DNA from: Gemmatimonadota bacterium
GTDB lineage: Bacteria; Gemmatimonadota; Gemmatimonadetes; Gemmatimonadales; Gemmatimonadaceae
DNA: 64,000 bases
NCBI GenBank assembly: GCA_014192065.1
Contig: BJHH01000002.1
Span: 124,001-188,000, forward strand
Reading direction: 5' to 3'
In this document: positions 1-64,000 of the stretch, one piece after another
Position numbering within the stretch: the stretch's first letter is position 1
Layout of the letters: every line of letters begins with the position of its first letter
Position numbers and translations under genes: made by a program
Notes under the pieces: generated by a model
Seen by the model: the letters and a program-made list of their open reading frames with translations, nothing else
What the model was told of the DNA's origin: nothing
Databases searched by the model: none

Positions 1-1
1 G

Positions 2-1150
2 TTTGGCGCGATCAATGTCGAGCTGTTCGGTGTGGTGCGCGCGGCCAAGCCAATGCGCTGGGACCGCGAGACCGTTGGCCATGAAGCCAAGGCAGAGTTG
101 CTCTTCGGCAAACCCATCGGCGTCGCCTTCGGCGCGCGTGCATTCGACCTGATGCAGCCGACGGAATCGTGGCAACTCGGCGAGGGCGAGGTGGGATTGG
201 CCTCCGCATTGCTGCACGAAGACTACCGCGACTACTACGTGCGTCACGGTGGCGAAATCTTTGTGCGACTCGTGGCCGGGAAGGAGGCCGACCTGACGCT
301 GGCGCTCACCGACGAGCAGTGGGGCAACCGATTGGCACGCGACCCGTGGACGCTGACGCATGCCGAAGATCCTTGGCGGCCAAATCCCACGCTCGACGCT
401 GGCAGCGTACACCTGTTAACGACCCGACTCCGCATCGACACGCGGACCCGCGAGAGTTCACCGCTCGGCGGATGGTACGTACACGCGGAATTCGAGCAGG
501 GCGGTGGGCGGATCACCCGGCTTGGCGCGCCAATCCTCACGTTCGCCCCACGCGCTCCGGAACAGATCTGGTACTCGCGCGCCTTCGTGGACCTGAGACG
601 CTACAACCAGATCGCACCCGGGCTGTCGCTTGACCTGCGCGTCGCGGCTGGCGGCTGGGTAGCGGGCGATCCGCTTCCAACTCAGCGACGCCTCGGCGTG
701 GGCGGCCCCGGAACGATTCCTGGCTACGCCTTCCGAACGTCATCCGGTTCGCCGACATCGGCCGATCTGTTTAATTGCACAACCAGCGTGATCCAGCCAG
801 GTACGCCGGCGCAATGCGACCGCGTGGCGCTCGCGCAGGCACAACTCCGCTCGAATTTTCTGTTCGACGCGTGGCGCGATGACCTGCATGACGACTGGTG
901 GCGCCCGGGATTTAACCACCGCACGGCTTGGGTATTGTTTGCCGACGCTGGCCGTGGCTGGATGGTCCATCGCGAGTCGGGCTCGGCCCCAACGCCTGTC
1001 TCACGCGATGCAATCCCCGCACTGAACTCGTTCAAGATGGATCTTGGTGCGGGCGTGGACTTCGGCGACTTCGGGGTCTACTGGGCAAAGGCGGTGCGCG
1101 ACAACGATGCACCGATCCGCCTTATCGTCCGACTCCAGCGCCGCTTCTAA
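2..1150 (+). CDS. Omp85/BamA-family outer-membrane barrel protein, 5' end missing
   Basis: The frame is open from the left edge, so the N terminus lies outside the window and 382 codons remain. The visible part reads as the C-terminal half of an Omp85-type (BamA/surface antigen) beta barrel. It has alternating hydrophobic strands, a strand-loop segment VGGPGTIPGYAFR that matches the conserved G-x-x-x-x-RG[YF] region of this superfamily, a segment DAGRGW typical of a late strand, and a last strand ending in Phe (RLQRRF), the usual outer-membrane signal. The next gene starts 3 bases downstream. A second Omp85 protein with POTRA domains lies at 39126-41390. Membership of the superfamily is fairly sure, but the exact role (lipoprotein, patatin-linked or secretion barrel) cannot be decided without the missing N terminus. 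Confidence 0.7.
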   Translation, partial: FGAINVELFGVVRAAKPMRWDRETVGHEAKAELLFGKPIGVAFGARAFDLMQPTESWQLGEGEVGLASALLHEDYRDYYVRHGGEIFVRLVAGKEADLTLALTDEQWGNRLARDPWTLTHAEDPWRPNPTLDAGSVHLLTTRLRIDTRTRESSPLGGWYVHAEFEQGGGRITRLGAPILTFAPRAPEQIWYSRAFVDLRRYNQIAPGLSLDLRVAAGGWVAGDPLPTQRRLGVGGPGTIPGYAFRTSSGSPTSADLFNCTTSVIQPGTPAQCDRVALAQAQLRSNFLFDAWRDDLHDDWWRPGFNHRTAWVLFADAGRGWMVHRESGSAPTPVSRDAIPALNSFKMDLGAGVDFGDFGVYWAKAVRDNDAPIRLIVRLQRRF

Positions 1151-1153
1151 CTC

Positions 1154-1828
1154 GTGCGCACGACTTTCGGCGTTCTGCGGTTTGGGGTGGCGTTGGCCGC
1201 CTGTTTCGCGACCGGCGCTGTTTCGGTCCGCACGCTCGGCGCCCAGGACCGACCCGCGCTCACGCTCGAGCTACCCGCCGACTCGTTGCTTGGCCGGCGC
1301 GGACCGCTGATTCGCGCAACCAACATGCTGGCCGGTGAACGCATCAGGCAGCTGTTGCTCGCCGGATTTCCCGCGAGATTTCATTTCCGGATCGAGTTGT
1401 GGACCGAGGGCCGGCTCGTCGACCGGCTCGTCACCGCTGGCGAATACGACATCCTAGCGCAGTACCTGCCAGCCGAAAAACTGTACCAGGTGACGCAGGT
1501 GCAGAACGACCATGCGCTTCCGCTTGGCAAGTTCGCGGCGGTGCAAGATGCGGAACGGGCCATTGGTCGCGCCCACACGGCGCCGGTGGTCGCCAGGCCT
1601 TCGGACCGGACCCAGTACTATCAGGCGACGCTGCTCGTCGAGGTGCTGTCGGAAAAAGACCTCGACGAAGTGGCGCGCTGGCTACAGGGCGATGTCGCGC
1701 CAGGCCTGACGGGTCGGGCGAATCCGGCGTCGATCGTGTCCCGCGGGTTACGCACCGTCGCCTCGCGCTTGCTGGGCGGAGAGAAACTCGAGTACGACGC
1801 CACCAGCCCGCGATTTCACACGCCCTAA
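1154..1828 (+). CDS. DUF4390-like exported protein
   Basis: Protein of 224 residues with a GTG start 3 bases after the stop of the barrel gene, so the two are probably co-transcribed. Residues 1-30 look like a signal peptide (hydrophobic core followed by LGAQD, a plausible signal peptidase I site). The middle (about 55-140) contains two strands around FHFRIELWTEGRLVDR, then YDILAQYLPAEKLYQVTQ and an Asp/Glu helix DAERAIGR. This order resembles DUF4390, a family of uncharacterised periplasmic proteins often found beside regulatory or membrane genes. The match is by eye and no function is known. The pairing with an outer-membrane barrel suggests an envelope role, which is inference. Confidence 0.55.
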   Translation: MRTTFGVLRFGVALAACFATGAVSVRTLGAQDRPALTLELPADSLLGRRGPLIRATNMLAGERIRQLLLAGFPARFHFRIELWTEGRLVDRLVTAGEYDILAQYLPAEKLYQVTQVQNDHALPLGKFAAVQDAERAIGRAHTAPVVARPSDRTQYYQATLLVEVLSEKDLDEVARWLQGDVAPGLTGRANPASIVSRGLRTVASRLLGGEKLEYDATSPRFHTP

Positions 1829-1834
1829 GTGGCG

Positions 1835-2452
1835 TTAGGCGCGCTTTCCGGCAGTCGGCATTGCGTGGGTCGCGCCGCGATGCTCGAGCGCCTCGATCCG
1901 GTGCAGCACCCCGGCGCCGTAAAACAGGCGGATGTATTTGGCTTGGATCGGCGTCAGACGGCGTACCGCCCACGAGAGATGCACGAAGTGCGGCTCGACC
2001 GGCGCATGCAGCAGCTGCATGCCGATTTCGTCGGGCAGGTGGTGCGCCTTGCGCGTGTTGCAGCCGCTGCAGGCAGTGACCACGTTGGTCCACACGTTCG
2101 TGCCGCCGCGCGAGAGTGGCACCACATGATCACGCGTGAGCGATTCACGGTGCCTGAGTTGCATGGTGTTGCGGCCGCAGTACTGACAGGTGTAATGGTC
2201 GCGCGCGAACAGGAACGTGTTGGTCACCTGGCGGCGAAACCGGCGGGGCACGTGGATGAACCGTGTCAGCCTGATCACGACCGGGTGCGGGAAGTTCTGT
2301 CGCGCCGAACGGACGAGCCGCTCGCCGTCCGCCTCGACAATCTCCGCCTTTCCGTCGATGACCAGCCGCAGCGCCCGCCGGAGCGGCACGAGTGTCAGCG
2401 GCTCGAACGACGAGTTCAGCGCCAGGCACCCCGCGGTCATCGCGACTGGCAC
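1835..2452 (-). CDS. HNH endonuclease family protein
   Basis: Protein of 205 residues with a zinc-supported HNH fold in the middle. CQYCG and CSGCN are the two CxxC zinc ribbons, and TRDHVVPLSRGGTNVWTN between them carries the HNH core (Asp-His and Asn). The N terminus (LNSSFEPLTLVPLRRALRLVIDGKAEIV) matches the small chromosomal HNH proteins found widely in bacteria and not linked to phage or restriction systems. It is the last gene of the PBP1A operon, starting 5 bases after the aminotransferase stop. It converges with the DUF4390-like gene, leaving only 6 bases between the stops. The substrate is unknown; a DNA nick or repair role is only a family-based guess. Confidence 0.85.
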   Translation of the reverse strand: MPVAMTAGCLALNSSFEPLTLVPLRRALRLVIDGKAEIVEADGERLVRSARQNFPHPVVIRLTRFIHVPRRFRRQVTNTFLFARDHYTCQYCGRNTMQLRHRESLTRDHVVPLSRGGTNVWTNVVTACSGCNTRKAHHLPDEIGMQLLHAPVEPHFVHLSWAVRRLTPIQAKYIRLFYGAGVLHRIEALEHRGATHAMPTAGKRA

Positions 2453-2457
2453 GGGCG

Positions 2458-3411
2458 TTACCGGCTGCCCGCCCCGGCAGCCACCGGTACCGCCGTGAGC
2501 CAGCCGTGCTTGTCCGGCACCTTTCCAGTGACCGTGTCCATGAATTGCTTCTTGATCAGTTTCGAGACCGGGCCCGGCTTTCCGTCGCCGAGCACGAAAC
2601 GGTCGATCGTCACGACAGGCGTGATCTCGACCGCGGTGCCGCAGAAGAAGGCCTCGTCCACGATGTAGAGCATCTCGCGTGGGATCTCCATTTCCTTCAC
2701 CTTGAGCCCGTTGTCAGCCGCGATCTGCATGACAGAATCGCGTGTGATGCCATGCAGAATACCCGCCGCGAACGGCGACGTGTAGAGCGTGTTGTCACGA
2801 ACGAGAAACAGGTTCTGTCCGCTCCCCTCGGCCACATGACCACCGATGTCGAGCATGATCGCCTCGTCGTACCCGTTCCGCTTCGATTCGAGCTTACCGA
2901 GCTGCGCATTGAGATAGTTGCCGCTCGCCTTCGCCATGGTGGGAAAAGTGTTCGGCGCGGCGCGGCGCCAGGTCGAAACGCAGGCGTGCGCGCCGCCTTC
3001 CGAGGCGGCGTGACCGAGATACTCGCTCCACTCCCAGCAGATGATGAACGTCTCGACGGGTGCGTCCTGGCCGTAGATACCCATCGTTTCACCGGTGCGA
3101 ATCACGAGCGGGCGCAAATAGCACTGCGCGAGGTCGTTCGCGACGAGCGTATCGACCGTCGCCTGGCAGAGTTCATCGACGGACCACTTGAGCCCAAGTT
3201 CGTAGATCTTGCAGGAATCGTGCAGCCGGCGCATGTGGTCATGCAGCCGGAATACCGCTCCGCCGGTGGGCGTGGCATAACTGCGCATCCCCTCGAACAC
3301 GCCTGACCCATAGTGCACGACGTGGCTCAACACGTGAATGTTGGCGTCCGCCCAGTCCACCAGCGCTCCGTCACGCCAGATCTTAGCGGTCGGTCCCTTT
3401 TTCGTTATCAT
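2458..3411 (-). CDS. ilvE: Branched-chain amino acid aminotransferase
   Basis: A 317-residue class IV PLP aminotransferase that catalyses the last step of Val, Leu and Ile synthesis or the first step of their breakdown. The start at 3411 is chosen because a TGGAG Shine-Dalgarno lies 5 bases upstream and the protein then begins with the usual ITKKGPTAKIWRDG. HVLSHVVHYGSGVFEGMRSY is the family N-terminal signature. The PLP lysine is in MAKASGNYLNAQ, followed by GYDEAIMLD and EGSGQNLFLV, which matches the signature order of IlvE. It lies 38 bases after the amidohydrolase stop and is probably in the same transcript. IlvE is more likely than D-amino acid transaminase because of the FEGMR motif and length. 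Confidence 0.9.
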   Translation of the reverse strand: MITKKGPTAKIWRDGALVDWADANIHVLSHVVHYGSGVFEGMRSYATPTGGAVFRLHDHMRRLHDSCKIYELGLKWSVDELCQATVDTLVANDLAQCYLRPLVIRTGETMGIYGQDAPVETFIICWEWSEYLGHAASEGGAHACVSTWRRAAPNTFPTMAKASGNYLNAQLGKLESKRNGYDEAIMLDIGGHVAEGSGQNLFLVRDNTLYTSPFAAGILHGITRDSVMQIAADNGLKVKEMEIPREMLYIVDEAFFCGTAVEITPVVTIDRFVLGDGKPGPVSKLIKKQFMDTVTGKVPDKHGWLTAVPVAAGAGSR

Positions 3412-3449
3412 GCCAACTCCAGATGAGGAAATGTCCTGCTCGTTGGAAC

Positions 3450-4799
3450 TTAGGTGGCGCGTGCTAGAGCGCGCCACTCACGGATCCGTGCGGTGGCCGC
3501 GGAAGCGCGCGCCACGATCGCCGAAGTGTCGGCTGTCGCCCGGCCGTCGCGCACCCGCTCGCTGCCGCCAATGACGACAAGTTGCGCCCTCGCACCCTCC
3601 GACGACGCGAACCGCAGGGCTTCGTCGATGGTCGAACCGGCAGGGACGGAATAAGCGGCGAAATCGGCCTGTTTCCCCTCTTCGAGCGTGCCGATCAGGT
3701 CGCCAAGCCCCAGCGCGTTCGCACCACCAACCGTCGCGAGTTTCCAACACTCTCGCCAGCCATCTCGCGCGTCGGAGCTGGGCATAGCGGCACACGCTTC
3801 GGCCAGCAGGTCCATGCGCCTGTTGCTCGCCATCGAGTCGGAGCCAACACCAAGCCTCACACCCGCCGCGACGAATGCGGCCACCGGCGCGACCCCATGC
3901 CCGAAGTACCGGTTGGAGTACGGGCAGGTCACGACTCCGGCATCGTGGCGGACGATGGCCGCCACGTCGTCGTCGTCGCAGCGAATACAGTGAATGAGCA
4001 GGGCGTTTGGGCCGAGGACACCGTTCTGCTCGAGCATCGTGATGGGCGTGCGAGCCCGCATCGTGGTGGCAATCCCCCGCCCGTTGAGAAACTTCGCAAA
4101 GGCGCCGCCTCCGTCAGTAACCAGTTGCGACTCGGCATCGCTCTCGCCGATATGGGTGGCGAGCGGCAGCCGTTCTGCGCGCGCATACGCCGCCACCGCG
4201 GCGTAGAGCGCATCACTCACCGAATACGGCGCGTGAGGCGACACGCCGAGGCGCACGAGCGGCGTTTCGTCTAAGCGGAGGGCACCAACCCGCGCGCGGA
4301 GTCCTTCCATCGCCTGTTCACAGAGCACCGGGTCCGGTCCGAACAGTTCCAGATAGGCGACGCCGCGCACGCCGAGCGCCTTCATGGCCTGAAATCCTTC
4401 CGCGCCCGGCGCCGTGTCGGCATAGGTCGTGACGCCGCCCTGCAATCCCTCGACGATTCCCAGCAAGGCGCTGTCGAGCGTCTCCTGCGGTGACAGCAGG
4501 TCGCGCGCCGCCACCACGGACCGGATCCATTCAAAGAACCGTTCGCCGTCGAGCAGCCCGCGCAGCACGGTCAGGTCGAGATGGGTATGCGCGTTGACCA
4601 AGCCCGGCGTGAGCAGCACGCTACCGAGCTCAACCTCGCGAACAGATGCGGACAGGCGCCTCGCCGCACGGGGTCCGACCCAGACGATGCGATCGGCCTC
4701 AATGATCAGGGTGCCATCGGCGATGGGCTCGCCGGCGACGGGATAGACCCACGCGGCGTGGTAGGCCGTGCTCCACGCCCGCGCGGGCCGGTCGCTCAT
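3450..4799 (-). CDS. Amidohydrolase of the cytosine/aminofutalosine deaminase group
   Basis: A 449-residue metal-dependent hydrolase. The start at 4799 overlaps the PBP1A stop (ATGA), which makes translational coupling likely. TPGLVNAHTHLDL is the HxH metal pair. A second His follows in ATHIGESDAE, another in SPHAPYS, and the metal Asp is in GVGSDSMASN. The C-terminal LGLGDLIGTLEEGKQADFAAY returns to the composite beta-sandwich typical of the subgroup that includes MTA/SAH deaminases, aminodeoxyfutalosine deaminase and chlorohydrolases. A role in the futalosine route to menaquinone is possible, but no other mqn gene is in the window. The substrate therefore stays open. Confidence 0.82.
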   Translation of the reverse strand: MSDRPARAWSTAYHAAWVYPVAGEPIADGTLIIEADRIVWVGPRAARRLSASVREVELGSVLLTPGLVNAHTHLDLTVLRGLLDGERFFEWIRSVVAARDLLSPQETLDSALLGIVEGLQGGVTTYADTAPGAEGFQAMKALGVRGVAYLELFGPDPVLCEQAMEGLRARVGALRLDETPLVRLGVSPHAPYSVSDALYAAVAAYARAERLPLATHIGESDAESQLVTDGGGAFAKFLNGRGIATTMRARTPITMLEQNGVLGPNALLIHCIRCDDDDVAAIVRHDAGVVTCPYSNRYFGHGVAPVAAFVAAGVRLGVGSDSMASNRRMDLLAEACAAMPSSDARDGWRECWKLATVGGANALGLGDLIGTLEEGKQADFAAYSVPAGSTIDEALRFASSEGARAQLVVIGGSERVRDGRATADTSAIVARASAATARIREWRALARAT

Positions 4800-6901
4800 G
4801 GTTTTTTTGGCGCGGCCGCCCGCCGTGGGCATTCCCGCGTGGGCTCCGTGCCGGGCAGGTAGTACTCGGTGTAGGTGTCGTCCGCCGGGCACGCCGACGT
4901 GTGGAGCAAACCCGTCACCTCATCGATACTGCGCGACGTGAGAGTGACCGGCCGCGGCCAATCGGGCGGCGCCGGTTTCCGCTCGTATACCTCACGCATG
5001 AAGCTCGTCCACGCCGGCGCCGCGAGCCGTCCGCCCTGCGCGTTGCTCATGATCTGCTTGGGATGATCGAACCCGACCCAGATGCCGGCCACGAGATCGG
5101 CGGTGTACCCGATGAACCAGACGTCGCCGCCGTCGTTCGTCGTGCCGGTCTTGCCGCCGGACGGAATGGGGAAGTACTGCCCCACACTACCAGCCGCCGT
5201 GCCGCGCCGTACCACGCCCTTCATCATGTCGACCATCAGCCAGGCCTCCTCGCGCGACAGCACCTGCATACGCTCTGCCTCGGCGGAGAAGATCGTCGCG
5301 CCCTTCTCGTCTTCGACCCGCACGACCGGCGCGGTCGGCACGCGCCAACCGAGATTGGCGAACACCGAGTAGGCCGCGACCATCTCGATCGGGTAGACCT
5401 CGGCGGAACCAATATGAATCGACGGAAACGGCGGCACCGGCGTCGAGAGGCCGAACCCCGCGGCCATGGCCACGACGCTCTGCTCGCCAATCTCCATGCC
5501 GAGCCGGATGGCGATCATGTTGCGCGAATCCTCGAGCCCTTTGCGCATCGTCATCGGGCCGAGAAACTTGAGGTCGTAGTTCTGCGGCTGCCACGGCTTG
5601 GCTGTGTCGAGCTGCGGCACACTCAGGGGCGAATCGTCGATGAGGTAACTCGGCGGGCGTCCGCTCTGGATCGCGGTTGCGTATACGATCGGCTTGAACG
5701 TTGAACCTGGCTGGCGAAGCGCCTGAGTCGCCCGGTCGAACTGGGAGTCCTCGAAGTCGCGACCGCCGACCAGCGCGCGCACGGCGCCTGAACGGGGATC
5801 GAGGGCCACAAAGGCACCTTGCAGGTACGCGGAGACCGTGCGCGATTCTTCCTGTCCGCCACCAGCCGCGCGTGCCATGATCTGCTCGTACGTGCGATGC
5901 GGAAACGTGCCCGCCTGCCCACTCTCGACGATTCGCAATTGCCGGTCGAGCGCCCGCTCGGCAGCGCCCTGCAGGTCGAGATCGAGCGTGGTGTACACCT
6001 TGAGCGGGTGCTCATAGAGGCGCTTGCCATATTTGGCCTCAAGCAGGCGCCGCACGTACTCCACGAAGTAGGGTGCCGTCTCGGCCGAACCGCCGCGGCG
6101 GCGGGCGAGCCGCATCGGGTACGCCTTGGCGAGCGACGCCGACGAGTCCGCGATCACATTGGCCCGCCGCATCAGTTCGACGACCGTATTGCGCCGCTGA
6201 ATGGCGCGTTCGGGAAACCGGCGCGGGTTGTAGCGCCCCGGCCCTTTCAGCACCGCGGCTAGCGTGGCGGCCTCGGCAATCGTCAGCTCGCGCACCGACT
6301 TGCCGAAGTACCGCTGGCTCGCCGTCTCAATGCCGAATGCGCCGTTGCCGAAAGAAATTTGGTTGAGGTAGAGCTCAAGAATGCGGTCCTTCGAGTACCT
6401 CGCCTCAATAGCGCGTGCGACCTTGGCTTCCCGGAGCTTGCGCTTCGGTGATCGGTCCCGCGCGTCCAGGCGGTCGGGAAAGAGATTCCGGGCGAGCTGC
6501 ATCGTGATGGTGGAGAAGCCTTGGACGATGCCGCCGGCACGGATATTGGCGAAACTGGCGCCGATCACTCGGTAGAAGTCGATCCCGCCGTGCGCGTAGA
6601 AGCGCTTGTCCTCGGTGACGACGACCGCGTCGCGCACGTGCTGAGGAATCTGGTCCAGCCGGACCAGCGTCCGACGCTCCTGGCCGAGTTCGGCGATGAA
6701 GCGGCCGTCGGCTGCGTAGAGGCGCGACGTCTGCCGCGGCTGGTACGCCTCGAGCCCGGTCAGGGAGGGACAACTCGCTCCCGAGCAGACTGTGGCCCAA
6801 CTCACGGCGCCGACGATGAGGCCTAGCACGCCGAGCCCCGTGACTCCGAGGAGCACGATGGCGAGTGGACGGCGAGAGAAGGAAGGTTTCAGCTGCGACA
6901 T
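4796..6901 (-). CDS. Bifunctional penicillin-binding protein 1A (class A PBP)
   Basis: A 701-residue peptidoglycan glycosyltransferase/transpeptidase. Residues 12-37 form the membrane anchor. The GT51 domain carries VVTEDKRFYAHGGID with catalytic Glu97, plus FSTITMQLARNL and the ILELYLNQISFGNGAFGIE motif. The transpeptidase has the nucleophile Ser400 in GSTFK, the second motif SRN at 459-461 and KTGTT starting at 584. All key residues are present, so it should be active and sensitive to beta-lactams. It heads an operon with an amidohydrolase, ilvE and the HNH gene. Upstream on the same strand a TAAGCT hexamer (6916-6921) ends 14 bases before the ATG and could be a -10 element giving a very short leader. 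The tyrS gene diverges from it. Confidence 0.93.
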   Translation of the reverse strand: MSQLKPSFSRRPLAIVLLGVTGLGVLGLIVGAVSWATVCSGASCPSLTGLEAYQPRQTSRLYAADGRFIAELGQERRTLVRLDQIPQHVRDAVVVTEDKRFYAHGGIDFYRVIGASFANIRAGGIVQGFSTITMQLARNLFPDRLDARDRSPKRKLREAKVARAIEARYSKDRILELYLNQISFGNGAFGIETASQRYFGKSVRELTIAEAATLAAVLKGPGRYNPRRFPERAIQRRNTVVELMRRANVIADSSASLAKAYPMRLARRRGGSAETAPYFVEYVRRLLEAKYGKRLYEHPLKVYTTLDLDLQGAAERALDRQLRIVESGQAGTFPHRTYEQIMARAAGGGQEESRTVSAYLQGAFVALDPRSGAVRALVGGRDFEDSQFDRATQALRQPGSTFKPIVYATAIQSGRPPSYLIDDSPLSVPQLDTAKPWQPQNYDLKFLGPMTMRKGLEDSRNMIAIRLGMEIGEQSVVAMAAGFGLSTPVPPFPSIHIGSAEVYPIEMVAAYSVFANLGWRVPTAPVVRVEDEKGATIFSAEAERMQVLSREEAWLMVDMMKGVVRRGTAAGSVGQYFPIPSGGKTGTTNDGGDVWFIGYTADLVAGIWVGFDHPKQIMSNAQGGRLAAPAWTSFMREVYERKPAPPDWPRPVTLTSRSIDEVTGLLHTSACPADDTYTEYYLPGTEPTRECPRRAAAPKKP

Positions 6902-6968
6902 GGCCTGAACGGTGAAGCTTAGGGAGGCGTCGGGAGCGGAGCAACGCGACCGAAACCTGAGACGGCGC

Positions 6969-6997
6969 GTGACAGTACCGGATTCCCTCTCTAGCTT
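6969..6997 (+). promoter_or_regulatory. Sigma-70-like promoter of tyrS, leaderless geometry
   Basis: GTGACA at 6969-6974 (5 of 6 to the -35 consensus), a 17-base spacer, then TAGCTT at 6992-6997. Only TGATCG separates the hexamer from the tyrS ATG at 7004, so transcription would start at or next to the A of the start codon. This is the most complete member of the TANNNT set described in the findings, because the -35 box is also present. Confidence 0.6.
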
Positions 6998-7003
6998 TGA
7001 TCG

Positions 7004-8287
7004 ATGCCCGACGCGACCGCTGGATCAACGCTGCTCGACGAACTCGCCTGGCGCGGCCTGCTGCACCAGCAGACCGAGGGCGTGGGCGCCTACCTCGGCG
7101 CGGCCTCCCGATCGGTGTACTGCGGATTCGATCCGACCGCGCCGAGCCTGCACATCGGCAACCTCGTCCCGGTGATGTTGCTCGTGCATCTCGCGCGCGC
7201 GGGTCACCCGTGTATTGCACTCGTGGGCGGCGGTACAGCGATGATCGGCGACCCCTCCGGGCGCTCGGCCGAACGTCCGTTGCTCGGTGCGGCGGCGATC
7301 GACGAACACGCCGACCGCATTTACCACCAGCTGCTGGCCGTGTTCAGGGCATCCGGAGCGAAGGGCGTCTCGCTCGCCAACAACGCGGACTGGCTGCGTG
7401 AGATTCGCATGATCGACTTTATGCGCGACGTGGGCAAGCATTTCAGCGTCAACTACATGCTGGCCAAGGATTCTGTGCAGTCGCGGCTCGAGGGCGGCAT
7501 TTCGTACACAGAGTTTTCGTACATGCTGCTGCAGGCATACGACTTCGTCGAGCTCCACAAGCGCCACGGCGTCACGGTGCAGGTCGGCGGGAGCGATCAG
7601 TGGGGCAACCTGACGGCCGGCGTCGAACTGATGCGCCGCGCGGCGGGCACCGATGCCCACGCCCTCACAGCGCCACTGGTCACGACGTCGAGCGGCAAGA
7701 AATTCGGTAAGTCAGAGGGCGGTGCCGTCTGGCTCGACGCTGCGATGACATCGCCGTACAAGTTCTACCAGTTCTGGATCAACACCGAGGACGCCGACGT
7801 CGGTCGCTACCTGCGCATGTTCACCTGTATGGACCGCGCGGAAGTGGAGTCGCTCGAAGCCGAGCACGCTGTCGCACCGCACGAACGCAGTGCGCAGCGG
7901 GCGCTCGCACGCGCGATGACCACGATGCTACACGGCGATGCCGCGATGTCCGTGGTGGCCGACGCGTCGCGCGTCGTGTTCGACAAGAAAGCGGACCCCG
8001 CCGGCATCACGGACGCCGTATTCGAAACGCTGGCCCGCGAGATTCCGTCGGCGCGCGTCGCCAGTGACGCCGGTCTGTCGGTACTCGACGTGCTCGAGCA
8101 GGCGTTCGCGCAATCACGCTCCGCGGGGAAAAAGCTACTGCTTCAGGGCGCGGTTACCGTGAATGGGATCAAACTGGGCGCGGACGATGTCGTTGTGCCC
8201 ACCGACCAAGCGGTGCGCGGCCGCTGGTTCCTCGTGCGAAAAGGTGGCCGCGACGTCGCCGTGGCTGAGCTGTCACCCTCCGCATAG
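7004..8287 (+). CDS. tyrS: Tyrosyl-tRNA synthetase
   Basis: A 427-residue class I aminoacyl-tRNA synthetase that charges tRNA-Tyr. The HIGH-type signature is HIGN at residues 50-53 and the KMSKS-type loop is KFGKS at 233-237. YCGFDPTAPSLHIGN, GGSDQWGN and the tyrosine-pocket motif YMLLQAYDF are all typical of the bacterial enzyme. The C-terminal 70 residues (KKLLLQGAVTVNGIKLGADD) are the S4 RNA-binding domain that contacts the tRNA anticodon stem. The protein is full length. There is no Shine-Dalgarno before the ATG; a -10-like hexamer sits 6 bases upstream instead. It is a single-gene unit that converges with the class V aminotransferase. Confidence 0.97.
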   Translation: MPDATAGSTLLDELAWRGLLHQQTEGVGAYLGAASRSVYCGFDPTAPSLHIGNLVPVMLLVHLARAGHPCIALVGGGTAMIGDPSGRSAERPLLGAAAIDEHADRIYHQLLAVFRASGAKGVSLANNADWLREIRMIDFMRDVGKHFSVNYMLAKDSVQSRLEGGISYTEFSYMLLQAYDFVELHKRHGVTVQVGGSDQWGNLTAGVELMRRAAGTDAHALTAPLVTTSSGKKFGKSEGGAVWLDAAMTSPYKFYQFWINTEDADVGRYLRMFTCMDRAEVESLEAEHAVAPHERSAQRALARAMTTMLHGDAAMSVVADASRVVFDKKADPAGITDAVFETLAREIPSARVASDAGLSVLDVLEQAFAQSRSAGKKLLLQGAVTVNGIKLGADDVVVPTDQAVRGRWFLVRKGGRDVAVAELSPSA

Positions 8288-8318
8288 CACCGCCGGCGTG
8301 ACTTGGCGAGCCTACCAC

Positions 8319-9473
8319 TCAGCTCGCGATCAACGCTAGTGCGCGGTCCATTTCCGACACGGTGTTGTACAGGTGTGGCGCGAGGCGAACGCAGCCTTCG
8401 CGCACAGCGTGGGCCACGCCGGCATCCGTGAGACGCTCGCTGGCGGCGGCGACATCCCGCGGGCGGAGCGCGATCACGCCCGCGCGGCGCGACCGGTCGA
8501 CTGGCGTCACGAGTTCGACATCGCGGTGCGATGCGGCGAATGCGACCGCTCGGTCGGCGAGCGAGCACACGTGCGCGGCGATCTCGTGCACGCCCATTTC
8601 ATTGAAGAGACCTATGCTCTCGGCCATCGCAGCGAAATTCACAAAATCGAGCGTCACGACTTCGAACCGACGCGCATCGGCATGCCAGGTGGGGTCGTAG
8701 TCGAGCAGCGACCTGAAGTCGGTGTTGCCCGCCTGTGCCATCCAGCCCACCTCGGCAGGCTCCAGCGTGGCGACTAGTTCCGGCCGCACGTACACGAAGC
8801 CCGTGCCCCACGGCGACAGCAACCACTTCTGCGCGCCGCAGGCCAGCACATCCACTTGCGCGGCGATCACGTCCAGTTCAACAGCGCCAACTCCCTGGAT
8901 GGCGTCCACGAAGAACCAGATTCCGCGCTCCCGGCAGGCCGCGCCGATGGCCGCGAGGTCGAAGCGGTGCCCGCTCCAGTAACTCACCCACGAGAGCGCG
9001 ACACCTCTCACGCGCGGATCCGTTTCGATCGCGCGCATCAGCGCCGGTTCGTCGGGGAGACCGCCCACGAGTGGCACCATGCAAAACTCCGCACCCCGCG
9101 CGCGCGTGGCGGAGAGCCACGGGTACACATTGGCGGGAAACTCGCCTTGCGTCGACAGCACAACGTCGCCCGCGCCGAACGGCAGCGTTCGCGCGGCAAT
9201 GTTCACGCCGTGGGACGTGTTGGTGACGAGCGCGATGCTTTGGCACGGACCGCCAATGAGCCTGGCCGCGTGCTCGCGAGCCCGCTGCAACACGGGAAAC
9301 AGATCCTCCGCACGCAACCGAAACGGTTCCGCACGGCGTAGCCCGTAGTCGGCCATCGCGCGCCGCGTCCGCTCCGGGAGCGGTCCAGTCGACGCGTGGT
9401 CGAGAAACAGGGCCTCACCCCGCGCGGCCCACGGGAATTCGCGCGCGCGCAGCGCCTCGACGTCGTAGCTCAC
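8319..9473 (-). CDS. Class V aminotransferase (cysteine desulfurase/kynureninase fold)
   Basis: A 384-residue PLP enzyme. I use the GTG at 9473, 16 bases after the acyltransferase stop, because the frame further upstream only yields an Arg/Ser-rich tail. FLDHASTGPLPERTRRAM is the N-terminal motif of the class V fold, NTSHGVNIAARTLPFG is the PLP-phosphate region, and the lysine that binds PLP is in ACGAQKWLLSPWGTGFVYV. The C-terminal substrate segment (RAGVIALRPRD) resembles the isopenicillin-epimerase-like branch more than IscS/SufS, and no conserved cysteine loop is evident, so iron-sulfur assembly is not supported. It is the last gene of the PorX-like/ABC/LpxL operon. The substrate is unknown. 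Confidence 0.82.
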   Translation of the reverse strand: MSYDVEALRAREFPWAARGEALFLDHASTGPLPERTRRAMADYGLRRAEPFRLRAEDLFPVLQRAREHAARLIGGPCQSIALVTNTSHGVNIAARTLPFGAGDVVLSTQGEFPANVYPWLSATRARGAEFCMVPLVGGLPDEPALMRAIETDPRVRGVALSWVSYWSGHRFDLAAIGAACRERGIWFFVDAIQGVGAVELDVIAAQVDVLACGAQKWLLSPWGTGFVYVRPELVATLEPAEVGWMAQAGNTDFRSLLDYDPTWHADARRFEVVTLDFVNFAAMAESIGLFNEMGVHEIAAHVCSLADRAVAFAASHRDVELVTPVDRSRRAGVIALRPRDVAAASERLTDAGVAHAVREGCVRLAPHLYNTVSEMDRALALIAS

Positions 9474-9489
9474 GGGCGGTCCAGGGTGG

Positions 9490-10443
9490 TTACGGTTCGC
9501 GCAGGTGCGCCGGCGTCTCAGTCGGCTGGTGCTTCCAGCGGCGATGCTGCCAGAAATACTGGCCCGGGTACTGACGGACAAGCCGCTCGAGCGCGGCAGA
9601 GAATCGCCCGACGATATCGTCCACGTCTCGCTCGCGGTCCCCCGTCCGGGTAACCTCGATCTCTTCTGCGTAGAAAAGGTATCGGCCGTCAGATTGGCGG
9701 AGCGCCTGAATCAGCACCACCGGCACGTTCGCGCGGAGGGCAAAGACTGCCGCACCCCGTGGCGTTTTGGCCGGTCTTCCAAAGAACGGCACGAATGTCG
9801 AGGCGAGCCCGACCGTCGCCTGATCGGACAGAAACCCTATCGTTCCGCCAGCCGTGAGGATACGCGGTACGCGCCGCACCGCCTCTTGGTCGTGCATCAC
9901 CTGCATGCCCAGCCGTTCGCGTGTGTTCCGGAAGTACCGGTCCGAAAGCGGGTTCGCCATGCCGCGTGCGATGGCGTGGCACGGCACACCACGGGCGGCA
10001 ACGTAGGCTCCCGACAGTTCCCAGTTTCCTAGGTGGCCGGCGACGAGGACGACGCCATTTCCCTTGGCGTGCGCGCGCTCGACGATCGCCCACCCGGGCG
10101 AGTCAACGAACTGTTCGAGTACGGCGGTCGGCCCACGGCGCGAGAGCAGCGTGGCCTCGATCGCGACACGTCCGAGGTTCTGGTACGCTTCACGTGCAAC
10201 GCGCTCCCGCGCCGAGCGAATCAGTTCGGGAAATGCGGCCGCGATCTGACGGTCGACGACGCCCCGGCGAATGCCGAATACCCGATACGCAAGCGTCGCA
10301 ATGGTCGCGGAGACGTCGGCGGCGACTCGCACGCCGAGTGGCGCGAGCGCAGCGACAAATGCGCGGAGCGCGAGGTATTCGAGCCGGTGGGCAAGCGTCG
10401 GCGGCGTCAGCGTCCGCTTCGCGACCGCCTGCACCCCGGTCAC
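9490..10443 (-). CDS. Lipid A biosynthesis acyltransferase, LpxL/HtrB family
   Basis: A 317-residue membrane-associated acyltransferase of the LPLAT superfamily that adds a secondary acyl chain to lipid A or a related lipid at the inner face of the inner membrane. The catalytic HxxxxE motif is GHLGNWE, followed by IARGMANPLSDRYF and by FLSDQATVG and FVPFFGRPAKTPRGAAVFA, the substrate-pocket motifs of the family. The C-terminal YPGQYFWQHRRWK is also diagnostic. The start overlaps the stop of the upstream ABC exporter (ATGA), so a lipid A acylation step and an MsbA-like flippase are made together. Which acyl position it fills, and whether it works on lipid A or another lipid, cannot be seen. 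Confidence 0.9.
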   Translation of the reverse strand: MTGVQAVAKRTLTPPTLAHRLEYLALRAFVAALAPLGVRVAADVSATIATLAYRVFGIRRGVVDRQIAAAFPELIRSARERVAREAYQNLGRVAIEATLLSRRGPTAVLEQFVDSPGWAIVERAHAKGNGVVLVAGHLGNWELSGAYVAARGVPCHAIARGMANPLSDRYFRNTRERLGMQVMHDQEAVRRVPRILTAGGTIGFLSDQATVGLASTFVPFFGRPAKTPRGAAVFALRANVPVVLIQALRQSDGRYLFYAEEIEVTRTGDRERDVDDIVGRFSAALERLVRQYPGQYFWQHRRWKHQPTETPAHLREP

Positions 10444-12260
10444 GGGCGCGGTGTCGTTACGCCAATCTGCAGCGCATGCAACCGCGCGTACGGACCACCC
10501 GCGGCGAGCAATTCCGCATGTCGGCCACGCTCAACGATGCGTCCGCGATCGAGGACAAGAATCTGCGACGCGTGTGTGATCGTCGAGAGCCGGTGCGCGA
10601 TCACGAAGACCGTTCGCCCGGCGAGCAGCCGCTCGATCGCTTCCTGCACGAGGCGTTCGTTTTCGGTATCCAGGGCCGACGTCGCTTCGTCGAGAATGAG
10701 CAATGGCGGATCGACAAGGATGGCGCGCGCAATCGCGATCCGCTGCCGCTGTCCGCCCGAAAGGCGGGTGCCGCGCTCCCCGAGAATGGTGTCGTACCCC
10801 TGCGGCAGTGCGGCAATGAAGTCGTGCGCGTTGGCCGCGCGGGCCGCCGCCTCCACCTGCGCCTGCGAAAACTTCTCCGCGGCACCGTAGGCGATGTTCG
10901 CACGGGCCGAGTCGTTGAAGAGCACGGTGTCTTGGCTGACGATCCCCGTGATGGCCCGCAGCGCCGGCAGTCGGATCTCGCGGGTATCCACGCCGTCCAC
11001 CGCGATCACGCCAGCGGTCGGTTCAATGAAGCGCGGGATGAGGTCGACGAGCGTGCTCTTTCCCGCCCCACTCGACCCGACGATGGCGATCACTTCGCCC
11101 TGTTGCGCCCTGAAGGTGATGCCGTCGAGGACGCGCTCGCCGCCATCGTACGCAAAGGCGACGTCCGTAAAGGTGATGTCCCGAGCGAGGCCGGCGACGT
11201 CGCGGGTGCCGCGGTCGCGTTGCGCCTCAGACGGTTCATCGAGCAGCTCGAACAAGCGCTCCGCTGCGGCCAGGGATTGCTGTCCCGTCGTCGGCGCCTG
11301 AGACAACTGTTTGAGTGGTGGGAGGAGCCGCATGAGCATGATCATGAACGTGATCAGCATGCCGCCATCGAGCCCGCGGCCCGAGAATACGTCCCGCGCG
11401 CCGATCCAGAGGACGCCGACGGCGACGACCGTACCGAGCACTTCGGTGATCGGCCCGGCCAGCAACGCGAGCCGCGTGATGCGGACCATGCCGCGCGAAT
11501 AGTTACCACTTGCGCCGGTGAACCGCCGGTCCTCGTACTCCTCGCCCCGAAAGCTCTTCACAAGTCGCACGCCGCTGATGACTTCCTGTAGCACGCTCGT
11601 GATTTCTCCGTACTCGTTGCGCAACGCGCGGTGGCCGCGCCGCAGCCGGCTCAGGATGGGCTGCAGCACGGCCGTGATGAGCGGGGCGATCACCAGCGCG
11701 TACAGCGCCAGCCGCGGCGACATCTGAATGAGCACGACAATCGTCACCAGCACCTGCGCGAAATTCTGGATCGACCGCGTGGCCACCTCGGCGATCACCG
11801 CCTTGGCCTGTTCCGTGTCGGCGAGGATTCGCGACATCACCTGCCCGGTCTTGGTCCGCGAGAACCAGCCGAGCGGCAGCCGTTGCATATGGCGGAACAC
11901 GGCGTCGCGGAGGTCGCGCGTGATGCGCTCCTGCAGTGACGCGCCGAACTGACCACTGACCCAGAGAAACACGTTCTTCAGCGCGACGAGCATGACGATC
12001 ACGACGATCACGCCGCCCAGCGACCCCATCGGGTCGCCGGGGATAAGCATCGAGCCGACGACCGTGTTCAGGAGTTCGGTCAGCCAGCCGCGGTCGAGCG
12101 GAATCGCCTGCTCCTTCCCGAACAGCAGGTTCAGGAACGGAATGAGCAGGAGGAACGCGGCACCGTCGAGGACTGCGCCGATCACGTTCGCCGTGATGTT
12201 GCCGACGAACCGGCCGCTGTGCGGACGCAAGAACGCGAGCAACCGCCGGTAGGTGGACAT
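10440..12260 (-). CDS. MsbA-like ABC exporter (membrane and ATPase domains fused)
   Basis: A 606-residue type IV ABC half-transporter. The start at 12260 overlaps the stop of the response-regulator gene (TGATG). The N-terminal half has about six membrane segments with the exporter motif GWFSRTKTGQVMSRILADTEQ. The C-terminal ATPase has Walker A GSSGAGKST, the Q-loop ending GIVSQDTVLFNDS, signature LSGGQRQR, Walker B LLILDEATSALD and the switch His in VIAHRLSTI. All catalytic residues are intact. Its position next to an LpxL-type acyltransferase makes lipid A-core or another acylated lipid the most likely substrate, which is inferred from context. A peptide or drug exporter is the alternative. 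Confidence 0.9.
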   Translation of the reverse strand: MSTYRRLLAFLRPHSGRFVGNITANVIGAVLDGAAFLLLIPFLNLLFGKEQAIPLDRGWLTELLNTVVGSMLIPGDPMGSLGGVIVVIVMLVALKNVFLWVSGQFGASLQERITRDLRDAVFRHMQRLPLGWFSRTKTGQVMSRILADTEQAKAVIAEVATRSIQNFAQVLVTIVVLIQMSPRLALYALVIAPLITAVLQPILSRLRRGHRALRNEYGEITSVLQEVISGVRLVKSFRGEEYEDRRFTGASGNYSRGMVRITRLALLAGPITEVLGTVVAVGVLWIGARDVFSGRGLDGGMLITFMIMLMRLLPPLKQLSQAPTTGQQSLAAAERLFELLDEPSEAQRDRGTRDVAGLARDITFTDVAFAYDGGERVLDGITFRAQQGEVIAIVGSSGAGKSTLVDLIPRFIEPTAGVIAVDGVDTREIRLPALRAITGIVSQDTVLFNDSARANIAYGAAEKFSQAQVEAAARAANAHDFIAALPQGYDTILGERGTRLSGGQRQRIAIARAILVDPPLLILDEATSALDTENERLVQEAIERLLAGRTVFVIAHRLSTITHASQILVLDRGRIVERGRHAELLAAGGPYARLHALQIGVTTPRP

Positions 12261-13837
12261 CAGGCGCGTCGTGGCGTGAGCAGCGAGAGCGGGAGGATGC
12301 ATTCCTCCGGCGTCACGCCGCCATGCAGGAACGATCCGCGATACCGCTGCTGATACTCGCGAAGTTTCGTGGGATAGACAAAAAAGCAGTCGCCCGTGGC
12401 CAGCAGCGTGTTGCCGCCCATCGCCCCGCCGCCATGTTTCGGCAGCCGAAGATCATCCTCGTTCGTGAACAACAGCGCCTGCTCCGGATTCTCCGCGCGC
12501 AGATCCGCGCCGAACTTGAACCGCAGGTTGTGCGTCGCATCCCGTCGCGCAAAGACCGTCGCCGGCGTATGGCAATGGATCGACCCGTGATCGCTCGTGA
12601 GCAGCACGGGCACCCGCTTGCGCGCCGCCTCCTTCAAGATCGCGAGCAACGCCGAACGGTTGAACCATTGCAGCGTGAGCTGCCTGAGGGCGATCTCGTC
12701 GCGGGCCACTTCGTACAGAATCGCCGATTCGCTACGGCCGTGCGTCAGTAGGTCGATGAAGTTGAACACGCAGGCGGTCACCCCTTCGGGAGCGATCGCG
12801 TTCGCGAGGTTGCGTTCGAGCGTATCGGAATCATGCGCCGACGAAATCTTGTGGTACCGCACCGGTGTCTTGCCCCGCAGCTCACGCAGCTGCAGCGTGA
12901 GCAGTTCCCGCTCGTGCGCGTTGAGCGTTTCGTCTTCCTTTTCGCCCCACCAGTCGGGGTAGCGCGCCGCCATCTCGGCTGGAAAGAGCCCGCTGAACAG
13001 CGCGTTGCGCGAGTACGTCGTGGCCGTCGGCAGCAGCGAGTAGTAGTGCGTGGTCTCCACCTCGAAGAGCGGCGCCAGCAACGGCTCGATCACGCGCCAC
13101 TGGTCGAGGCGCAGGCAATCGACCACGATGAAGAGCGCACGCGTCTCGCGCTCGAGCATCGGCAGGAGAAACTCACCGACCACGTCGATCGACAGCGGCG
13201 GACGTTCCCCCTCGATGTCCTGGTTCACCCAGCGCGGATAGTTGCGTCCGATGTACTGGGCAAATGAACGGCGCGCGTCGGGATAGAGGCTCCGCAACGA
13301 ACCGTGGAGGCCCGCCTCACCCGCCGCCGCGAGGTCCACGTCCCACTGCACCATCTCCGCGTACCGGTCGATCCAGCCGCGCCAGTCGAGGGTGCGCGTG
13401 TCGGCCGCTTCCATCTCCCGGAACCGGGAGACGAAGGCGCGCGCCTGCGCCTGCTGCCGGAGCTTCGGTCCCTCGAGGATTCGCGTGATGACACTCAACA
13501 CCTGCCTCGGATTCACCGGCTTCACGAGGTACTCGGTCACGTCAGCACCGAGCGCTTCGCGCAGCGTGCCATCGTCCTCAGACTTGGTGACCATCACGAT
13601 CGGCAGCGTCGGGGCGAGTTCACGGGCCTCGCGCACCATCGTGACTCCACGCATCCCCGGCATCTGCTCATCGAGCAGCAAGAGCTCAAATGGCTGACGG
13701 CGCAGGAGCGCAAGCGCGTCCTCGGCGTTCCGGGCCATCTCGACGACGTATCCCTTTTCTGTCAGGAAAAGGCGATGCGACTCGAGGAGGTCGGCTTCGT
13801 CATCAACCCAGAGGAGCTGCTTCGGAGCGGCTGGCAT
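12260..13837 (-). CDS. PorX-like response regulator with PglZ/alkaline phosphatase domain
   Basis: A 525-residue two-domain protein. Residues 5-120 are a CheY-type receiver with acidic Asp12/Asp13, phospho-acceptor Asp56 in LLLLDEQMPG, Thr84 and Lys106. After a helical linker, residues from about 230 form a PglZ domain of the alkaline phosphatase superfamily. The visible metal-site segments are FIVVDCLRLDQW, the TATTYSRNALFSG nucleophile region and LLTSDHGS. This arrangement is that of PorX, the regulator of type IX secretion in Bacteroidetes, whose PglZ domain has phosphodiesterase activity. There is no DNA-binding domain. The start at 13837 is chosen because the receiver begins there and a TATACT hexamer ends 9 bases upstream. 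It heads the ABC/LpxL/aminotransferase operon. No histidine kinase gene is adjacent. Confidence 0.88.
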   Translation of the reverse strand: MPAAPKQLLWVDDEADLLESHRLFLTEKGYVVEMARNAEDALALLRRQPFELLLLDEQMPGMRGVTMVREARELAPTLPIVMVTKSEDDGTLREALGADVTEYLVKPVNPRQVLSVITRILEGPKLRQQAQARAFVSRFREMEAADTRTLDWRGWIDRYAEMVQWDVDLAAAGEAGLHGSLRSLYPDARRSFAQYIGRNYPRWVNQDIEGERPPLSIDVVGEFLLPMLERETRALFIVVDCLRLDQWRVIEPLLAPLFEVETTHYYSLLPTATTYSRNALFSGLFPAEMAARYPDWWGEKEDETLNAHERELLTLQLRELRGKTPVRYHKISSAHDSDTLERNLANAIAPEGVTACVFNFIDLLTHGRSESAILYEVARDEIALRQLTLQWFNRSALLAILKEAARKRVPVLLTSDHGSIHCHTPATVFARRDATHNLRFKFGADLRAENPEQALLFTNEDDLRLPKHGGGAMGGNTLLATGDCFFVYPTKLREYQQRYRGSFLHGGVTPEECILPLSLLTPRRA

Positions 13838-13846
13838 GCCCAGAGA

Positions 13847-13854
13847 AGTATAAT
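13847..13854. promoter_or_regulatory. Overlapping divergent -10 elements (porX-like / small gene)
   Basis: The 8 bases AGTATAAT serve both strands. On the plus strand TATAAT (13849-13854) is a perfect -10 hexamer ending 6 bases before the GTG at 13861. On the minus strand TATACT (13852-13847) ends 9 bases before the ATG at 13837. Both transcripts would be leaderless or nearly so, and RNA polymerase could occupy only one of the two at a time. Confidence 0.6.
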
Positions 13855-13860
13855 TCCTGC

Positions 13861-14253
13861 GTGCTTGGTCCCTCTCCACATGCGCTCCCCGCGCCAGTCT
13901 TCCGATTCAGGGCACTGGTGCTCGCGGCCGGCCGGGCCCCGCTTGGCGGGCCCCGGGAGTCCGCGTTGGCAGCCCTGATGGGAGCCAGACTGGCGGCCGG
14001 GTTGCTCGGGCCGACTCCCCTGGCGAGCGATGCCCGGGCGACGCGGGCCGATGCGGCCCGGGGCTGGCTGGGGTCCATCGCCGTGCCGCCGGTGGCCAAG
14101 GTGGCGGTCGCGAGGCTGATCGAAGCCACCGGACGGGACGACCTGGCAAGCGTCGCGACGGCCATGGCCAAGGTGACCGAGGTGGCGGCGCCGTACCTCG
14201 ACCGCGCGGCACAAGCGGAGCTTGAGCGGTTCTGCGCCGCGCTCCGCGGCTAG
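13861..14253 (+). CDS. Small protein of unknown function
   Basis: An open frame of 130 codons from a GTG. I accept it because a perfect TATAAT lies 6 bases before the GTG and because the frame runs to just before yebC with no other candidate in the region. The protein is rich in Ala, Arg, Leu and Gly, with a likely helical C-terminal half (VAKVAVARLIEATGRDD, then VTEVAAPYLDRAAQAELERFC). I recognise no family. The middle is low in complexity, so the possibility that only part of this is translated remains. It could be the first gene of the yebC-ruvC transcript, 62 bases ahead of yebC, although yebC has its own -10-like hexamer in between. Confidence 0.5.
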   Translation: MLGPSPHALPAPVFRFRALVLAAGRAPLGGPRESALAALMGARLAAGLLGPTPLASDARATRADAARGWLGSIAVPPVAKVAVARLIEATGRDDLASVATAMAKVTEVAAPYLDRAAQAELERFCAALRG

Positions 14254-14266
14254 ACCCAAGCTCGGC

Positions 14267-14272
14267 TAGATT
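14267..14272 (+). promoter_or_regulatory. Putative -10 element for yebC-ruvCAB
   Basis: TAGATT, 43 bases before the yebC ATG. It would give a leader of about 36 bases carrying GACGAGG, a purine-rich Shine-Dalgarno, before ATG 14316. No clear -35 box is seen. Confidence 0.35.
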
Positions 14273-14315
14273 TCTCCGGCAGCACAATGCTCACTTTTCG
14301 CTCGGGACGAGGCGC

Positions 14316-15059
14316 ATGGCTGGTCACAGTAAATGGAAATCGATCAAGCACTTCAAGGCTGCCACCGACAAAAAACGCGGCGCCATGTTCACTAAGCTCA
14401 TTCGCGAAATCACCGTCGCGGCCAAGCAGGGCGGCGGCGATCCTGACGGTAACCCGCGGCTCCGCACGGCGATCGAAAATGCCAAGGCCCAGTCGATGCC
14501 GAAGGAGAACATCGAACGTGGCGTCCTTAAGGGCACCGGCGAGCTCGAGGGCGTCGACTACGTCGACGTGACCTACGAGGCGTACGGGCCTGGCGGCGTG
14601 GCGCTCATGGTGCAGGCACTTACCGACAACCCCACCCGAACCGTTGCCGAAGTACGAGCAAAGCTGGCGAGGTTCAATGGCAACCTTGGGGCGACCAACT
14701 CCGTGGCCTTCATGTTCGACCGGAAGGGGCAGATTCTCCTCCCAGCGCTCGGTCTGGACGAGGATTCCGCAATGGAGCGGGCCCTCGAGGCCGGCGCCGA
14801 GGACTTCGCGAAGGAAGACGACATCTTCGTGGTCACGACCGCGCCAGCTGATCTGCACGCGGTGAAGTCGGCGCTCGAGGCCGTCGGGCTCAAATCGTCT
14901 GAGGCCGAACTCTCGTGGATTCCCAAGAGCACCGTGCGCGTTGAAGGCAAGAATGCGGAGTCACTCGTGAAGCTGCTCGAAGCGCTCGAAGAGCTGGACG
15001 ACGTCCAGAAGGTCGACGCGAACTTCGACATGGACGTCTCAGCGATGGCGCAGGCCTGA
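14316..15059 (+). CDS. yebC: YebC/PmpR-family protein
   Basis: A 247-residue protein starting AGHSKWKSIKHFKAATDKKR, the very conserved YebC N terminus. It continues with GGGDPDGNPRLRTAIENAKAQSMPKENIERG and the middle-domain motif YEAYGPGGVALMVQALTDN, so all three domains are present at the usual length. The family was first described as DNA-binding regulators. Later work ties many members to relief of ribosome stalling, so the molecular role here is not certain. The neighbouring ruvC is the classic association in bacteria. The start is supported by a purine-rich site, GACGAGG, a few bases upstream. Confidence 0.95.
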   Translation: MAGHSKWKSIKHFKAATDKKRGAMFTKLIREITVAAKQGGGDPDGNPRLRTAIENAKAQSMPKENIERGVLKGTGELEGVDYVDVTYEAYGPGGVALMVQALTDNPTRTVAEVRAKLARFNGNLGATNSVAFMFDRKGQILLPALGLDEDSAMERALEAGAEDFAKEDDIFVVTTAPADLHAVKSALEAVGLKSSEAELSWIPKSTVRVEGKNAESLVKLLEALEELDDVQKVDANFDMDVSAMAQA

Positions 15060-15077
15060 CCTGTTGACACCGGCCCT

Positions 15078-15686
15078 GTGATCGTCCTCGGGGTCGATCC
15101 TGGCGCGGCGGCCACCGGCTACGGCGTGGTGCGCGGCGGCGAGCCCGGCGGCCCAACGCTGATCGAGTGCGGCGTCATCCGCACCTCACCGAAGGCGACG
15201 CTGGCCAAACGCGTCACCGAAATCTTCGACGGGATGATGGACGTGATCGAACGCCATCGCCCCGACGTGATGGCCGTGGAGAGCATCTTCTACGCACGCA
15301 ACGTCCGCACCACCGTCGTGCTCGGCCATGCGCGCGGCGTCGTGCTCCTCGCGGGCGAGCGGTCGGGAATGGCCGTACACGAATTTGCGCCGACGCTCAT
15401 CAAGAAGACCGTGGTCGGCACGGGCGGCGCAACGAAGCAGCAGGTGCAGGCGATGGTCGCGCGGTTGCTGCGCCTGAAGCACGCGCCCGAGCCTTCCGAC
15501 GCGGCCGACGGAGTCGCCTGCGCGCTGACCTTGATCATGGGCGCTGGTCTGTCTGGCCGGATGGCACTCATCAAACGCCTTCCCATCGAACGGCAGGTCG
15601 CGATCCTTCGGCCGAACCTCTCTCGTCTTCGCTTGCCCGCGACCAGCGCCGGCGGCAAGACCGGAACTACTGGGCCCCGCCGATGA
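15078..15686 (+). CDS. ruvC: Holliday junction endonuclease RuvC
   Basis: A 202-residue resolvase that cuts Holliday junctions in concert with RuvAB. GVDPGAAATGYGVV holds the first catalytic Asp, AVESIFYARNVRTTVVLGHARGV the Glu, and KHAPEPSDAADGVACAL the two C-terminal acidic residues. GTG start, 18 bases after yebC. The stop overlaps the ruvA ATG (ATGA). The C-terminal tail of about 35 residues beyond the catalytic core is Arg-rich and slightly longer than in E. coli. Confidence 0.96.
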   Translation: MIVLGVDPGAAATGYGVVRGGEPGGPTLIECGVIRTSPKATLAKRVTEIFDGMMDVIERHRPDVMAVESIFYARNVRTTVVLGHARGVVLLAGERSGMAVHEFAPTLIKKTVVGTGGATKQQVQAMVARLLRLKHAPEPSDAADGVACALTLIMGAGLSGRMALIKRLPIERQVAILRPNLSRLRLPATSAGGKTGTTGPRR

Positions 15687-16282
15687 TTTCGCGCATCAAG
15701 GGCACGCTCTCTGCAAAAGGCATCGATCGGATCGAAGTCATGACCGCGGGTGGCGTGGGCTATTCGCTGGCGATTCCGCTTGGCGTGCTCGAGTCCCTGC
15801 CGCGAGTCGGCGACGCGGTGGAGCTGCACACCGCACTGGTGGTGAAGGAGGACGGCTGGCAGCTCTTCGGATTCTCAGCGGAAAGCGAGCGTGCGCTGTT
15901 CCACACACTGCTCGGCGCCAGCGGCGTGGGACCGTCGCTTGCCTTGGGGCTCCTGTCCGGGCTTGGAGCGGCGCGCGTTGTACGCGCGATTCGCCAACGT
16001 GACCTGACCACGCTCCAGTCGGCACCGCGCGTGGGGAAAAAGATCGCCGAGCGCCTCTGCGTGGAGCTGAGCGACAAGATGAAGGACTTCGCGGCCGACA
16101 CCGATGCGGGCCCACATTCGTCGCTCGAAGGCGGCGCGGCAGACGCGGTTCGCGCGCTCACCGCGCTGGGATACTCACCGCCGGACGCCGACCGCGCGGT
16201 GCGCAAGGCCGTGGAACGGAAGCCTGGCGACGGGACGGCGGACCTCGTCCGCGCCGGTCTCGCCGAACTGCAGCGCCGCTAA
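15683..16282 (+). CDS. ruvA: Holliday junction DNA helicase subunit RuvA
   Basis: A 199-residue tetrameric junction-binding protein that loads RuvB. It starts MISRIKGTLSAKG with the OB-fold domain. Two helix-hairpin-helix motifs follow (LLGASGVGPSLALGLLSG and LQSAPRVGKKIAERLCVEL), and the C-terminal RuvB-binding three-helix domain (AVRALTALGYSPPDADRAV) closes the protein. The ATG overlaps the ruvC stop, so the two should be translated together. Confidence 0.96.
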   Translation: MISRIKGTLSAKGIDRIEVMTAGGVGYSLAIPLGVLESLPRVGDAVELHTALVVKEDGWQLFGFSAESERALFHTLLGASGVGPSLALGLLSGLGAARVVRAIRQRDLTTLQSAPRVGKKIAERLCVELSDKMKDFAADTDAGPHSSLEGGAADAVRALTALGYSPPDADRAVRKAVERKPGDGTADLVRAGLAELQRR

Positions 16283-16285
16283 CTT
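16280..16285 (+). promoter_or_regulatory. Possible internal -10 before ruvB
   Basis: TAACTT overlaps the ruvA stop codon TAA and ends 9 bases before the ruvB ATG at 16295. It fits the leaderless spacing seen elsewhere, but part of the match is forced by the stop codon. Confidence 0.25.
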
Positions 16286-16294
16286 GCTTCGACG

Positions 16295-17317
16295 ATGTCC
16301 CGCGCCAAGATCACCACACCAGAAATACTGACCGAGGAATCGGTCGTCGAGCTCAAGCTGCGTCCGCAGCGGCTCGCCGAGTTCATCGGGCAGGCCAAGC
16401 TCAAGGAATCGCTCGATATCGCGATCCAGGCGGCGTTGGGCCGGCGCGAGCCACTCGACCACACGCTCTTTCATGGCCCGCCGGGACTCGGCAAGACGAC
16501 GCTCGCCGAACTGGTCGCGCGCGAACTGGGCGTGAACATCCATACCACGTCGGGCCCGGCGCTGGAAAAGCCCGCGGATCTCGTGGGTACGCTCACGAAC
16601 CTGCGCGCCGGCGACATCCTCTTCATCGACGAGATCCACCGGCTGCGCCCGATCATTGAAGAGTTTCTCTATCCGGCGATGGAGGATTTCAAGATCGACA
16701 TCAGGCTCTCAGACGGGCCGCATGCGCAGACCGTGACGATGACGATCGAGAAGTTCACGTTGGTCGGTGCGACAACGCGATTCGGACTGCTCACGCCACC
16801 GATGCGCGCGCGTTTCGGGCTGGCGATGCGACTCGACTTCTATCCGGCAGCAGACCTCGAGGAGATCGTGAAACGCACCGCCGCGGTACTCCAGGTGGAG
16901 TTGCACGACGATGGCGCGGAGGAACTCGCGCGCCGCTCCCGCGGCACGCCGCGTATCGCGAATCGGCTCCTGCGCCGCGTGCGCGACTACGCGCAGGTGC
17001 GCGCCGGCGGCATCATCACGCACGCCGTGGCCAAGGAAGCGCTCGCCATGCTCGACGTGGACGACTTCGGCCTCGACGACATGGACGCGCGCATCGTGAA
17101 GACGATCATCGAGAAGTTCGACGGCGGTCCGGTGGGCGTCGCGTCGCTCGCGGCCGCCATCGGCGAAGATGCCGGCACGATCGAGGAAGTGTACGAGCCC
17201 TTCCTGGTACAGAACGGACTGCTCCAGCGTACATCGCGCGGGCGCGTCGCCACTTCGCAGGCCTACCGGCACTTCGGATACAAGGCGCCGCCCAGCCAGC
17301 AGGTCGATCTCTTGTGA
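16295..17317 (+). CDS. ruvB: Holliday junction branch migration ATPase RuvB
   Basis: A 340-residue AAA+ motor that drives branch migration with Ruv[19 protein letters not shown] is the N-terminal family motif. Walker A is GPPGLGKTT, Walker B is LFIDEIHRL, and sensor 1 with the arginine finger region is in [20 protein letters not shown]. The C-terminal winged helix ([20 protein letters not shown], then [18 protein letters not shown]) is complete. It starts 12 bases after ruvA. Confidence 0.98.
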
Positions 17318-17372
17318 GCGGCGCGTAGCGGCTCTGCCGCCACACCGCCGCAGACGCGTTCGTCCACCGCCG

Positions 17373-19557
<2,185 letters not shown>

Positions 19558-19558
<1 letters not shown>

Positions 19559-19929
19559 TGTTTTCCGTGCCCACAGTACCCGCGTTGCTGTTCCAGGCTG
19601 CGGCCCCAGCGCCAGCCGGTGGCGGCGGCGGAATGATCTTCTTTATCCAGATGGCCGTCATCGTCGCCATCTTTTACTTCATCGTCCTGCGCCCGCAGCG
19701 CAAGCAGCAGAAGCAGCTTGAGGCGTCCCTGATGTCGATGTCGAAGGGCAACGAAGTGGTCACCGCCGGCGGCCTGATCGGCGAAGTGATCCACGTCAAG
19801 GAAACGCTGAAAGACGGCGTCCCCGTCCAGACGATGGCCGACCGCGTGACGATCCGGAGTGGCGAATCCAAGGTGGTCGTGGAACGCGGACGAATCGTGC
19901 GAGTCAGCAGCACGGCGATCGAGGGCTAG
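19558..19929 (+). CDS. yajC: Preprotein translocase subunit YajC
   Basis: A 123-residue accessory subunit of the SecDF-YajC complex. It has one membrane segment near residues 25-45 (MIFFIQMAVIVAIFYFIVLRPQRKQQKQ, only the core is quoted elsewhere) followed by the conserved LRPQRKQQKQ basic stretch and a soluble domain with GNEVVTAGGLIGEV. The N-terminal 20 residues before the Gly-rich stretch are Ala/Pro-rich, which is common in this family. The ATG overlaps the tgt stop, the usual queA-tgt-yajC order. secD and secF, which often follow, are absent here. Confidence 0.93.
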
Positions 19930-19934
19930 TCCGC

Positions 19935-20495
19935 ATGGCGGTCCTGCCGATCTACGTACTCGGCTCGCCGGTTCTCCGGCAGGAAACGACGCCGGTCACC
20001 ACGATCACCCCCGAGCTCCTCAAGCTCGCGGACGACATGTTCGACACGATGCACGCAGCGCAGGGTGTCGGACTTGCGGCGCCGCAGGTCGGTCGGTCTG
20101 AGCGACTCGCGGTTGTCGAGGTCGAACATGAACGCCATGTGCTCTTCAATCCCGAGATCGTCTTCGAGGAAGGTGAGCTCCGCTGGGAAGAGGGCTGCCT
20201 CTCGATTCCCGAGGTATACGGCGACGTCTACCGCGCCGCGCGCGTCGTGGTTCGCGCCATGGGCCGCAACGGCAAGACCTTTGAGATCGAGGGGCAGGAG
20301 CTCCTCGGCGTCTGCCTGCAGCACGAGATCGACCACCTGCACGGCAAGCTGTTCATCGACCACCTCAGCTTTCTCAAAAAGCGAAAGGCGTTAGCCGCGT
20401 GGGACGAAGAGAAGGGTCAGTATCCCGACCTGCTCCGGATCATCACGCCGGGCTCGATCCACGATGACGGGCACGACGACTCGGAGCGGCTCTAG
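19935..20495 (+). CDS. def: Peptide deformylase
   Basis: A 186-residue metalloenzyme that removes the formyl group from new proteins. The three motifs are intact: GVGLAAPQVG, EEGCLSIP (metal-binding Cys) and QHEIDHLHG (HExxH). The order LDTMHAAQG-type first helix, motif 1, 2, 3 is standard. The start is 5 bases after yajC. The C-terminal tail past FLKKRKALAAW is longer than in E. coli and acidic (HDDGHDDSERL). It forms the usual pair with fmt, 5 bases downstream. Confidence 0.96.
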   Translation: MAVLPIYVLGSPVLRQETTPVTTITPELLKLADDMFDTMHAAQGVGLAAPQVGRSERLAVVEVEHERHVLFNPEIVFEEGELRWEEGCLSIPEVYGDVYRAARVVVRAMGRNGKTFEIEGQELLGVCLQHEIDHLHGKLFIDHLSFLKKRKALAAWDEEKGQYPDLLRIITPGSIHDDGHDDSERL

Positions 20496-20500
20496 CCGCC

Positions 20501-21442
20501 GTGCGCGTCCTCTTCTGGGGCACACCCGATTTCGCGGTACCGGCGCTTCGCGCGCTGGTCGGTGCGGGCCACGACGTCGTCGCGGTGGTGACGCAGCCAG
20601 ACAGGCCGCGCGCCAAGGGCGGCCGTAGCCGGTCGGCGGTTGACGCTTCCCCGGTGAAGGCGGTTGCGCTCGACCAGGCAATCCCGGTGATGCAGCCCGA
20701 CCGACCGCGCGGTGAGGAGTTCGTGGCAGCGCTGCGCGCGCTCGCACCCGATGTGTCGGTCGTGGTCGCGTACGGACATATCCTGCCGAAGGATGTGATC
20801 GACTTACCGCGGCTCGGCACACTGAACATTCATGCCTCGCTGTTACCGGCCTACCGTGGCGCTGCGCCAATCCAGGCGGCGATCCGCGATGGACTTGACG
20901 TAACCGGCACGTCGATCATGCGCATGGTGCCGGCGCTCGATGCCGGCCCGGTGTTTCTCGCGTTGGCGACTCCGATTCTACCTGATGAAACGGCCGGCGA
21001 GCTACAGCTCCGGCTCGCTGAAGTTGGCGCGCAGGGAATCATCAAGGCGCTCGCGCTGCTCGAACTCGGCGGCGCGACCGAAACCGTGCAGGACGCAACG
21101 CAGGTCAGCTACGCAAAGAAAATCGAGCGCGACGATGCGCAGGTGAACTGGGCGCTGACCGCGGGCGAGGTCGCACGCGCAATTCGCGCCTACGACCCAA
21201 AGCCGGGGGCCTGGACGACGCGCGGCAACGCCGAGGTCCGACTGTACGGCGCACGGGCGATGCCCAGCCACCACGGCACGCCCGGGACCATCCTCTCCGC
21301 CGACGGCGACGCCATGATCGTGGCGTGCGGCGAGGGGGCCGTCCGCATCGTGGATGTCCACCCGGCGGGGCGGAAGCGCCAGCGGGCCGCCGAGTGGCTC
21401 CGGGGCCGCGGCGCGGTCCCTGGGGACATGCTGACCCCGTAG
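20501..21442 (+). CDS. fmt: Methionyl-tRNA formyltransferase
   Basis: A 313-residue enzyme that formylates the initiator Met-tRNA. The start is a GTG. FWGTPDFAVPALRAL opens the Rossmann domain, LNIHASLLPAYRGAAPIQ holds the catalytic His and the Asn, and MRMVPALDAGPVF with the Asp completes the active site. The C-terminal OB-like domain (VRIVDVHPAGRKRQ) binds tRNA. It pairs with def, its functional partner, 5 bases upstream. Confidence 0.96.
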   Translation: MRVLFWGTPDFAVPALRALVGAGHDVVAVVTQPDRPRAKGGRSRSAVDASPVKAVALDQAIPVMQPDRPRGEEFVAALRALAPDVSVVVAYGHILPKDVIDLPRLGTLNIHASLLPAYRGAAPIQAAIRDGLDVTGTSIMRMVPALDAGPVFLALATPILPDETAGELQLRLAEVGAQGIIKALALLELGGATETVQDATQVSYAKKIERDDAQVNWALTAGEVARAIRAYDPKPGAWTTRGNAEVRLYGARAMPSHHGTPGTILSADGDAMIVACGEGAVRIVDVHPAGRKRQRAAEWLRGRGAVPGDMLTP

Positions 21443-21475
21443 CTGACGCCGAATCGCTACGATCCCGGCGGACGA

Positions 21476-21481
21476 TATGTT
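21476..21481 (+). promoter_or_regulatory. Putative -10 element of rsmB
   Basis: TATGTT ends 9 bases before the rsmB ATG at 21491, in a short A+T-rich stretch (TATGTTTATAGTTGC) that stands out in the GC-rich intergenic gap after fmt. A second match, TATAGT at 21482-21487, lies too close to the ATG for normal spacing. No -35 box is visible. Confidence 0.45.
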
Positions 21482-21490
21482 TATAGTTGC

Positions 21491-22840
21491 ATGGCGCACC
21501 TTCAAACGATGACCGGCTCCCAAGGGCTCGGCGGAGTCACGCCGAGCCGGATTGCGGCCGAGCGTGTCATGGCCGACCTCGCCAATGGGGTGCTGCTCGA
21601 TCTGGCGATCGACCGCGCGGCCGGGTCTCTCGACGCGCGCGACCGGCGGTGGCTGCAGGAACTGGTTTTTGGAACACTGCGGCGGCGCGCCTGGCTTGAC
21701 GCCGTACTCGAGGCCCGGGTGCGTGGCGGTCTGGTGCGGCTCCATGCCGGCGTGGCAGATCTGCTCCGACTCGGCGCCGAACAGTTGCTCTTCATGAACA
21801 GCGTCCCTGCATACGCCGCGATTGCCCAGACCGTGGAACAGGTCAAATCGCTGCACGGCGAGGGCGCGGGCAAGCTGGCCAATGCGGTATTGCGCAGAGT
21901 TGACCGTGAACGCGAAACGATCGAACCCGCGGTCCCAGTAGATCTGCTCGACGCGCTCGCGCTCACCTACTCACATCCTCGTTGGCTCGTGTCCCGCTGG
22001 GTTGCCAGATTGGGCGCCGAGCGCACGCGCGCACTGCTCGAGGCGAACAACCGCGAAGCCCATACCATCCTGCGCCCTAACGGCATCGTGCGCGAGCAGC
22101 TCGAGGCCATGCTCGACGCCGCGGGTGTACGGACCACCGAACCGCCGCTCGCGCCGGACAGCCTCGAGATCCCGCACGGTGTACCGCTCGCATCGCTCGC
22201 GGCATTTCAGGAAGGGCTGTGCTTCGTGCAGGACCCCGCGGCAACGACGGTCACGCAGTACGCCGCGTTCCCGGCCGGCTCGGTCGTGGCGGATCTCTGT
22301 GCGGCGCCCGGAGGTAAGACATTCGAACTCGCGCGCGAGGCCAAGATGGTCGTTGCGTGCGACGGCAACGCGACGCGTCTGGAGCGTGTACGCGACTCGG
22401 TGCGCCGGCTCGAGCTCGCCAACGTCACGCCAGTGGTGGCCGACGCGCGGAATCCTACCCTCGCGCCGCTTGCCGCAGTGTTGCTCGATGCACCGTGCAC
22501 CGGGACCGGAACCTATCGGCGCCATCCCGACGCCCGGTGGCGCCTCCAGCCCAGCGACCTCGCGCTGATGGGGTCGGTGCAGCGCGCGCTGCTTCGCGCG
22601 GCGGCCCACATCGTCGCGCCAGACGGACTACTTGTGTACAGCACCTGCTCGCTCGAGCAGGAGGAGAACGACGACCAGGTGGAGACTTTCCTGACCGAGC
22701 ATCCCGACTTCACGCTCGAACCGCCCGCTGCTGGCACGGTACCGGCGTCGGTACTCGACGGCGGCCGACTGCGCGTGTTGCCGGACGTACACGGCACCGA
22801 TGGCGCGTTCGCGGCCCGCTTTCGCCGGAAGGGCGCATGA
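21491..22840 (+). CDS. rsmB: 16S rRNA cytosine-967 C5-methyltransferase
   Basis: A 449-residue RNA methyltransferase. The N-terminal 150 residues are the NusB-like RNA-binding domain (RIAAERVMADLANGVLLD, then LANAVLRRVDRE). The catalytic part has the SAM motif DLCAAPGGKTFELA, the PC motif DAPCTGTGTYRRHPDARW, and the catalytic Cys motif YSTCSLEQEEN. Both cysteines needed for the Nol1/Nop2/Sun mechanism are present. The ATG at 21491 follows a -10-like hexamer; an alternative ATG six codons later is possible. The stop overlaps the rpe start (ATGA). Confidence 0.95.
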   Translation: MAHLQTMTGSQGLGGVTPSRIAAERVMADLANGVLLDLAIDRAAGSLDARDRRWLQELVFGTLRRRAWLDAVLEARVRGGLVRLHAGVADLLRLGAEQLLFMNSVPAYAAIAQTVEQVKSLHGEGAGKLANAVLRRVDRERETIEPAVPVDLLDALALTYSHPRWLVSRWVARLGAERTRALLEANNREAHTILRPNGIVREQLEAMLDAAGVRTTEPPLAPDSLEIPHGVPLASLAAFQEGLCFVQDPAATTVTQYAAFPAGSVVADLCAAPGGKTFELAREAKMVVACDGNATRLERVRDSVRRLELANVTPVVADARNPTLAPLAAVLLDAPCTGTGTYRRHPDARWRLQPSDLALMGSVQRALLRAAAHIVAPDGLLVYSTCSLEQEENDDQVETFLTEHPDFTLEPPAAGTVPASVLDGGRLRVLPDVHGTDGAFAARFRRKGA

Positions 22841-23529
22841 CCGCGGCACACACGAGGTCCGTACGGATCGCGCCATCGCTTCTGGCCGCAGATCTTGGGC
22901 GGCTGAAGGAACAGCTCGCGACGATCGAGGCAGGCGGTGCCGACTGGTTGCACCTAGACGTCATGGACGGCGTGTTCGTGCCTAACCTCACGTTCGGCGC
23001 CAAGGTCATTGAAACCTGCCGTACGCTCACGGCGCTCCCGCTCGACGTACACCTGATGGTCGTCGAACCCGAGAAGTACTTCGAGAGTTTCGCCAAGGCT
23101 GGCGCAAACATTCTCACGATCCACGCCGAAGCGGCGCCACACCTGCACCGTCAACTTGGCCGTATCAAGGAACTCGGGTGCAAAGCCGGAGCCGTGGTGA
23201 ATCCGGGCACGCCGGTGGAATCGCTGCGCGATGTCGCCGCAGACCTGGATCTGTTGCTGATCATGAGCGTGAACCCGGGCTTCGGCGGCCAGAAGTTCAT
23301 CGGGGCGAGCGTCGAGAAGATCGCGCGTGCGCGTGCGCTGCTCGACGCGGCACGGAGCAGCGCGGCACTCGAGGTCGACGGCGGGGTGACCCGCGACACG
23401 ATCCACGGATGCTGGGCCGCCGGCGCCGACACCTTCGTAGCGGGCGTGGCGGTGTTCGGGGCGAAGGACCCAGCCGCCGAGATTCACGCGCTGCGTGCGC
23501 GCTGCGTGCAGGCGGGCGTTCAGGGATGA
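22837..23529 (+). CDS. rpe: Ribulose-phosphate 3-epimerase
   Basis: A 230-residue TIM-barrel enzyme of the pentose phosphate pathway that interconverts ribulose 5-phosphate and xylulose 5-phosphate. IAPSLLAADLGRL, the metal-binding LHLDVMDGVFVPNLTFG, DVHLMV, TIHAEA, VNPGFGGQKF with the catalytic Asp region, and EVDGGV are all in place. Both ends overlap neighbours by 4 bases (ATGA), so it is translated with rsmB and the TlpA-like gene. Confidence 0.96.
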   Translation: MTAAHTRSVRIAPSLLAADLGRLKEQLATIEAGGADWLHLDVMDGVFVPNLTFGAKVIETCRTLTALPLDVHLMVVEPEKYFESFAKAGANILTIHAEAAPHLHRQLGRIKELGCKAGAVVNPGTPVESLRDVAADLDLLLIMSVNPGFGGQKFIGASVEKIARARALLDAARSSAALEVDGGVTRDTIHGCWAAGADTFVAGVAVFGAKDPAAEIHALRARCVQAGVQG

Positions 23530-24080
23530 ACGGCCGCACGCAATGGTTCGCCGTCAGTGCCGTCGTCGTCGTGATCGGCGGCGGGCTGGCGTTCGCCACC
23601 ATGACCGCCGACGAAGGCGGTGTTGTGGCCCCGGGATCGCCAGCACCAGCGTTCGCCGCGCAGTCGGTGCCCGACGCGCACGCCGCCACGGTGACGAAGG
23701 GCATCGCGGACTACCGCGGACAGGCCGTGTTGTTGAACATCTGGGCAACCTGGTGCGGACCCTGCCGCGAAGAAATGCCGCGCATTGAGCGCCTCCGTCA
23801 GGAGTTTGGCCCCCAGGGCCTCGCCGTGGTGGCCGTGAGCATCGACAACCCGGGCATGGCGGACGCGATCCGCGAGTTCCGGAAGGAGATGGCGCTGTCG
23901 TTCGAGATTCTCTACGACGAGTCGGGCAAGATTCGGGACGACTACCAGACGTCGGGCGTGCCGGAGACGTTCCTGATCGACAAGCAGGGCGTGGTACGCC
24001 GTCGCCTCATCGGGGCGTCGTGGACGGTGGACGATCAGCGCGCGCTCCTGCGCGACCTGATCGCCGAACCGGCCAAGTAG
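23526..24080 (+). CDS. TlpA-like membrane-anchored thioredoxin
   Basis: A 184-residue protein with an N-terminal membrane anchor or uncleaved signal (about residues 8-27) and an exported thioredoxin fold of the TlpA/ResA type. The active site is WATWCGPCREEM, and the cis-proline is in SGVPETFLID. Family members reduce periplasmic disulfides, for instance in cytochrome c maturation. Its ATG overlaps the rpe stop, which is an unusual placement among housekeeping genes. No ccm gene is in the window. The cytochrome c-containing FTR1 protein at 26093-28264 could be a client, which is only inference. Confidence 0.9.
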   Translation: MNGRTQWFAVSAVVVVIGGGLAFATMTADEGGVVAPGSPAPAFAAQSVPDAHAATVTKGIADYRGQAVLLNIWATWCGPCREEMPRIERLRQEFGPQGLAVVAVSIDNPGMADAIREFRKEMALSFEILYDESGKIRDDYQTSGVPETFLIDKQGVVRRRLIGASWTVDDQRALLRDLIAEPAK

Positions 24081-24112
24081 CCGTACGTCTGCCCACGCGC
24101 ATCCCCGGCGCT

Positions 24113-25195
24113 ATGCGCGTACTCGGAATCGAAACGTCGTGCGACGAGACCTCCGCCGCGGTGGTCGAAGGCGATGGCGCGCACGCGACGCTCCGTTCCC
24201 TCGTGATCCTCTCGCAGGACGTGCACCGCGTATTCGGCGGCGTCGTTCCGGAGATCGCATCGCGGGCCCACCTCACCGCCATCGCGCCCGTCACGCGCCG
24301 CGCGCTCGACGACGCCGCGATGGTCGCGGCCGAGATTGACGCGATTGCCGTCACGAACGCGCCTGGGCTCGTGGGCGCGCTCCTGGTCGGTCTGTCATTC
24401 GCCAAGGGGCTCGCCGCGTCGCTTGGCGTCCCGCTCATCGGCGTGCATCACATGGAGGGCCACCTCTTCGCCACAGCGCTCGAGGACGCCGGTGCCTCGC
24501 CGCCATTCACCGCACTGCTCGTCAGCGGTGGCCACACGCTGCTGCTCGACGTGCCGGCGTGGGGCGTGTACCACCTACTTGGCGCGACGCGCGACGACGC
24601 AGCGGGCGAGGCCTTCGATAAGGTCGCCAAGCTCTTGGGATTACCCTACCCGGGCGGGCGCCATGTCGAAGCGCTCGCGAAGTCTGGCGACCCGACGCGT
24701 CTCCACTTTGCGCGCCCGATGCTGAATCGCGGGCAACGTCCCGGCGACGACGACTACTACGACCTGTCGTTCAGCGGACTCAAGACCGCCGTGCTCTATG
24801 CGGTTCGCGCCGCCGAATCACGGGGTACGCTCGATGAAGAACGCGCCCACATCGCGCGCGGATTTCAGGACGCGCTCGTGGACACCCTCGCCGAGAAATC
24901 GCTCCGGGCGGCCAACCAGCATGGGCGCACCCGCATCGTGCTCGGCGGCGGCGTCGCGTGCAATTGCGCGCTCGTCGAGGCGATTCGCGAGCGCGCGGCG
25001 GCGCGGCTTGGCACCGGAGCGGCCGTATTCGCGCCCGGGCCCCGACTCGCCACGGACAACGCGGCCATGATCGCGCGCGCCGGCCTTTTTCGGCTGGCGC
25101 GCGGCGAGGCGTCGACACCGGACCTCAACGCCTACCCGTCACAACCGATTCCGGGACTGGTTGCGGCTGTACCACAACCGGCGCCGACACGATAG
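24113..25195 (+). CDS. tsaD: tRNA N6-threonylcarbamoyladenosine transferase
   Basis: A 360-residue enzyme that makes the t6A37 modification on ANN-decoding tRNAs. VLGIETSCDETSAAVVE is the ATPase-fold phosphate loop, GVHHMEGHLF holds the two metal His residues, LLVSGGHTLL and LLGATRDDAAGEAFDKVAKLLGLPYPGG follow, and DLSFSGLKTAV and the C-terminal APGPRLATDNAAMIA are intact. The start at 24113 matches the family N terminus. The tsaB and tsaE partners are not in the window. Confidence 0.97.
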   Translation: MRVLGIETSCDETSAAVVEGDGAHATLRSLVILSQDVHRVFGGVVPEIASRAHLTAIAPVTRRALDDAAMVAAEIDAIAVTNAPGLVGALLVGLSFAKGLAASLGVPLIGVHHMEGHLFATALEDAGASPPFTALLVSGGHTLLLDVPAWGVYHLLGATRDDAAGEAFDKVAKLLGLPYPGGRHVEALAKSGDPTRLHFARPMLNRGQRPGDDDYYDLSFSGLKTAVLYAVRAAESRGTLDEERAHIARGFQDALVDTLAEKSLRAANQHGRTRIVLGGGVACNCALVEAIRERAAARLGTGAAVFAPGPRLATDNAAMIARAGLFRLARGEASTPDLNAYPSQPIPGLVAAVPQPAPTR

Positions 25196-25198
25196 GAT
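25193..25198 (+). promoter_or_regulatory. Possible internal -10 before lgt
   Basis: TAGGAT begins on the tsaD stop codon and ends 7 bases before the lgt GTG at 25206. It fits the leaderless spacing, but part of the match comes from the stop codon. Confidence 0.3.
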
Positions 25199-25205
25199 TG
25201 ATCTT

Positions 25206-26051
25206 GTGAACGACATCGCGAACTCCATCGTCCATCACCCGTTTGTGGTGCATCTCGGGCCGCTTCCCCTCACGGGATTCGGCATCGCGATGCTTGGCGC
25301 GTTCCTGATCGCGCAGATCACGACGCAAACCGAACTCGGCCGCCGCGGCCACGACTCCAACGTGATGGCCGACGTGATCATTGCGGCGGTGATCGGCGGG
25401 CTCTTGGGAGGCAAGATCTACTACGCCATCCTGACGAAGGACCTCTCGGCGCTCGCCGGACGCGCCGGGTTTGTCTGGTGGGGCGGCCTCCTCGGTGGAA
25501 TCCTCGGCACGTACGCTTGGATCAAGTTCAAGAAGTTGAGTTTCTTTCAGATCAGCGACGCGAGTGCGATCGGCATCGCCGCAGGCTACGCGGTCGGGCG
25601 CAGCGGCTGCTGGGCCGTGGGCGACGACTACGGCCGCGCCTGGGCAAGCCGGTTCGCCGTGCAGTTTCCCGAGGGTTCGCCGCCGTCGACTGTGCAGAAC
25701 ATGGTGCACGAGTTTGGACAGCAGGAACTTGCATCGCGCCCGGCTGCAGAGGTCGTCGCGGTCTACCCGACGCAGCTCTTTGAGGTCGCGATGGGACTCG
25801 TGATGTTCGCGATCCTCTGGCGCCTGCGCGACCACAAGCACGCGGCCGGCTGGCTCTTTGGTGTCTACTGTGTGCTCGCGGGCATCGAACGTATTGTCGT
25901 GGAGATCTTCCGTGCGAAGGACGACCGATTCTTCGGCCCCTTCACCATGGCCCAGGTGATCGCGGCCATCTTCGTGCTCGCCGGCGTTGCCTGGATGCAG
26001 ATGCGGCGCGACATCCGCAACGACGCGCCCGGAATCCGCGCCTCCGCCTAA
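25206..26051 (+). CDS. lgt: Prolipoprotein diacylglyceryl transferase
   Basis: A 281-residue inner-membrane enzyme that attaches diacylglycerol to the lipobox Cys of prelipoproteins. I use the GTG at 25206, which places the family opening (HPFVVHLGPLPLTGFGIAM) near the N terminus. The conserved GRSGCWAVGDDYGRAW segment corresponds to the Lgt signature around the catalytic Arg-Gly-Asn-Phe region, though the usual GRxGNF is here GRSGCW. This form is seen in divergent Lgt-like proteins. YPTQLFEVAMGLVMFAILW and ERIVVEIFRAKDDRF complete the family pattern. About seven membrane segments are visible. Lipoproteins in this window with a lipobox include 50340-50534 and 59854-61809. Confidence 0.88.
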   Translation: MNDIANSIVHHPFVVHLGPLPLTGFGIAMLGAFLIAQITTQTELGRRGHDSNVMADVIIAAVIGGLLGGKIYYAILTKDLSALAGRAGFVWWGGLLGGILGTYAWIKFKKLSFFQISDASAIGIAAGYAVGRSGCWAVGDDYGRAWASRFAVQFPEGSPPSTVQNMVHEFGQQELASRPAAEVVAVYPTQLFEVAMGLVMFAILWRLRDHKHAAGWLFGVYCVLAGIERIVVEIFRAKDDRFFGPFTMAQVIAAIFVLAGVAWMQMRRDIRNDAPGIRASA

Positions 26052-26092
26052 ATCCGGCGGCTGTTCACTCCGCGCGGCGTGCAGAGCATCCG

Positions 26093-28264
26093 TCAGCTCG
26101 GTTTGCGATGCCCGAGGATCGAGGTGTCGTACTCAACTTCCTTTTCGAGCGACGTCACGCGGTCCTGCAACTGCTTGGCGCTGACCTGTAGTTCAGCCAG
26201 TCGAGAGGCGACTTCTGGGGACATTGGCTCCGCATCGACCGGCGTCGTGGCGGCCTCGGCAGCCTCAGCAGACGGCCTGAGCGTGCGCCAGAGCGCGAAC
26301 AGCAAGAGGCCGATCAGCACCAGCTGCGCGATCAGTGTCTCGACGGTCGGATAGAGACCGAGTACCTCGACGTGCGGGAAACCCGGAAGGAAGGTGCGCG
26401 TCATCGCGCCGCCTTCCTGCAGTTCCTTGATTCCCTTGCCGGCAAAGACCAGCGCCATCCAGTAGAGCAAACCGCTCGTCACGGCGAAGAATGGCCGGAG
26501 CGGAATCTTGACGCCGAAACGGTAAAACAGCGAGAACACCACGGCGAGCGTGGCGCCACCGGCACCGACGCCGGCGACAACGGGCATCAAGGTGCCCGAG
26601 CTCTTGGTGATCAGCGCCTGAAAGAACAGCGCGGTCTCAGCCCCTTCGCGGAAGACCGCGAGGAATGCCACGAACGCCAGGGTGAAACTGCCGCCATTCG
26701 AGAGGGCAACCGTCACCTTGTCTCGGATAAAATGCTGCCAGCGTGCCGACTCCACCTTGGAAAGCAGCCAGTAGCTCACCGAGAACAACACCACGACCGC
26801 CACGAGAAGGGTGACGCCCTCGACGATCTCTCGGCTGGCCGGCACAGCGGACAAAACGGTCCTGAGCAGCAACGCGAGCACGAGACTCGCTCCGAGCCCG
26901 GCCACCGAACCGATCCAGACGTCGCGCACCCGTTTCTTGTGCCCGGTCTTGATCAGAAATGCCACGATGGCGCCAATGACGAGAATCGCCTCAAACCCTT
27001 CGCGCAAGATGATGAGGAACGATTCGAGAAAGCTGCCCCACGGTGTCGACGACGGCGCGGCAAGTTCGAGCACGGTGGGCATTGCCTGCTCGATGGCCAG
27101 TCGGTTGGCGTCGGCTGCGGCAAGGTCACCGGCCTTGAGCGCGCCGTGAAATTCGGCGAACTGCCGTTCGAGTTGCGCCACAAGCCCAGGATCGCGCATG
27201 CGAACGTTCGTTTCGAGCGGTTCGAACGCGATATACGCGTCGAACGCGAGGTCGGCCGCATCGGTCTGGCGCCCGGTGCGCGCCGCCAGCACGGCATCAT
27301 CGAGCATGCGGAGTACGGTGCGCGCTGCGGTGCGAGGATCGCTCGATCCATCGGCCTGAGCCGCGGCGGACGCCGGCATGACCACGGCCATGCCGCGCAA
27401 CGCGGCGACAAGCGCGTCGGCATCGACTTCGGTCACCGGTACCGAAGCCAGCATACCGGTTGCCGGATCGCCTGCACGGATCATCCCGGCGAGTTGGGCG
27501 TCACTGCGTTCCGTCTGCCACGCGAAAGTTCGCGCGGGCACATCGTTGCCGCAGTCAGCGCAGAGCTTCTTCAGCAGGGAGGCGCCGCGCGCACGGGCGG
27601 CATCAGTGGCGCGCAGACTGTTCACATACGAAACAACATCCCAACGCTCGTCAGGCGTGAGCTGCGCCGACCAGCCAACCATCGCCGTTCCCTGGATACC
27701 CACCGACACGATTCGATAGGTCAGCGCCGGCGTGACCTCATGCATGATCGAGCGCTGGCCGATCGCCGGTGGAGGCGGCGTACCCGCCGGTGCGCCGACG
27801 GGCGCGGCACTCCCGCTACCCGATGTGCCGTGGCACGACGCGCACATCCGCTCGTAGAGCGAACGGCCCTGCACGAGATCGATCGAGCGGGTCGGCATAT
27901 CGAGCGCCCCCTCGACACCGAGCAGGTTCGAAAAGGTCCGGTGGAACCCGCTAAGCACCGCTGGCGAAACTCGGCGCGATGCCGCCACCGCGAGCGAGTC
28001 TATGACCACGCGCACGGCAGCCGCGTTCGGGGTCTTTAGCCGAACCGCTACGTCGCGCGCTTCCTTGAGGAACCCAGTCGCTTCGTCGAGTTCCACCGAA
28101 GAGACCAGTCGGCCAGACGAATCAACACCCTTTGCGTATTCCTCGACAGCAACCCCGACAATCGCGGACAGTCGCTTGCCAACCGGCTCCTGCGCACCGA
28201 TATCTCGTGCGCCGAATACAGCTAAAAGTGCTGCTACAGTAGCGAGTTGTCTGAACAAGTTCAT
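26093..28264 (-). CDS. FTR1-family iron permease with N-terminal cytochrome c domain
   Basis: A 723-residue protein with three parts. Residues 1-24 are a signal peptide. Residues about 125-225 are a c-type cytochrome with haem site CASCH (141-145) and a candidate axial Met195. A second CxxC, CADCG at 235-239, lacks the His and probably does not hold haem in the usual way. From about 410 the protein is an FTR1 iron transporter with seven membrane segments and both iron motifs, REGFE (421-425) and REGAE (539-543). A short coiled-coil tail ends it. Known FTR1 partners are ferroxidases; here electron transfer may be built in through the haem. The gene stands alone, with a 19-base palindrome directly at its promoter. 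Confidence 0.9.
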   Translation of the reverse strand: MNLFRQLATVAALLAVFGARDIGAQEPVGKRLSAIVGVAVEEYAKGVDSSGRLVSSVELDEATGFLKEARDVAVRLKTPNAAAVRVVIDSLAVAASRRVSPAVLSGFHRTFSNLLGVEGALDMPTRSIDLVQGRSLYERMCASCHGTSGSGSAAPVGAPAGTPPPPAIGQRSIMHEVTPALTYRIVSVGIQGTAMVGWSAQLTPDERWDVVSYVNSLRATDAARARGASLLKKLCADCGNDVPARTFAWQTERSDAQLAGMIRAGDPATGMLASVPVTEVDADALVAALRGMAVVMPASAAAQADGSSDPRTAARTVLRMLDDAVLAARTGRQTDAADLAFDAYIAFEPLETNVRMRDPGLVAQLERQFAEFHGALKAGDLAAADANRLAIEQAMPTVLELAAPSSTPWGSFLESFLIILREGFEAILVIGAIVAFLIKTGHKKRVRDVWIGSVAGLGASLVLALLLRTVLSAVPASREIVEGVTLLVAVVVLFSVSYWLLSKVESARWQHFIRDKVTVALSNGGSFTLAFVAFLAVFREGAETALFFQALITKSSGTLMPVVAGVGAGGATLAVVFSLFYRFGVKIPLRPFFAVTSGLLYWMALVFAGKGIKELQEGGAMTRTFLPGFPHVEVLGLYPTVETLIAQLVLIGLLLFALWRTLRPSAEAAEAATTPVDAEPMSPEVASRLAELQVSAKQLQDRVTSLEKEVEYDTSILGHRKPS

Positions 28265-28266
28265 AT

Positions 28267-28285
28267 CCCGAGTATAATACTCGGG
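28267..28285 (-). promoter_or_regulatory. Palindromic operator over the FTR1 -10 element
   Basis: CCCGAGTATAATACTCGGG is a perfect inverted repeat with 9-base arms around one central base. Read on the minus strand it contains TATACT, which ends 6 bases before the FTR1 ATG at 28264, so the operator would cover the -10 box and the start site of a leaderless mRNA. An iron- or metal-responsive repressor (DtxR/IdeR, MntR or Fur type) is the natural candidate, but the sequence is not a standard box of any of these that I know. Confidence 0.65.
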
Positions 28286-28300
28286 TATGATCTTACCGCG

Positions 28301-28690
28301 CTAGTCTCCGCCGCGGTCGAGCACAACGACCGCGCCAGCGGTCGTATCTGTATGTGACAGGCTGAGATGCGCGCGCCCTACCCCAAGTTCACGGGCCCGG
28401 AGCTGGGCCCGGCCGTGGAGTTCCAACCTCGGCGCACCGCCAGACTGTGCGATCACTTCAACCTCGCGCCAACCGATCCGCCGAGCCTCGTCCGACCCAG
28501 AGAGCGCCTTGAATGCCGCTTCCTTCGCGGCGATGCGCGCCGCCAGGTGCATGGCCGGGCGGGCACGGCTGGTGGCATACGCGACTTCATCGGCTGTGAA
28601 CAGCCGATCGAGTGCCCGTTGGCCCTTGCCGTCGATCAACCGCTGCACGCGAGCGATGTCGACGAGATCGATGCCTACGCCAACGATCAT
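28301..28690 (-). CDS. acpS: Holo-[acyl-carrier-protein] synthase
   Basis: A 129-residue enzyme that transfers 4'-phosphopantetheine from CoA to ACP. GVGIDLVDIARV holds the metal Asp, and RIAAKEAAFKAL the Glu and Lys of the second motif. HLSLSHTDTTAGAVVVL is the C-terminal motif. The length is normal. The ATG overlaps the stop of the carboxypeptidase gene (ATGA), so it is the last gene of the DMT-HAD-M14 operon, an odd neighbourhood for a housekeeping enzyme. Confidence 0.94.
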   Translation of the reverse strand: MIVGVGIDLVDIARVQRLIDGKGQRALDRLFTADEVAYATSRARPAMHLAARIAAKEAAFKALSGSDEARRIGWREVEVIAQSGGAPRLELHGRAQLRARELGVGRAHLSLSHTDTTAGAVVVLDRGGD

Positions 28691-31329
28691 TGGGACCGCC
28701 GGGCGACAAATAGCTTGAGCCGCGAGCTGCGCGATCCGCTCTTCGCGACGGCGATGTAGACGCCATTTGCGACATGCAATGACTCAACGTCCCAGGCCAG
28801 TGGATCGCCCGGACTCATTTGGCGGCGCCACACTTCGCGTCCGGAGAAGTCAAAGACCGTGAGATCGCCGGCCAAACTCCCGAACGGCCAGATGAACCTC
28901 ACCGTGGGCGACCGCACCGGATTCTCGCTCGGCTTGAGCACCCCCGACGACGTGACTGCGGTCGAGACCACTCCGGCGTGCCCGATGAACGCGATTTCAT
29001 CGAGGCGCCACGGCAGGCCGTTCGCCGTGAAGCGGAAGGCGATCGACTTGCCCCGTACGCCACCGATCGTCAGCCCGTCCGTGTACCAGACCGGCGCAAA
29101 GCCGCGCTGAATGCCCACGGTGGTCCACGTCGCCCCACCGTCCTTGCTCAGATCGACGCGCCCGGACGGCTCCGCTGTGAAGCCGCTCCCCGAGTGCATC
29201 GTCCAGTACGCGAGCGAAACCGTGTCGATGTCAGCTGGGACGGTCACCTTCGGTGACTGCAGCGTACCCGATGTGCCGAACCAGGCGTAACGGCCACTTT
29301 TTGAGAACACCGAGTCGGGCGCGAATCCGGACAACGTCCATCCCGCATCGGCGGTTTCGGCGCCGGCCACCGCCAGCAGGCGAAAGGTCGCGGCGCTCCC
29401 AATGCCGGTCACGCTGAACGCGGCCGGTCTCGCGACCGGTGCCGAGATGATCCGTCGCGTGTACTTGCCACCGGCAGTGCTGTCGAGGCGAAAGGTCAGC
29501 GGACCATTCGCGGCAATCGACGTCGTCGTGGCGGCCAGCGTTGGCACAATCACGCGAATCTCCGGCGAGGCGCTCTCTATAGTGAGCGGTGACGTGCGTC
29601 TCGCGGTCGTGGCGCTCACGAACGCGGCGGGATCGCGCGCGGCATCGAGCAGGTCGAGCGCGAATGGCAGGTTGTCCTGGAACAGCTGCTCGAGCAGCGC
29701 AGGGTCGTCCGGAAACTCAAAACCATAGTAGCCTGACGCGGCGTATCCGCTCGTGAGCTCGGTCGTGAACGCCAACGCACCGGACTTGGAGGAGGCAAAA
29801 TCGGTGTACTCGCCATTCGTGGTGTAGAGCATCCAACCGGGGCCGGGCATGTACGAGCTCCGCGGCGACCCGGGCAGGCGGTCGGTGACCGCGCTGCGAA
29901 GATTCGTTCCGGCCAGTGTCTTGTAAACTGGAAGGTCGGCTGCCAAGCCACCGTACACGGCGCCGGGCGGATAGATCACGAGTCCAGAATAGGTGTGGTA
30001 GCTGAGCGCGACGACCGGCGGGTGGCTCAGATGCCACGTTTCGATGCTGCGCGTCTCACTTTCGGACATCGCGGCCGGACCGCGGTAAATTTCCGATTGT
30101 GGATCAGGCGATGAACCTTGGTTGTCGAGGCCCCAGTTCGCCGAGTGGTTCCGATTCATGTCGACGCCGATGGCGCCGCCGGCCTGCGGCGAGCGGGTTT
30201 TTCGCCAGAGCCGATTCGTGCTGAACGTGTACTGGTACCCATCGGGATTGGCGACCGGCATGATCCAGATATCACGAGACTGCACGAGCGAATCGCGGCG
30301 GGCATCGGTGCCAGGGGGCGCCGCGAGGTATTTCACAAGCCGGAGTGCCGTCTCGGTCGCGGCCCACTCGCGTGCATGGTAGGTCGCGACGAACACGGCG
30401 TTGGGGCGCTGCGGGCTGTCGCCCTTTGGACCGATCTTGAACATCAGCAGCGGACGCCCTTCGAACGAACGGCCGATCGTGTCCACGGTCACGCGCGGAT
30501 TCGCGGCGACGATTGAGTCGGTCCATGCGCGGATACCTCGCACCGGATCGTCGAAGCTGCGGTACACCGCCGTCACGGCTTGGGCGTTGGCGAGTCCCGG
30601 CACCACCAACTCTCCTCGCGACGACCTCACCTCGGTGACACCCTGTGTGACAAGACGGGCGCGATCGCGTGGACTCGCCACGATGAGCACTGCGCCGGGC
30701 TCGGTGCCCACGACGTCGAACCCCGCTGCGATGAGCGAATCGGCGCGGACACCGGGAACCCTCAACGTGACGTGCTGCGCCGCTGCGCCCGAGGCGGCAA
30801 GCGCGAGCGAGATGGCCAACAGCACGACCGCACTGGGAAGCCGGAAGCCGCCGCTGCGCGGCGCGACATCATCGAGCACCAGCCAGAATGCGTCCGTGGC
30901 ATCGAACACGGCCTGCACCGCGCCGCACCACACGGCCCAAGCGCCTGCGCGTGGAGGATTCTGCGCGGCACGCAGCGTCGCACTGGCGGTCGCAAGCACG
31001 GCGAGGGCGCCAATCAACGGCGCGGCCGCCGCCTCGAGACACGCTTCGAGCGCGCGACGGCCGGCTGGGTCTGTGCCGGCGCGGTCCTTCGCGATCGTCG
31101 CGACCGCCTCGTCGAGGGCACGGCGAAGCCGGTCGGCATCGAATGCCGCAGCCTTGGCTTCCGCGGCGACCACGTGCGCTGCCGATCGGCGCGCGGCAAT
31201 CAGCGGACCGAACAGGAGATCATGCTCATGGGTGCCAATCGCGGAAGCCGTCGCGAAGCCGCGCAGCGAGCGCGTGAACTCAGGCAGCCTGAGGCCGTCG
31301 CCCGCCTCGCCAGCCAAGCGTTCATCCAT
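28687..31329 (-). CDS. M14 zinc carboxypeptidase with unusual N-terminal extension
   Basis: An open frame of 880 residues. Residues about 245-600 form an M14 peptidase with zinc ligands His318 and Glu321 (YHAREW), His445 (SYHTYSG) and catalytic Glu524 (TTELTSGY), plus the MNRNHSANWG substrate Arg/Asn motif. Residues about 600-800 are beta-rich. The last 80 (SENPVRSPTVRF, then LTVFDFSGREVW and VANGVYIAVAKSG) resemble FlgD-like or type IX secretion tails. A classic signal-peptide core, LLAISLALAASGAAA, sits at residues 170-184, preceded by 160 helical Ala-rich residues of no recognised family. The start at 31329 overlaps the HAD stop. Either the extension is a cytoplasmic domain or two genes have been joined (see findings). 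Confidence 0.85.
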   Translation of the reverse strand: MDERLAGEAGDGLRLPEFTRSLRGFATASAIGTHEHDLLFGPLIAARRSAAHVVAAEAKAAAFDADRLRRALDEAVATIAKDRAGTDPAGRRALEACLEAAAAPLIGALAVLATASATLRAAQNPPRAGAWAVWCGAVQAVFDATDAFWLVLDDVAPRSGGFRLPSAVVLLAISLALAASGAAAQHVTLRVPGVRADSLIAAGFDVVGTEPGAVLIVASPRDRARLVTQGVTEVRSSRGELVVPGLANAQAVTAVYRSFDDPVRGIRAWTDSIVAANPRVTVDTIGRSFEGRPLLMFKIGPKGDSPQRPNAVFVATYHAREWAATETALRLVKYLAAPPGTDARRDSLVQSRDIWIMPVANPDGYQYTFSTNRLWRKTRSPQAGGAIGVDMNRNHSANWGLDNQGSSPDPQSEIYRGPAAMSESETRSIETWHLSHPPVVALSYHTYSGLVIYPPGAVYGGLAADLPVYKTLAGTNLRSAVTDRLPGSPRSSYMPGPGWMLYTTNGEYTDFASSKSGALAFTTELTSGYAASGYYGFEFPDDPALLEQLFQDNLPFALDLLDAARDPAAFVSATTARRTSPLTIESASPEIRVIVPTLAATTTSIAANGPLTFRLDSTAGGKYTRRIISAPVARPAAFSVTGIGSAATFRLLAVAGAETADAGWTLSGFAPDSVFSKSGRYAWFGTSGTLQSPKVTVPADIDTVSLAYWTMHSGSGFTAEPSGRVDLSKDGGATWTTVGIQRGFAPVWYTDGLTIGGVRGKSIAFRFTANGLPWRLDEIAFIGHAGVVSTAVTSSGVLKPSENPVRSPTVRFIWPFGSLAGDLTVFDFSGREVWRRQMSPGDPLAWDVESLHVANGVYIAVAKSGSRSSRLKLFVARRSQ

Positions 31330-32017
31330 TGAGGATGGCTTCCATGACGCGTGCGGTGTCACCCAAATCCGGCAACACCAGATGCGCGCCGGCCGCGCGT
31401 AGCTCCGCTTCGCGGAAGTTGCCGGTCATCACAGCGATAGTGCGTGCGCCGATGGCGAGTCCGCACGCTACGTCCGCCGGCGTGTCGCCGATCACAACGC
31501 AGGCATCGCCAGCCACGGGGTGCTCGAGATATTGAGCTGCCCGACCGCGCGCGATGCCAGCGAGCGTCGCACGATCTTCATGATCGCTGCCGAACGCACC
31601 AATCTCGAACCGACCCGGATCGACGCCGACGGCCCGCAACTTCCGTTCGGCACCGATCGTGAGATTTCCGGTGAGCAGGCCCAGCACCACCCGCTCGTGG
31701 GCCTCACAGGCATCGAGGATCTCATGTACGCCCGGGAGCGTCACGATCGGTTCGTGCGCGGAAGACGCGAGCTCCTCCTCGAGATTCACGAGATAGCGCG
31801 CGAAGAGGGCCGGCAGTCGCTCGTTGATTTCCGCATCGGTCAATCCTGCGTGCCGCATGGCCTCCCGCGCGATCTGCGGATCGGTCTTGCCGGCGTAATG
31901 CTGGCCACCAGGGCCTGCCGAATCCACCGTCGCGAGCAAGGCACGCTCCATCGCCCGTCTGCCCGCGCCGTGGGCGAGCAGTAGGGTCCCGTCGATATCA
32001 AAGAGGGCGATTTTCAT
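31322..32017 (-). CDS. HAD-superfamily phosphatase (phosphoglycolate phosphatase-like)
   Basis: A 231-residue HAD hydrolase. The start at 32017 overlaps the DMT transporter stop (ATGA) and gives the family N terminus IALFDIDGTLLLAHGAG with nucleophile and acid Asp. LGLLTGNLTIGAERKL is motif II (Thr), and VIGDTPADVACGLAIGARTIAVMTG holds the motif III/IV Asp residues. The helical cap between residues 15 and 95 is of the C1 type, as in Gph and beta-phosphoglucomutase relatives. A link to glycolate oxidase at 45650-49289 is possible if the substrate is phosphoglycolate, but the genes are 14 kb apart. Confidence 0.88.
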   Translation of the reverse strand: MKIALFDIDGTLLLAHGAGRRAMERALLATVDSAGPGGQHYAGKTDPQIAREAMRHAGLTDAEINERLPALFARYLVNLEEELASSAHEPIVTLPGVHEILDACEAHERVVLGLLTGNLTIGAERKLRAVGVDPGRFEIGAFGSDHEDRATLAGIARGRAAQYLEHPVAGDACVVIGDTPADVACGLAIGARTIAVMTGNFREAELRAAGAHLVLPDLGDTARVMEAILNG

Positions 32018-32946
32018 TCGCCGTGCGCCGGTTCGGCCGCGGTCGGCATACGGGTCAGCAGCAGCCCAGCCATCACGGCCACCGACCCAGCAATCTGCCA
32101 GACCGTTGGACGCTCGCCGAGGAGCGGCCACGCCGCCAACAGCGCGATCATCGGCTGCAACTGCGCGAACATCGCGGTGCGCGTCGATCCCAGCACACGC
32201 ACGCCGCGATACCAGAACAGGTAGGCGAGCCCGATCGCACCGACGCCGGAGTAGACCACCGCACCCCACGTCAGCGAAGTAATCGCGGGCCAGTCCGTGC
32301 GACCAAGCGCGGGCCCGGCAACAATCACGATCGGGAGCGTGCCTCCGAGCAGCGTCCATCCCGCGATCTGCACTCCCTCGATCCGTCTGGTGTAGTCGCG
32401 CATGAACGTCGTGTAAAAAGCCCAAGCGACGACCGACGCGAGAATCAGCAGGTCACCGAGCACCTGTGCGCCACCGGCGGTCTCACCCTGCGACGATCCC
32501 AGCACCACGATGGCGATGCCGACGAACGACAGGCCGATGCCAAGCACCGCGCGCCGTTCGATTCCCTCCACGCCATACGCGCGTCCGACGATGGCGATCA
32601 CGGCCGGGCTCGAGGCGACAACCAACGCGGCCGTCCCTGCGCGCGTCAGCGCGAGACCGTTGATGAAGAGTCCCTGGTACACGCCGTGGCCCAGCACGCC
32701 CAGCAGCATGAGCCGACCGATGTCACGCCACGACGGCATCGGGGCCATGAAATACCCGAGCGCGAGCAGTGCGATGGTGCCGACCGACATGCGGATCGCG
32801 TTGTATGCAATCGGCTCGAGCACGGTCGTGCCGTACTTGAGCACCGCAAAATTGAACCCCCAGATGAGCGCCATCAGCACCAGACCGAGCTCGGTCGTGA
32901 GCACGGTCCTTCGATGCGCGTGGCTATTGCCGCCGGGAGCTGTCAT
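32014..32946 (-). CDS. EamA/DMT-family transporter
   Basis: A 310-residue inner-membrane protein with about ten membrane segments in two EamA repeats (first GFNFAVLKYG, second AWAFYTTFMRD and PMIALLAAWPLLGERPTVWQIAG). The PLLGE motif near the end of the second repeat is typical of this family. Members export amino acids or metabolites, and the substrate cannot be predicted here. It is the first gene of the operon with HAD, M14 and acpS. The start is fixed by a TAATTT hexamer ending 6 bases upstream of the ATG and the lack of any Shine-Dalgarno. Confidence 0.88.
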   Translation of the reverse strand: MTAPGGNSHAHRRTVLTTELGLVLMALIWGFNFAVLKYGTTVLEPIAYNAIRMSVGTIALLALGYFMAPMPSWRDIGRLMLLGVLGHGVYQGLFINGLALTRAGTAALVVASSPAVIAIVGRAYGVEGIERRAVLGIGLSFVGIAIVVLGSSQGETAGGAQVLGDLLILASVVAWAFYTTFMRDYTRRIEGVQIAGWTLLGGTLPIVIVAGPALGRTDWPAITSLTWGAVVYSGVGAIGLAYLFWYRGVRVLGSTRTAMFAQLQPMIALLAAWPLLGERPTVWQIAGSVAVMAGLLLTRMPTAAEPAHGE

Positions 32947-32952
32947 CTGATG

Positions 32953-32981
32953 AAATTACCGTTTGGGACGCCGCAGACCAA
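32953..32981 (-). promoter_or_regulatory. Promoter of the DMT-HAD-M14-acpS operon
   Basis: On the minus strand TTGGTC (32981-32976), a 17-base spacer, then TAATTT (32958-32953), followed by CATCAG and the ATG at 32946. The -35 match is partial (TTG conserved). The spacing to the start codon implies a leaderless transcript. Confidence 0.5.
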
Positions 32982-33030
32982 ACCGACACGGCAGGGCCAG
33001 CACCTGCTCGCCCACGCGCGGCGAGCCGAA

Positions 33031-33036
33031 TATCTT
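33031..33036 (+). promoter_or_regulatory. Putative -10 element of the DUF6941-like gene
   Basis: TATCTT ends 5 bases before the ATG at 33042 and no Shine-Dalgarno is present. Confidence 0.45.
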
Positions 33037-33041
33037 TCGTC

Positions 33042-33464
33042 ATGCACATCTCGTTCGCCCTGTTTGCCGATTCGGCCAACCTCTCGCAGGAAGGCAAGCT
33101 CAACGTGCTCGGCGTGTTCGACGCACTGCAGGTCGGCGCGCTGCCGGCCGTCCACCCACGGGCGACGCTCGTCGTGCGGCTCAAGGCGGACCGCGAGGAT
33201 GTGGGTGTGCACGCACTCTCCTTTGGTTGGATTGGCCCCAACGGCGACGAGATCTGGTCATCGTCAGGCGAAGTGGAAGTCGGCCATCCGCCACCGGGCG
33301 CGTTCGAGGTCGACATCCCGGTCATCGCAGCTATTGACCTGCCGATGCAGCAGGCGGGCACGCACACCATGCGGATCGAACTGGATGGCGAGTTGCGGTC
33401 GGAGATCTACCTGCACGTGCGCCTTGGCACGCCGGCCCCGCCGGTACACGGGCTGGTCAGCTAA
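33042..33464 (+). CDS. DUF6941-like small protein
   Basis: A 140-residue protein with no signal peptide or membrane segment. HISFALFADSANLSQEGKLNVLGVFDAL resembles the start of DUF6941 proteins, a small beta-sandwich family in which the phrase 'ALFCD... GKLxxxGVF' recurs. It is followed by five or six predicted beta strands ending EIYLHVRLG. The function is unknown. It is a single-gene unit, divergent from the DMT operon and convergent with the P1 peptidase. Confidence 0.75.
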   Translation: MHISFALFADSANLSQEGKLNVLGVFDALQVGALPAVHPRATLVVRLKADREDVGVHALSFGWIGPNGDEIWSSSGEVEVGHPPPGAFEVDIPVIAAIDLPMQQAGTHTMRIELDGELRSEIYLHVRLGTPAPPVHGLVS

Positions 33465-33508
33465 CGGTTGACGGCTCGGCACGCGGCGTTGGCCGCGGCC
33501 GAGCCACT

Positions 33509-34522
33509 TCAGTCCGCGAGGCCCCGGATGCCGTCGCGCCCTTTGGCGGCCCGCACCGCGCGAACGATGGCATCTTCCAGGGCACCGGTCGCGGCGACCT
33601 CGGCTGAGAGCGCATCGCCAGCCGGCGCATCAACGGGGCAGACAACGAATACGATGTCGCCGTCGAACGCCGTCCCGAACGGTCCGATCCGCCGCGCGAG
33701 CGCGCCGCTCGCGGCCCGCGCGATCCGGTGCAGTTCGATCTTGGAGAACCCCCGATTCAGCGCGACAACAGAAATCGTGGTGTTCGCACCCGGCTCTGCA
33801 CCAGGCTGCGCACCAGGTCGCACGCCCGGTGGCGAGGTCAGCACGTGCAGCTCACAGTTGAGGAGTGCTCCGTCATCGCCGCGCGCGCTCGCGATAATCT
33901 CACCGCTGTGGTCGCGGACGTGCCCTACCGCGTTGACGGCCGCGAGGGCGCAGGCGAGCGGCGCGCCGGCGGAGAGTCCAACTCCGAAGCCACCCTTCAT
34001 CGAGTGCGCAGGGCCGCGGAGCTTGCCAACCGTGCATCCGGTGCCGACGCCGACGCTGCCTTCTGCCCAGCCAGACGGCGTCGCCTTGTCGCACGCATCG
34101 TAGGCCATCGCCGCCGTAGGGCGCGCGGCGAAAGAACCGAGCGGAGCAAGGTCGAACACGACGGCGGCGGGCACGATCGGCACGACACCGCCGGCAATCG
34201 CGTAGCCGCGCCCCCGCTCTTCCATCCATCGCATCACGCCTGCTGCGGCATCGAGGCCGTATGCGCTTCCGCCGGTCAGGAGGATGGCGTCGATGCGGTC
34301 GTTCGACGCCCAAGGCTCAAGCAACGCGTATTCCCGAGTTCCAGTGGCGCGCCCGAACGCGAAGGCACTCGCACGCAGCGGGCCCGATGTTCCCATGATC
34401 ACGGTGCAGCCGGTCGCACCGGCTGCGTCGGTCGAGTGACCGACCGAGATTCCGAACCCCGACTTGGCGATCACGGGGTCGTGCGGGGTCACGGCCTGAA
34501 CCAGCGTCTTCTCGTCGCGCAT
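33509..34522 (-). CDS. P1-family self-processing N-terminal-nucleophile peptidase
   Basis: A 337-residue DmpA/NylC-type hydrolase. The start at 34522 lies 7 bases after the TamB stop. GFGISVGHSTDAAGATGCTVI opens the fold, LLTGGSAYGLDAAAGVMRWMEE is the oxyanion-region signature, and VGVGTGCTVGKL follows. The predicted self-cleavage site is Asn-Thr in GANTTISVVALN, which would free the Thr nucleophile of the beta subunit. Family members act as aminopeptidases, amidases or nylon-oligomer hydrolases. Just before the cleavage site is a four-unit PGxx repeat (PGVR, PGAQ, PGAE, PGAN) encoded by a 12-base tandem repeat. It is the last gene of the FNR-TamA-TamB operon. Confidence 0.88.
   Translation of the reverse strand: MRDEKTLVQAVTPHDPVIAKSGFGISVGHSTDAAGATGCTVIMGTSGPLRASAFAFGRATGTREYALLEPWASNDRIDAILLTGGSAYGLDAAAGVMRWMEERGRGYAIAGGVVPIVPAAVVFDLAPLGSFAARPTAAMAYDACDKATPSGWAEGSVGVGTGCTVGKLRGPAHSMKGGFGVGLSAGAPLACALAAVNAVGHVRDHSGEIIASARGDDGALLNCELHVLTSPPGVRPGAQPGAEPGANTTISVVALNRGFSKIELHRIARAASGALARRIGPFGTAFDGDIVFVVCPVDAPAGDALSAEVAATGALEDAIVRAVRAAKGRDGIRGLAD
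33786..33833. repeat. Four imperfect 12-base tandem repeats in the P1 peptidase gene
   Basis: Units GCACCCGGCTCT, GCACCAGGCTGC, GCACCAGGTCGC and ACGCCCGGTGGC lie head to tail at 33786-33797, 33798-33809, 33810-33821 and 33822-33833. On the minus strand they encode Pro-Gly-rich tetrapeptides directly before the predicted autocleavage site. The unit length is a multiple of three, so changes in copy number would keep the frame. Confidence 0.75.
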
Positions 34523-34529
34523 CGGCACT

Positions 34530-37500
34530 TCAGAACCGCCAGAGACGAAAGAGATCGATACCAAGTTGCCTTGGTGTAGGCGCGAATCCGCGTGCGCTCG
34601 CATCATCGCGACAGAACACCGCGCTCGTTGGCGGCTCGACGCCAAGCGAAAGCAGAAGGTCGTTCGAGACGCGATAGTCGAGCTTCGCGCCAAACGCATC
34701 GGCGATGGCCGTCGAGTTCGCCCCGGAGCTGCCCGTGTCCACGAACTTGCCGACCTGACAGAGGCCAGCGTCGACCCGCACGAACATACGGTCACTGATT
34801 TGCTTGGCACAGTTGAAGCGCGTCCCCTGCAAGATCTTTCCGCTCACGTCACGCAGTCGTCCCTGGTACGCATCAAGCCCGGTGGTCGAGAACTGCGTGT
34901 CGTCACACAAGCCACTCGGCACCTTGCTGCCTAGCAAGCTGCCCGCGCTGGTAAGGAGCGATCGAAACGCCGTCGATGTGTAGTCGTTTCCACGCCCGCT
35001 GATTTCGTTGCTGGGGCCACCCGTTGTCAGGTAGCTCACGAGGTCAGCGGTGGTCACGCGCGCCGAATCTGGACTTGAGAGCTCCGCGGTCGGCGAGAGG
35101 CGTGTTCCGCCGATGTGCACCTGCACCCGCACATCGGGGCGCGCACCTTGCTGCGCAACCTGCCGCACCACGTAGCCCGCGTTGATATTGAGCGTTGCGT
35201 TGAGGTCGGGGTCGCCGTAGAACCGCACGTCGCCGCTTTCGACGGTGAACGTCCGTTGCACGGGTCCTAGGTTCAGGCGGTAGGTCCCACGCACGGTCTG
35301 GAGCGGGCCCTCAAGCACGAACTGCGCGCGACCAATGTTCGGCCCGCGCTGCACCCGTCCGCGCGTGACGTTGACGAATCCACCGAGGTTGATATTGGCC
35401 TCCTCCGACCGCAGCCAGACGTCGGAACCCATGCGTACCGAGACATTGCGGACGGTCAGGTTGTTCATGAACGTCGTGTCGGCAACACCACTCAAGGCAC
35501 GGTCGACGAGCGCCGTCGTATCCACGACCCGGAACAGGTTGGGGTCGTCGAGCGAGATCACGCGTTTCTGGTAGAGTTCGGGAAGACGGATCTCTCCGCG
35601 GTCGACGGTGAATCCACCTTCGAGTAACGCACCGCTCCGCCTCCCAGACAGCTGCAGGTTGCCGGTGAGATCGAAGTCGGCAACGCGCGGATCATTCAAC
35701 ACGTTGAACCGCTGCATATCGAGACGCAGGCCGAACGACGCGTCGCTGAGGTCGCGGATGCTGATGTTGCCCGTGACCGACGCGCTCGACCCATTGGCCG
35801 CGCCGGTGGCGCCGCTGCGTGCAGCGAGTCTCCGGACCGCAATGCTGTCTCCGAGGAACCCAATGTCTGCTTCGACGCCTTCCATCCGCGCTAGGCCCAT
35901 CTGACGCAACGCCAGCGATCCGCCAGACACCGCCAGCGATCCGGTCGCGCGCGGTCGCTTCCACGTTCCCGCAATGTCGAGCTCGACCCGCAGCGACCCC
36001 TTGGCGCCGTACACGGACGGGAAAAAGGTCTCCACCAACGCGAGCCCCGCACTGTCAGTCCTCATGTGAGCGACCAGGGGCTCCTCGACGAGCCGCGATC
36101 CCGCCGGTTCGAACGCCAGATCGATTGGCAGGGCCGCGTCGGCATGCATCATGGGCACGCCGTCTTTGCGCATCGCAAGGGCCGTCGTGAGCCGGCGGTC
36201 GGCGTAGCGGCCATCGGCCTCGACGTCGTCCAGCTGGAATCCGCCCATCCGCGCTGACGCCAGCGAACCGGTGAAGAAGAGATCCGGCCGCGATCTCGTG
36301 CCGCGGACATCTGCGCGAATCGACAGGCGACCGGCCATCGGCTCCCGCGTCTGGATCAGTTCGCCCACATCGGCAAGCGGGACGGCGTCGACGCGCAGCG
36401 TGACGCCGATCGTATCGAGCGCAGTCGTCTGCCCGCGCGCATCGAGGCGGCCGCCCTGCACACCGGCCAGCGCCAGGGTGTCGAAGCGGAATCCGCGAGC
36501 GCCCCACACGACGTTGGTCGGCCGCGACATGGACCAGACGTTCGCGGACGTACGCGCCCACAAACTGTCGATCCGAACTAGGGTCGTGTCGGCGCGGCGG
36601 CGCACATCCGCAAGCGCCCTCGCCTGCACGCCCGACGGCGCCGTGAACTGCGCAGACATTCTGGCCTGCCATCCGCCCAGCAGGTCTGCGCGAATGTCCC
36701 CCTCGTTGAACACGCGCGTGCCGGACCGGAGCCCATCGAGCCGCAGCGTGACGCTTCCCGTCGCCGAATCGGGGAGAGCCGACAACGCGATCGTTCCGCG
36801 GATGGCCTGCGCCGTCGTCGTACGGAAGCGCACGCCGGCGCCGTCGACGCTCGCGTCGAGCGCGAACCGCGCCGTCCGGCCCGTGAGCACGCCGGTCGCG
36901 CGTAACGTACCGGCGAGCGAATCCACCACCGCATCGGCGCTGCCGGTCGCCTCGCCGGCCTCGGTCGCACGGGCGAGCCACCGCCGAAGCCCGCCGAGCG
37001 AGTCGCCCGTGAACTGGAAACGCAGCGTGTCACTGACCGTCGGTCCGAGGCCAAGTGCCCCGCGGGCCGTGAGCTCCCCGGCGACGCTTTCGACGCGTGC
37101 CGAATCGACCTGCACTCGCCCACCGCCGAACTGCAACGCGGCACGCCCGCCAAACACGCGCACACGGTCGATCAGCGATCGGTCGAGCGTGAGCTGCGCT
37201 GTGCCGGACAGATTCGCGAGCGAATCACCGGCAATGTCGAGCGAGTACCGACCGTCGAGTGCGGTCTCCGGCAGCGACGGGCGGCCCAGCCCGCGACGAA
37301 GATCGAATCCGGTCAGCGCACCGCGCGCCACGCCACGATAACCGGGCTCGTACAGATCGAAACGCCCATCCACCTGCACGCGTCCAGCCTCGCCGACAAG
37401 ATCGGTAGTGAGCGTCAGGTCCGCCGACGTGCCGACCACGCGAAGCGGACCGCGGTATTCGCCGCGCAAGAGCACGGCCGGGTACGACTTCGCGATGGTG

Positions 37501-39122
37501 CTCGCCGCCAGCGGCAGCGCCGCGACCGTGACGTCAAACCCAACAAACTCATCGCCAAGCGTCACGCGCGCCGAGCCACGAAACCGCGAGGCGGGCACCT
37601 CGTCGCCGTCGGTGTGCGTGATATCGGCATCGCGCAACCGCACATCGGTCCAGATCGAATCGAGCGTGGCCGTTCCGCCAACGAATCCGTTGAGTCTCGG
37701 AAACGACGCATTCAGGAACTGCCCCGTGCGGAGGTCGAAGTGCTCTAGCTCCACGCGCGTCCCGTGGAAGGTGGCCAGCCCCGGATTCAGGATGTCGATT
37801 TCACCAGATACCGTGCCCTTGGCCGTGGCGCCGGGAACGTTGCGGTCGGCAAACACGAACGCCGCACGCTCGACCTGGAAGCGGTTCACGGGGCCACCAG
37901 ACGCGTGCACGGTCCCGGTCACCGTACCATTCCACGGATACGGGAACTTCTGCTGGTTGAGCGTCTCGAAGAGCGTAAAATCGGCCGGCTGCAGAGAGAG
38001 CTTCACATCGCGCAGTTCGAGCACCTCGCCACCGACGCCGTACGTCATGTCGCCGCGCAGGTGCGAGCCGCGGCTCCGGACGTCCATATCGGTGATGACG
38101 TAATCGATCATCTCGGGATTCCGCCGCGATTTCACGTGCAGCTTCATCGAGCCGCCGCCTGACGTGGGCAGCCCCGCGTAAATCCAATGGATGTCCGAGA
38201 GCGCGACCGAATCGCTGCGCACCCGCACATCCCAGAACATCGGCCCCTGCGGCCATTCGACCTTCCCGACCGCCGAGCCGACGGATCGCGGCAGCATGAA
38301 TCGCTTCAGGTCGAAGAAGATCGTGTCGCCGCGCCAGGTTGCCGTGCCCTGCGCCTTCTTGATGTCGAACGGAGGGGCCGTCTCGTTGACGTCGAGCCTG
38401 GCAATGTCGAGTTGGCGGCCCGTACTGTCCGGATGCCGGAGCCGTAGGCGCGTGATCTCGCCATTCATGTCGGACCAGCGCCGAGTCTTTTGGAATCCGC
38501 GGCGTCCGCGCAGCACGACCGGACGGATGTCATTAGACCGGTCCGCGAGACCGACTGCGATCGCACTGTCGCGGCGGCGCCCGGTCAGCGAGTCGTGGGG
38601 ATGCCATGGCTGCGTGAGTCGGATCTCGCCACCCTGCACGCTGATGTCGTAGAAGAGCACCAGCGCGCCGAACGCACCGCGTGGGCGGCGGTTCACCAGC
38701 CCCTTGAATTCCTCGACGGGAAATACGCTTCGAAAGTTCCAATTGCCGTCGAGGTCCTGACGCACCGCCATCAGCGGATGCCGCACGGCCACGGAGCGGA
38801 AGATGAACCGTCCGTCCACGAGATCGCGGGGATCGTAGCGCACCGAGAGTGGACCCGCCGCGAGGTAGACCGAATCAGCGGCGTCGCGAATCTCGAGCGA
38901 ATCGATCGTCAGGTCAGTGAGAAAACTCCCAGAAAGACGACCGAGGGAGAGCTTGCCCTGCATGCTGCGGGCGATCAGGCTCTCGGCGCGTCCGCGAATC
39001 CACTCGCGTCCGCGCTCACTCTGTGTCGCCGCCACGAGCGCACCCACGATGCCCACGCCAAGCATCACCATGAGCAGCGCGCTCACAATGACAACCAGCT
39101 GACGACGGCCGAGGGCTCCCAT
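34530..39122 (-). CDS. tamB: TamB-like translocation and assembly module protein
   Basis: A 1530-residue AsmA-like/TamB protein. Residues about 8-30 are an N-terminal membrane anchor (VIVSALLMVMLGVGIVGALVA). A very long stretch of beta strands follows, the repeating-groove fold that spans the periplasm. The last 300 residues are the DUF490/TamB C-terminal domain (GNLQLSGRRSGALLEGGFTVDRGEIRLPE, only core motifs noted; VSYLTTGGPSNE). It ends in a barrel-like terminal Phe. These proteins work with an Omp85 partner or move phospholipids to the outer membrane. The partner gene, TamA-like, ends 3 bases upstream, so the pairing is strong. Confidence 0.92.
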   Translation of the reverse strand: MGALGRRQLVVIVSALLMVMLGVGIVGALVAATQSERGREWIRGRAESLIARSMQGKLSLGRLSGSFLTDLTIDSLEIRDAADSVYLAAGPLSVRYDPRDLVDGRFIFRSVAVRHPLMAVRQDLDGNWNFRSVFPVEEFKGLVNRRPRGAFGALVLFYDISVQGGEIRLTQPWHPHDSLTGRRRDSAIAVGLADRSNDIRPVVLRGRRGFQKTRRWSDMNGEITRLRLRHPDSTGRQLDIARLDVNETAPPFDIKKAQGTATWRGDTIFFDLKRFMLPRSVGSAVGKVEWPQGPMFWDVRVRSDSVALSDIHWIYAGLPTSGGGSMKLHVKSRRNPEMIDYVITDMDVRSRGSHLRGDMTYGVGGEVLELRDVKLSLQPADFTLFETLNQQKFPYPWNGTVTGTVHASGGPVNRFQVERAAFVFADRNVPGATAKGTVSGEIDILNPGLATFHGTRVELEHFDLRTGQFLNASFPRLNGFVGGTATLDSIWTDVRLRDADITHTDGDEVPASRFRGSARVTLGDEFVGFDVTVAALPLAASTIAKSYPAVLLRGEYRGPLRVVGTSADLTLTTDLVGEAGRVQVDGRFDLYEPGYRGVARGALTGFDLRRGLGRPSLPETALDGRYSLDIAGDSLANLSGTAQLTLDRSLIDRVRVFGGRAALQFGGGRVQVDSARVESVAGELTARGALGLGPTVSDTLRFQFTGDSLGGLRRWLARATEAGEATGSADAVVDSLAGTLRATGVLTGRTARFALDASVDGAGVRFRTTTAQAIRGTIALSALPDSATGSVTLRLDGLRSGTRVFNEGDIRADLLGGWQARMSAQFTAPSGVQARALADVRRRADTTLVRIDSLWARTSANVWSMSRPTNVVWGARGFRFDTLALAGVQGGRLDARGQTTALDTIGVTLRVDAVPLADVGELIQTREPMAGRLSIRADVRGTRSRPDLFFTGSLASARMGGFQLDDVEADGRYADRRLTTALAMRKDGVPMMHADAALPIDLAFEPAGSRLVEEPLVAHMRTDSAGLALVETFFPSVYGAKGSLRVELDIAGTWKRPRATGSLAVSGGSLALRQMGLARMEGVEADIGFLGDSIAVRRLAARSGATGAANGSSASVTGNISIRDLSDASFGLRLDMQRFNVLNDPRVADFDLTGNLQLSGRRSGALLEGGFTVDRGEIRLPELYQKRVISLDDPNLFRVVDTTALVDRALSGVADTTFMNNLTVRNVSVRMGSDVWLRSEEANINLGGFVNVTRGRVQRGPNIGRAQFVLEGPLQTVRGTYRLNLGPVQRTFTVESGDVRFYGDPDLNATLNINAGYVVRQVAQQGARPDVRVQVHIGGTRLSPTAELSSPDSARVTTADLVSYLTTGGPSNEISGRGNDYTSTAFRSLLTSAGSLLGSKVPSGLCDDTQFSTTGLDAYQGRLRDVSGKILQGTRFNCAKQISDRMFVRVDAGLCQVGKFVDTGSSGANSTAIADAFGAKLDYRVSNDLLLSLGVEPPTSAVFCRDDASARGFAPTPRQLGIDLFRLWRF

Positions 39123-39125
39123 ACG

Positions 39126-41390
39126 TTAGAACGCCTGCCCGATCGAAATGGAAGGCGTCAGTCGTCGCACGAACGCCGACGAGCGCGGCGGGACAAACGA
39201 ACCAGGACACGATCCCGCTGCCTGCGAGGGCTGTCCGCTGGCGCCGCTCCTGACGCGTAGCGAGTTGCCCGGGCTCACGCAGAGGAGCGCCCCGCCCACA
39301 GAGACGGGCGTGTCGAAGTAGGCCGCGCCGGCCGGCCGTGCGTACGAGTTGTATGCGACATCGACCCGGATGAATCCGATGATCGTGCGGATGCGAACAC
39401 CAACGCCAGGTGTCCAGCGCATCGCGCTGAATCCCAGATTCGCGCCCGCCGTCCCACGGTTCCACACATCGCCGACATCAGTGAACGCGGTCCACTGCAG
39501 CAGGTCAGGCAGCACCGGCGACCGGAACCGCGCCTCGATGTTGGCGACGATCATCGCGTTGCCGCCGGTCGGAACGGTTCGTTCACCGGGCGCGTCGGCG
39601 CGGGCACGGAAGAACACGGTGTCGTTCGGGTTCGACAGGTTGCCGCCCGGAGTCCCGTTTGCGCGCACGGTGTCGTAGGCCGAGGCGATGTACACCGCCG
39701 GCCCCAACTCGTTCTGAGGAAAGCCGCGCACCGTCGTCGGCCCACCAGCGAACAACCGTTCCTGGGGCGGCACATACAAGGCCGCGTGGGTGAACGAAAA
39801 ACTCGGCCCCACAACCGCGCCGATGCGAATCCGTGCAGCCAGCACGACGCCGGGCTGGACCGGACGATAGATCGCGCCGTCAAACAGCAGTTTGTTGAAC
39901 TGGAGCGACTTGTCGCTGGCCGTGTGTGTACCGGCCGTGCGGAGTTCGACGCGAAGCGCACTGCCGCGCGTAGGATTCACGGGACTGTCTCCCGTCTCGC
40001 GCGCAAACGCCACGTTCGCGACGGCGAGCCGCTGTTCGCGACCGAACGCCTGTCGGTCGGCTTCCTCGCAAGCATTAAAGACCGCGCACAGCAGCGCCGG
40101 CTGGGCTTCGGTGCGACCAAACTCCACCGAGTAACCGAACGCCTGCGTGACGCGGCCCAGCGCACGGGCGAACGCCACGGTGCTGCCGATCGGCGTGGTT
40201 CGCAAAAAGGCGTTGTATTCCGACCGTCGTTCGCTGTACAGCGTGACCGAGGGGGCGAACTCGCGGAATACCGCGCTCCGCGACGCCGATGCACCGACGT
40301 AGTAGTTGAGATCGTGGCTGTAGGGATCGGCCCGTGCCTGCGGGCAGAGCGAGGCCGCACCGTCAAGCGGCGCGCTGATGCCAATCTTCGACAGCCGCGC
40401 GCGCAGATCGAGCCGCGCCGCGCCCCCGAGGAAGTTGTATTGCGTGACGTCGCCGGTGGCGCGGAAACAGTCGAGCGTGCCGTAGCCAACGCCGCCACGC
40501 GCGGTCCGCATGAACCCTTCGGCGAGGTCAACCGTCACCCCGATCCGGCTCGAGTCGGCGCGCACGCTCAGCGTGTCGGTGCGTACGCTGACCTGGTCGT
40601 ATGCCTCCGTCTGGTAGAGCGCGCGCTTCGCCCGCTCAAGGCGTTCTTCGCTATACAGATCGCCGTCTCCGAATCCGGCCACGCGGCCCACCGCCGCGTC
40701 ATTGAGCCCGCGCGGACGCCCTTCGTGCGGTGTGACCACAATGCGCACCGGGCCGAGCCTGGCCTGCCGACCGGCCTGCACGGTGAATCGCACGGTCGCT
40801 GTGTGCGCCGCCACGTGGGTGTCGTAGCCGACAAAGACTTCGGCATCGGGGTATCCGGTGTTGCGGAGACGGCGTGACAGCGAATCGCGCGACTCCTCCA
40901 TCGCGTACTTGTCGAACGGCGCGCCGCGTGCCGTCGCGAGCCCCTCGAGCAACTGCTCGCGATGCTCGAGCGCGTCGAGCCCCTCAATCAGGAGTTCGGA
41001 GATGAGGACCGGCGCGCCCTCGTGCACACGGAACTCGATGGCGACACGGCCATCACCGGTTGGCACGACCGACGTGTCCACCGTCGCGGCGACGTAGCCG
41101 TGGTTCCGGTAAAACCGGACCAGCCGCAGTGCGTCGAGCGCGAACTGCGGGCGGTCGAGACAGCGCCGTGTACCGAAGCCCTTGAGGTTTCGCCGGGCCC
41201 ATGACGACGGCGTGGTTACGATCCCCTCGCCAAGTGAGGCGCTGCTGAACGCCAGGTTGCCAGCGAACCTGAGCGATGTCACCTCGACGTCTCCGCGGTC
41301 GCAGGTGAGATCCTGCGCGGACAGCAACGCGGGCGCCACCGCAACGAGCGTGCACCAGACCATCCGCACCAATATCCCGCGTTTCGTCAA
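39126..41390 (-). CDS. tamA: TamA-like Omp85 outer-membrane protein
   Basis: A 754-residue protein. The signal peptide covers residues 1-25 (hydrophobic run ending LLSAQD). POTRA domains are seen at about 28-110 (VEVTSLRFAGNLAFSSASL), 110-190 (LISELLIEGLDALEHREQLLEG) and 190-285 (ARLGPVRIVVTPHEGRP, then AKRALYQTEAYDQVSVR). The rest is the 16-strand barrel, with LFAGGPTTVRGFPQNELGP matching the conserved lid-lock R-G-[FY] motif and the final strand ISIGQAF ending in Phe. The start overlaps the FNR stop (ATGA). The adjacent tamB identifies it as TamA-like rather than BamA, although BamA cannot be excluded by motif alone. Confidence 0.9.
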   Translation of the reverse strand: MTKRGILVRMVWCTLVAVAPALLSAQDLTCDRGDVEVTSLRFAGNLAFSSASLGEGIVTTPSSWARRNLKGFGTRRCLDRPQFALDALRLVRFYRNHGYVAATVDTSVVPTGDGRVAIEFRVHEGAPVLISELLIEGLDALEHREQLLEGLATARGAPFDKYAMEESRDSLSRRLRNTGYPDAEVFVGYDTHVAAHTATVRFTVQAGRQARLGPVRIVVTPHEGRPRGLNDAAVGRVAGFGDGDLYSEERLERAKRALYQTEAYDQVSVRTDTLSVRADSSRIGVTVDLAEGFMRTARGGVGYGTLDCFRATGDVTQYNFLGGAARLDLRARLSKIGISAPLDGAASLCPQARADPYSHDLNYYVGASASRSAVFREFAPSVTLYSERRSEYNAFLRTTPIGSTVAFARALGRVTQAFGYSVEFGRTEAQPALLCAVFNACEEADRQAFGREQRLAVANVAFARETGDSPVNPTRGSALRVELRTAGTHTASDKSLQFNKLLFDGAIYRPVQPGVVLAARIRIGAVVGPSFSFTHAALYVPPQERLFAGGPTTVRGFPQNELGPAVYIASAYDTVRANGTPGGNLSNPNDTVFFRARADAPGERTVPTGGNAMIVANIEARFRSPVLPDLLQWTAFTDVGDVWNRGTAGANLGFSAMRWTPGVGVRIRTIIGFIRVDVAYNSYARPAGAAYFDTPVSVGGALLCVSPGNSLRVRSGASGQPSQAAGSCPGSFVPPRSSAFVRRLTPSISIGQAF

Positions 41391-42403
41391 TCGTCCTTCT
41401 GCCCGAAGATGGCCAGGTTCGATGAATGCCCGGGATTCACCTTCTTCGCCGGGTAGATCCAGTGCACGGCCTGATTTACCGCCGTGCAGGCCTCGGCGAA
41501 ACCGGTCGCGATGAGCTTTAGTTTTCCTGAGTACGCCGTGATGTCGCCGGCCGCCCAGATGCCTGCGCGCCCAGTATGCATCTCCGAGTTCACCGCAATC
41601 TCGTCATTGGCAATCGACAATCCCCACCCGCCGAGCACGCCGATGTCGCTCACGAAGCCGAGCATCGCCAGCACGTGGTCGGCCTTCACCTGCCGCGTGG
41701 TCTTGGCCTTGATCTCCTTCAGCTCCACGCCGGTCATCACGCCATCGGTCGCGATCACGTCGGCGAGTTCGTGAAAGGTGTGGATCGCCGTCTTGCCCGA
41801 TGCCGCCGCGGCCTGCACGGCCGAGACGGTCGCCGCATGCGCGCGGAAGCGATCGCTCCGATGCACCAGCGTGATGCTGGCCGCTCGGGCCGAGAGTTGG
41901 TCGGCCCAGTCGAACGCGGAGTCACCACCGCCGATGATCACAACGTGCTTGCCGGTATAGACCGCCGGATCGCCCACCTGGTATGCGATCCCCTTCCCCT
42001 CCCACGGCGCCGCGCAGGGCTGCGGCAACTTGCGCGGGGCGAACGCGCCAATGCCGCCAGCAATCACAATCGCGCGCGTGGGAAACCGGTCCGTATCGGT
42101 GATGAGCTCAAAGTGCCCATGCGCTTCTTCGAGCCCGATCACGCGCTGGTTGCCGTGGAACGGTCCCTTGAACTGGGCCGCCTGCTCGGCGAGCGACTTG
42201 ACGAGGTCCTTGGCGAGCACCCGGGGAAAGCCGCCGACATCGAAGATCAGTTTTTCGGGATACAATGCCGTGAGCTGACCGCCCGGATCCGGCAGGGCGT
42301 CAACAATTTGGGCGCTGGCGCCACGCATCCCCGCATAAAAGAGGCCGAAGAGGCCGGTCGGCCCACCGCCGATAATCGTGATGTCGCGCATCTCGTGCAC
42401 CAT
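41387..42403 (-). CDS. Ferredoxin-NADP reductase, thioredoxin reductase-like type
   Basis: A 338-residue flavoenzyme of the YumC type that moves electrons between NADPH and ferredoxin. DITIIGGGPTGLFGLFYAGMRG is the FAD-binding motif, GGQLTALYPEKLIFDVGGFP follows, and VIIGGGDSAFDWADQL is the NADPH-binding motif. AAGDITAYSGKLKLIATGFAEA closes the FAD site. There is no CxxC, so thioredoxin reduction is excluded. I use the ATG at 42403; an ATG four codons later is also possible. It heads the TamA-TamB-P1 peptidase operon, an unusual partner for envelope assembly genes. Confidence 0.9.
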   Translation of the reverse strand: MVHEMRDITIIGGGPTGLFGLFYAGMRGASAQIVDALPDPGGQLTALYPEKLIFDVGGFPRVLAKDLVKSLAEQAAQFKGPFHGNQRVIGLEEAHGHFELITDTDRFPTRAIVIAGGIGAFAPRKLPQPCAAPWEGKGIAYQVGDPAVYTGKHVVIIGGGDSAFDWADQLSARAASITLVHRSDRFRAHAATVSAVQAAAASGKTAIHTFHELADVIATDGVMTGVELKEIKAKTTRQVKADHVLAMLGFVSDIGVLGGWGLSIANDEIAVNSEMHTGRAGIWAAGDITAYSGKLKLIATGFAEACTAVNQAVHWIYPAKKVNPGHSSNLAIFGQKDD

Positions 42404-42620
42404 GTGCCAAAATTCACCATCGTGATGGTGCACGGCAACCTTTAAAGGCAATCCCGATCTCAGGCCCGGTGACCGACAGCGCCAGAATCATCGAATATGT
42501 GGTGCGATGCCAGCCCGGCTGGGGCATCACCCAGCACGGGATGGCCACCGCCTCCGAGTCCGCGTCAGGCGCACGAGATCCAAGGACTCGATCAGCCGGC
42601 TCAGGCGACCGCCAACTCCT

Positions 42621-42626
42621 TACCTT
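42621..42626 (+). promoter_or_regulatory. Putative -10 element of the cobalamin adenosyltransferase gene
   Basis: TACCTT ends 6 bases (TCTCTC) before the ATG at 42633. No Shine-Dalgarno is present. Confidence 0.45.
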
Positions 42627-42632
42627 TCTCTC

Positions 42633-43184
42633 ATGACCCTCAAGATCTATACGAAAACCGGCGACGACGGCCGTACCGCGCTCTTCGGCGGCGGACGCGT
42701 CGCCAAGGACGATATCCGCGTCGAAGCCTATGGCGACGTGGACGAGCTCAACGCCGTCCTTGGCGCCGTACGAGCGGCCGAGATGCTGCCCCGCATCGAC
42801 GAAGTGCTCGCCCCGATCCAGAAAGACCTCTTCGCGATTGGCGCCCTACTCGCCACGCCGCACCCAGAAGAACACAAACAGCAGCTCGAGAAGGCGCGAC
42901 TCACCGACCAGCGCATCGCGCAAATCGAGCAGGCGATCGACGACGGAGAGTCCGAACTCCCGCCGCTCAAGGCGTTCATCATGCCGGGCGGGACGCCGAA
43001 GGCCGCTGCGCTCCACGTCGCCCGCACCGTGTGCCGGCGCGCCGAGCGGTCGGTCGTGCGCCTCCAACACACCACGGACGTACCGACGATCATCATCGTC
43101 TACCTGAATCGGCTCTCCGACCTGCTCTTCGTCCTGGCCCGCGTGGCCAATCGCCGGGCGGGTGCCGGCGAAGTCACTTGGTAG
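42633..43184 (+). CDS. Cob(I)alamin adenosyltransferase, PduO type
   Basis: A 183-residue enzyme that transfers the adenosyl group of ATP to cob(I)alamin, making coenzyme B12. IYTKTGDDGRTALFGGGRVAKDDIRVEAYGDVDELNA (core: TKTGDDG and GDVDELN) is the ATP-binding signature. RTVCRRAERSVVRL and YLNRLSDLLFVLAR are the helices that line the cobalamin site, with the conserved Arg and Asn residues. The start at 42633 is the family N terminus. It lies 15 bases ahead of aroB and may share its transcript. Confidence 0.94.
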   Translation: MTLKIYTKTGDDGRTALFGGGRVAKDDIRVEAYGDVDELNAVLGAVRAAEMLPRIDEVLAPIQKDLFAIGALLATPHPEEHKQQLEKARLTDQRIAQIEQAIDDGESELPPLKAFIMPGGTPKAAALHVARTVCRRAERSVVRLQHTTDVPTIIIVYLNRLSDLLFVLARVANRRAGAGEVTW

Positions 43185-43199
43185 CGTGGTAACGGCACC

Positions 43200-44318
43200 A
43201 TGAGCGAACAGGCCACACCTCCGTCGGCAGAACTGTCGCTCCACGGCGCGCGCATTCTCATCGGTGCATCGCTCGACATGGCGGGGATGGATGCGATTCG
43301 GTCAGCCGCGAAGGGCGCGCGCATCGCGATCGTCAGCGACACCAACGTCGGCCCGCTGCACGCCACACCACTCGCGGGCCGACTCGGCGTGCCGGAATCG
43401 GACCGATTCCAAATCGCCGCTGGCGAAGTGAACAAGAACCGAATCGAGTGGACCCGGCTGACCAACGGCATGCTCAACGCGGGATTCGGCCGAGACTCGG
43501 TGGTCGTCGCGGTAGGCGGCGGCGTCGTTGGCGACCTCGCCGGGTTCGCCGCCGCGACCTACATGCGCGGCATTCCCGTCATCCAGGTTCCGACCTCACT
43601 GCTCGCGATGATCGACGCTGCGATCGGCGGCAAGACCGGCGTCGACACGCCCGCGGGCAAGAACCTCGTGGGCGCGTTCCATCATCCGACGCTCGTCGTC
43701 GCCGATCCGGCGGTGCTCAAGACGCTCCCACCGCGCGAATTGCGCAGCGGACTCGCCGAAGCCCTCAAACACGCGATCATCACCTCCCAGGCCGAGCTCG
43801 ACTGGCTGCTCGCCAACGCGAAGGCGATGCTCCACGCCGAAGGCCCCGATCAGGCCGTCGCCGGCGCCCTCATTGAACGCAACGTCCGCATCAAGGCAGC
43901 CGTCGTCGCACGCGACGAGAAAGAGTCCGGCGTACGCAAGTCACTGAACTTCGGCCACACCATCGGACACGCCATTGAAGCTGCGTCGGACTATGCGATG
44001 CTCCACGGCGAAAGCATCGCCATCGGGATGCGGGTTGAAGCGATGATTGCCGAGGCGCTCGGGCTCGCCGCACCGACGCTCGCCGAGCAGGTCACCGTCG
44101 CGGCCTCCGCGCTCGAGCTACCGTTACAGCCCTTGCTTCCGATGACTGCCGATGCCGTGTTGGCCGCCACGCGCACCGACAAGAAGGCACGCGGCGGCGC
44201 AGTCGAATACGCGCTCGCCGCCGGCGTCGGCACGATGGCTGCGGCCGGCGCGGGTTACGGAACTCGCGTCAGCGATGACGAGGTCCGAGCGGCTGTCGTC
44301 CGCGCGTTCAGCGCCTAA
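43200..44318 (+). CDS. aroB: 3-dehydroquinate synthase
   Basis: A 372-residue NAD- and metal-dependent enzyme that makes 3-dehydroquinate, the second step of the shikimate pathway. VVAVGGGVVGDLAGFAAATYMRGI is the NAD-binding signature, and QVPTSLLAMIDAAIGGKTGVD, KNLVGAFHHP, RSGLAEALKHAII and LNFGHTIGHAIE (metal His residues) follow in order. LHGESIAIGM completes the metal site. Length is normal, and no other shikimate gene is adjacent. Confidence 0.96.
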   Translation: MSEQATPPSAELSLHGARILIGASLDMAGMDAIRSAAKGARIAIVSDTNVGPLHATPLAGRLGVPESDRFQIAAGEVNKNRIEWTRLTNGMLNAGFGRDSVVVAVGGGVVGDLAGFAAATYMRGIPVIQVPTSLLAMIDAAIGGKTGVDTPAGKNLVGAFHHPTLVVADPAVLKTLPPRELRSGLAEALKHAIITSQAELDWLLANAKAMLHAEGPDQAVAGALIERNVRIKAAVVARDEKESGVRKSLNFGHTIGHAIEAASDYAMLHGESIAIGMRVEAMIAEALGLAAPTLAEQVTVAASALELPLQPLLPMTADAVLAATRTDKKARGGAVEYALAAGVGTMAAAGAGYGTRVSDDEVRAAVVRAFSA

Positions 44319-44372
44319 GGCTACGCGAGTCCGTCGCGGCATCTTCCCGCGACACGGGCGGATAGTCGCGTC

Positions 44373-44393
44373 GCATCATATTTGTGATGCATC
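44373..44393 (+). promoter_or_regulatory. Inverted repeat in the rpoD upstream region
   Basis: The 269-base gap before rpoD holds an A+T-rich patch with GCATCA (44373-44378), six bases, then TGATGC (44385-44390), overlapped by the 8-base palindrome GATGCATC (44386-44393). No promoter with both boxes could be fixed; TTGTGA, TACAAC and TAGATC occur nearby but with poor spacing. It may be an operator or an attenuating stem. Confidence 0.35.
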
Positions 44394-44587
44394 AGTAACC
44401 ATATCTGCTACAACGAGTTAGATCGCGGCTGGCCCGCGCTTTCAACTATCGACACGGCCCTGGGGTGTTGACCGAATCCCGACACGCACGTAACCTGATC
44501 GTCCCTGCGGCTGGATGGTACGCCTCCGCAGCTTGTGCCGCGAATGCCTGTGAGTGCTCTGCAACCCAACGACCTACCGGGGTGTGT

Positions 44588-45481
44588 ATGCAGCCAGCGA
44601 CGGAGCCGAGGAATAAGTCTTTTTTTCGTTCCTCACCCTCGACCGCGTTCGACCAGTACCTGCAAGACATCCAAAAACTCCCGCTGATTAGCGATCCCGC
44701 CGAAGAGAAGCGCCTGGCGAGGCTTGCCCAGAAGGGTGACGAAAGGGCCGCCGAGCGGCTCGTGACGGCGAACCTCCGGTTCGTGATTTCCTACGTCAAG
44801 AAGTATCAGGGCCACGGACTCGACCTGTCCGAGCTCGTAGCCATCGGCAATGAAGGACTCCTGAAAGCAGTCCGCAAGTTCGACCCGGACCAGGGCGTCA
44901 AGTTCATCTCGTACGCCGTCTGGTGGGTGCGCCAGGCCGTGCTCAAGGCGCTCGCCGAACAGACACGTTCGGTCCGCATCCCGCTCAACCAGAACTCACA
45001 GCTGATTCGCCTGTCGCGCGCCGAGACAATTCTCGGCCAGGTCCTCAAGCGGGACCCGACGGATCATGAGATTGGCCGCCTGCTCGAGGAAACGCCGGAA
45101 CAGGTGCGCGCAAGCAAGCAGATGTCCGCCACCGAGCTTTCGCTCGACGCCCCGGTGGACCGGAGCGATCGCGAAGCCTCCACGCTCGGCGAGCGGTTCT
45201 CTGGAGCCGATGGCATCCAGATCGAGGAATCGACCGACGTCCAGCTCATGCGCGAAACGATCGACCGCGTGTTTAAGCACCACCTCACGCCGCGCGAACG
45301 GAAGATCCTGAACCTGTATTACGGCCTCGACGAAGGCGCCGAGGCGATGACCCTCGAAAAAATTGGCGCATTGATGGGCGTGACTCGCGAACGCATTCGC
45401 CAGATTCGCGAGCGCGCGTTCGAGAAGCTCCGCGAATCGCCCGACGGGCGGTCGCTCGCCGGTTTCTGGGCAATCACCTGA
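44588..45481 (+). CDS. rpoD: Primary-type sigma-70 factor
   Basis: A sigma factor of 297 residues from the ATG at 44588; the frame is open further up to 44465, but that part is Cys-rich and unlike sigma factors. Region 1.2 (FDQYLQDIQKLPLISDPAEEKRLA), region 2 (NLRFVISYVKKYQGHGLDLSELV, FDPDQGVKFISYAVWWVRQAVLKALAEQTRSVRIP - core FISYAVWWVRQ), region 3 and region 4 (LTPRERKILNLYYG, then IGALMGVTRERIRQIRERAFEKLR) are all present. Region 1.1 is absent. This short layout and the motifs match the main sigma factor of Bacteroidetes and relatives. It is presumably the factor that reads the TANNNT promoters in this window. A hairpin follows at 45543-45570. Confidence 0.93.
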   Translation: MQPATEPRNKSFFRSSPSTAFDQYLQDIQKLPLISDPAEEKRLARLAQKGDERAAERLVTANLRFVISYVKKYQGHGLDLSELVAIGNEGLLKAVRKFDPDQGVKFISYAVWWVRQAVLKALAEQTRSVRIPLNQNSQLIRLSRAETILGQVLKRDPTDHEIGRLLEETPEQVRASKQMSATELSLDAPVDRSDREASTLGERFSGADGIQIEESTDVQLMRETIDRVFKHHLTPRERKILNLYYGLDEGAEAMTLEKIGALMGVTRERIRQIRERAFEKLRESPDGRSLAGFWAIT

Positions 45482-45542
45482 TCTCCAAGGACACCACCCA
45501 ACTGGTGTCGCCGCCCCGGAATGCGGTGCCATGAGTTGAAGC

Positions 45543-45570
45543 GAAGGGCCGAACGCGAGTTCGGCCCTTC
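45543..45570. terminator. 12-bp hairpin after rpoD
   Basis: GAAGGGCCGAAC, loop GCGA (a GNRA tetraloop), GTTCGGCCCTTC: a perfect 12-base-pair stem 62 bases after the rpoD stop. There is no U-tract after it, so it may stop transcription by its strength or with Rho, or protect the 3' end. Confidence 0.6.
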
Positions 45571-45636
45571 GTGCATCGTGGCACGCCGCGCGTGCTAGCC
45601 GTCGCGCGCGGTCCCGTCGCGTCCCTTCCACTCCAC

Positions 45637-45642
45637 TAGAAT
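45637..45642 (+). promoter_or_regulatory. Putative -10 element of glcDEF-ygfZ
   Basis: TAGAAT ends 7 bases before the glcD GTG at 45650. No Shine-Dalgarno and no clear -35 box. Four genes follow with 4-base overlaps, so this would be the promoter of the whole operon. Confidence 0.5.
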
Positions 45643-45649
45643 TCTGATC

Positions 45650-47065
45650 GTGGATCCCCTGATCGCACCACTCGGCCGGATTGTCGGCGCGAAGTACGTT
45701 ATCGCGCGACCATCGGAACTCATTGTGTACGAAAACGACGGACTGCCCGGCTACCACAAAAGGCCGCGGCTGCTCGTTTCGCCGGCGAATCGCGACGAAG
45801 CCATCGCCGTGGTGAGAGCACTCGCTGCCGCCGGCGCAGCGTTCGTTGCGCGCGGCGCCGGCACCGGACTCTCGGGTGGTTCACTCGCCGACGGCATCGT
45901 GATGGTCGGCCTGCAGCGCATGCGTCGGATCATCGCGATCGATGAACTCGCGCGCACCGCGACGGTCGAACCCGGTGTGGTCAACGCCAACCTGACGCGC
46001 GCGGCCGCACCGTTCGGCCTACACTACGCGCCAGACCCATCGAGCCAGACGGCATGCACCATCGGCGGAAACGTTGCCGAGAACGCGGGCGGACCGCACT
46101 GCCTCAAGTACGGCGTGACGCTCAATCACGTCGTCGCGGCAACGATTGTTTTGCCAGAAGGTGAGGTCATGCGCCTCGAAGCCCCGCGCGACGACGAGGT
46201 CGGCATCGACCTACTCGGCACGTTCGTCGGTTCAGAAGGGTGCTTCGGAATCGCCGTGGATGTAACGGTGAAACTCACACCGAACCCGGCGCGCATCTAC
46301 ACGATGCTCGCCGACTTCATGACGGTCGACGGCGCCGCCGAAGCCGTGAGTACGATCATCGCCGCCGGGATCGTTCCGGCTGCGCTCGAGCTCATCGATG
46401 CCGGCACGATTGCCGCGGTCGAGGCGTCGATCTACGCGGCCGGCTATCCGACCGACGTCGCCGCCGCACTGATCATTGAAGTGGACGGACCGCTGGCCGG
46501 ACTCGACGACGACGTCGACGCCGTGGACCGGATCTGCCGTGCCGCCGGCGCTCGGACCGTGCGCGTGGCCAACGACCCGGCCGATCGTGCGCGCCTCTGG
46601 CAGGGCCGCAAGAAAGCCTTCGGCGCGATGGGCCGCGTGGCACCGAACCTCTGCGTGCAGGACGCGGTCGTGCCGCGAACCAAACTCGCGCCGGTGTTGC
46701 GTGCCATCGCCGCCATCGGCGCGCGGCATCGCCTGCACGTGTGCAACGTGTTTCACGCCGGCGACGGCAATCTGCACCCGAATATTCCGTACAACGCCGA
46801 CGACGCTGACGAGTCCGAACGCGTCCACCTCGCCTGCGATGAGATCATGGCGCTCTGCATCGCCGAAGGCGGGACGCTCACGGGCGAACATGGCGTGGGA
46901 CTCGACAAGCTCAAGTACATGGACCAGCTCTTCACGCCCGATTCGCTCGACGCAATGTGCCGGCTGCGCGACGCATTCGATCCGGCTCGGCGTGCGAACC
47001 CTGGCAAGGTCGTGCCGGTCCACCGCTGCCGAGAGTGGCTCGCCGCGCCAGGAGTCAACGCATGA
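45650..47065 (+). CDS. glcD: Glycolate oxidase FAD subunit
   Basis: A 471-residue FAD-linked oxidase of the VAO/PCMH fold. ARGAGTGLSGGSLADGIVMVGLQRM is the FAD pyrophosphate site (core GAGTGLSGG), NVAENAGGPHCLKYGVT and DLLGTFVGSEGCFGIAVDVTVKL follow, and the C-terminal domain has CNVFHAGDGNLHPNI and GTLTGEHGVGLDK with the active-site His residues. It oxidises glycolate or D-lactate and passes electrons to GlcF. GTG start. The stop overlaps glcE (ATGA). Confidence 0.93.
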   Translation: MDPLIAPLGRIVGAKYVIARPSELIVYENDGLPGYHKRPRLLVSPANRDEAIAVVRALAAAGAAFVARGAGTGLSGGSLADGIVMVGLQRMRRIIAIDELARTATVEPGVVNANLTRAAAPFGLHYAPDPSSQTACTIGGNVAENAGGPHCLKYGVTLNHVVAATIVLPEGEVMRLEAPRDDEVGIDLLGTFVGSEGCFGIAVDVTVKLTPNPARIYTMLADFMTVDGAAEAVSTIIAAGIVPAALELIDAGTIAAVEASIYAAGYPTDVAAALIIEVDGPLAGLDDDVDAVDRICRAAGARTVRVANDPADRARLWQGRKKAFGAMGRVAPNLCVQDAVVPRTKLAPVLRAIAAIGARHRLHVCNVFHAGDGNLHPNIPYNADDADESERVHLACDEIMALCIAEGGTLTGEHGVGLDKLKYMDQLFTPDSLDAMCRLRDAFDPARRANPGKVVPVHRCREWLAAPGVNA

Positions 47066-47988
47066 CGGTCACCGAACAGGCGCCACGCAACACGGCGGAG
47101 CTCGCGCAGATCGTTTGTGACGCGCACGCCGCGCGCACGCCGCTGCGCCTCGAAGGCCGCGGCGGGTGGTCCGCTGCCGGCACGCCGGCGGGCCGGATCC
47201 GCGCCACCGCGCGACCGGTTTCGCTCGCGGCGATTGCCGGAGTCGTCGCCTACGTACCGGCCGACCTCACACTGACGCTGCGTGCCGGCACGACACTCGC
47301 AGAGCTGAACGCGATCACAGCCGAGCACAACCAGTGGTGTCCACTGCTGGCGTGGGGCGACGACACGGGCACTGTCGGCGCGACATTTGCGACGGCGACG
47401 GGTGGCCCCTGTGCCGCGACACTCGGACGGCCGCGCGACATCGCGCTCGGCGTCGAGTTCGTCGATGGCGCCGGCATGGTGGTACGTGGCGGCGGTCGCG
47501 TGGTGAAAAACGTGGCGGGCTTCGATCTCACCCGATTGCTCGTCGGCTCGTTCGGATCGCTTGGTGCGATCACCGAAGTGACGGTTCGGCTCCGCGCTCG
47601 ACCCGCGGTCGACGTCACCTGGTGCGTCACACGCCATGGCGCCACTGCCGGGTCCTGGCTCGGGCTGCTTCAGGGCGGTGCCATCACTCCGCTGGCCTGC
47701 GAAGTCCCCGACGACACCAGGGCAAGCGCGCTCGGGCTCGATGCCGGAAGCGCGCTGGTGCGGTACGCCGGCAATGCGGCGCTCGTGGCGGCCGCAAAAG
47801 CGATTGCATCGTCCGCCGGATCGATCGTGGAAGTTGATGCATCGGTATGGACGCGATACCGCGCCCTCGACCCTCGTCCGAGGCGTCTCGATGGACGTCC
47901 GCTCGTGAACACCGTTGCCGCGCGCATCAAAGAACGGTTCGACCCAGCGGGCATCCTCAACCCCGGCGTATTCGGAGAACAGGCGTGA
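47062..47988 (+). CDS. glcE: Glycolate oxidase subunit GlcE
   Basis: A 308-residue second FAD-binding subunit. Only the FAD domain is present, shorter than GlcD, as in other GlcE proteins. RAGTTLAELNAITAEHNQWCPL and GRPRDIALGVEFVDGAGMVVRGGGRVVKNVAGFDLTRLLVGSFGSLGAITEVTVRL (core VKNVAGFDLTRLLVGS) are the family signatures, and it ends IKERFDPAGILNPGVF. The 4-base overlaps with glcD and glcF indicate a stoichiometric complex. Confidence 0.93.
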   Translation: MTVTEQAPRNTAELAQIVCDAHAARTPLRLEGRGGWSAAGTPAGRIRATARPVSLAAIAGVVAYVPADLTLTLRAGTTLAELNAITAEHNQWCPLLAWGDDTGTVGATFATATGGPCAATLGRPRDIALGVEFVDGAGMVVRGGGRVVKNVAGFDLTRLLVGSFGSLGAITEVTVRLRARPAVDVTWCVTRHGATAGSWLGLLQGGAITPLACEVPDDTRASALGLDAGSALVRYAGNAALVAAAKAIASSAGSIVEVDASVWTRYRALDPRPRRLDGRPLVNTVAARIKERFDPAGILNPGVFGEQA

Positions 47989-49289
47989 CGAGCACAGCCA
48001 TACCGCCGACGGGTGCTGACCTCTGCGTGCATTGCGGCTTCTGCCTGCAGGCCTGCCCGACGTACCTCGCGCTCGACGACGAGAACGATTCACCACGCGG
48101 GCGCATCGTCCTGATCAAAGCGCTCGCCGCAGGAACGCTCAGCGCCTCCGACGACGCCGTGGGCACGCACCTCGACCAGTGCCTCGGTTGCCGCGCCTGC
48201 GAAACGGCCTGCCCATCGGGTGTACCCTACGGGCAGCTGCTGGAGGACACCCGCGCGACGATAATTGCCGCGCGGCCGATCCCATTCACGTCGAAGGTGA
48301 TTCTCGCGACCTTCGCCAACCCGTGGCTCCTGGCGATTAGCATGGCCGGTGCGCGACTGTTGCGGGCGCTTGGCATCACGCGGCTGCTCGCGCGTGCGCC
48401 CGGGCGGCTCGGGCTCATGATGGCAACATTGGAAGCGACCCGCCGCTCGGTCCGCGGCGGGAGTCCGGCTGCCCGAGCTAGGCGCGGCGCGCAAAGCGCA
48501 TCCGCCCAGACCGGCGCACTCGCCCCGCAGCGCGCACGCGTCGCGGTGCTCAAGGGCTGCGTGATGGAGGGGCTCTTGGCGCCGGTGAACCGCGCCACCG
48601 AACGCACCCTCGCGCGAAACGGCTTTGCGCTATGCACCACAGCTGGTCAGCAGTGTTGTGGCGCCCTGCACGCGCATGCCGGTGACCGCGAAACAGCCCG
48701 GAGACTCGCGCGCGCGAACATCGCGGCATTCGAACAGTCAGACGCGGAGTGCATCGCCGTGAACTCGGCGGGCTGCGGCGCGGCAATGAAGGAATACGGG
48801 CACCTTCTTGCGGACGACGCCTCGTGGCGCGACCGCGCGGCGGCGTTTGGCGCGAAGGTTCGCGATGTCAGCGAACTACTCGCCGCCGCAGGGCCAGCGC
48901 CGGCTACGGGTGCGCCGGTGAACGCAGCGGTGGACTTCCCCTGCCATCTCGTGCACGGTCAACGGCTTTCCGATCCGCCGGCGCGGGTACTCGCTGCCAT
49001 CGGTGGACTGCGAGCATTCGAGTTGCCAGACGCCAGCGCCTGCTGCGGCAGTGCAGGACTCTATTCGCTCACCCAACCAGCACTTTCGCAGCGCATCCTC
49101 GCGCCGAAACTGGCAGGGATCGCCGCGAGCGGAGCCGCGGTCGTGACCACGGGAAACCCAGGCTGCATGATGCACATCGCGGCCGGACTGATTCGCTCGG
49201 GCAGTAACGTACAGGTGCGGCATCCCGTCGAGTTGCTCGACGCCGCGTATGAGTACGATGCCTGCCAGGGCGAGGGACAGGAGCGGTGA
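47985..49289 (+). CDS. glcF: Glycolate oxidase iron-sulfur subunit
   Basis: A 434-residue protein with two [4Fe-4S] motifs, CVHCGFCLQACPTY (residues 14-27) and CLGCRACETACPSG (about 67-80), followed by two CCG domains (GQQCCGALHAHAGD and SACCGSAGLYSLTQP) that hold a further cluster or flavin contact. It carries electrons from GlcDE to the quinone pool. GTG start overlapping the glcE stop (GTGA). It overlaps ygfZ by the same pattern. Confidence 0.94.
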   Translation: MTSTAIPPTGADLCVHCGFCLQACPTYLALDDENDSPRGRIVLIKALAAGTLSASDDAVGTHLDQCLGCRACETACPSGVPYGQLLEDTRATIIAARPIPFTSKVILATFANPWLLAISMAGARLLRALGITRLLARAPGRLGLMMATLEATRRSVRGGSPAARARRGAQSASAQTGALAPQRARVAVLKGCVMEGLLAPVNRATERTLARNGFALCTTAGQQCCGALHAHAGDRETARRLARANIAAFEQSDAECIAVNSAGCGAAMKEYGHLLADDASWRDRAAAFGAKVRDVSELLAAAGPAPATGAPVNAAVDFPCHLVHGQRLSDPPARVLAAIGGLRAFELPDASACCGSAGLYSLTQPALSQRILAPKLAGIAASGAAVVTTGNPGCMMHIAAGLIRSGSNVQVRHPVELLDAAYEYDACQGEGQER

Positions 49290-50278
49290 CGGCCTCGCGC
49301 GAAGCGTACGACGCCGCGCAGTCCGCTGCGGTCGTTATCGACCGGAGCGACCGCGTGCGACTGGTGTTCACCGGCCCGCAGGCACGCTTGACGCTGAATG
49401 GCTTGCTCACCAACGACGTGGCACCGCTCGTTTCGGGACACGGCCACTACGCCGCTGCACTCACCAACAAGGGTAAGGTCATCGCGGACGTTCGCCTGTT
49501 CGCGCGCGAAGCGGATTTTCTCGTCGATACCTCGGCGGCCGCTGGCCCGGGCCTACTCGCCATGCTCAAGAAGTACGTCAATCCGCGACTCGCGCAGTTC
49601 AGCGACGCCTCGGGCGAGATTGGCACAATCGGCGTGTTCGGACCACAGGCGGCTGAGGCGATCGCTTCCTTGTGCTCGATCGATGCTTCGGTCCTCGCCG
49701 AACTCCCCCAGTACTCGCACCTGCAGAGCACGTTCGGCGCCGTGCCGTGCACGATTGCGCGCGTGCCCGACCTTGGCGTGACGGGCTTCGACCTGTTTAT
49801 CCCGGGCACGGCAGCCGCGGCGTTCATCGCAGCGCAGCGCGCCGGACGCGCGACCTGGCTCGACGCCGAAACGGCAGATACGTTGCGCATCGAAGCCGGA
49901 CGGCCACTCTGGGGCACCGATATGGACGAGAACACACTCGCCCAGGAAGCCGCACTCGACCGGGCGGATGTCGGCGCGATCTCGTTCGATAAGGGGTGTT
50001 ACACCGGCCAGGAAACGGTCGCCCGCGTCCACTTCCGCGGACATGTGAACCGCGTGTTGCGAGGGCTGCGCTGCACAACCATGCCGCAGTCCGGCGCGCG
50101 CGTCGGGTTTGGCGACAACGCCGAAGCGGGCACGGTCTGCTCAACGAGTGAATCACCGCAACACGGCGCGATCGCGCTCGCGTACGTGCGGCGCGAAATC
50201 GAGACTGGCGCCGTGGTCACCGTGCGCTGGGACGACCACGAAACGCCGGCCACCGTTTCGCCGCTTCCGTTCGACTGA
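49286..50278 (+). CDS. ygfZ: YgfZ/GcvT-like folate-binding iron-sulfur repair protein
   Basis: A 330-residue protein of the aminomethyltransferase fold. RVRLVFTGPQARLTLNGLLTNDV and the signature KGCYTGQETVARVHFRGHVNR (core KGCYTGQE) define YgfZ. It uses folate to help build or repair [4Fe-4S] proteins. GTG start overlapping the glcF stop, so it is co-translated with the iron-sulfur subunit it probably serves. A 14-base-pair hairpin follows 8 bases after the stop. Confidence 0.93.
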   Translation: MTASREAYDAAQSAAVVIDRSDRVRLVFTGPQARLTLNGLLTNDVAPLVSGHGHYAAALTNKGKVIADVRLFAREADFLVDTSAAAGPGLLAMLKKYVNPRLAQFSDASGEIGTIGVFGPQAAEAIASLCSIDASVLAELPQYSHLQSTFGAVPCTIARVPDLGVTGFDLFIPGTAAAAFIAAQRAGRATWLDAETADTLRIEAGRPLWGTDMDENTLAQEAALDRADVGAISFDKGCYTGQETVARVHFRGHVNRVLRGLRCTTMPQSGARVGFGDNAEAGTVCSTSESPQHGAIALAYVRREIETGAVVTVRWDDHETPATVSPLPFD

Positions 50279-50286
50279 ATAACAAC

Positions 50287-50318
50287 AGAAGGGCGCGCCC
50301 GATTGGGCGCGCCCTTCT
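50287..50318. terminator. 14-bp hairpin between ygfZ and the lipoprotein gene
   Basis: AGAAGGGCGCGCCC, loop GATT, GGGCGCGCCCTTCT: a perfect 14-base-pair stem with a 4-base loop. It lies between convergent genes, and on the minus strand it is followed by GTTGTTATT, slightly T-rich. It probably ends transcription from both sides. Confidence 0.75.
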
Positions 50319-50339
50319 CAACAGCTGAGAAGAAGTCTG

Positions 50340-50534
50340 TTACGGCTTCTTCGCGGCAGCCGGCGCGGCAGCCGCGGCGGCAGCCGAGTCAGCAGCAGCC
50401 TTCAACGCGGCGCTATCCGGTGCAGCAACGACCGCAGCAGCTTCCGGCGCGGCTTCCGGGGCCTTCTCGGCGGGGGAGCAAGCGGCAATCGCGAGAATCG
50501 CGAAGAACGACGCAGCGAGGGTGACACGCTTCAT
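50340..50534 (-). CDS. Small Ala-rich lipoprotein
   Basis: A 64-residue protein with a lipoprotein signal: basic start MKR, hydrophobic core and lipobox AIAAC, so mature Cys19 would be diacylated by Lgt. The mature 46 residues are almost only Ala with Pro, Lys, Glu, Asp and Ser, a flexible or helical tether with no fold. GGAG lies 8 bases before the ATG, and a good sigma-70 promoter is upstream. Size and composition recall small structural lipoproteins that tie the outer membrane to the wall, but no known family is recognised. The hairpin at 50287-50318 would end its transcript. Confidence 0.72.
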   Translation of the reverse strand: MKRVTLAASFFAILAIAACSPAEKAPEAAPEAAAVVAAPDSAALKAAADSAAAAAAAPAAAKKP

Positions 50535-50616
50535 GGGGGGCTCTCCAGAACTGGATTTGCATTACGTGGCACAGTGTACAGCTGCGCCGGTTGCGCAGTC
50601 CTGTGACAGCTTGCAG

Positions 50617-50645
50617 ATAGTAACTAGTCTCAACGGAAACGTCAA
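50617..50645 (-). promoter_or_regulatory. Sigma-70 promoter of the small lipoprotein gene
   Basis: On the minus strand TTGACG (50645-50640), exactly 17 bases, then TACTAT (50622-50617). Transcription would start near 50610 and give a leader of about 75 bases with a GGAG Shine-Dalgarno. This is the best -35 match in the window and, unlike most others, gives a leadered mRNA. Confidence 0.6.
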
Positions 50646-50727
50646 GAGATACGGGCACGCAACCCCAATTGGTATAGAAGGTTGTGAGGCCCCTCAACGG
50701 CCCGGCTCGCTTCACGGGGATGGTCGG

Positions 50728-50772
50728 CAAGCGTCGAGTTCCAACCGCCAAGCGTCGGGTTCAAACTAGATT
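50728..50772 (+). promoter_or_regulatory. Tandem 18-base direct repeats next to TAGATT, molybdoenzyme promoter
   Basis: CAAGCGTCGAGTTCCAAC (50728-50745) and CAAGCGTCGGGTTCAAAC (50749-50766) differ at 2 of 18 positions and repeat every 21 bases, two helical turns. TAGATT (50767-50772) follows at once and would be the -10 box. The -35 position falls inside the repeats and is poor (ACCGCC), as expected for an activator-dependent promoter. The leader to the ATG at 50834 would be about 55 bases. The rest of the 299-base gap from 50535 holds the minus-strand promoter and nothing else I can identify. Confidence 0.5.
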
Positions 50773-50833
50773 CTCCACTTCACCCGCCGTCGTCATCGCG
50801 CGACCGTCCGACACCGAGCTCTTCTAGATAATC

Positions 50834-52942
50834 ATGGCCATCGACGCAACGGACGAGACAGGTGCAGAACCGGTTGCTCGGGTCATTCGCGGCGCCTGTC
50901 CACACGACTGCCCTGATTGCTGCGCCACGCTCGTCACGGTCGAGCACGGTCGCGCCACGAAGATTCAGGGCGATCCGGATCACCCGTTCACCCAGGGATT
51001 TCTCTGCGCGAAGGTGAACCGGTACCTCGAGCGCACCTACCACAAGGACCGCCTCACCACGCCACTCCGGCGTGCAGGACCCAAGGGCAGCGGCACGTTC
51101 GAACCGGCGACGTGGAATGACGCGCTCACCGAGATCGCCGCCAAGCTCAACACGATTCGCAGCTCAAGTGACGGACCGCAGGCCATCCTTCCGTATTCGT
51201 ACGCCGGTACCATGGGGTATGTGCAGGGCGGGTCGATCGACCGGCGGTTCTTTAACCTGATCGGCGCGTCCGAGCTCGACCGAACGATCTGTTCGTCGTG
51301 CGGCTCGGCTGGCATGCAGATGACCGTGGGCGCGAATATCGGCGCGGACGGCGAAGGCCTGCCGAGGAGCGACCTCGTGCTCCTCTGGGGAACGAACACG
51401 CTGACGGCGAATCCGCACCTCTGGCCCTATGTGCGCAAGGCGCGCGACAACGGCGCCACCGTGATCGCGATTGACCCGATCCGCACGCGCACCGCGGAAC
51501 AGTGCGACGAGTGGATCGGTATCCGCCCGGGCACCGACGCGGCGCTGGCGCTCGCGATGATGCACGTGATCTTTGCCGAAGGACTCGAAGACGCCAGTTA
51601 CATCGAGCAGCACACGCTCGGCGCGGACCAGCTTCGCGAACGCGTCAAGGAGTGGTCGCCCGCACGCGCGGCCCCGATTACCGGTATTCCAGAGGAAACG
51701 ATCGTCTCACTCGCGCGCCGCTACGGTCGCGCAAAGTCGGCGTTCCTGCGCATCAACTACGGACTCCAGCGGCACGGTGGCGGTGGCATGGCGGTGCGCA
51801 CGCTTGCCTGCCTGCCTGCAGTCTGCGGCCATTGGCGCCGCCCGGGCGGCGGAATCCAGCTCTCAACAGGCAAGACGTTCCAGTTCAACAAGGACGCGCT
51901 GATGCGTCCGGACCTCAAGCCCAATCCGGTTCGCCTTGTCAACATGATTTTGCTCGGCCAGGCGCTGACGCGCCCCGATGCGGGCGTCGGCGGCCCGCCG
52001 GTGAAGGCACTGGTCGTCTACAACTCCAATCCGGCGGCGGTGGCACCAGACCGCAGCGAGGTCGTACGCGGGCTCGCGCGCGAGGACCTGTTCACCGTCG
52101 TGCTCGAGCAGTTCCAGACCGACACCGCCGATTGGGCCGACTGGGTGCTGCCGGCCACGACGCAGCTCGAGCATTGGGATGTGCACTTTGCCTACGGACA
52201 TCTCTACGCCACGCTCAACCGGCCCGCGATCGCACCGCTGGGTGACGCTAAGCCCAACACGGAGATCTTCCGGCTACTGGCGAGGACGATGGGGCTCGAC
52301 CATCCCGCGCTTCAGGAAGACGACGTCACGGTGATCAAGGGCTCGCTCGACACGGCGGCGGCGTGCATGAAAGGCGTGACCTTCGATGCCCTGATGGAGA
52401 AGGGCTGGGTGCACCTCAACGTGCCTCGGCCATACCTGCCGTTCGCTGATGGCGGGTTCCTCACCCCGAGCGGCAAGTGTGAGTTCTATTCGGAGCGAAT
52501 GCAGGCGATGGGGCTGGACCCGCTTCCAAACTTCACGCCGCCGCACGAGTTCCCGGAAACATCACCCGAGCTGGCGGCGAAATACCCACTGACGCTGATC
52601 TCCTCACCCAGACACCAGTTCCTGAACTCGACGTTCGTGAACGTGGACTCCCTGAGGAAGGACGCAGTCCCCGAGATTGTGCTACACCGCCACGACGCCG
52701 CCGTGCGCGGCATCGTGGAGGGCGCGCGCGTGGTCGTCGCGAATGACCGCGGATCCTTTAGTGGTATCGCGCGGGTGGGCGAGTCGGTGCGCGAGGGCGT
52801 GGCCAACGCGCCGAGTGTCTGGTGGACGAAGCTCACGAGTGACGGCAAGAACGTGAACGACACGACGTCACAACGCGAGACCGACCTAGGCCATGGGCCC
52901 GTGTTCTATGACAACCTCGTCGAGATCAGCGTCGCGGACTGA
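50834..52942 (+). CDS. Molybdopterin oxidoreductase, DMSO reductase family
   Basis: A 702-residue catalytic subunit with one [4Fe-4S] cluster (CPHDCPDCC then GFLCAK) and the bis-MGD binding domains: SYAGTMGYVQGGSIDRRF, LLWGTNTLTANPHLWPYVRKA, RINYGLQRHGGGGMAVR, YNSNPAAVAPDRSEVV and the C-terminal YPLTLISSPRHQFLNSTFVN. No Tat signal is visible, so it is probably cytoplasmic. The likely metal-ligand region ICSSCGSAG has Cys and Ser candidates, and the ligand cannot be fixed by eye. It has no electron-transfer or membrane partner nearby. The substrate is unknown. Confidence 0.88.
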   Translation: MAIDATDETGAEPVARVIRGACPHDCPDCCATLVTVEHGRATKIQGDPDHPFTQGFLCAKVNRYLERTYHKDRLTTPLRRAGPKGSGTFEPATWNDALTEIAAKLNTIRSSSDGPQAILPYSYAGTMGYVQGGSIDRRFFNLIGASELDRTICSSCGSAGMQMTVGANIGADGEGLPRSDLVLLWGTNTLTANPHLWPYVRKARDNGATVIAIDPIRTRTAEQCDEWIGIRPGTDAALALAMMHVIFAEGLEDASYIEQHTLGADQLRERVKEWSPARAAPITGIPEETIVSLARRYGRAKSAFLRINYGLQRHGGGGMAVRTLACLPAVCGHWRRPGGGIQLSTGKTFQFNKDALMRPDLKPNPVRLVNMILLGQALTRPDAGVGGPPVKALVVYNSNPAAVAPDRSEVVRGLAREDLFTVVLEQFQTDTADWADWVLPATTQLEHWDVHFAYGHLYATLNRPAIAPLGDAKPNTEIFRLLARTMGLDHPALQEDDVTVIKGSLDTAAACMKGVTFDALMEKGWVHLNVPRPYLPFADGGFLTPSGKCEFYSERMQAMGLDPLPNFTPPHEFPETSPELAAKYPLTLISSPRHQFLNSTFVNVDSLRKDAVPEIVLHRHDAAVRGIVEGARVVVANDRGSFSGIARVGESVREGVANAPSVWWTKLTSDGKNVNDTTSQRETDLGHGPVFYDNLVEISVAD

Positions 52943-52984
52943 GCGCGTCGACCGAACGGCGGCGCGGCAGGGCCTCGGCCTTGG

Positions 52985-53521
52985 CTAGAACGGATTGACC
53001 GTGAACCCCTGCTGGTGAAGCACGGCGTGCGCGAAGGCCGCTGACGGGGCGACGAGCACGAAGGGCAGGATCTTGTCGCGCGGCATCTTCTTGTTGGCCG
53101 CGGTCTGCCCGCAGAGGATGATGCGCACACCGGCCTTCGACATTTCCTCGAGCAGCGCGATGTTCGGGTTGTCGACTCCCTTCCGGGCGCGGTACTCATC
53201 ATGAGCAAGAAGTTCCTCGCCGGCGGTCCCGTGCACGACGACCGCGACCTGCACGTTCGCGCGGGGGACGCCGAGCACAGCGGCCTGGTTCACGAATCGC
53301 GGTGGCACTTCAAACGCGACGTTCGGATCACCCGGTTTGGCCGACCCAACATTGATGTCCCACGACACTTTGTAGGTCTGGTCGGTCGGGACCGCGAATG
53401 TGGTGTTCGGGACCGGCGAGTGGAGCCCGCCCTTCATGATGACGGGCCCCGCCTGTTGCTGGGCGGCCGCCGGCACGGAGAACAGGGCGAGCAGTGCAAG
53501 TGCGACGAAGATTTTTCGCAT
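52985..53521 (-). CDS. Exported DsrE-family protein
   Basis: A 178-residue protein. The start at 53521 gives a clean signal peptide (KIFVALALLALFSVPAAAQ). Residues 60-178 are a DsrE/DsrF-like alpha/beta domain: VQVAVVVHGTAGEELL, NIALLEEMSKAGVRIILCGQTAANKKM and LVAPSAAFAHAVLHQQGF. The Cys in LCGQ is at the position used by DsrE-type sulfur carriers. Periplasmic members of this family are common and mostly uncharacterised. It converges with the molybdoenzyme gene, 42 bases away, which may be chance. Confidence 0.82.
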   Translation of the reverse strand: MRKIFVALALLALFSVPAAAQQQAGPVIMKGGLHSPVPNTTFAVPTDQTYKVSWDINVGSAKPGDPNVAFEVPPRFVNQAAVLGVPRANVQVAVVVHGTAGEELLAHDEYRARKGVDNPNIALLEEMSKAGVRIILCGQTAANKKMPRDKILPFVLVAPSAAFAHAVLHQQGFTVNPF

Positions 53522-53647
53522 GGACGAAACCTCGGGGCGTTGCGTGTCTTGGACCAGAGATAGCCTGCGTGGCAGGGATCGCACCGGGCGCGACCTGAAC
53601 AGGAAGGACACCGAATCGCCGCCTTGGAACGCACGCGATACGAATCG

Positions 53648-53672
53648 GTACAGTCTGTACTGGCGTTAGATT
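53648..53672 (+). promoter_or_regulatory. moxR promoter with GTACAG-T-CTGTAC palindrome
   Basis: GTACAGTCTGTAC (53648-53660) is a perfect 6-1-6 inverted repeat. TAGATT (53667-53672) follows 6 bases later and would be the -10 box, with the start near 53680 and a leader of about 18 bases to ATG 53698. The palindrome covers the spacer and part of the -35 position, a repressor-type location. Confidence 0.5.
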
Positions 53673-53697
53673 GCGTCCATCCCAAATCCACGAACAT

Positions 53698-55161
53698 ATG
53701 GTAAGACTTCCCGCGAATCTCGGCCAGCTCAAGAAATCGAAGTGGGGTGCGGCAACCCGCTCCGTGAAAGAGGAAATCCGCGCGAACCTGCTCCGCCGGC
53801 TCAAGCATGGCGGCCCGGTGTTCAGCGGAATCGTGGGCTACGAAGACACCGTCGTGCCGCAGATCGTCAACGCCCTACTCTCGCGCCACAACTTCATCCT
53901 GCTCGGACTCCGCGGGCAGGCCAAGTCGCGCATACTGCGCGCGCTCACGTCGCTGCTCGACGAAGTGATTCCGGTGGTGGGCGGCAGCGAAATCAACGAC
54001 TCGCCCTTCCACCCGATTTCCAAATACGCGCGTGAACTGATCGCCCACGCGGGCGAGGACACGCCGGTCGAATGGGTCGGACGTGAACAACGGTTCGTGG
54101 AGAAACTCGCCACGCCCGACGTGACCGTCGCGGACATCATCGGCGACCTCGATCCGATCAAAGCGGCGCGCGGAGGCCACATCCTCTCGGATGAACTCAC
54201 GATTCACTACGGCCTGCTGCCGCGCGCCAATCGCGGGATCTTTGCGCTGAACGAGCTGCCCGACCTCGCAGGCAAGGTGCAGGTCAGCCTGTTCAACATC
54301 ATGCAGGAAGGCGACGTACAGATCAAAGGCTATCCCGTGCGCCTCCCGCTCGACGTGCTCCTCTGCTTCACGGCAAACCCCGAGGACTACACGGCACGCG
54401 GCAAGATCATCACGCCGCTCAAGGACCGGATCGGCAGCGAAATCGTGACACACTACCCCGAGGAAGTCGAACTCGGCATGAACATCACACGCGCCGAGGC
54501 CTGGATGGCCCGTGGCGCCGAACCCATCACGATTTCGCCGTTGCTCGAGGAACTCGTCGAACGGGTGGCATTCGAGGCACGCGCCGACAAGCGCATCGAC
54601 CGTCGTTCAGGCGTGAGCCAGCGGATGCCGATCACCGTGATGGAGAACGTGGTGTCCAACGCCGAGCGCCGCGCGCTCGCCCTCAAGGAGAAGCAAGTCG
54701 TCCCGCGACTCGGAGACGTGTACGCCGCACTGCCGGCGATCACGGGCAAGCTCGAGCTCGAATACGAAGGCGAACTCGTGGGCGGCACACAGATCGCCCG
54801 CGAGCTGATCCGGCGCGCCGCCGATGCGACGTTGCGGGCGCACGCGCCGCACGCAAACACCGACGACATCGTGATCTGGTTCGACGAAGGGGCTGCACTG
54901 CAGGTGGCCGACGACGCGGGCGCGGCGCTGCTCCGCCAGGCGTTCGAGACGGTACCGGGACTCGGCGCGCTGGTGATCGAACACGACCTCGCGCCGTCCA
55001 CGGACGACGCACTCGTGGTGTTCGCCTGCGAGCTCGTGCTTGAGGCATTGGTTGCGCGCCGGAAGATTTCACGGAATGAACGTGGCCGCTATGGCCGCGC
55101 CCAGAACGAGCAGCCTCGCCGCCGCCGCGGACCAGAAGAACCGGACGATAAGACGGCGTAG
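53698..55161 (+). CDS. MoxR-type AAA ATPase (magnesium chelatase ChlI-like)
   Basis: A 487-residue ATPase. The start at 53698 is the second in-frame ATG; one nine codons earlier lies inside the -10 region. The Walker A region is GLRGQAKS, where Ala replaces the usual Gly before Lys. The Walker B region reads [11 protein letters not shown], where the usual DE is NE. Then come [34 protein letters not shown], with sensor Asn, and [20 protein letters not shown], with the arginine finger. The C-terminal 150 residues are helical and end in a charged tail. Members work with a vWA-domain protein as metal-insertion or remodelling machines. The vWA gene at 57815-59095 is the likely partner. Confidence 0.88.
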
Positions 55162-55222
55162 TGCCGTCACCGGATGGCGCGACGACGTGACCGCGTCGAC
55201 GACCTCCGCCCCTGAAACGCCC

Positions 55223-55255
55223 AGGAGCGCCGCCTCACATGAAGGCGGCGCTCCT
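55223..55255. terminator. 13-bp hairpin between moxR and the HHH protein gene
   Basis: AGGAGCGCCGCCT, loop CACATGA, AGGCGGCGCTCCT: a perfect 13-base-pair stem between convergent genes. On the plus strand CTGCGTTTCTATT follows, weakly T-rich. It probably ends transcription in both directions. Confidence 0.7.
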
Positions 55256-55273
55256 CTGCGTTTCTATTCGCAA

Positions 55274-55927
55274 CTACTTGATGTACACGTACCGCTTGAG
55301 CCGCTGCAGTTCGGTCGGGCGCGCCCTCAGGTACTTCGCGATCTCGCGGTCGAACTGCTCCATCGACGTCCACGGACGATACTCGGCAAACTCACGCTTC
55401 CACTGGCGTGTACCGACACCGATACCGGCGAATGAATCCATGATCGGATCAGTCCAGCTGTTGAGCTCGACCGGAATGAAGAGATACTGCTCGAGGCGAG
55501 CGGCTTCGGCGGCGCTCGTGGCCTTGGTGATCTCCGCCTGAAACTGCTCGAACGACGCCCACGGACGACTGCCCTTCACGGCCGCAAGCTTCTTTGCGTC
55601 CATGCCGGGAATCAGCAGAAGCTCCGCGTCGGTTCCACGATTGAGATCGATATGCACGAATAGCTTGGCATACAACTCGGTGCGCTGCGGCTTGGACAGT
55701 GACTTGGCGCCGAGAATGCTGTCGAGCACGACGCTGCTCAGGATGGGACGCGCGCCCTTCAGCGCAGCGGCGATGTCGGCGTTGAGATGCGGCAGCGCAG
55801 CCACCACGCTGTCGGCGGCCACGTTGGGTTCGACGAGGCCCTGCTGACGGCCGAGCTGTGCAGACGCCGGAGTGACGATCAGCGTCGCGATTGTGCCAGC
55901 GGTAATCAGGGAGTTCACGAGTTTCAT
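55274..55927 (-). CDS. Exported protein with two ComEA-like helix-hairpin-helix units
   Basis: A 217-residue protein with a signal peptide (residues 1-23, ending PASAQ). The C-terminal 130 residues hold two similar units: LNRGTDAELLLIPGMDAKKL with SRPWASFEQFQAEI, and LNSWTDPIMDSFAGIGVGTRQW with YRPWTSMEQFDREI. Both resemble the helix-hairpin-helix repeat of ComEA and related proteins, although the second has lost the usual LPGIG. Such exported HHH proteins bind DNA during uptake in competent bacteria. No other competence gene is present, so DNA uptake remains a possibility only. The first 80 mature residues are Ala/Leu-rich helices of unknown role. Confidence 0.75.
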   Translation of the reverse strand: MKLVNSLITAGTIATLIVTPASAQLGRQQGLVEPNVAADSVVAALPHLNADIAAALKGARPILSSVVLDSILGAKSLSKPQRTELYAKLFVHIDLNRGTDAELLLIPGMDAKKLAAVKGSRPWASFEQFQAEITKATSAAEAARLEQYLFIPVELNSWTDPIMDSFAGIGVGTRQWKREFAEYRPWTSMEQFDREIAKYLRARPTELQRLKRYVYIK

Positions 55928-55950
55928 GATTGGTCTTTTGAAAAGGGTAT

Positions 55951-56424
55951 TCACCGTGATTCGGATACGATGCCGGATGACCCGGGTTTGGCACGGAGAC
56001 GAGGATGGCGAAACGCGAAGGCAAGGCCGACCAGCGCCAGCTGCACCATCATTCCTGGCGCCAGCGTCGGAGTCGACCCCATCACGGCTTCGGTGTACAA
56101 CTCGCGTCCCGCGAGGGACGGATTCGAGTCGACCGCGTAGGCGATGTTGCCGCGGAAGTGCTGGATCATCCCGATCCCGCCGCTGACCAGAAAGATAATC
56201 ATCACGGCCTGCAGGGTGCGGATGGCCGCTGCGTTCCTGGTGAGCGCATACCAGCCGCACACGAGCAGCGCCACACCGTTGAGCACGATCGGTGCGAGTT
56301 GCCAGACGCCGTCAGTGTGCTTGAGCAGCAGCAGCTCAACCTCTGCGCCGACGATACCGAGCACGAGAATCGCCGCGAGCGCGCGCCGGAGCAGCGTGAT
56401 GGTAGAAGCAGAGGAAGTCATCAT
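55951..56424 (-). CDS. Four-helix membrane protein of unknown function
   Basis: A protein of 157 residues from ATG 56424 (a second ATG follows at once). Four hydrophobic segments are visible: ALAAILVLGIVGAEVELLLL, LAPIVLNGVALLVCGWYAL, TLQAVMIIFLVSGGIGMI and PGMMVQLALVGLAFAF. The loop between segments 3 and 4 (HFRGNIAYAVDSNPSLAGRELYTEAVMG) is well conserved in look but matches no family I know. TAACTT at 56455-56450 could be the -10 box with a leader of about 20 bases. It ends 23 bases before the HHH gene, so the two may share a transcript. Confidence 0.65.
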   Translation of the reverse strand: MMTSSASTITLLRRALAAILVLGIVGAEVELLLLKHTDGVWQLAPIVLNGVALLVCGWYALTRNAAAIRTLQAVMIIFLVSGGIGMIQHFRGNIAYAVDSNPSLAGRELYTEAVMGSTPTLAPGMMVQLALVGLAFAFRHPRLRAKPGSSGIVSESR

Positions 56425-56499
56425 GGAGTAAGCCGTATCGCGGTCACTCAAGTTAGCATCCGCAACGGATTTCCGGATGATCGCGCGCGCGTCAACTGA

Positions 56500-57732
56500 T
56501 CAGGCATCGCGGATCTCTGGGTACTTCCGAAAGACCCAGGCAGCGGCAAGAAAAAGCAGCGTCCCCATCCCCGCCACGGTGTGCGACACGCCGAACTGCC
56601 GCGCGCACCATCCCGCCACCGTGGAGCCGAGCGGATGCATACCGATGTACACCGTGACATAGAGCCCCATCACCCGCGCACGCATCATGTCGGGGACCCG
56701 CGACTGCATGAGTCCATTGATGAGTGCGTTGTTCCCCATCATGGCCATGCCGCAGATCACGAGGATCACCCCTGACGCGACGAACGACGTGGATAGACCG
56801 AACGCGACCATCGCGAGACCCAGCGTGAGCGAACAGGCCGTCAATACCGCGCCGCGCTTCAGCCGCGCGGCGTGACCGGCGATCATGAGGGTGCCGATGA
56901 GCGCGCCAACGCCGAAGCACCCCATCAACGTGCCGTAGCCCGCCGCGTCCAGATGCAGACGGTCCCGTGCCATCACGGGAAGCATCGTCAGCACTGGGAC
57001 GCCAAGGAACGAGAACAGCGCCACGACGCGAATGAGGATCCACATCAACCGGTCGTTGCGGATGTACGAGAAGGCCTCGACGATCCCGTGCCATGTCGAC
57101 CGTCCGGCTTCGCTGACTTCGTCGGTGCCGGCCGGTAACCGGATCATCGCGAGGCCGATTACGACCGCGAGGTAGCTCACGGCGTTCAGCCCGAAACACC
57201 ACGCGATGCCAAGCTGGGCGATGACGACGGCGGCGACAGCCGGACCCAGGATGCGCGCGAGATTGAATCCGCCGGAGTTCAAGGCGATCGCGCCCTGCAG
57301 GTCGTCCTTGTTCACCAACCGCACGATGAGCGACTGCCGCGCGGGAATCTCGAATGCCTCGAACAGACCCGACGCAAGCACCAGCACAATGAGCACGCCA
57401 ATCGTGACCTGGTTACTCCAGGTGAACCACCAAAGGACGACGGCCTGAACGACAAAGAGCACCTGCGCAATGCGAACGATGCGTAGCTTCTCGCGCCGAT
57501 CGGCATACACGCCCGCAGGAATCGAGAAGAGCAGAATGGGGAGCGTGCCCGCCGCGCTGACAAGACCCACAAGAAACGGGTCGTTGGTGAGCTCGAGCGC
57601 GAGCCATGCGGTTGACACCTGCTGCATCCAGGTGCCGACCAGCGACAGCGTTTGGCCGAACCAGAACAGGCGGAAGTTCCGGTGGACCGCCAGCGTGCGG
57701 AACGGGTTGAACGAGTGGGCGGGGGCGGTCAC
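56500..57732 (-). CDS. MFS exporter, enterobactin/macrolide-exporter type
   Basis: A 410-residue major facilitator with twelve membrane segments. FRLFWFGQTLSLVGTWMQQVSTAWLALELT is the start of the MFS_3 group (EntS and MefA relatives; core LVGTWMQQVSTAWL). IPAGVYADRREKLRIVRI is the MFS A-motif, and FEIPARQSLIVRLV follows. The group exports siderophores and drugs; the substrate is open. The GTG at 57732 is chosen because TATTTT ends 6 bases upstream. It diverges from the vWA gene. Confidence 0.9.
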   Translation of the reverse strand: MTAPAHSFNPFRTLAVHRNFRLFWFGQTLSLVGTWMQQVSTAWLALELTNDPFLVGLVSAAGTLPILLFSIPAGVYADRREKLRIVRIAQVLFVVQAVVLWWFTWSNQVTIGVLIVLVLASGLFEAFEIPARQSLIVRLVNKDDLQGAIALNSGGFNLARILGPAVAAVVIAQLGIAWCFGLNAVSYLAVVIGLAMIRLPAGTDEVSEAGRSTWHGIVEAFSYIRNDRLMWILIRVVALFSFLGVPVLTMLPVMARDRLHLDAAGYGTLMGCFGVGALIGTLMIAGHAARLKRGAVLTACSLTLGLAMVAFGLSTSFVASGVILVICGMAMMGNNALINGLMQSRVPDMMRARVMGLYVTVYIGMHPLGSTVAGWCARQFGVSHTVAGMGTLLFLAAAWVFRKYPEIRDA

Positions 57733-57738
57733 ATCCTC

Positions 57739-57744
57739 AAAATA
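57739..57744 (-). promoter_or_regulatory. Putative -10 element of the MFS exporter gene
   Basis: TATTTT on the minus strand, followed by GAGGAT and GTG 57732. The intervening GAGG could also act as a Shine-Dalgarno if transcription starts further up, so leaderless initiation is less certain here. Confidence 0.4.
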
Positions 57745-57799
57745 CCACGACGCATCGCACTGCAACGGCGTCGGTGAATTGAGATCGGCGTGGGTACGC

Positions 57800-57805
57800 T
57801 AGATT
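57800..57805 (+). promoter_or_regulatory. Putative -10 element of the vWA gene
   Basis: TAGATT ends 9 bases before the ATG at 57815. TTGAGA (57779-57784) lies 15 bases upstream and may be the -35 box. Confidence 0.5.
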
Positions 57806-57814
57806 ACATGCGCA

Positions 57815-59095
<1,281 letters not shown>

Positions 59096-59125
59096 TGCCC
59101 CTCCTGCCACCGCGCTAGACCACTA

Positions 59126-59815
59126 GTGTTCAGCACGCTTTCGGCCGCCGTCCTCGGCTTTCTGCTCGGCTTGCGCCACGCCACGGACGCCGACCACGTC
59201 GTCGCGGTGACGGCGATCGTTGCCCGTGAACGCCGCTTCTCGCGGGCAGCACGGATCGGCGCACTCTGGGGGATCGGGCACTCGCTCACGGTCGTGGTGA
59301 TTGGCGGCGCCATCGTCGTCTTCCGCATCGCGATCCCCCCGCGCGTCGGCCTCGGGCTCGAGTTCGCGGTCGCCATGGTCCTGATCCTGCTCGGCTTCGC
59401 CAACTTGAAGGAGAAGGCGGTCGGGGCGACCGATCGCGACGCAGCCGCAGATTCGGCACATACCAAGAAGCATCTCGCGGCCACCGACGGCTGGCGCCCA
59501 TTCATCGTCGGCATCGTGCACGGCCTCGCCGGCTCCGCCGCCGTGGCACTGCTCGTCCTCGCGGCGATTCCCGAGACAGTGTGGGCGATCGCCTACCTCG
59601 TGGTATTCGGACTCGGCACGATTGCCGGCATGACCGCGGTCACCTGGCTCATCGCCGCGCCGGCCGTGTACGCCTCGGGCCGCGTGGACCGCTTTCAGCG
59701 AGGCATCCGGCTCGCCGCCGGAACGCTGTCAGTCATTTTCGGTCTCGTGCTGGCACGCACGATCGTGGTCGAGGGCGGGTTGTTCCGCGACACGCCGAGC
59801 TGGACGCCACGCTGA
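59126..59815 (+). CDS. Nickel/cobalt transporter (NiCoT/UreH-like)
   Basis: A 229-residue membrane protein with about six segments. The first helix carries LGLRHATDADHVVAVTAIV, the HxxxDH nickel/cobalt signature of the NiCoT family, and GIGHSLTVVVIGG the second motif. A cytoplasmic loop with HTKKH precedes GIVHGLAGSAAVALLVLAA, which matches UreH-like proteins. The GTG start at 59126 lies 30 bases after the vWA gene. Nickel or cobalt import or export cannot be separated by eye. No urease or hydrogenase gene is in the window; the cobalamin adenosyltransferase at 42633 is the only cobalt-linked gene. Confidence 0.85.
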   Translation: MFSTLSAAVLGFLLGLRHATDADHVVAVTAIVARERRFSRAARIGALWGIGHSLTVVVIGGAIVVFRIAIPPRVGLGLEFAVAMVLILLGFANLKEKAVGATDRDAAADSAHTKKHLAATDGWRPFIVGIVHGLAGSAAVALLVLAAIPETVWAIAYLVVFGLGTIAGMTAVTWLIAAPAVYASGRVDRFQRGIRLAAGTLSVIFGLVLARTIVVEGGLFRDTPSWTPR

Positions 59816-59828
59816 CCACGGCCCGAGT

Positions 59829-59847
59829 CGCCGCGTAAGGCGCGGCG
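59829..59847. terminator. 7-bp hairpin between convergent genes
   Basis: CGCCGCG, loop TAAGG, CGCGGCG between the NiCoT-like gene and the CRTAC1 gene. It is shorter than the other three intergenic hairpins and has no U-tract. Confidence 0.4.
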
Positions 59848-59853
59848 CCCGTG

Positions 59854-61809
59854 TTACTGCTCGACGATCTCCAGCAACTGATTCGCGGCGAACGGCCCCT
59901 TCACCTGTTGGACGCCGCCACCGGGCCATCGCACCTCGATTGACGCGATCACATCGGCCTTGCCGAGTCCAAAATAGAGCGGCAGGTCGCTCTGCGAGAG
60001 ATACCCTGACTTGCCATCCATCGCCTTCACGCGGCGGGTGCCATCACGCAACAGCAGCGTGACCAGCGCGCCGACGCCCTGACGGTTCGATCGGACGCCG
60101 CTCAGCCGGACTTTCAGAAAGCGAATCGTGTTCTGCGCCGCGAGGTCACTGAGCAACACCATGGGCCGCGCATTGAACTCGTTCGTCACGATGTCGAGGT
60201 CGCCGTCGTTATCTACGTCGAAAATCACCGACGAGCGGCTCGACTTCGAACCCATGATCGTCCGCCCGCCATCGTCCTCCTTCCGGCAGCCGATCTCGGC
60301 AAAGTTTGGCTGTGCGCACGCGGCGCAAAGTTTTGAACCAAAATCGGCGCCCCCGCCCATGCAGTTGAGCGTGAACCAGATCTGCGCAGTCTCCCCATCA
60401 GCGCGCGGCTCGACGCCCAGCGTGAACTCGGCCGGCAGAAAATGTTTGCCGCCTTCGTTTAGCAGCAGGGAGTTGGTCGAATAGCGGAATGGGTAGCTCA
60501 TCCCGCCGGTGATAAAAATGTCGTCCCAACCGTCCGCGTTGAGGTCGTCCACGCTTGGCCCCCACGGCCAGTAACTCTCCACGCCAAGTTGGTCTGAGAC
60601 TTCGTCGAAACCCGGACTCGCTCCTGCCGACGCGGCCCGTTTGGCAAACAGGGCATTGCCGTGGACCGTACGATCGTGACCGCGTGGAGCCATCTCCGAC
60701 GGCATGAGCGCCGGATCCGACTTTCGCATCTCGCCGGCCCAGTCCTCCGGCGCGAGCGATTTCCCAAACATGTCTGAGTGCATGTCGGTCACGAACAGGT
60801 CGAGCGCACCGTCGCCGTTGAAGTCGAAGACCTTGAGGCCCATGGCACCCCAGGGAGTGCGAGGAAACCAGGCCGCACTCTCATTGGTGAACCGTTGGCC
60901 GTGGTCATTCATCCAGAGATGGTTTTCGCCGCCCTGCATGCTGGCCACATACAGATCGGGAAAGCCGTCGTCGTTCACATCGATGACCGTCGCCTCGCCG
61001 CTCCAGCTCTTGTCCACGAGGCCGGTCTCTTTGGTCACATCCCTGAATCGGCCCTGTCCAACGTTGCGATAGAGGATGCTGGCCTCTGCGCGATCCGGAT
61101 GCAGGTGGCCCTCAAACGCATCCTCGCGCCCCACGAAGACGCCGTTCGCGAGCTTCTCATCCGTGGTGAAGTTCCCAACGTTCGCGACCAAGAGGTCGAG
61201 CAGGCCATCGCCGTCGTAGTCGAAGAACAGGGCGCCAGCCGAATGGCCCGAATAGCCAACGCCAGCTCTGGCCGTGACATCATCGAACTTCCCGCCGCCT
61301 GCGTTGTGAAAGAGTCGGTTACCATGCCGCACGGTGGACACGAAGAGATCGGGGAGCCCGTCGTTGTCCATGTCGGCAAACGCGCAGCCAACCGACACGG
61401 CGTTCTTCATCCCGATGCCCGCGATGCCGGAGATGTTCGTGAACCGGCTCCCGCCGTCATTCTTCCAGAGCTGATTCTCACCGAGTTGCGTCAGGATCAG
61501 CAGGTCGGTGAGTCCGTCGCGATCCACGTCCGCGGCACAGACGCCCATGCCGTGGTCGTAGTGCACCGCCTTGTAGGTCCGGCCAGCGTCGTCGACGATC
61601 TGATTCACGAACGTGATGCCGGTCGCGCCGATGGCGTCGGTGAATCGGAAGTCGTGAGCCACCGAGGACTTCTTGGCGAGCGCGCGCTGCTGGCGGGCGC
61701 GATCAGCCATCCAGGCTGGCCCCTTGGGTGCGGCGGCTTCCCTGCCCACACAACCCGTGACGGTGAGAACAGCAAAGACGCTGGCGGCGAGGGCGCGGAG
61801 GAACTGCAT
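59854..61809 (-). CDS. CRTAC1-family lipoprotein with FG-GAP repeats and ASPIC/UnbV domain
   Basis: A 651-residue protein. The ATG at 61809 is used because TATCTT ends 7 bases upstream. The signal ends in the lipobox VTGC. At least six FG-GAP/VCBS propeller repeats follow, each with a calcium loop such as DVDRDGLTDLL, DMDNDGLPDLF, DYDGDGLLDLL, DVNDDGFPDLY and DNDGDLDIV. The last 110 residues are the ASPIC/UnbV domain (LSGVRSNRQGVGALVTL, IEVRWPGGGVQQV). Such proteins sit on the cell surface and are thought to bind ligands or sugars. The function is not known, and the gene stands alone. Confidence 0.9.
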   Translation of the reverse strand: MQFLRALAASVFAVLTVTGCVGREAAAPKGPAWMADRARQQRALAKKSSVAHDFRFTDAIGATGITFVNQIVDDAGRTYKAVHYDHGMGVCAADVDRDGLTDLLILTQLGENQLWKNDGGSRFTNISGIAGIGMKNAVSVGCAFADMDNDGLPDLFVSTVRHGNRLFHNAGGGKFDDVTARAGVGYSGHSAGALFFDYDGDGLLDLLVANVGNFTTDEKLANGVFVGREDAFEGHLHPDRAEASILYRNVGQGRFRDVTKETGLVDKSWSGEATVIDVNDDGFPDLYVASMQGGENHLWMNDHGQRFTNESAAWFPRTPWGAMGLKVFDFNGDGALDLFVTDMHSDMFGKSLAPEDWAGEMRKSDPALMPSEMAPRGHDRTVHGNALFAKRAASAGASPGFDEVSDQLGVESYWPWGPSVDDLNADGWDDIFITGGMSYPFRYSTNSLLLNEGGKHFLPAEFTLGVEPRADGETAQIWFTLNCMGGGADFGSKLCAACAQPNFAEIGCRKEDDGGRTIMGSKSSRSSVIFDVDNDGDLDIVTNEFNARPMVLLSDLAAQNTIRFLKVRLSGVRSNRQGVGALVTLLLRDGTRRVKAMDGKSGYLSQSDLPLYFGLGKADVIASIEVRWPGGGVQQVKGPFAANQLLEIVEQ

Positions 61810-61816
61810 GGAATGC

Positions 61817-61822
61817 AAGATA
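61817..61822 (-). promoter_or_regulatory. Putative -10 element of the CRTAC1 gene
   Basis: TATCTT on the minus strand ends 7 bases before ATG 61809. It lies only 12 bases from the mutY -10 element on the other strand, back to back. Confidence 0.5.
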
Positions 61823-61834
61823 GCGCGGCTGGGC

Positions 61835-61840
61835 TAGCTT
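61835..61840 (+). promoter_or_regulatory. Putative -10 element of mutY
   Basis: TAGCTT, the same hexamer as for tyrS, ends 9 bases before ATG 61850. A GTG two codons earlier would be 3 bases away and is less likely. Confidence 0.5.
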
Positions 61841-61849
61841 CCCGTGCCG

Positions 61850-62515
61850 ATGCCTCCCCGTCCACTCGACCCCCGCACAGTGACCCTGTTCCGGAAACGG
61901 CTTGGCAGCTGGTTCCGCCGGGCTGGCCGCGACCTCCCTTGGCGCCGCACTCGGGATCCATACCGGATCCTGATTTCGGAGCTCATGCTCCAGCAGACGC
62001 AGGTGTCGCGCGTTGTGGAGTTCTACGGCCGTTTCCTACGGACCTTTCCGACTCTCGAGCGGATCGCCGCAGCACCGGCACGCAAAGTCATGGAATCGTG
62101 GGAAGGGCTAGGCTACTACGCGCGCGCACGGAACCTGCATACCCTTTCGCGTACGGTCCGCGACACCCACAACGGCGAACTCCCTTCAGATATCGCCAGC
62201 CTGAGGGAGCTCCCGGGTGTCGGCGCCTATACGGCGGGCGCCGTGGCGAGCTTCGCGTTCGAACGCCGCGCGGCACTCGTCGACACGAACGTCGCGCGGG
62301 TGATTGCGCGGGTGTTCGCCCCGCGACTGAACCCCAAGCGGTCCCGCGACCTGAGCCGCATCTGGACGCTCGCCGAATCGTTGCTCCCACGGACGGGGAA
62401 GGCGACGTGGGCACACAACCAAGCGCTCATGGAACTCGGTGCGTTAGTCTGCACCGCCCGGATCAAGCGGTGCGGAGTCTGCCCGGTGAGCACGCTCTGC
62501 AAGTCGGTGGAGTAG
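61850..62515 (+). CDS. mutY: A/G-specific adenine glycosylase, short form
   Basis: A 221-residue DNA repair enzyme that removes adenine paired with 8-oxoguanine. RDPYRILISELMLQQTQVSRVV holds the catalytic Glu (core SELMLQQTQV), LRELPGVGAYTAGAV is the helix-hairpin-helix, and LVDTNVARVIARV has the catalytic Asp. The iron-sulfur loop is CTARIKRCGVCPVSTLC (C-x6-C-x2-C-x5-C). It stops right after the cluster, so the C-terminal NUDIX-like domain of standard MutY (about 350 residues), which reads 8-oxoG, is missing. It is not a frameshift as far as can be seen. A thymine-glycosylase-like role is the alternative. Confidence 0.88.
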   Translation: MPPRPLDPRTVTLFRKRLGSWFRRAGRDLPWRRTRDPYRILISELMLQQTQVSRVVEFYGRFLRTFPTLERIAAAPARKVMESWEGLGYYARARNLHTLSRTVRDTHNGELPSDIASLRELPGVGAYTAGAVASFAFERRAALVDTNVARVIARVFAPRLNPKRSRDLSRIWTLAESLLPRTGKATWAHNQALMELGALVCTARIKRCGVCPVSTLCKSVE

Positions 62516-62527
62516 ACCGCCCACGAT

Positions 62528-63862
<1,335 letters not shown>

Positions 63863-63902
63863 GGTTCGTGTCCGATGCTCCTGAGGTTGTAGGAATCTGA
63901 CT

Positions 63903-63929
63903 CCCGAATGACCGCAATCGGAATTCGGG
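63903..63929. promoter_or_regulatory. Inverted repeat upstream of gltA
   Basis: CCCGAAT (63903-63909), 13 bases, ATTCGGG (63923-63929), about 40 bases before the gltA ATG. It may be an operator for gltA or for the gene that starts at the right edge. Function is unknown. Confidence 0.3.
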
Positions 63930-63957
63930 CGTTCCCGCGAGTAAACTTAACATTACC

Positions 63958-64000
63958 TTGTCGCTCACAAAACTTCTTCTGGTTGCGCTCGCTGCCATGG
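63958..64000 (+). CDS. Possible start of an exported protein, cut by the window edge
   Basis: From a TTG at 63958 the frame reads SLTKLLLVALAAM, a typical start of a signal peptide (Lys followed by a hydrophobic run). TAACAT (63948-63953) ends 4 bases earlier in an A+T-rich patch and could be a -10 element. Only 14 codons are visible, so this is a guess; a later start outside the window is equally possible. Confidence 0.25.
   Translation, partial: MSLTKLLLVALAAM

Follow-up and report, generated by a model that had tools for sequence, protein, structure and literature searches.

A palindrome at the start codon of an FTR1 iron permease gene in Gemmatimonadaceae resembles an IscR type 1 operator and is a probable target of an Rrf2-family protein

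In a genome of the Gemmatimonadaceae, which are common soil and freshwater bacteria, a perfect palindrome adjoins the start codon of an iron permease gene and overlies the sole plausible -10 element in front of it. The question raised by this locus is what kind of site the palindrome is, and which regulator, if any, would read it there. We analysed the window (the whole 64-kb stretch of DNA containing the locus), the 2.45-Mb assembly from which it comes, and FTR1-cytochrome orthologues taken from the order and from named Gemmatimonadota assemblies (the latter 80 loci). A literature search found no published work on iron regulation in Gemmatimonadaceae, and a search with the bare palindrome sequence returned only unrelated papers.

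The palindrome and the FTR1 promoter

The palindrome, CCCGAGTATAATACTCGGG, has two 9-base arms flanking one central base, as the preliminary description had reported; the span given there, 28262-28285, also takes in the start codon, the palindrome itself being at 28267-28285. The features of the region are as follows.

28267..28285, no strand: 19-base palindrome with the core CCGA-N9-TCGG, proposed Rrf2/IscR-type operator; the second exact core of the genome precedes sufB
28264..28288, minus strand: 25-base IscR type 1-like box, ATACCCGAGTATTATACTCGGGATA, 20/25 against ATASYYGACTRWWWYAGTCRRSTAT
28271..28279, minus strand: overlapping -10-like hexamers TATTAT (28279-28274) and TATACT (28276-28271) at the box centre, without a good -35
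26093..28264, minus strand: FTR1-cytochrome c iron permease gene, 723 aa, with domains PF03239 and PF13442, the presumed target
28301..28690, minus strand: acpS (holo-ACP synthase-like, PF01648), the upstream neighbour of FTR1 on the same strand, 36 bases from it

Read on the minus strand, TATACT and the ATG (28264-28262) are separated by the 6 bases CGGGAT, exactly the spacing noted before, and the domain content bears out the earlier naming of the target as an iron permease. Covering the -10-like hexamers and adjoining the ATG, the palindrome does appear to be the operator-like site over a promoter that had been proposed. Alignment placed TAnnTT at the same position in the relatives. A generic sigma-70 search before FTR1 yielded no complete promoter, because a good -35 was missing. 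The spacing between hexamer and ATG makes a leaderless FTR1 mRNA plausible, and since the gap to acpS is only 36 bases, co-transcription of acpS and FTR1 is possible. No second copy of the 19-mer with up to 3 mismatches was found in the window, nor was any found in 100 shuffles. It was also observed that, of the haem motifs in the FTR1-cytochrome protein (26093-28264, minus strand), the second is broken at about residues 235-240, CADCGN against CAxCHG in relatives, leaving one CxxCH.

Class of the operator and its occurrence

IscR type 1 operators share a 25-base box, a YYGA-N9-TCRR core, A/T-rich ends, overlap with a promoter and a position before Fe-S assembly genes; a site of this type is further defined by being bound by cluster-loaded IscR only. 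The core is exact at the FTR1 site, which is the sole position in the window with at least 18/25 matches to the E. coli consensus ATASYYGACTRWWWYAGTCRRSTAT (PMC3899308). Against that consensus the FTR1 site scored 20/25, the sufB site 19/25 and the family consensus AATCCCGATAGATTCACTCGGCAAT 19/25, while sites A and B of the P. aeruginosa isc promoter, both footprinted for IscR (PMC6599224), scored 17 and 20, so that the FTR1 site equals site B. The box departs from IscR type 1 in its inner arms, which read GAGT/ACTC instead of GACT/AGTC, and in standing also on an FTR1 iron permease gene, directly at the ATG. The other consensus sequences compared (Fur, DtxR, SufR, NsrR and RisR) fitted the FTR1 site poorly: 11/19 for the Fur box GATAATGATAATCATTATC, 6/19 for the DtxR/IdeR box TTAGGTTAGGCTAACCTAA, 3/8 for the SufR operator CAAC-N6-GTTG, and 5/10 for the RisR box TkGAC-N7-GTCCw, of which the spacing alone is common. 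The misfit to the Fur and DtxR/IdeR boxes had been noticed in the preliminary description, from which it was concluded that the site might define a new operator class. Given the IscR type 1 match and the poor fit of the others, we regard the palindrome, judged by its sequence, as an IscR type 1-like operator, which is a known kind. The metal sensor proposed with it stands as far as the link to metal genes goes; from the fit to the IscR type 1/Rrf2 class, the sensor would probably be an Fe-S-cluster protein and not one of Fur or DtxR type.

Several Rrf2 systems offer comparison. The IscR of R. sphaeroides, an Rrf2-family repressor of iron-uptake and Fe-S genes, likewise acts through a 19-base palindrome at -35/-10, the Iron-Rhodo-box, but has one cysteine where the protein considered below has three (PMC4618611). 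Rhizobium RirA, acting at the IRO box, is an Rrf2 Fe-S repressor of iron-uptake and suf genes (PMC5863699), whose core letters differ from those found here. M. xanthus RisR represses at a suf promoter palindrome, GAC-N7-GTC, with the same half-site spacing as our box, and no iron permease was seen among the targets described for it (PMC9973013). SufR is also an Fe-S repressor of suf, and many relatives have a sufR-sufB operon, but the genome studied has no sufR and its site lacks the CAAC-N6-GTTG box. The Iron-Rhodo-box was reportedly defined by Rodionov in 2006.

The core CCGAGTANNNTACTCGG occurs without mismatch at two places in the 2.45-Mb assembly, the FTR1 site and a twin at G000:C5:157697-157713. 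The twin adjoins the ATG of sufB, an Fe-S cluster assembly gene, and thus has the promoter position of an IscR type 1 site. The next-best sites were three with 2 mismatches, all within long reading frames, and a control pattern gave an equal number; a third site, resembling the core but having a 5-base spacer, was rejected, as it also lies within a long reading frame.

Among 73 non-redundant FTR1 promoters of Gemmatimonadaceae, CCGA-N9-TCGG was present at 7/8 or better in 52 (3.9% in shuffled upstream regions) and at 8/8 in 31 (0.8% of windows within the same genes), and in 43 promoters of this set the core ended 1-4 bases from the ATG. The boxes of relatives, for example AATCCCGATACATTTTCTCGGCAATG, TATCCTGATAGATTCACTCGGCAATG and ATTCCCGAGTATTTTACTCGCAATATG, extend into the start codon. 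Variant sites, for example TATCCCGACAAGTTTACTTAGGATT, precede sufB genes that have no sufR upstream, scoring 2.9 to 26 bits, with a few of them weak; at the promoters of sufB genes lying behind sufR, no box was found. The preliminary description had held that absence of the motif before FTR1 orthologues, or scattered matches, would speak against it; neither was the outcome of the search. The exact 19-mer was rejected as the conserved unit, the strict core (2 mismatches) occurring in 51/198 genomes of the class, roughly as often as its reversed control did. As a separate observation, many Gemmatimonadota carry, immediately ahead of sufB, a SufR-like gene that itself has sites resembling AACA-(T-rich)-GTTGA upstream (L073, L074, L078-L081, L085, L088, L090, L091, L093, L094 and L099), and others, including the genome studied here, do not.

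A weight matrix built from other genomes only ranked the palindrome first in the window at 18.1 bits (second, 5.4) and gave the sufB site 19.9 bits. With the nearest relatives left out, the palindrome was still first by a smaller margin (8.9 vs 6.3), and sufB scored 10.2. R1, a sequence-only model trained without the two sites of this genome, found the FTR1 site as its sole match there at E≤2, with an E value (1.08) that taken by itself is weak; the sufB site missed E 2. Only this own-genome result is free of circularity, as R1 matches in other genomes are partly members of the training set, and its best matches there, FTR1 and sufB promoters, are so partly by construction. Two untrained R1 matches were found in G078, one before a second FTR1-family gene and one before a gene for a TonB-dependent receptor; the latter gene (835 aa, L271) has the perfect palindrome AATCCCGAGCAATTTGCTCGGGATT upstream (G078:C59:17769-17793). 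Three other R1 matches, within coding frames, were dismissed as chance-like. The metal link proposed earlier is supported, the genes concerned all being metal genes: FTR1 and sufB here, and FTR1, sufB, the TonB receptor and the second FTR1 gene in relatives.

The presumed reader and alternative explanations

The genome encodes a single IscR-like Rrf2 protein of 151 aa with three conserved cysteines (gene start near G000:C4:136387; L003, 1492-1947), the only one of its proteins above the Rrf2 family cut-off. It passed the Rrf2 superfamily model (105.7 vs 73.3) but did not reach the equivalog cut-offs of IscR (TIGR02010, 91.6 vs 207.55 bits), RirA (43.4 vs 193 bits) or NsrR, for which reason we call it IscR-like and not IscR. 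The E. coli IscR sequence used as reference agreed with PDB 4hf1. Of the residues contacting DNA in IscR, Ser40, Tyr41, Glu43, Gln44 and Arg59 (PMC11475020), four were identical in the alignment and Ser40 was replaced by Asp. Cys92, Cys98 and Cys104 all aligned with cysteines (C-x9-C-x5-C), whereas the cluster ligand His107 is replaced by Arg, so that the ligand set of E. coli IscR, three Cys and His107, is incomplete. The protein is kept throughout the family. SufR was rejected as the reader, its gene being absent from the genome and its box different. Autoregulation of rrf2 was likewise rejected: a search of its own promoter in this genome found no box, and box-like sites occur only in a few relatives, for example L122 and L127. 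Because of the motif class, the kind of genes targeted, the lack of SufR and the presence of only one Rrf2 protein, it is likely that this protein reads the box.

Taken together, because a near-identical site stands before sufB here and before iron-import genes across the family, the palindrome probably serves as operator for an IscR-like repressor of the Rrf2 family, which would sense iron by way of the supply of Fe-S clusters in the cell. By analogy with IscR, RirA and RisR (PMC6599224, PMC5863699, PMC9973013), the cluster-loaded protein would bind the box as a dimer and exclude RNA polymerase from the -10 region and the start codon of FTR1. Upon shortage of iron or clusters, the cluster would be lost and the protein would leave the box, and iron import by FTR1 and cluster building by SUF would rise together.

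An operator read by another DNA-binding protein, such as the divergent member of the Fur family or some regulator not recognised here, seems unlikely. The rrf2 gene adjoins neither FTR1 nor sufB, and the genome does have one Fur-family protein (G000:C1:426506-426856, L172), which is divergent (53 bits, where members of the same genus score about 100) and reaches none of the NCBIfam equivalog cut-offs. Such a reader is opposed by the spacing and sequence of the box, which are those of IscR type 1 with no Fur-like match (11/19), and by five genomes (G016, G033, G045, G057 and G060) that keep a boxed FTR1 with no Fur match. In addition G020, the sole genome without any Rrf2 protein, has no box match and a Fur box at FTR1, although this is a single case. 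Less probable still is conservation of the core promoter only, that is, a -10 element with fixed flanks and no regulator: the TAnnTT at the box centre and its constant distance from the ATG would suit it, but the symmetric CCGA/TCGG arms are conserved equally with the -10 T's, and the core is present at two genome places only, whereas an element common to promoters would be expected before many genes. Least of all do we favour a role as RNA hairpin in the acpS-FTR1 interval (attenuation, processing or start-codon occlusion), for although the sequence here folds well (-14.1 kcal/mol, z -3.2) with acpS 36 bases upstream, relatives keep the arm letters with inner pairs mostly broken, pairing (69.5% vs 71.8% in shuffles) and covariation do not exceed shuffles, the hairpin did not form in three relatives folded, and the box is kept where a gene other than acpS lies upstream.

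Fur boxes and a possible exchange of sensors

Returning to the Rrf2 operator, relatives that lack it at FTR1 mostly have a Fur box. A 7-1-7 Fur box was found in 19 of the 73 FTR1 promoters, often across the start codon, at 12-14 matches of 14; the FTR1 promoter studied here reached 10/14 and has no Fur box. Only 6 of the 73 had both boxes (Fisher p 2.8e-5, kinship ignored), and in one of these, L213, the box is chance-like. It was also noticed that a Fur-type box, TGAGAATnATTCTCA, lies across or near the FTR1 start codon in L041, L042, L180, L181, L183, L222, L248 and L251. The small number of promoters with both boxes, and the box-carrying genomes without a Fur match, raise the possibility, which we put at somewhat below even, that control of FTR1 in Gemmatimonadaceae has switched between Fur, sensing Fe2+, and an Rrf2 Fe-S sensor. 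If true, the main iron sensor in part of a phylum whose iron control appears unstudied would be IscR-like and have an altered cluster ligand. The promoters also form a natural series in which Fur and Rrf2 boxes seem to be interchanged at one gene, which is useful for studying how iron sensors replace each other in evolution.

The kind of operator is thus a known one, IscR type 1-like, and what appears to be new is its member at an FTR1 iron permease gene in Gemmatimonadaceae; as far as the sequences indicate, the operator and its link to metal both hold. For the Gemmatimonadaceae, the finding provides a testable candidate regulon of iron and Fe-S genes.
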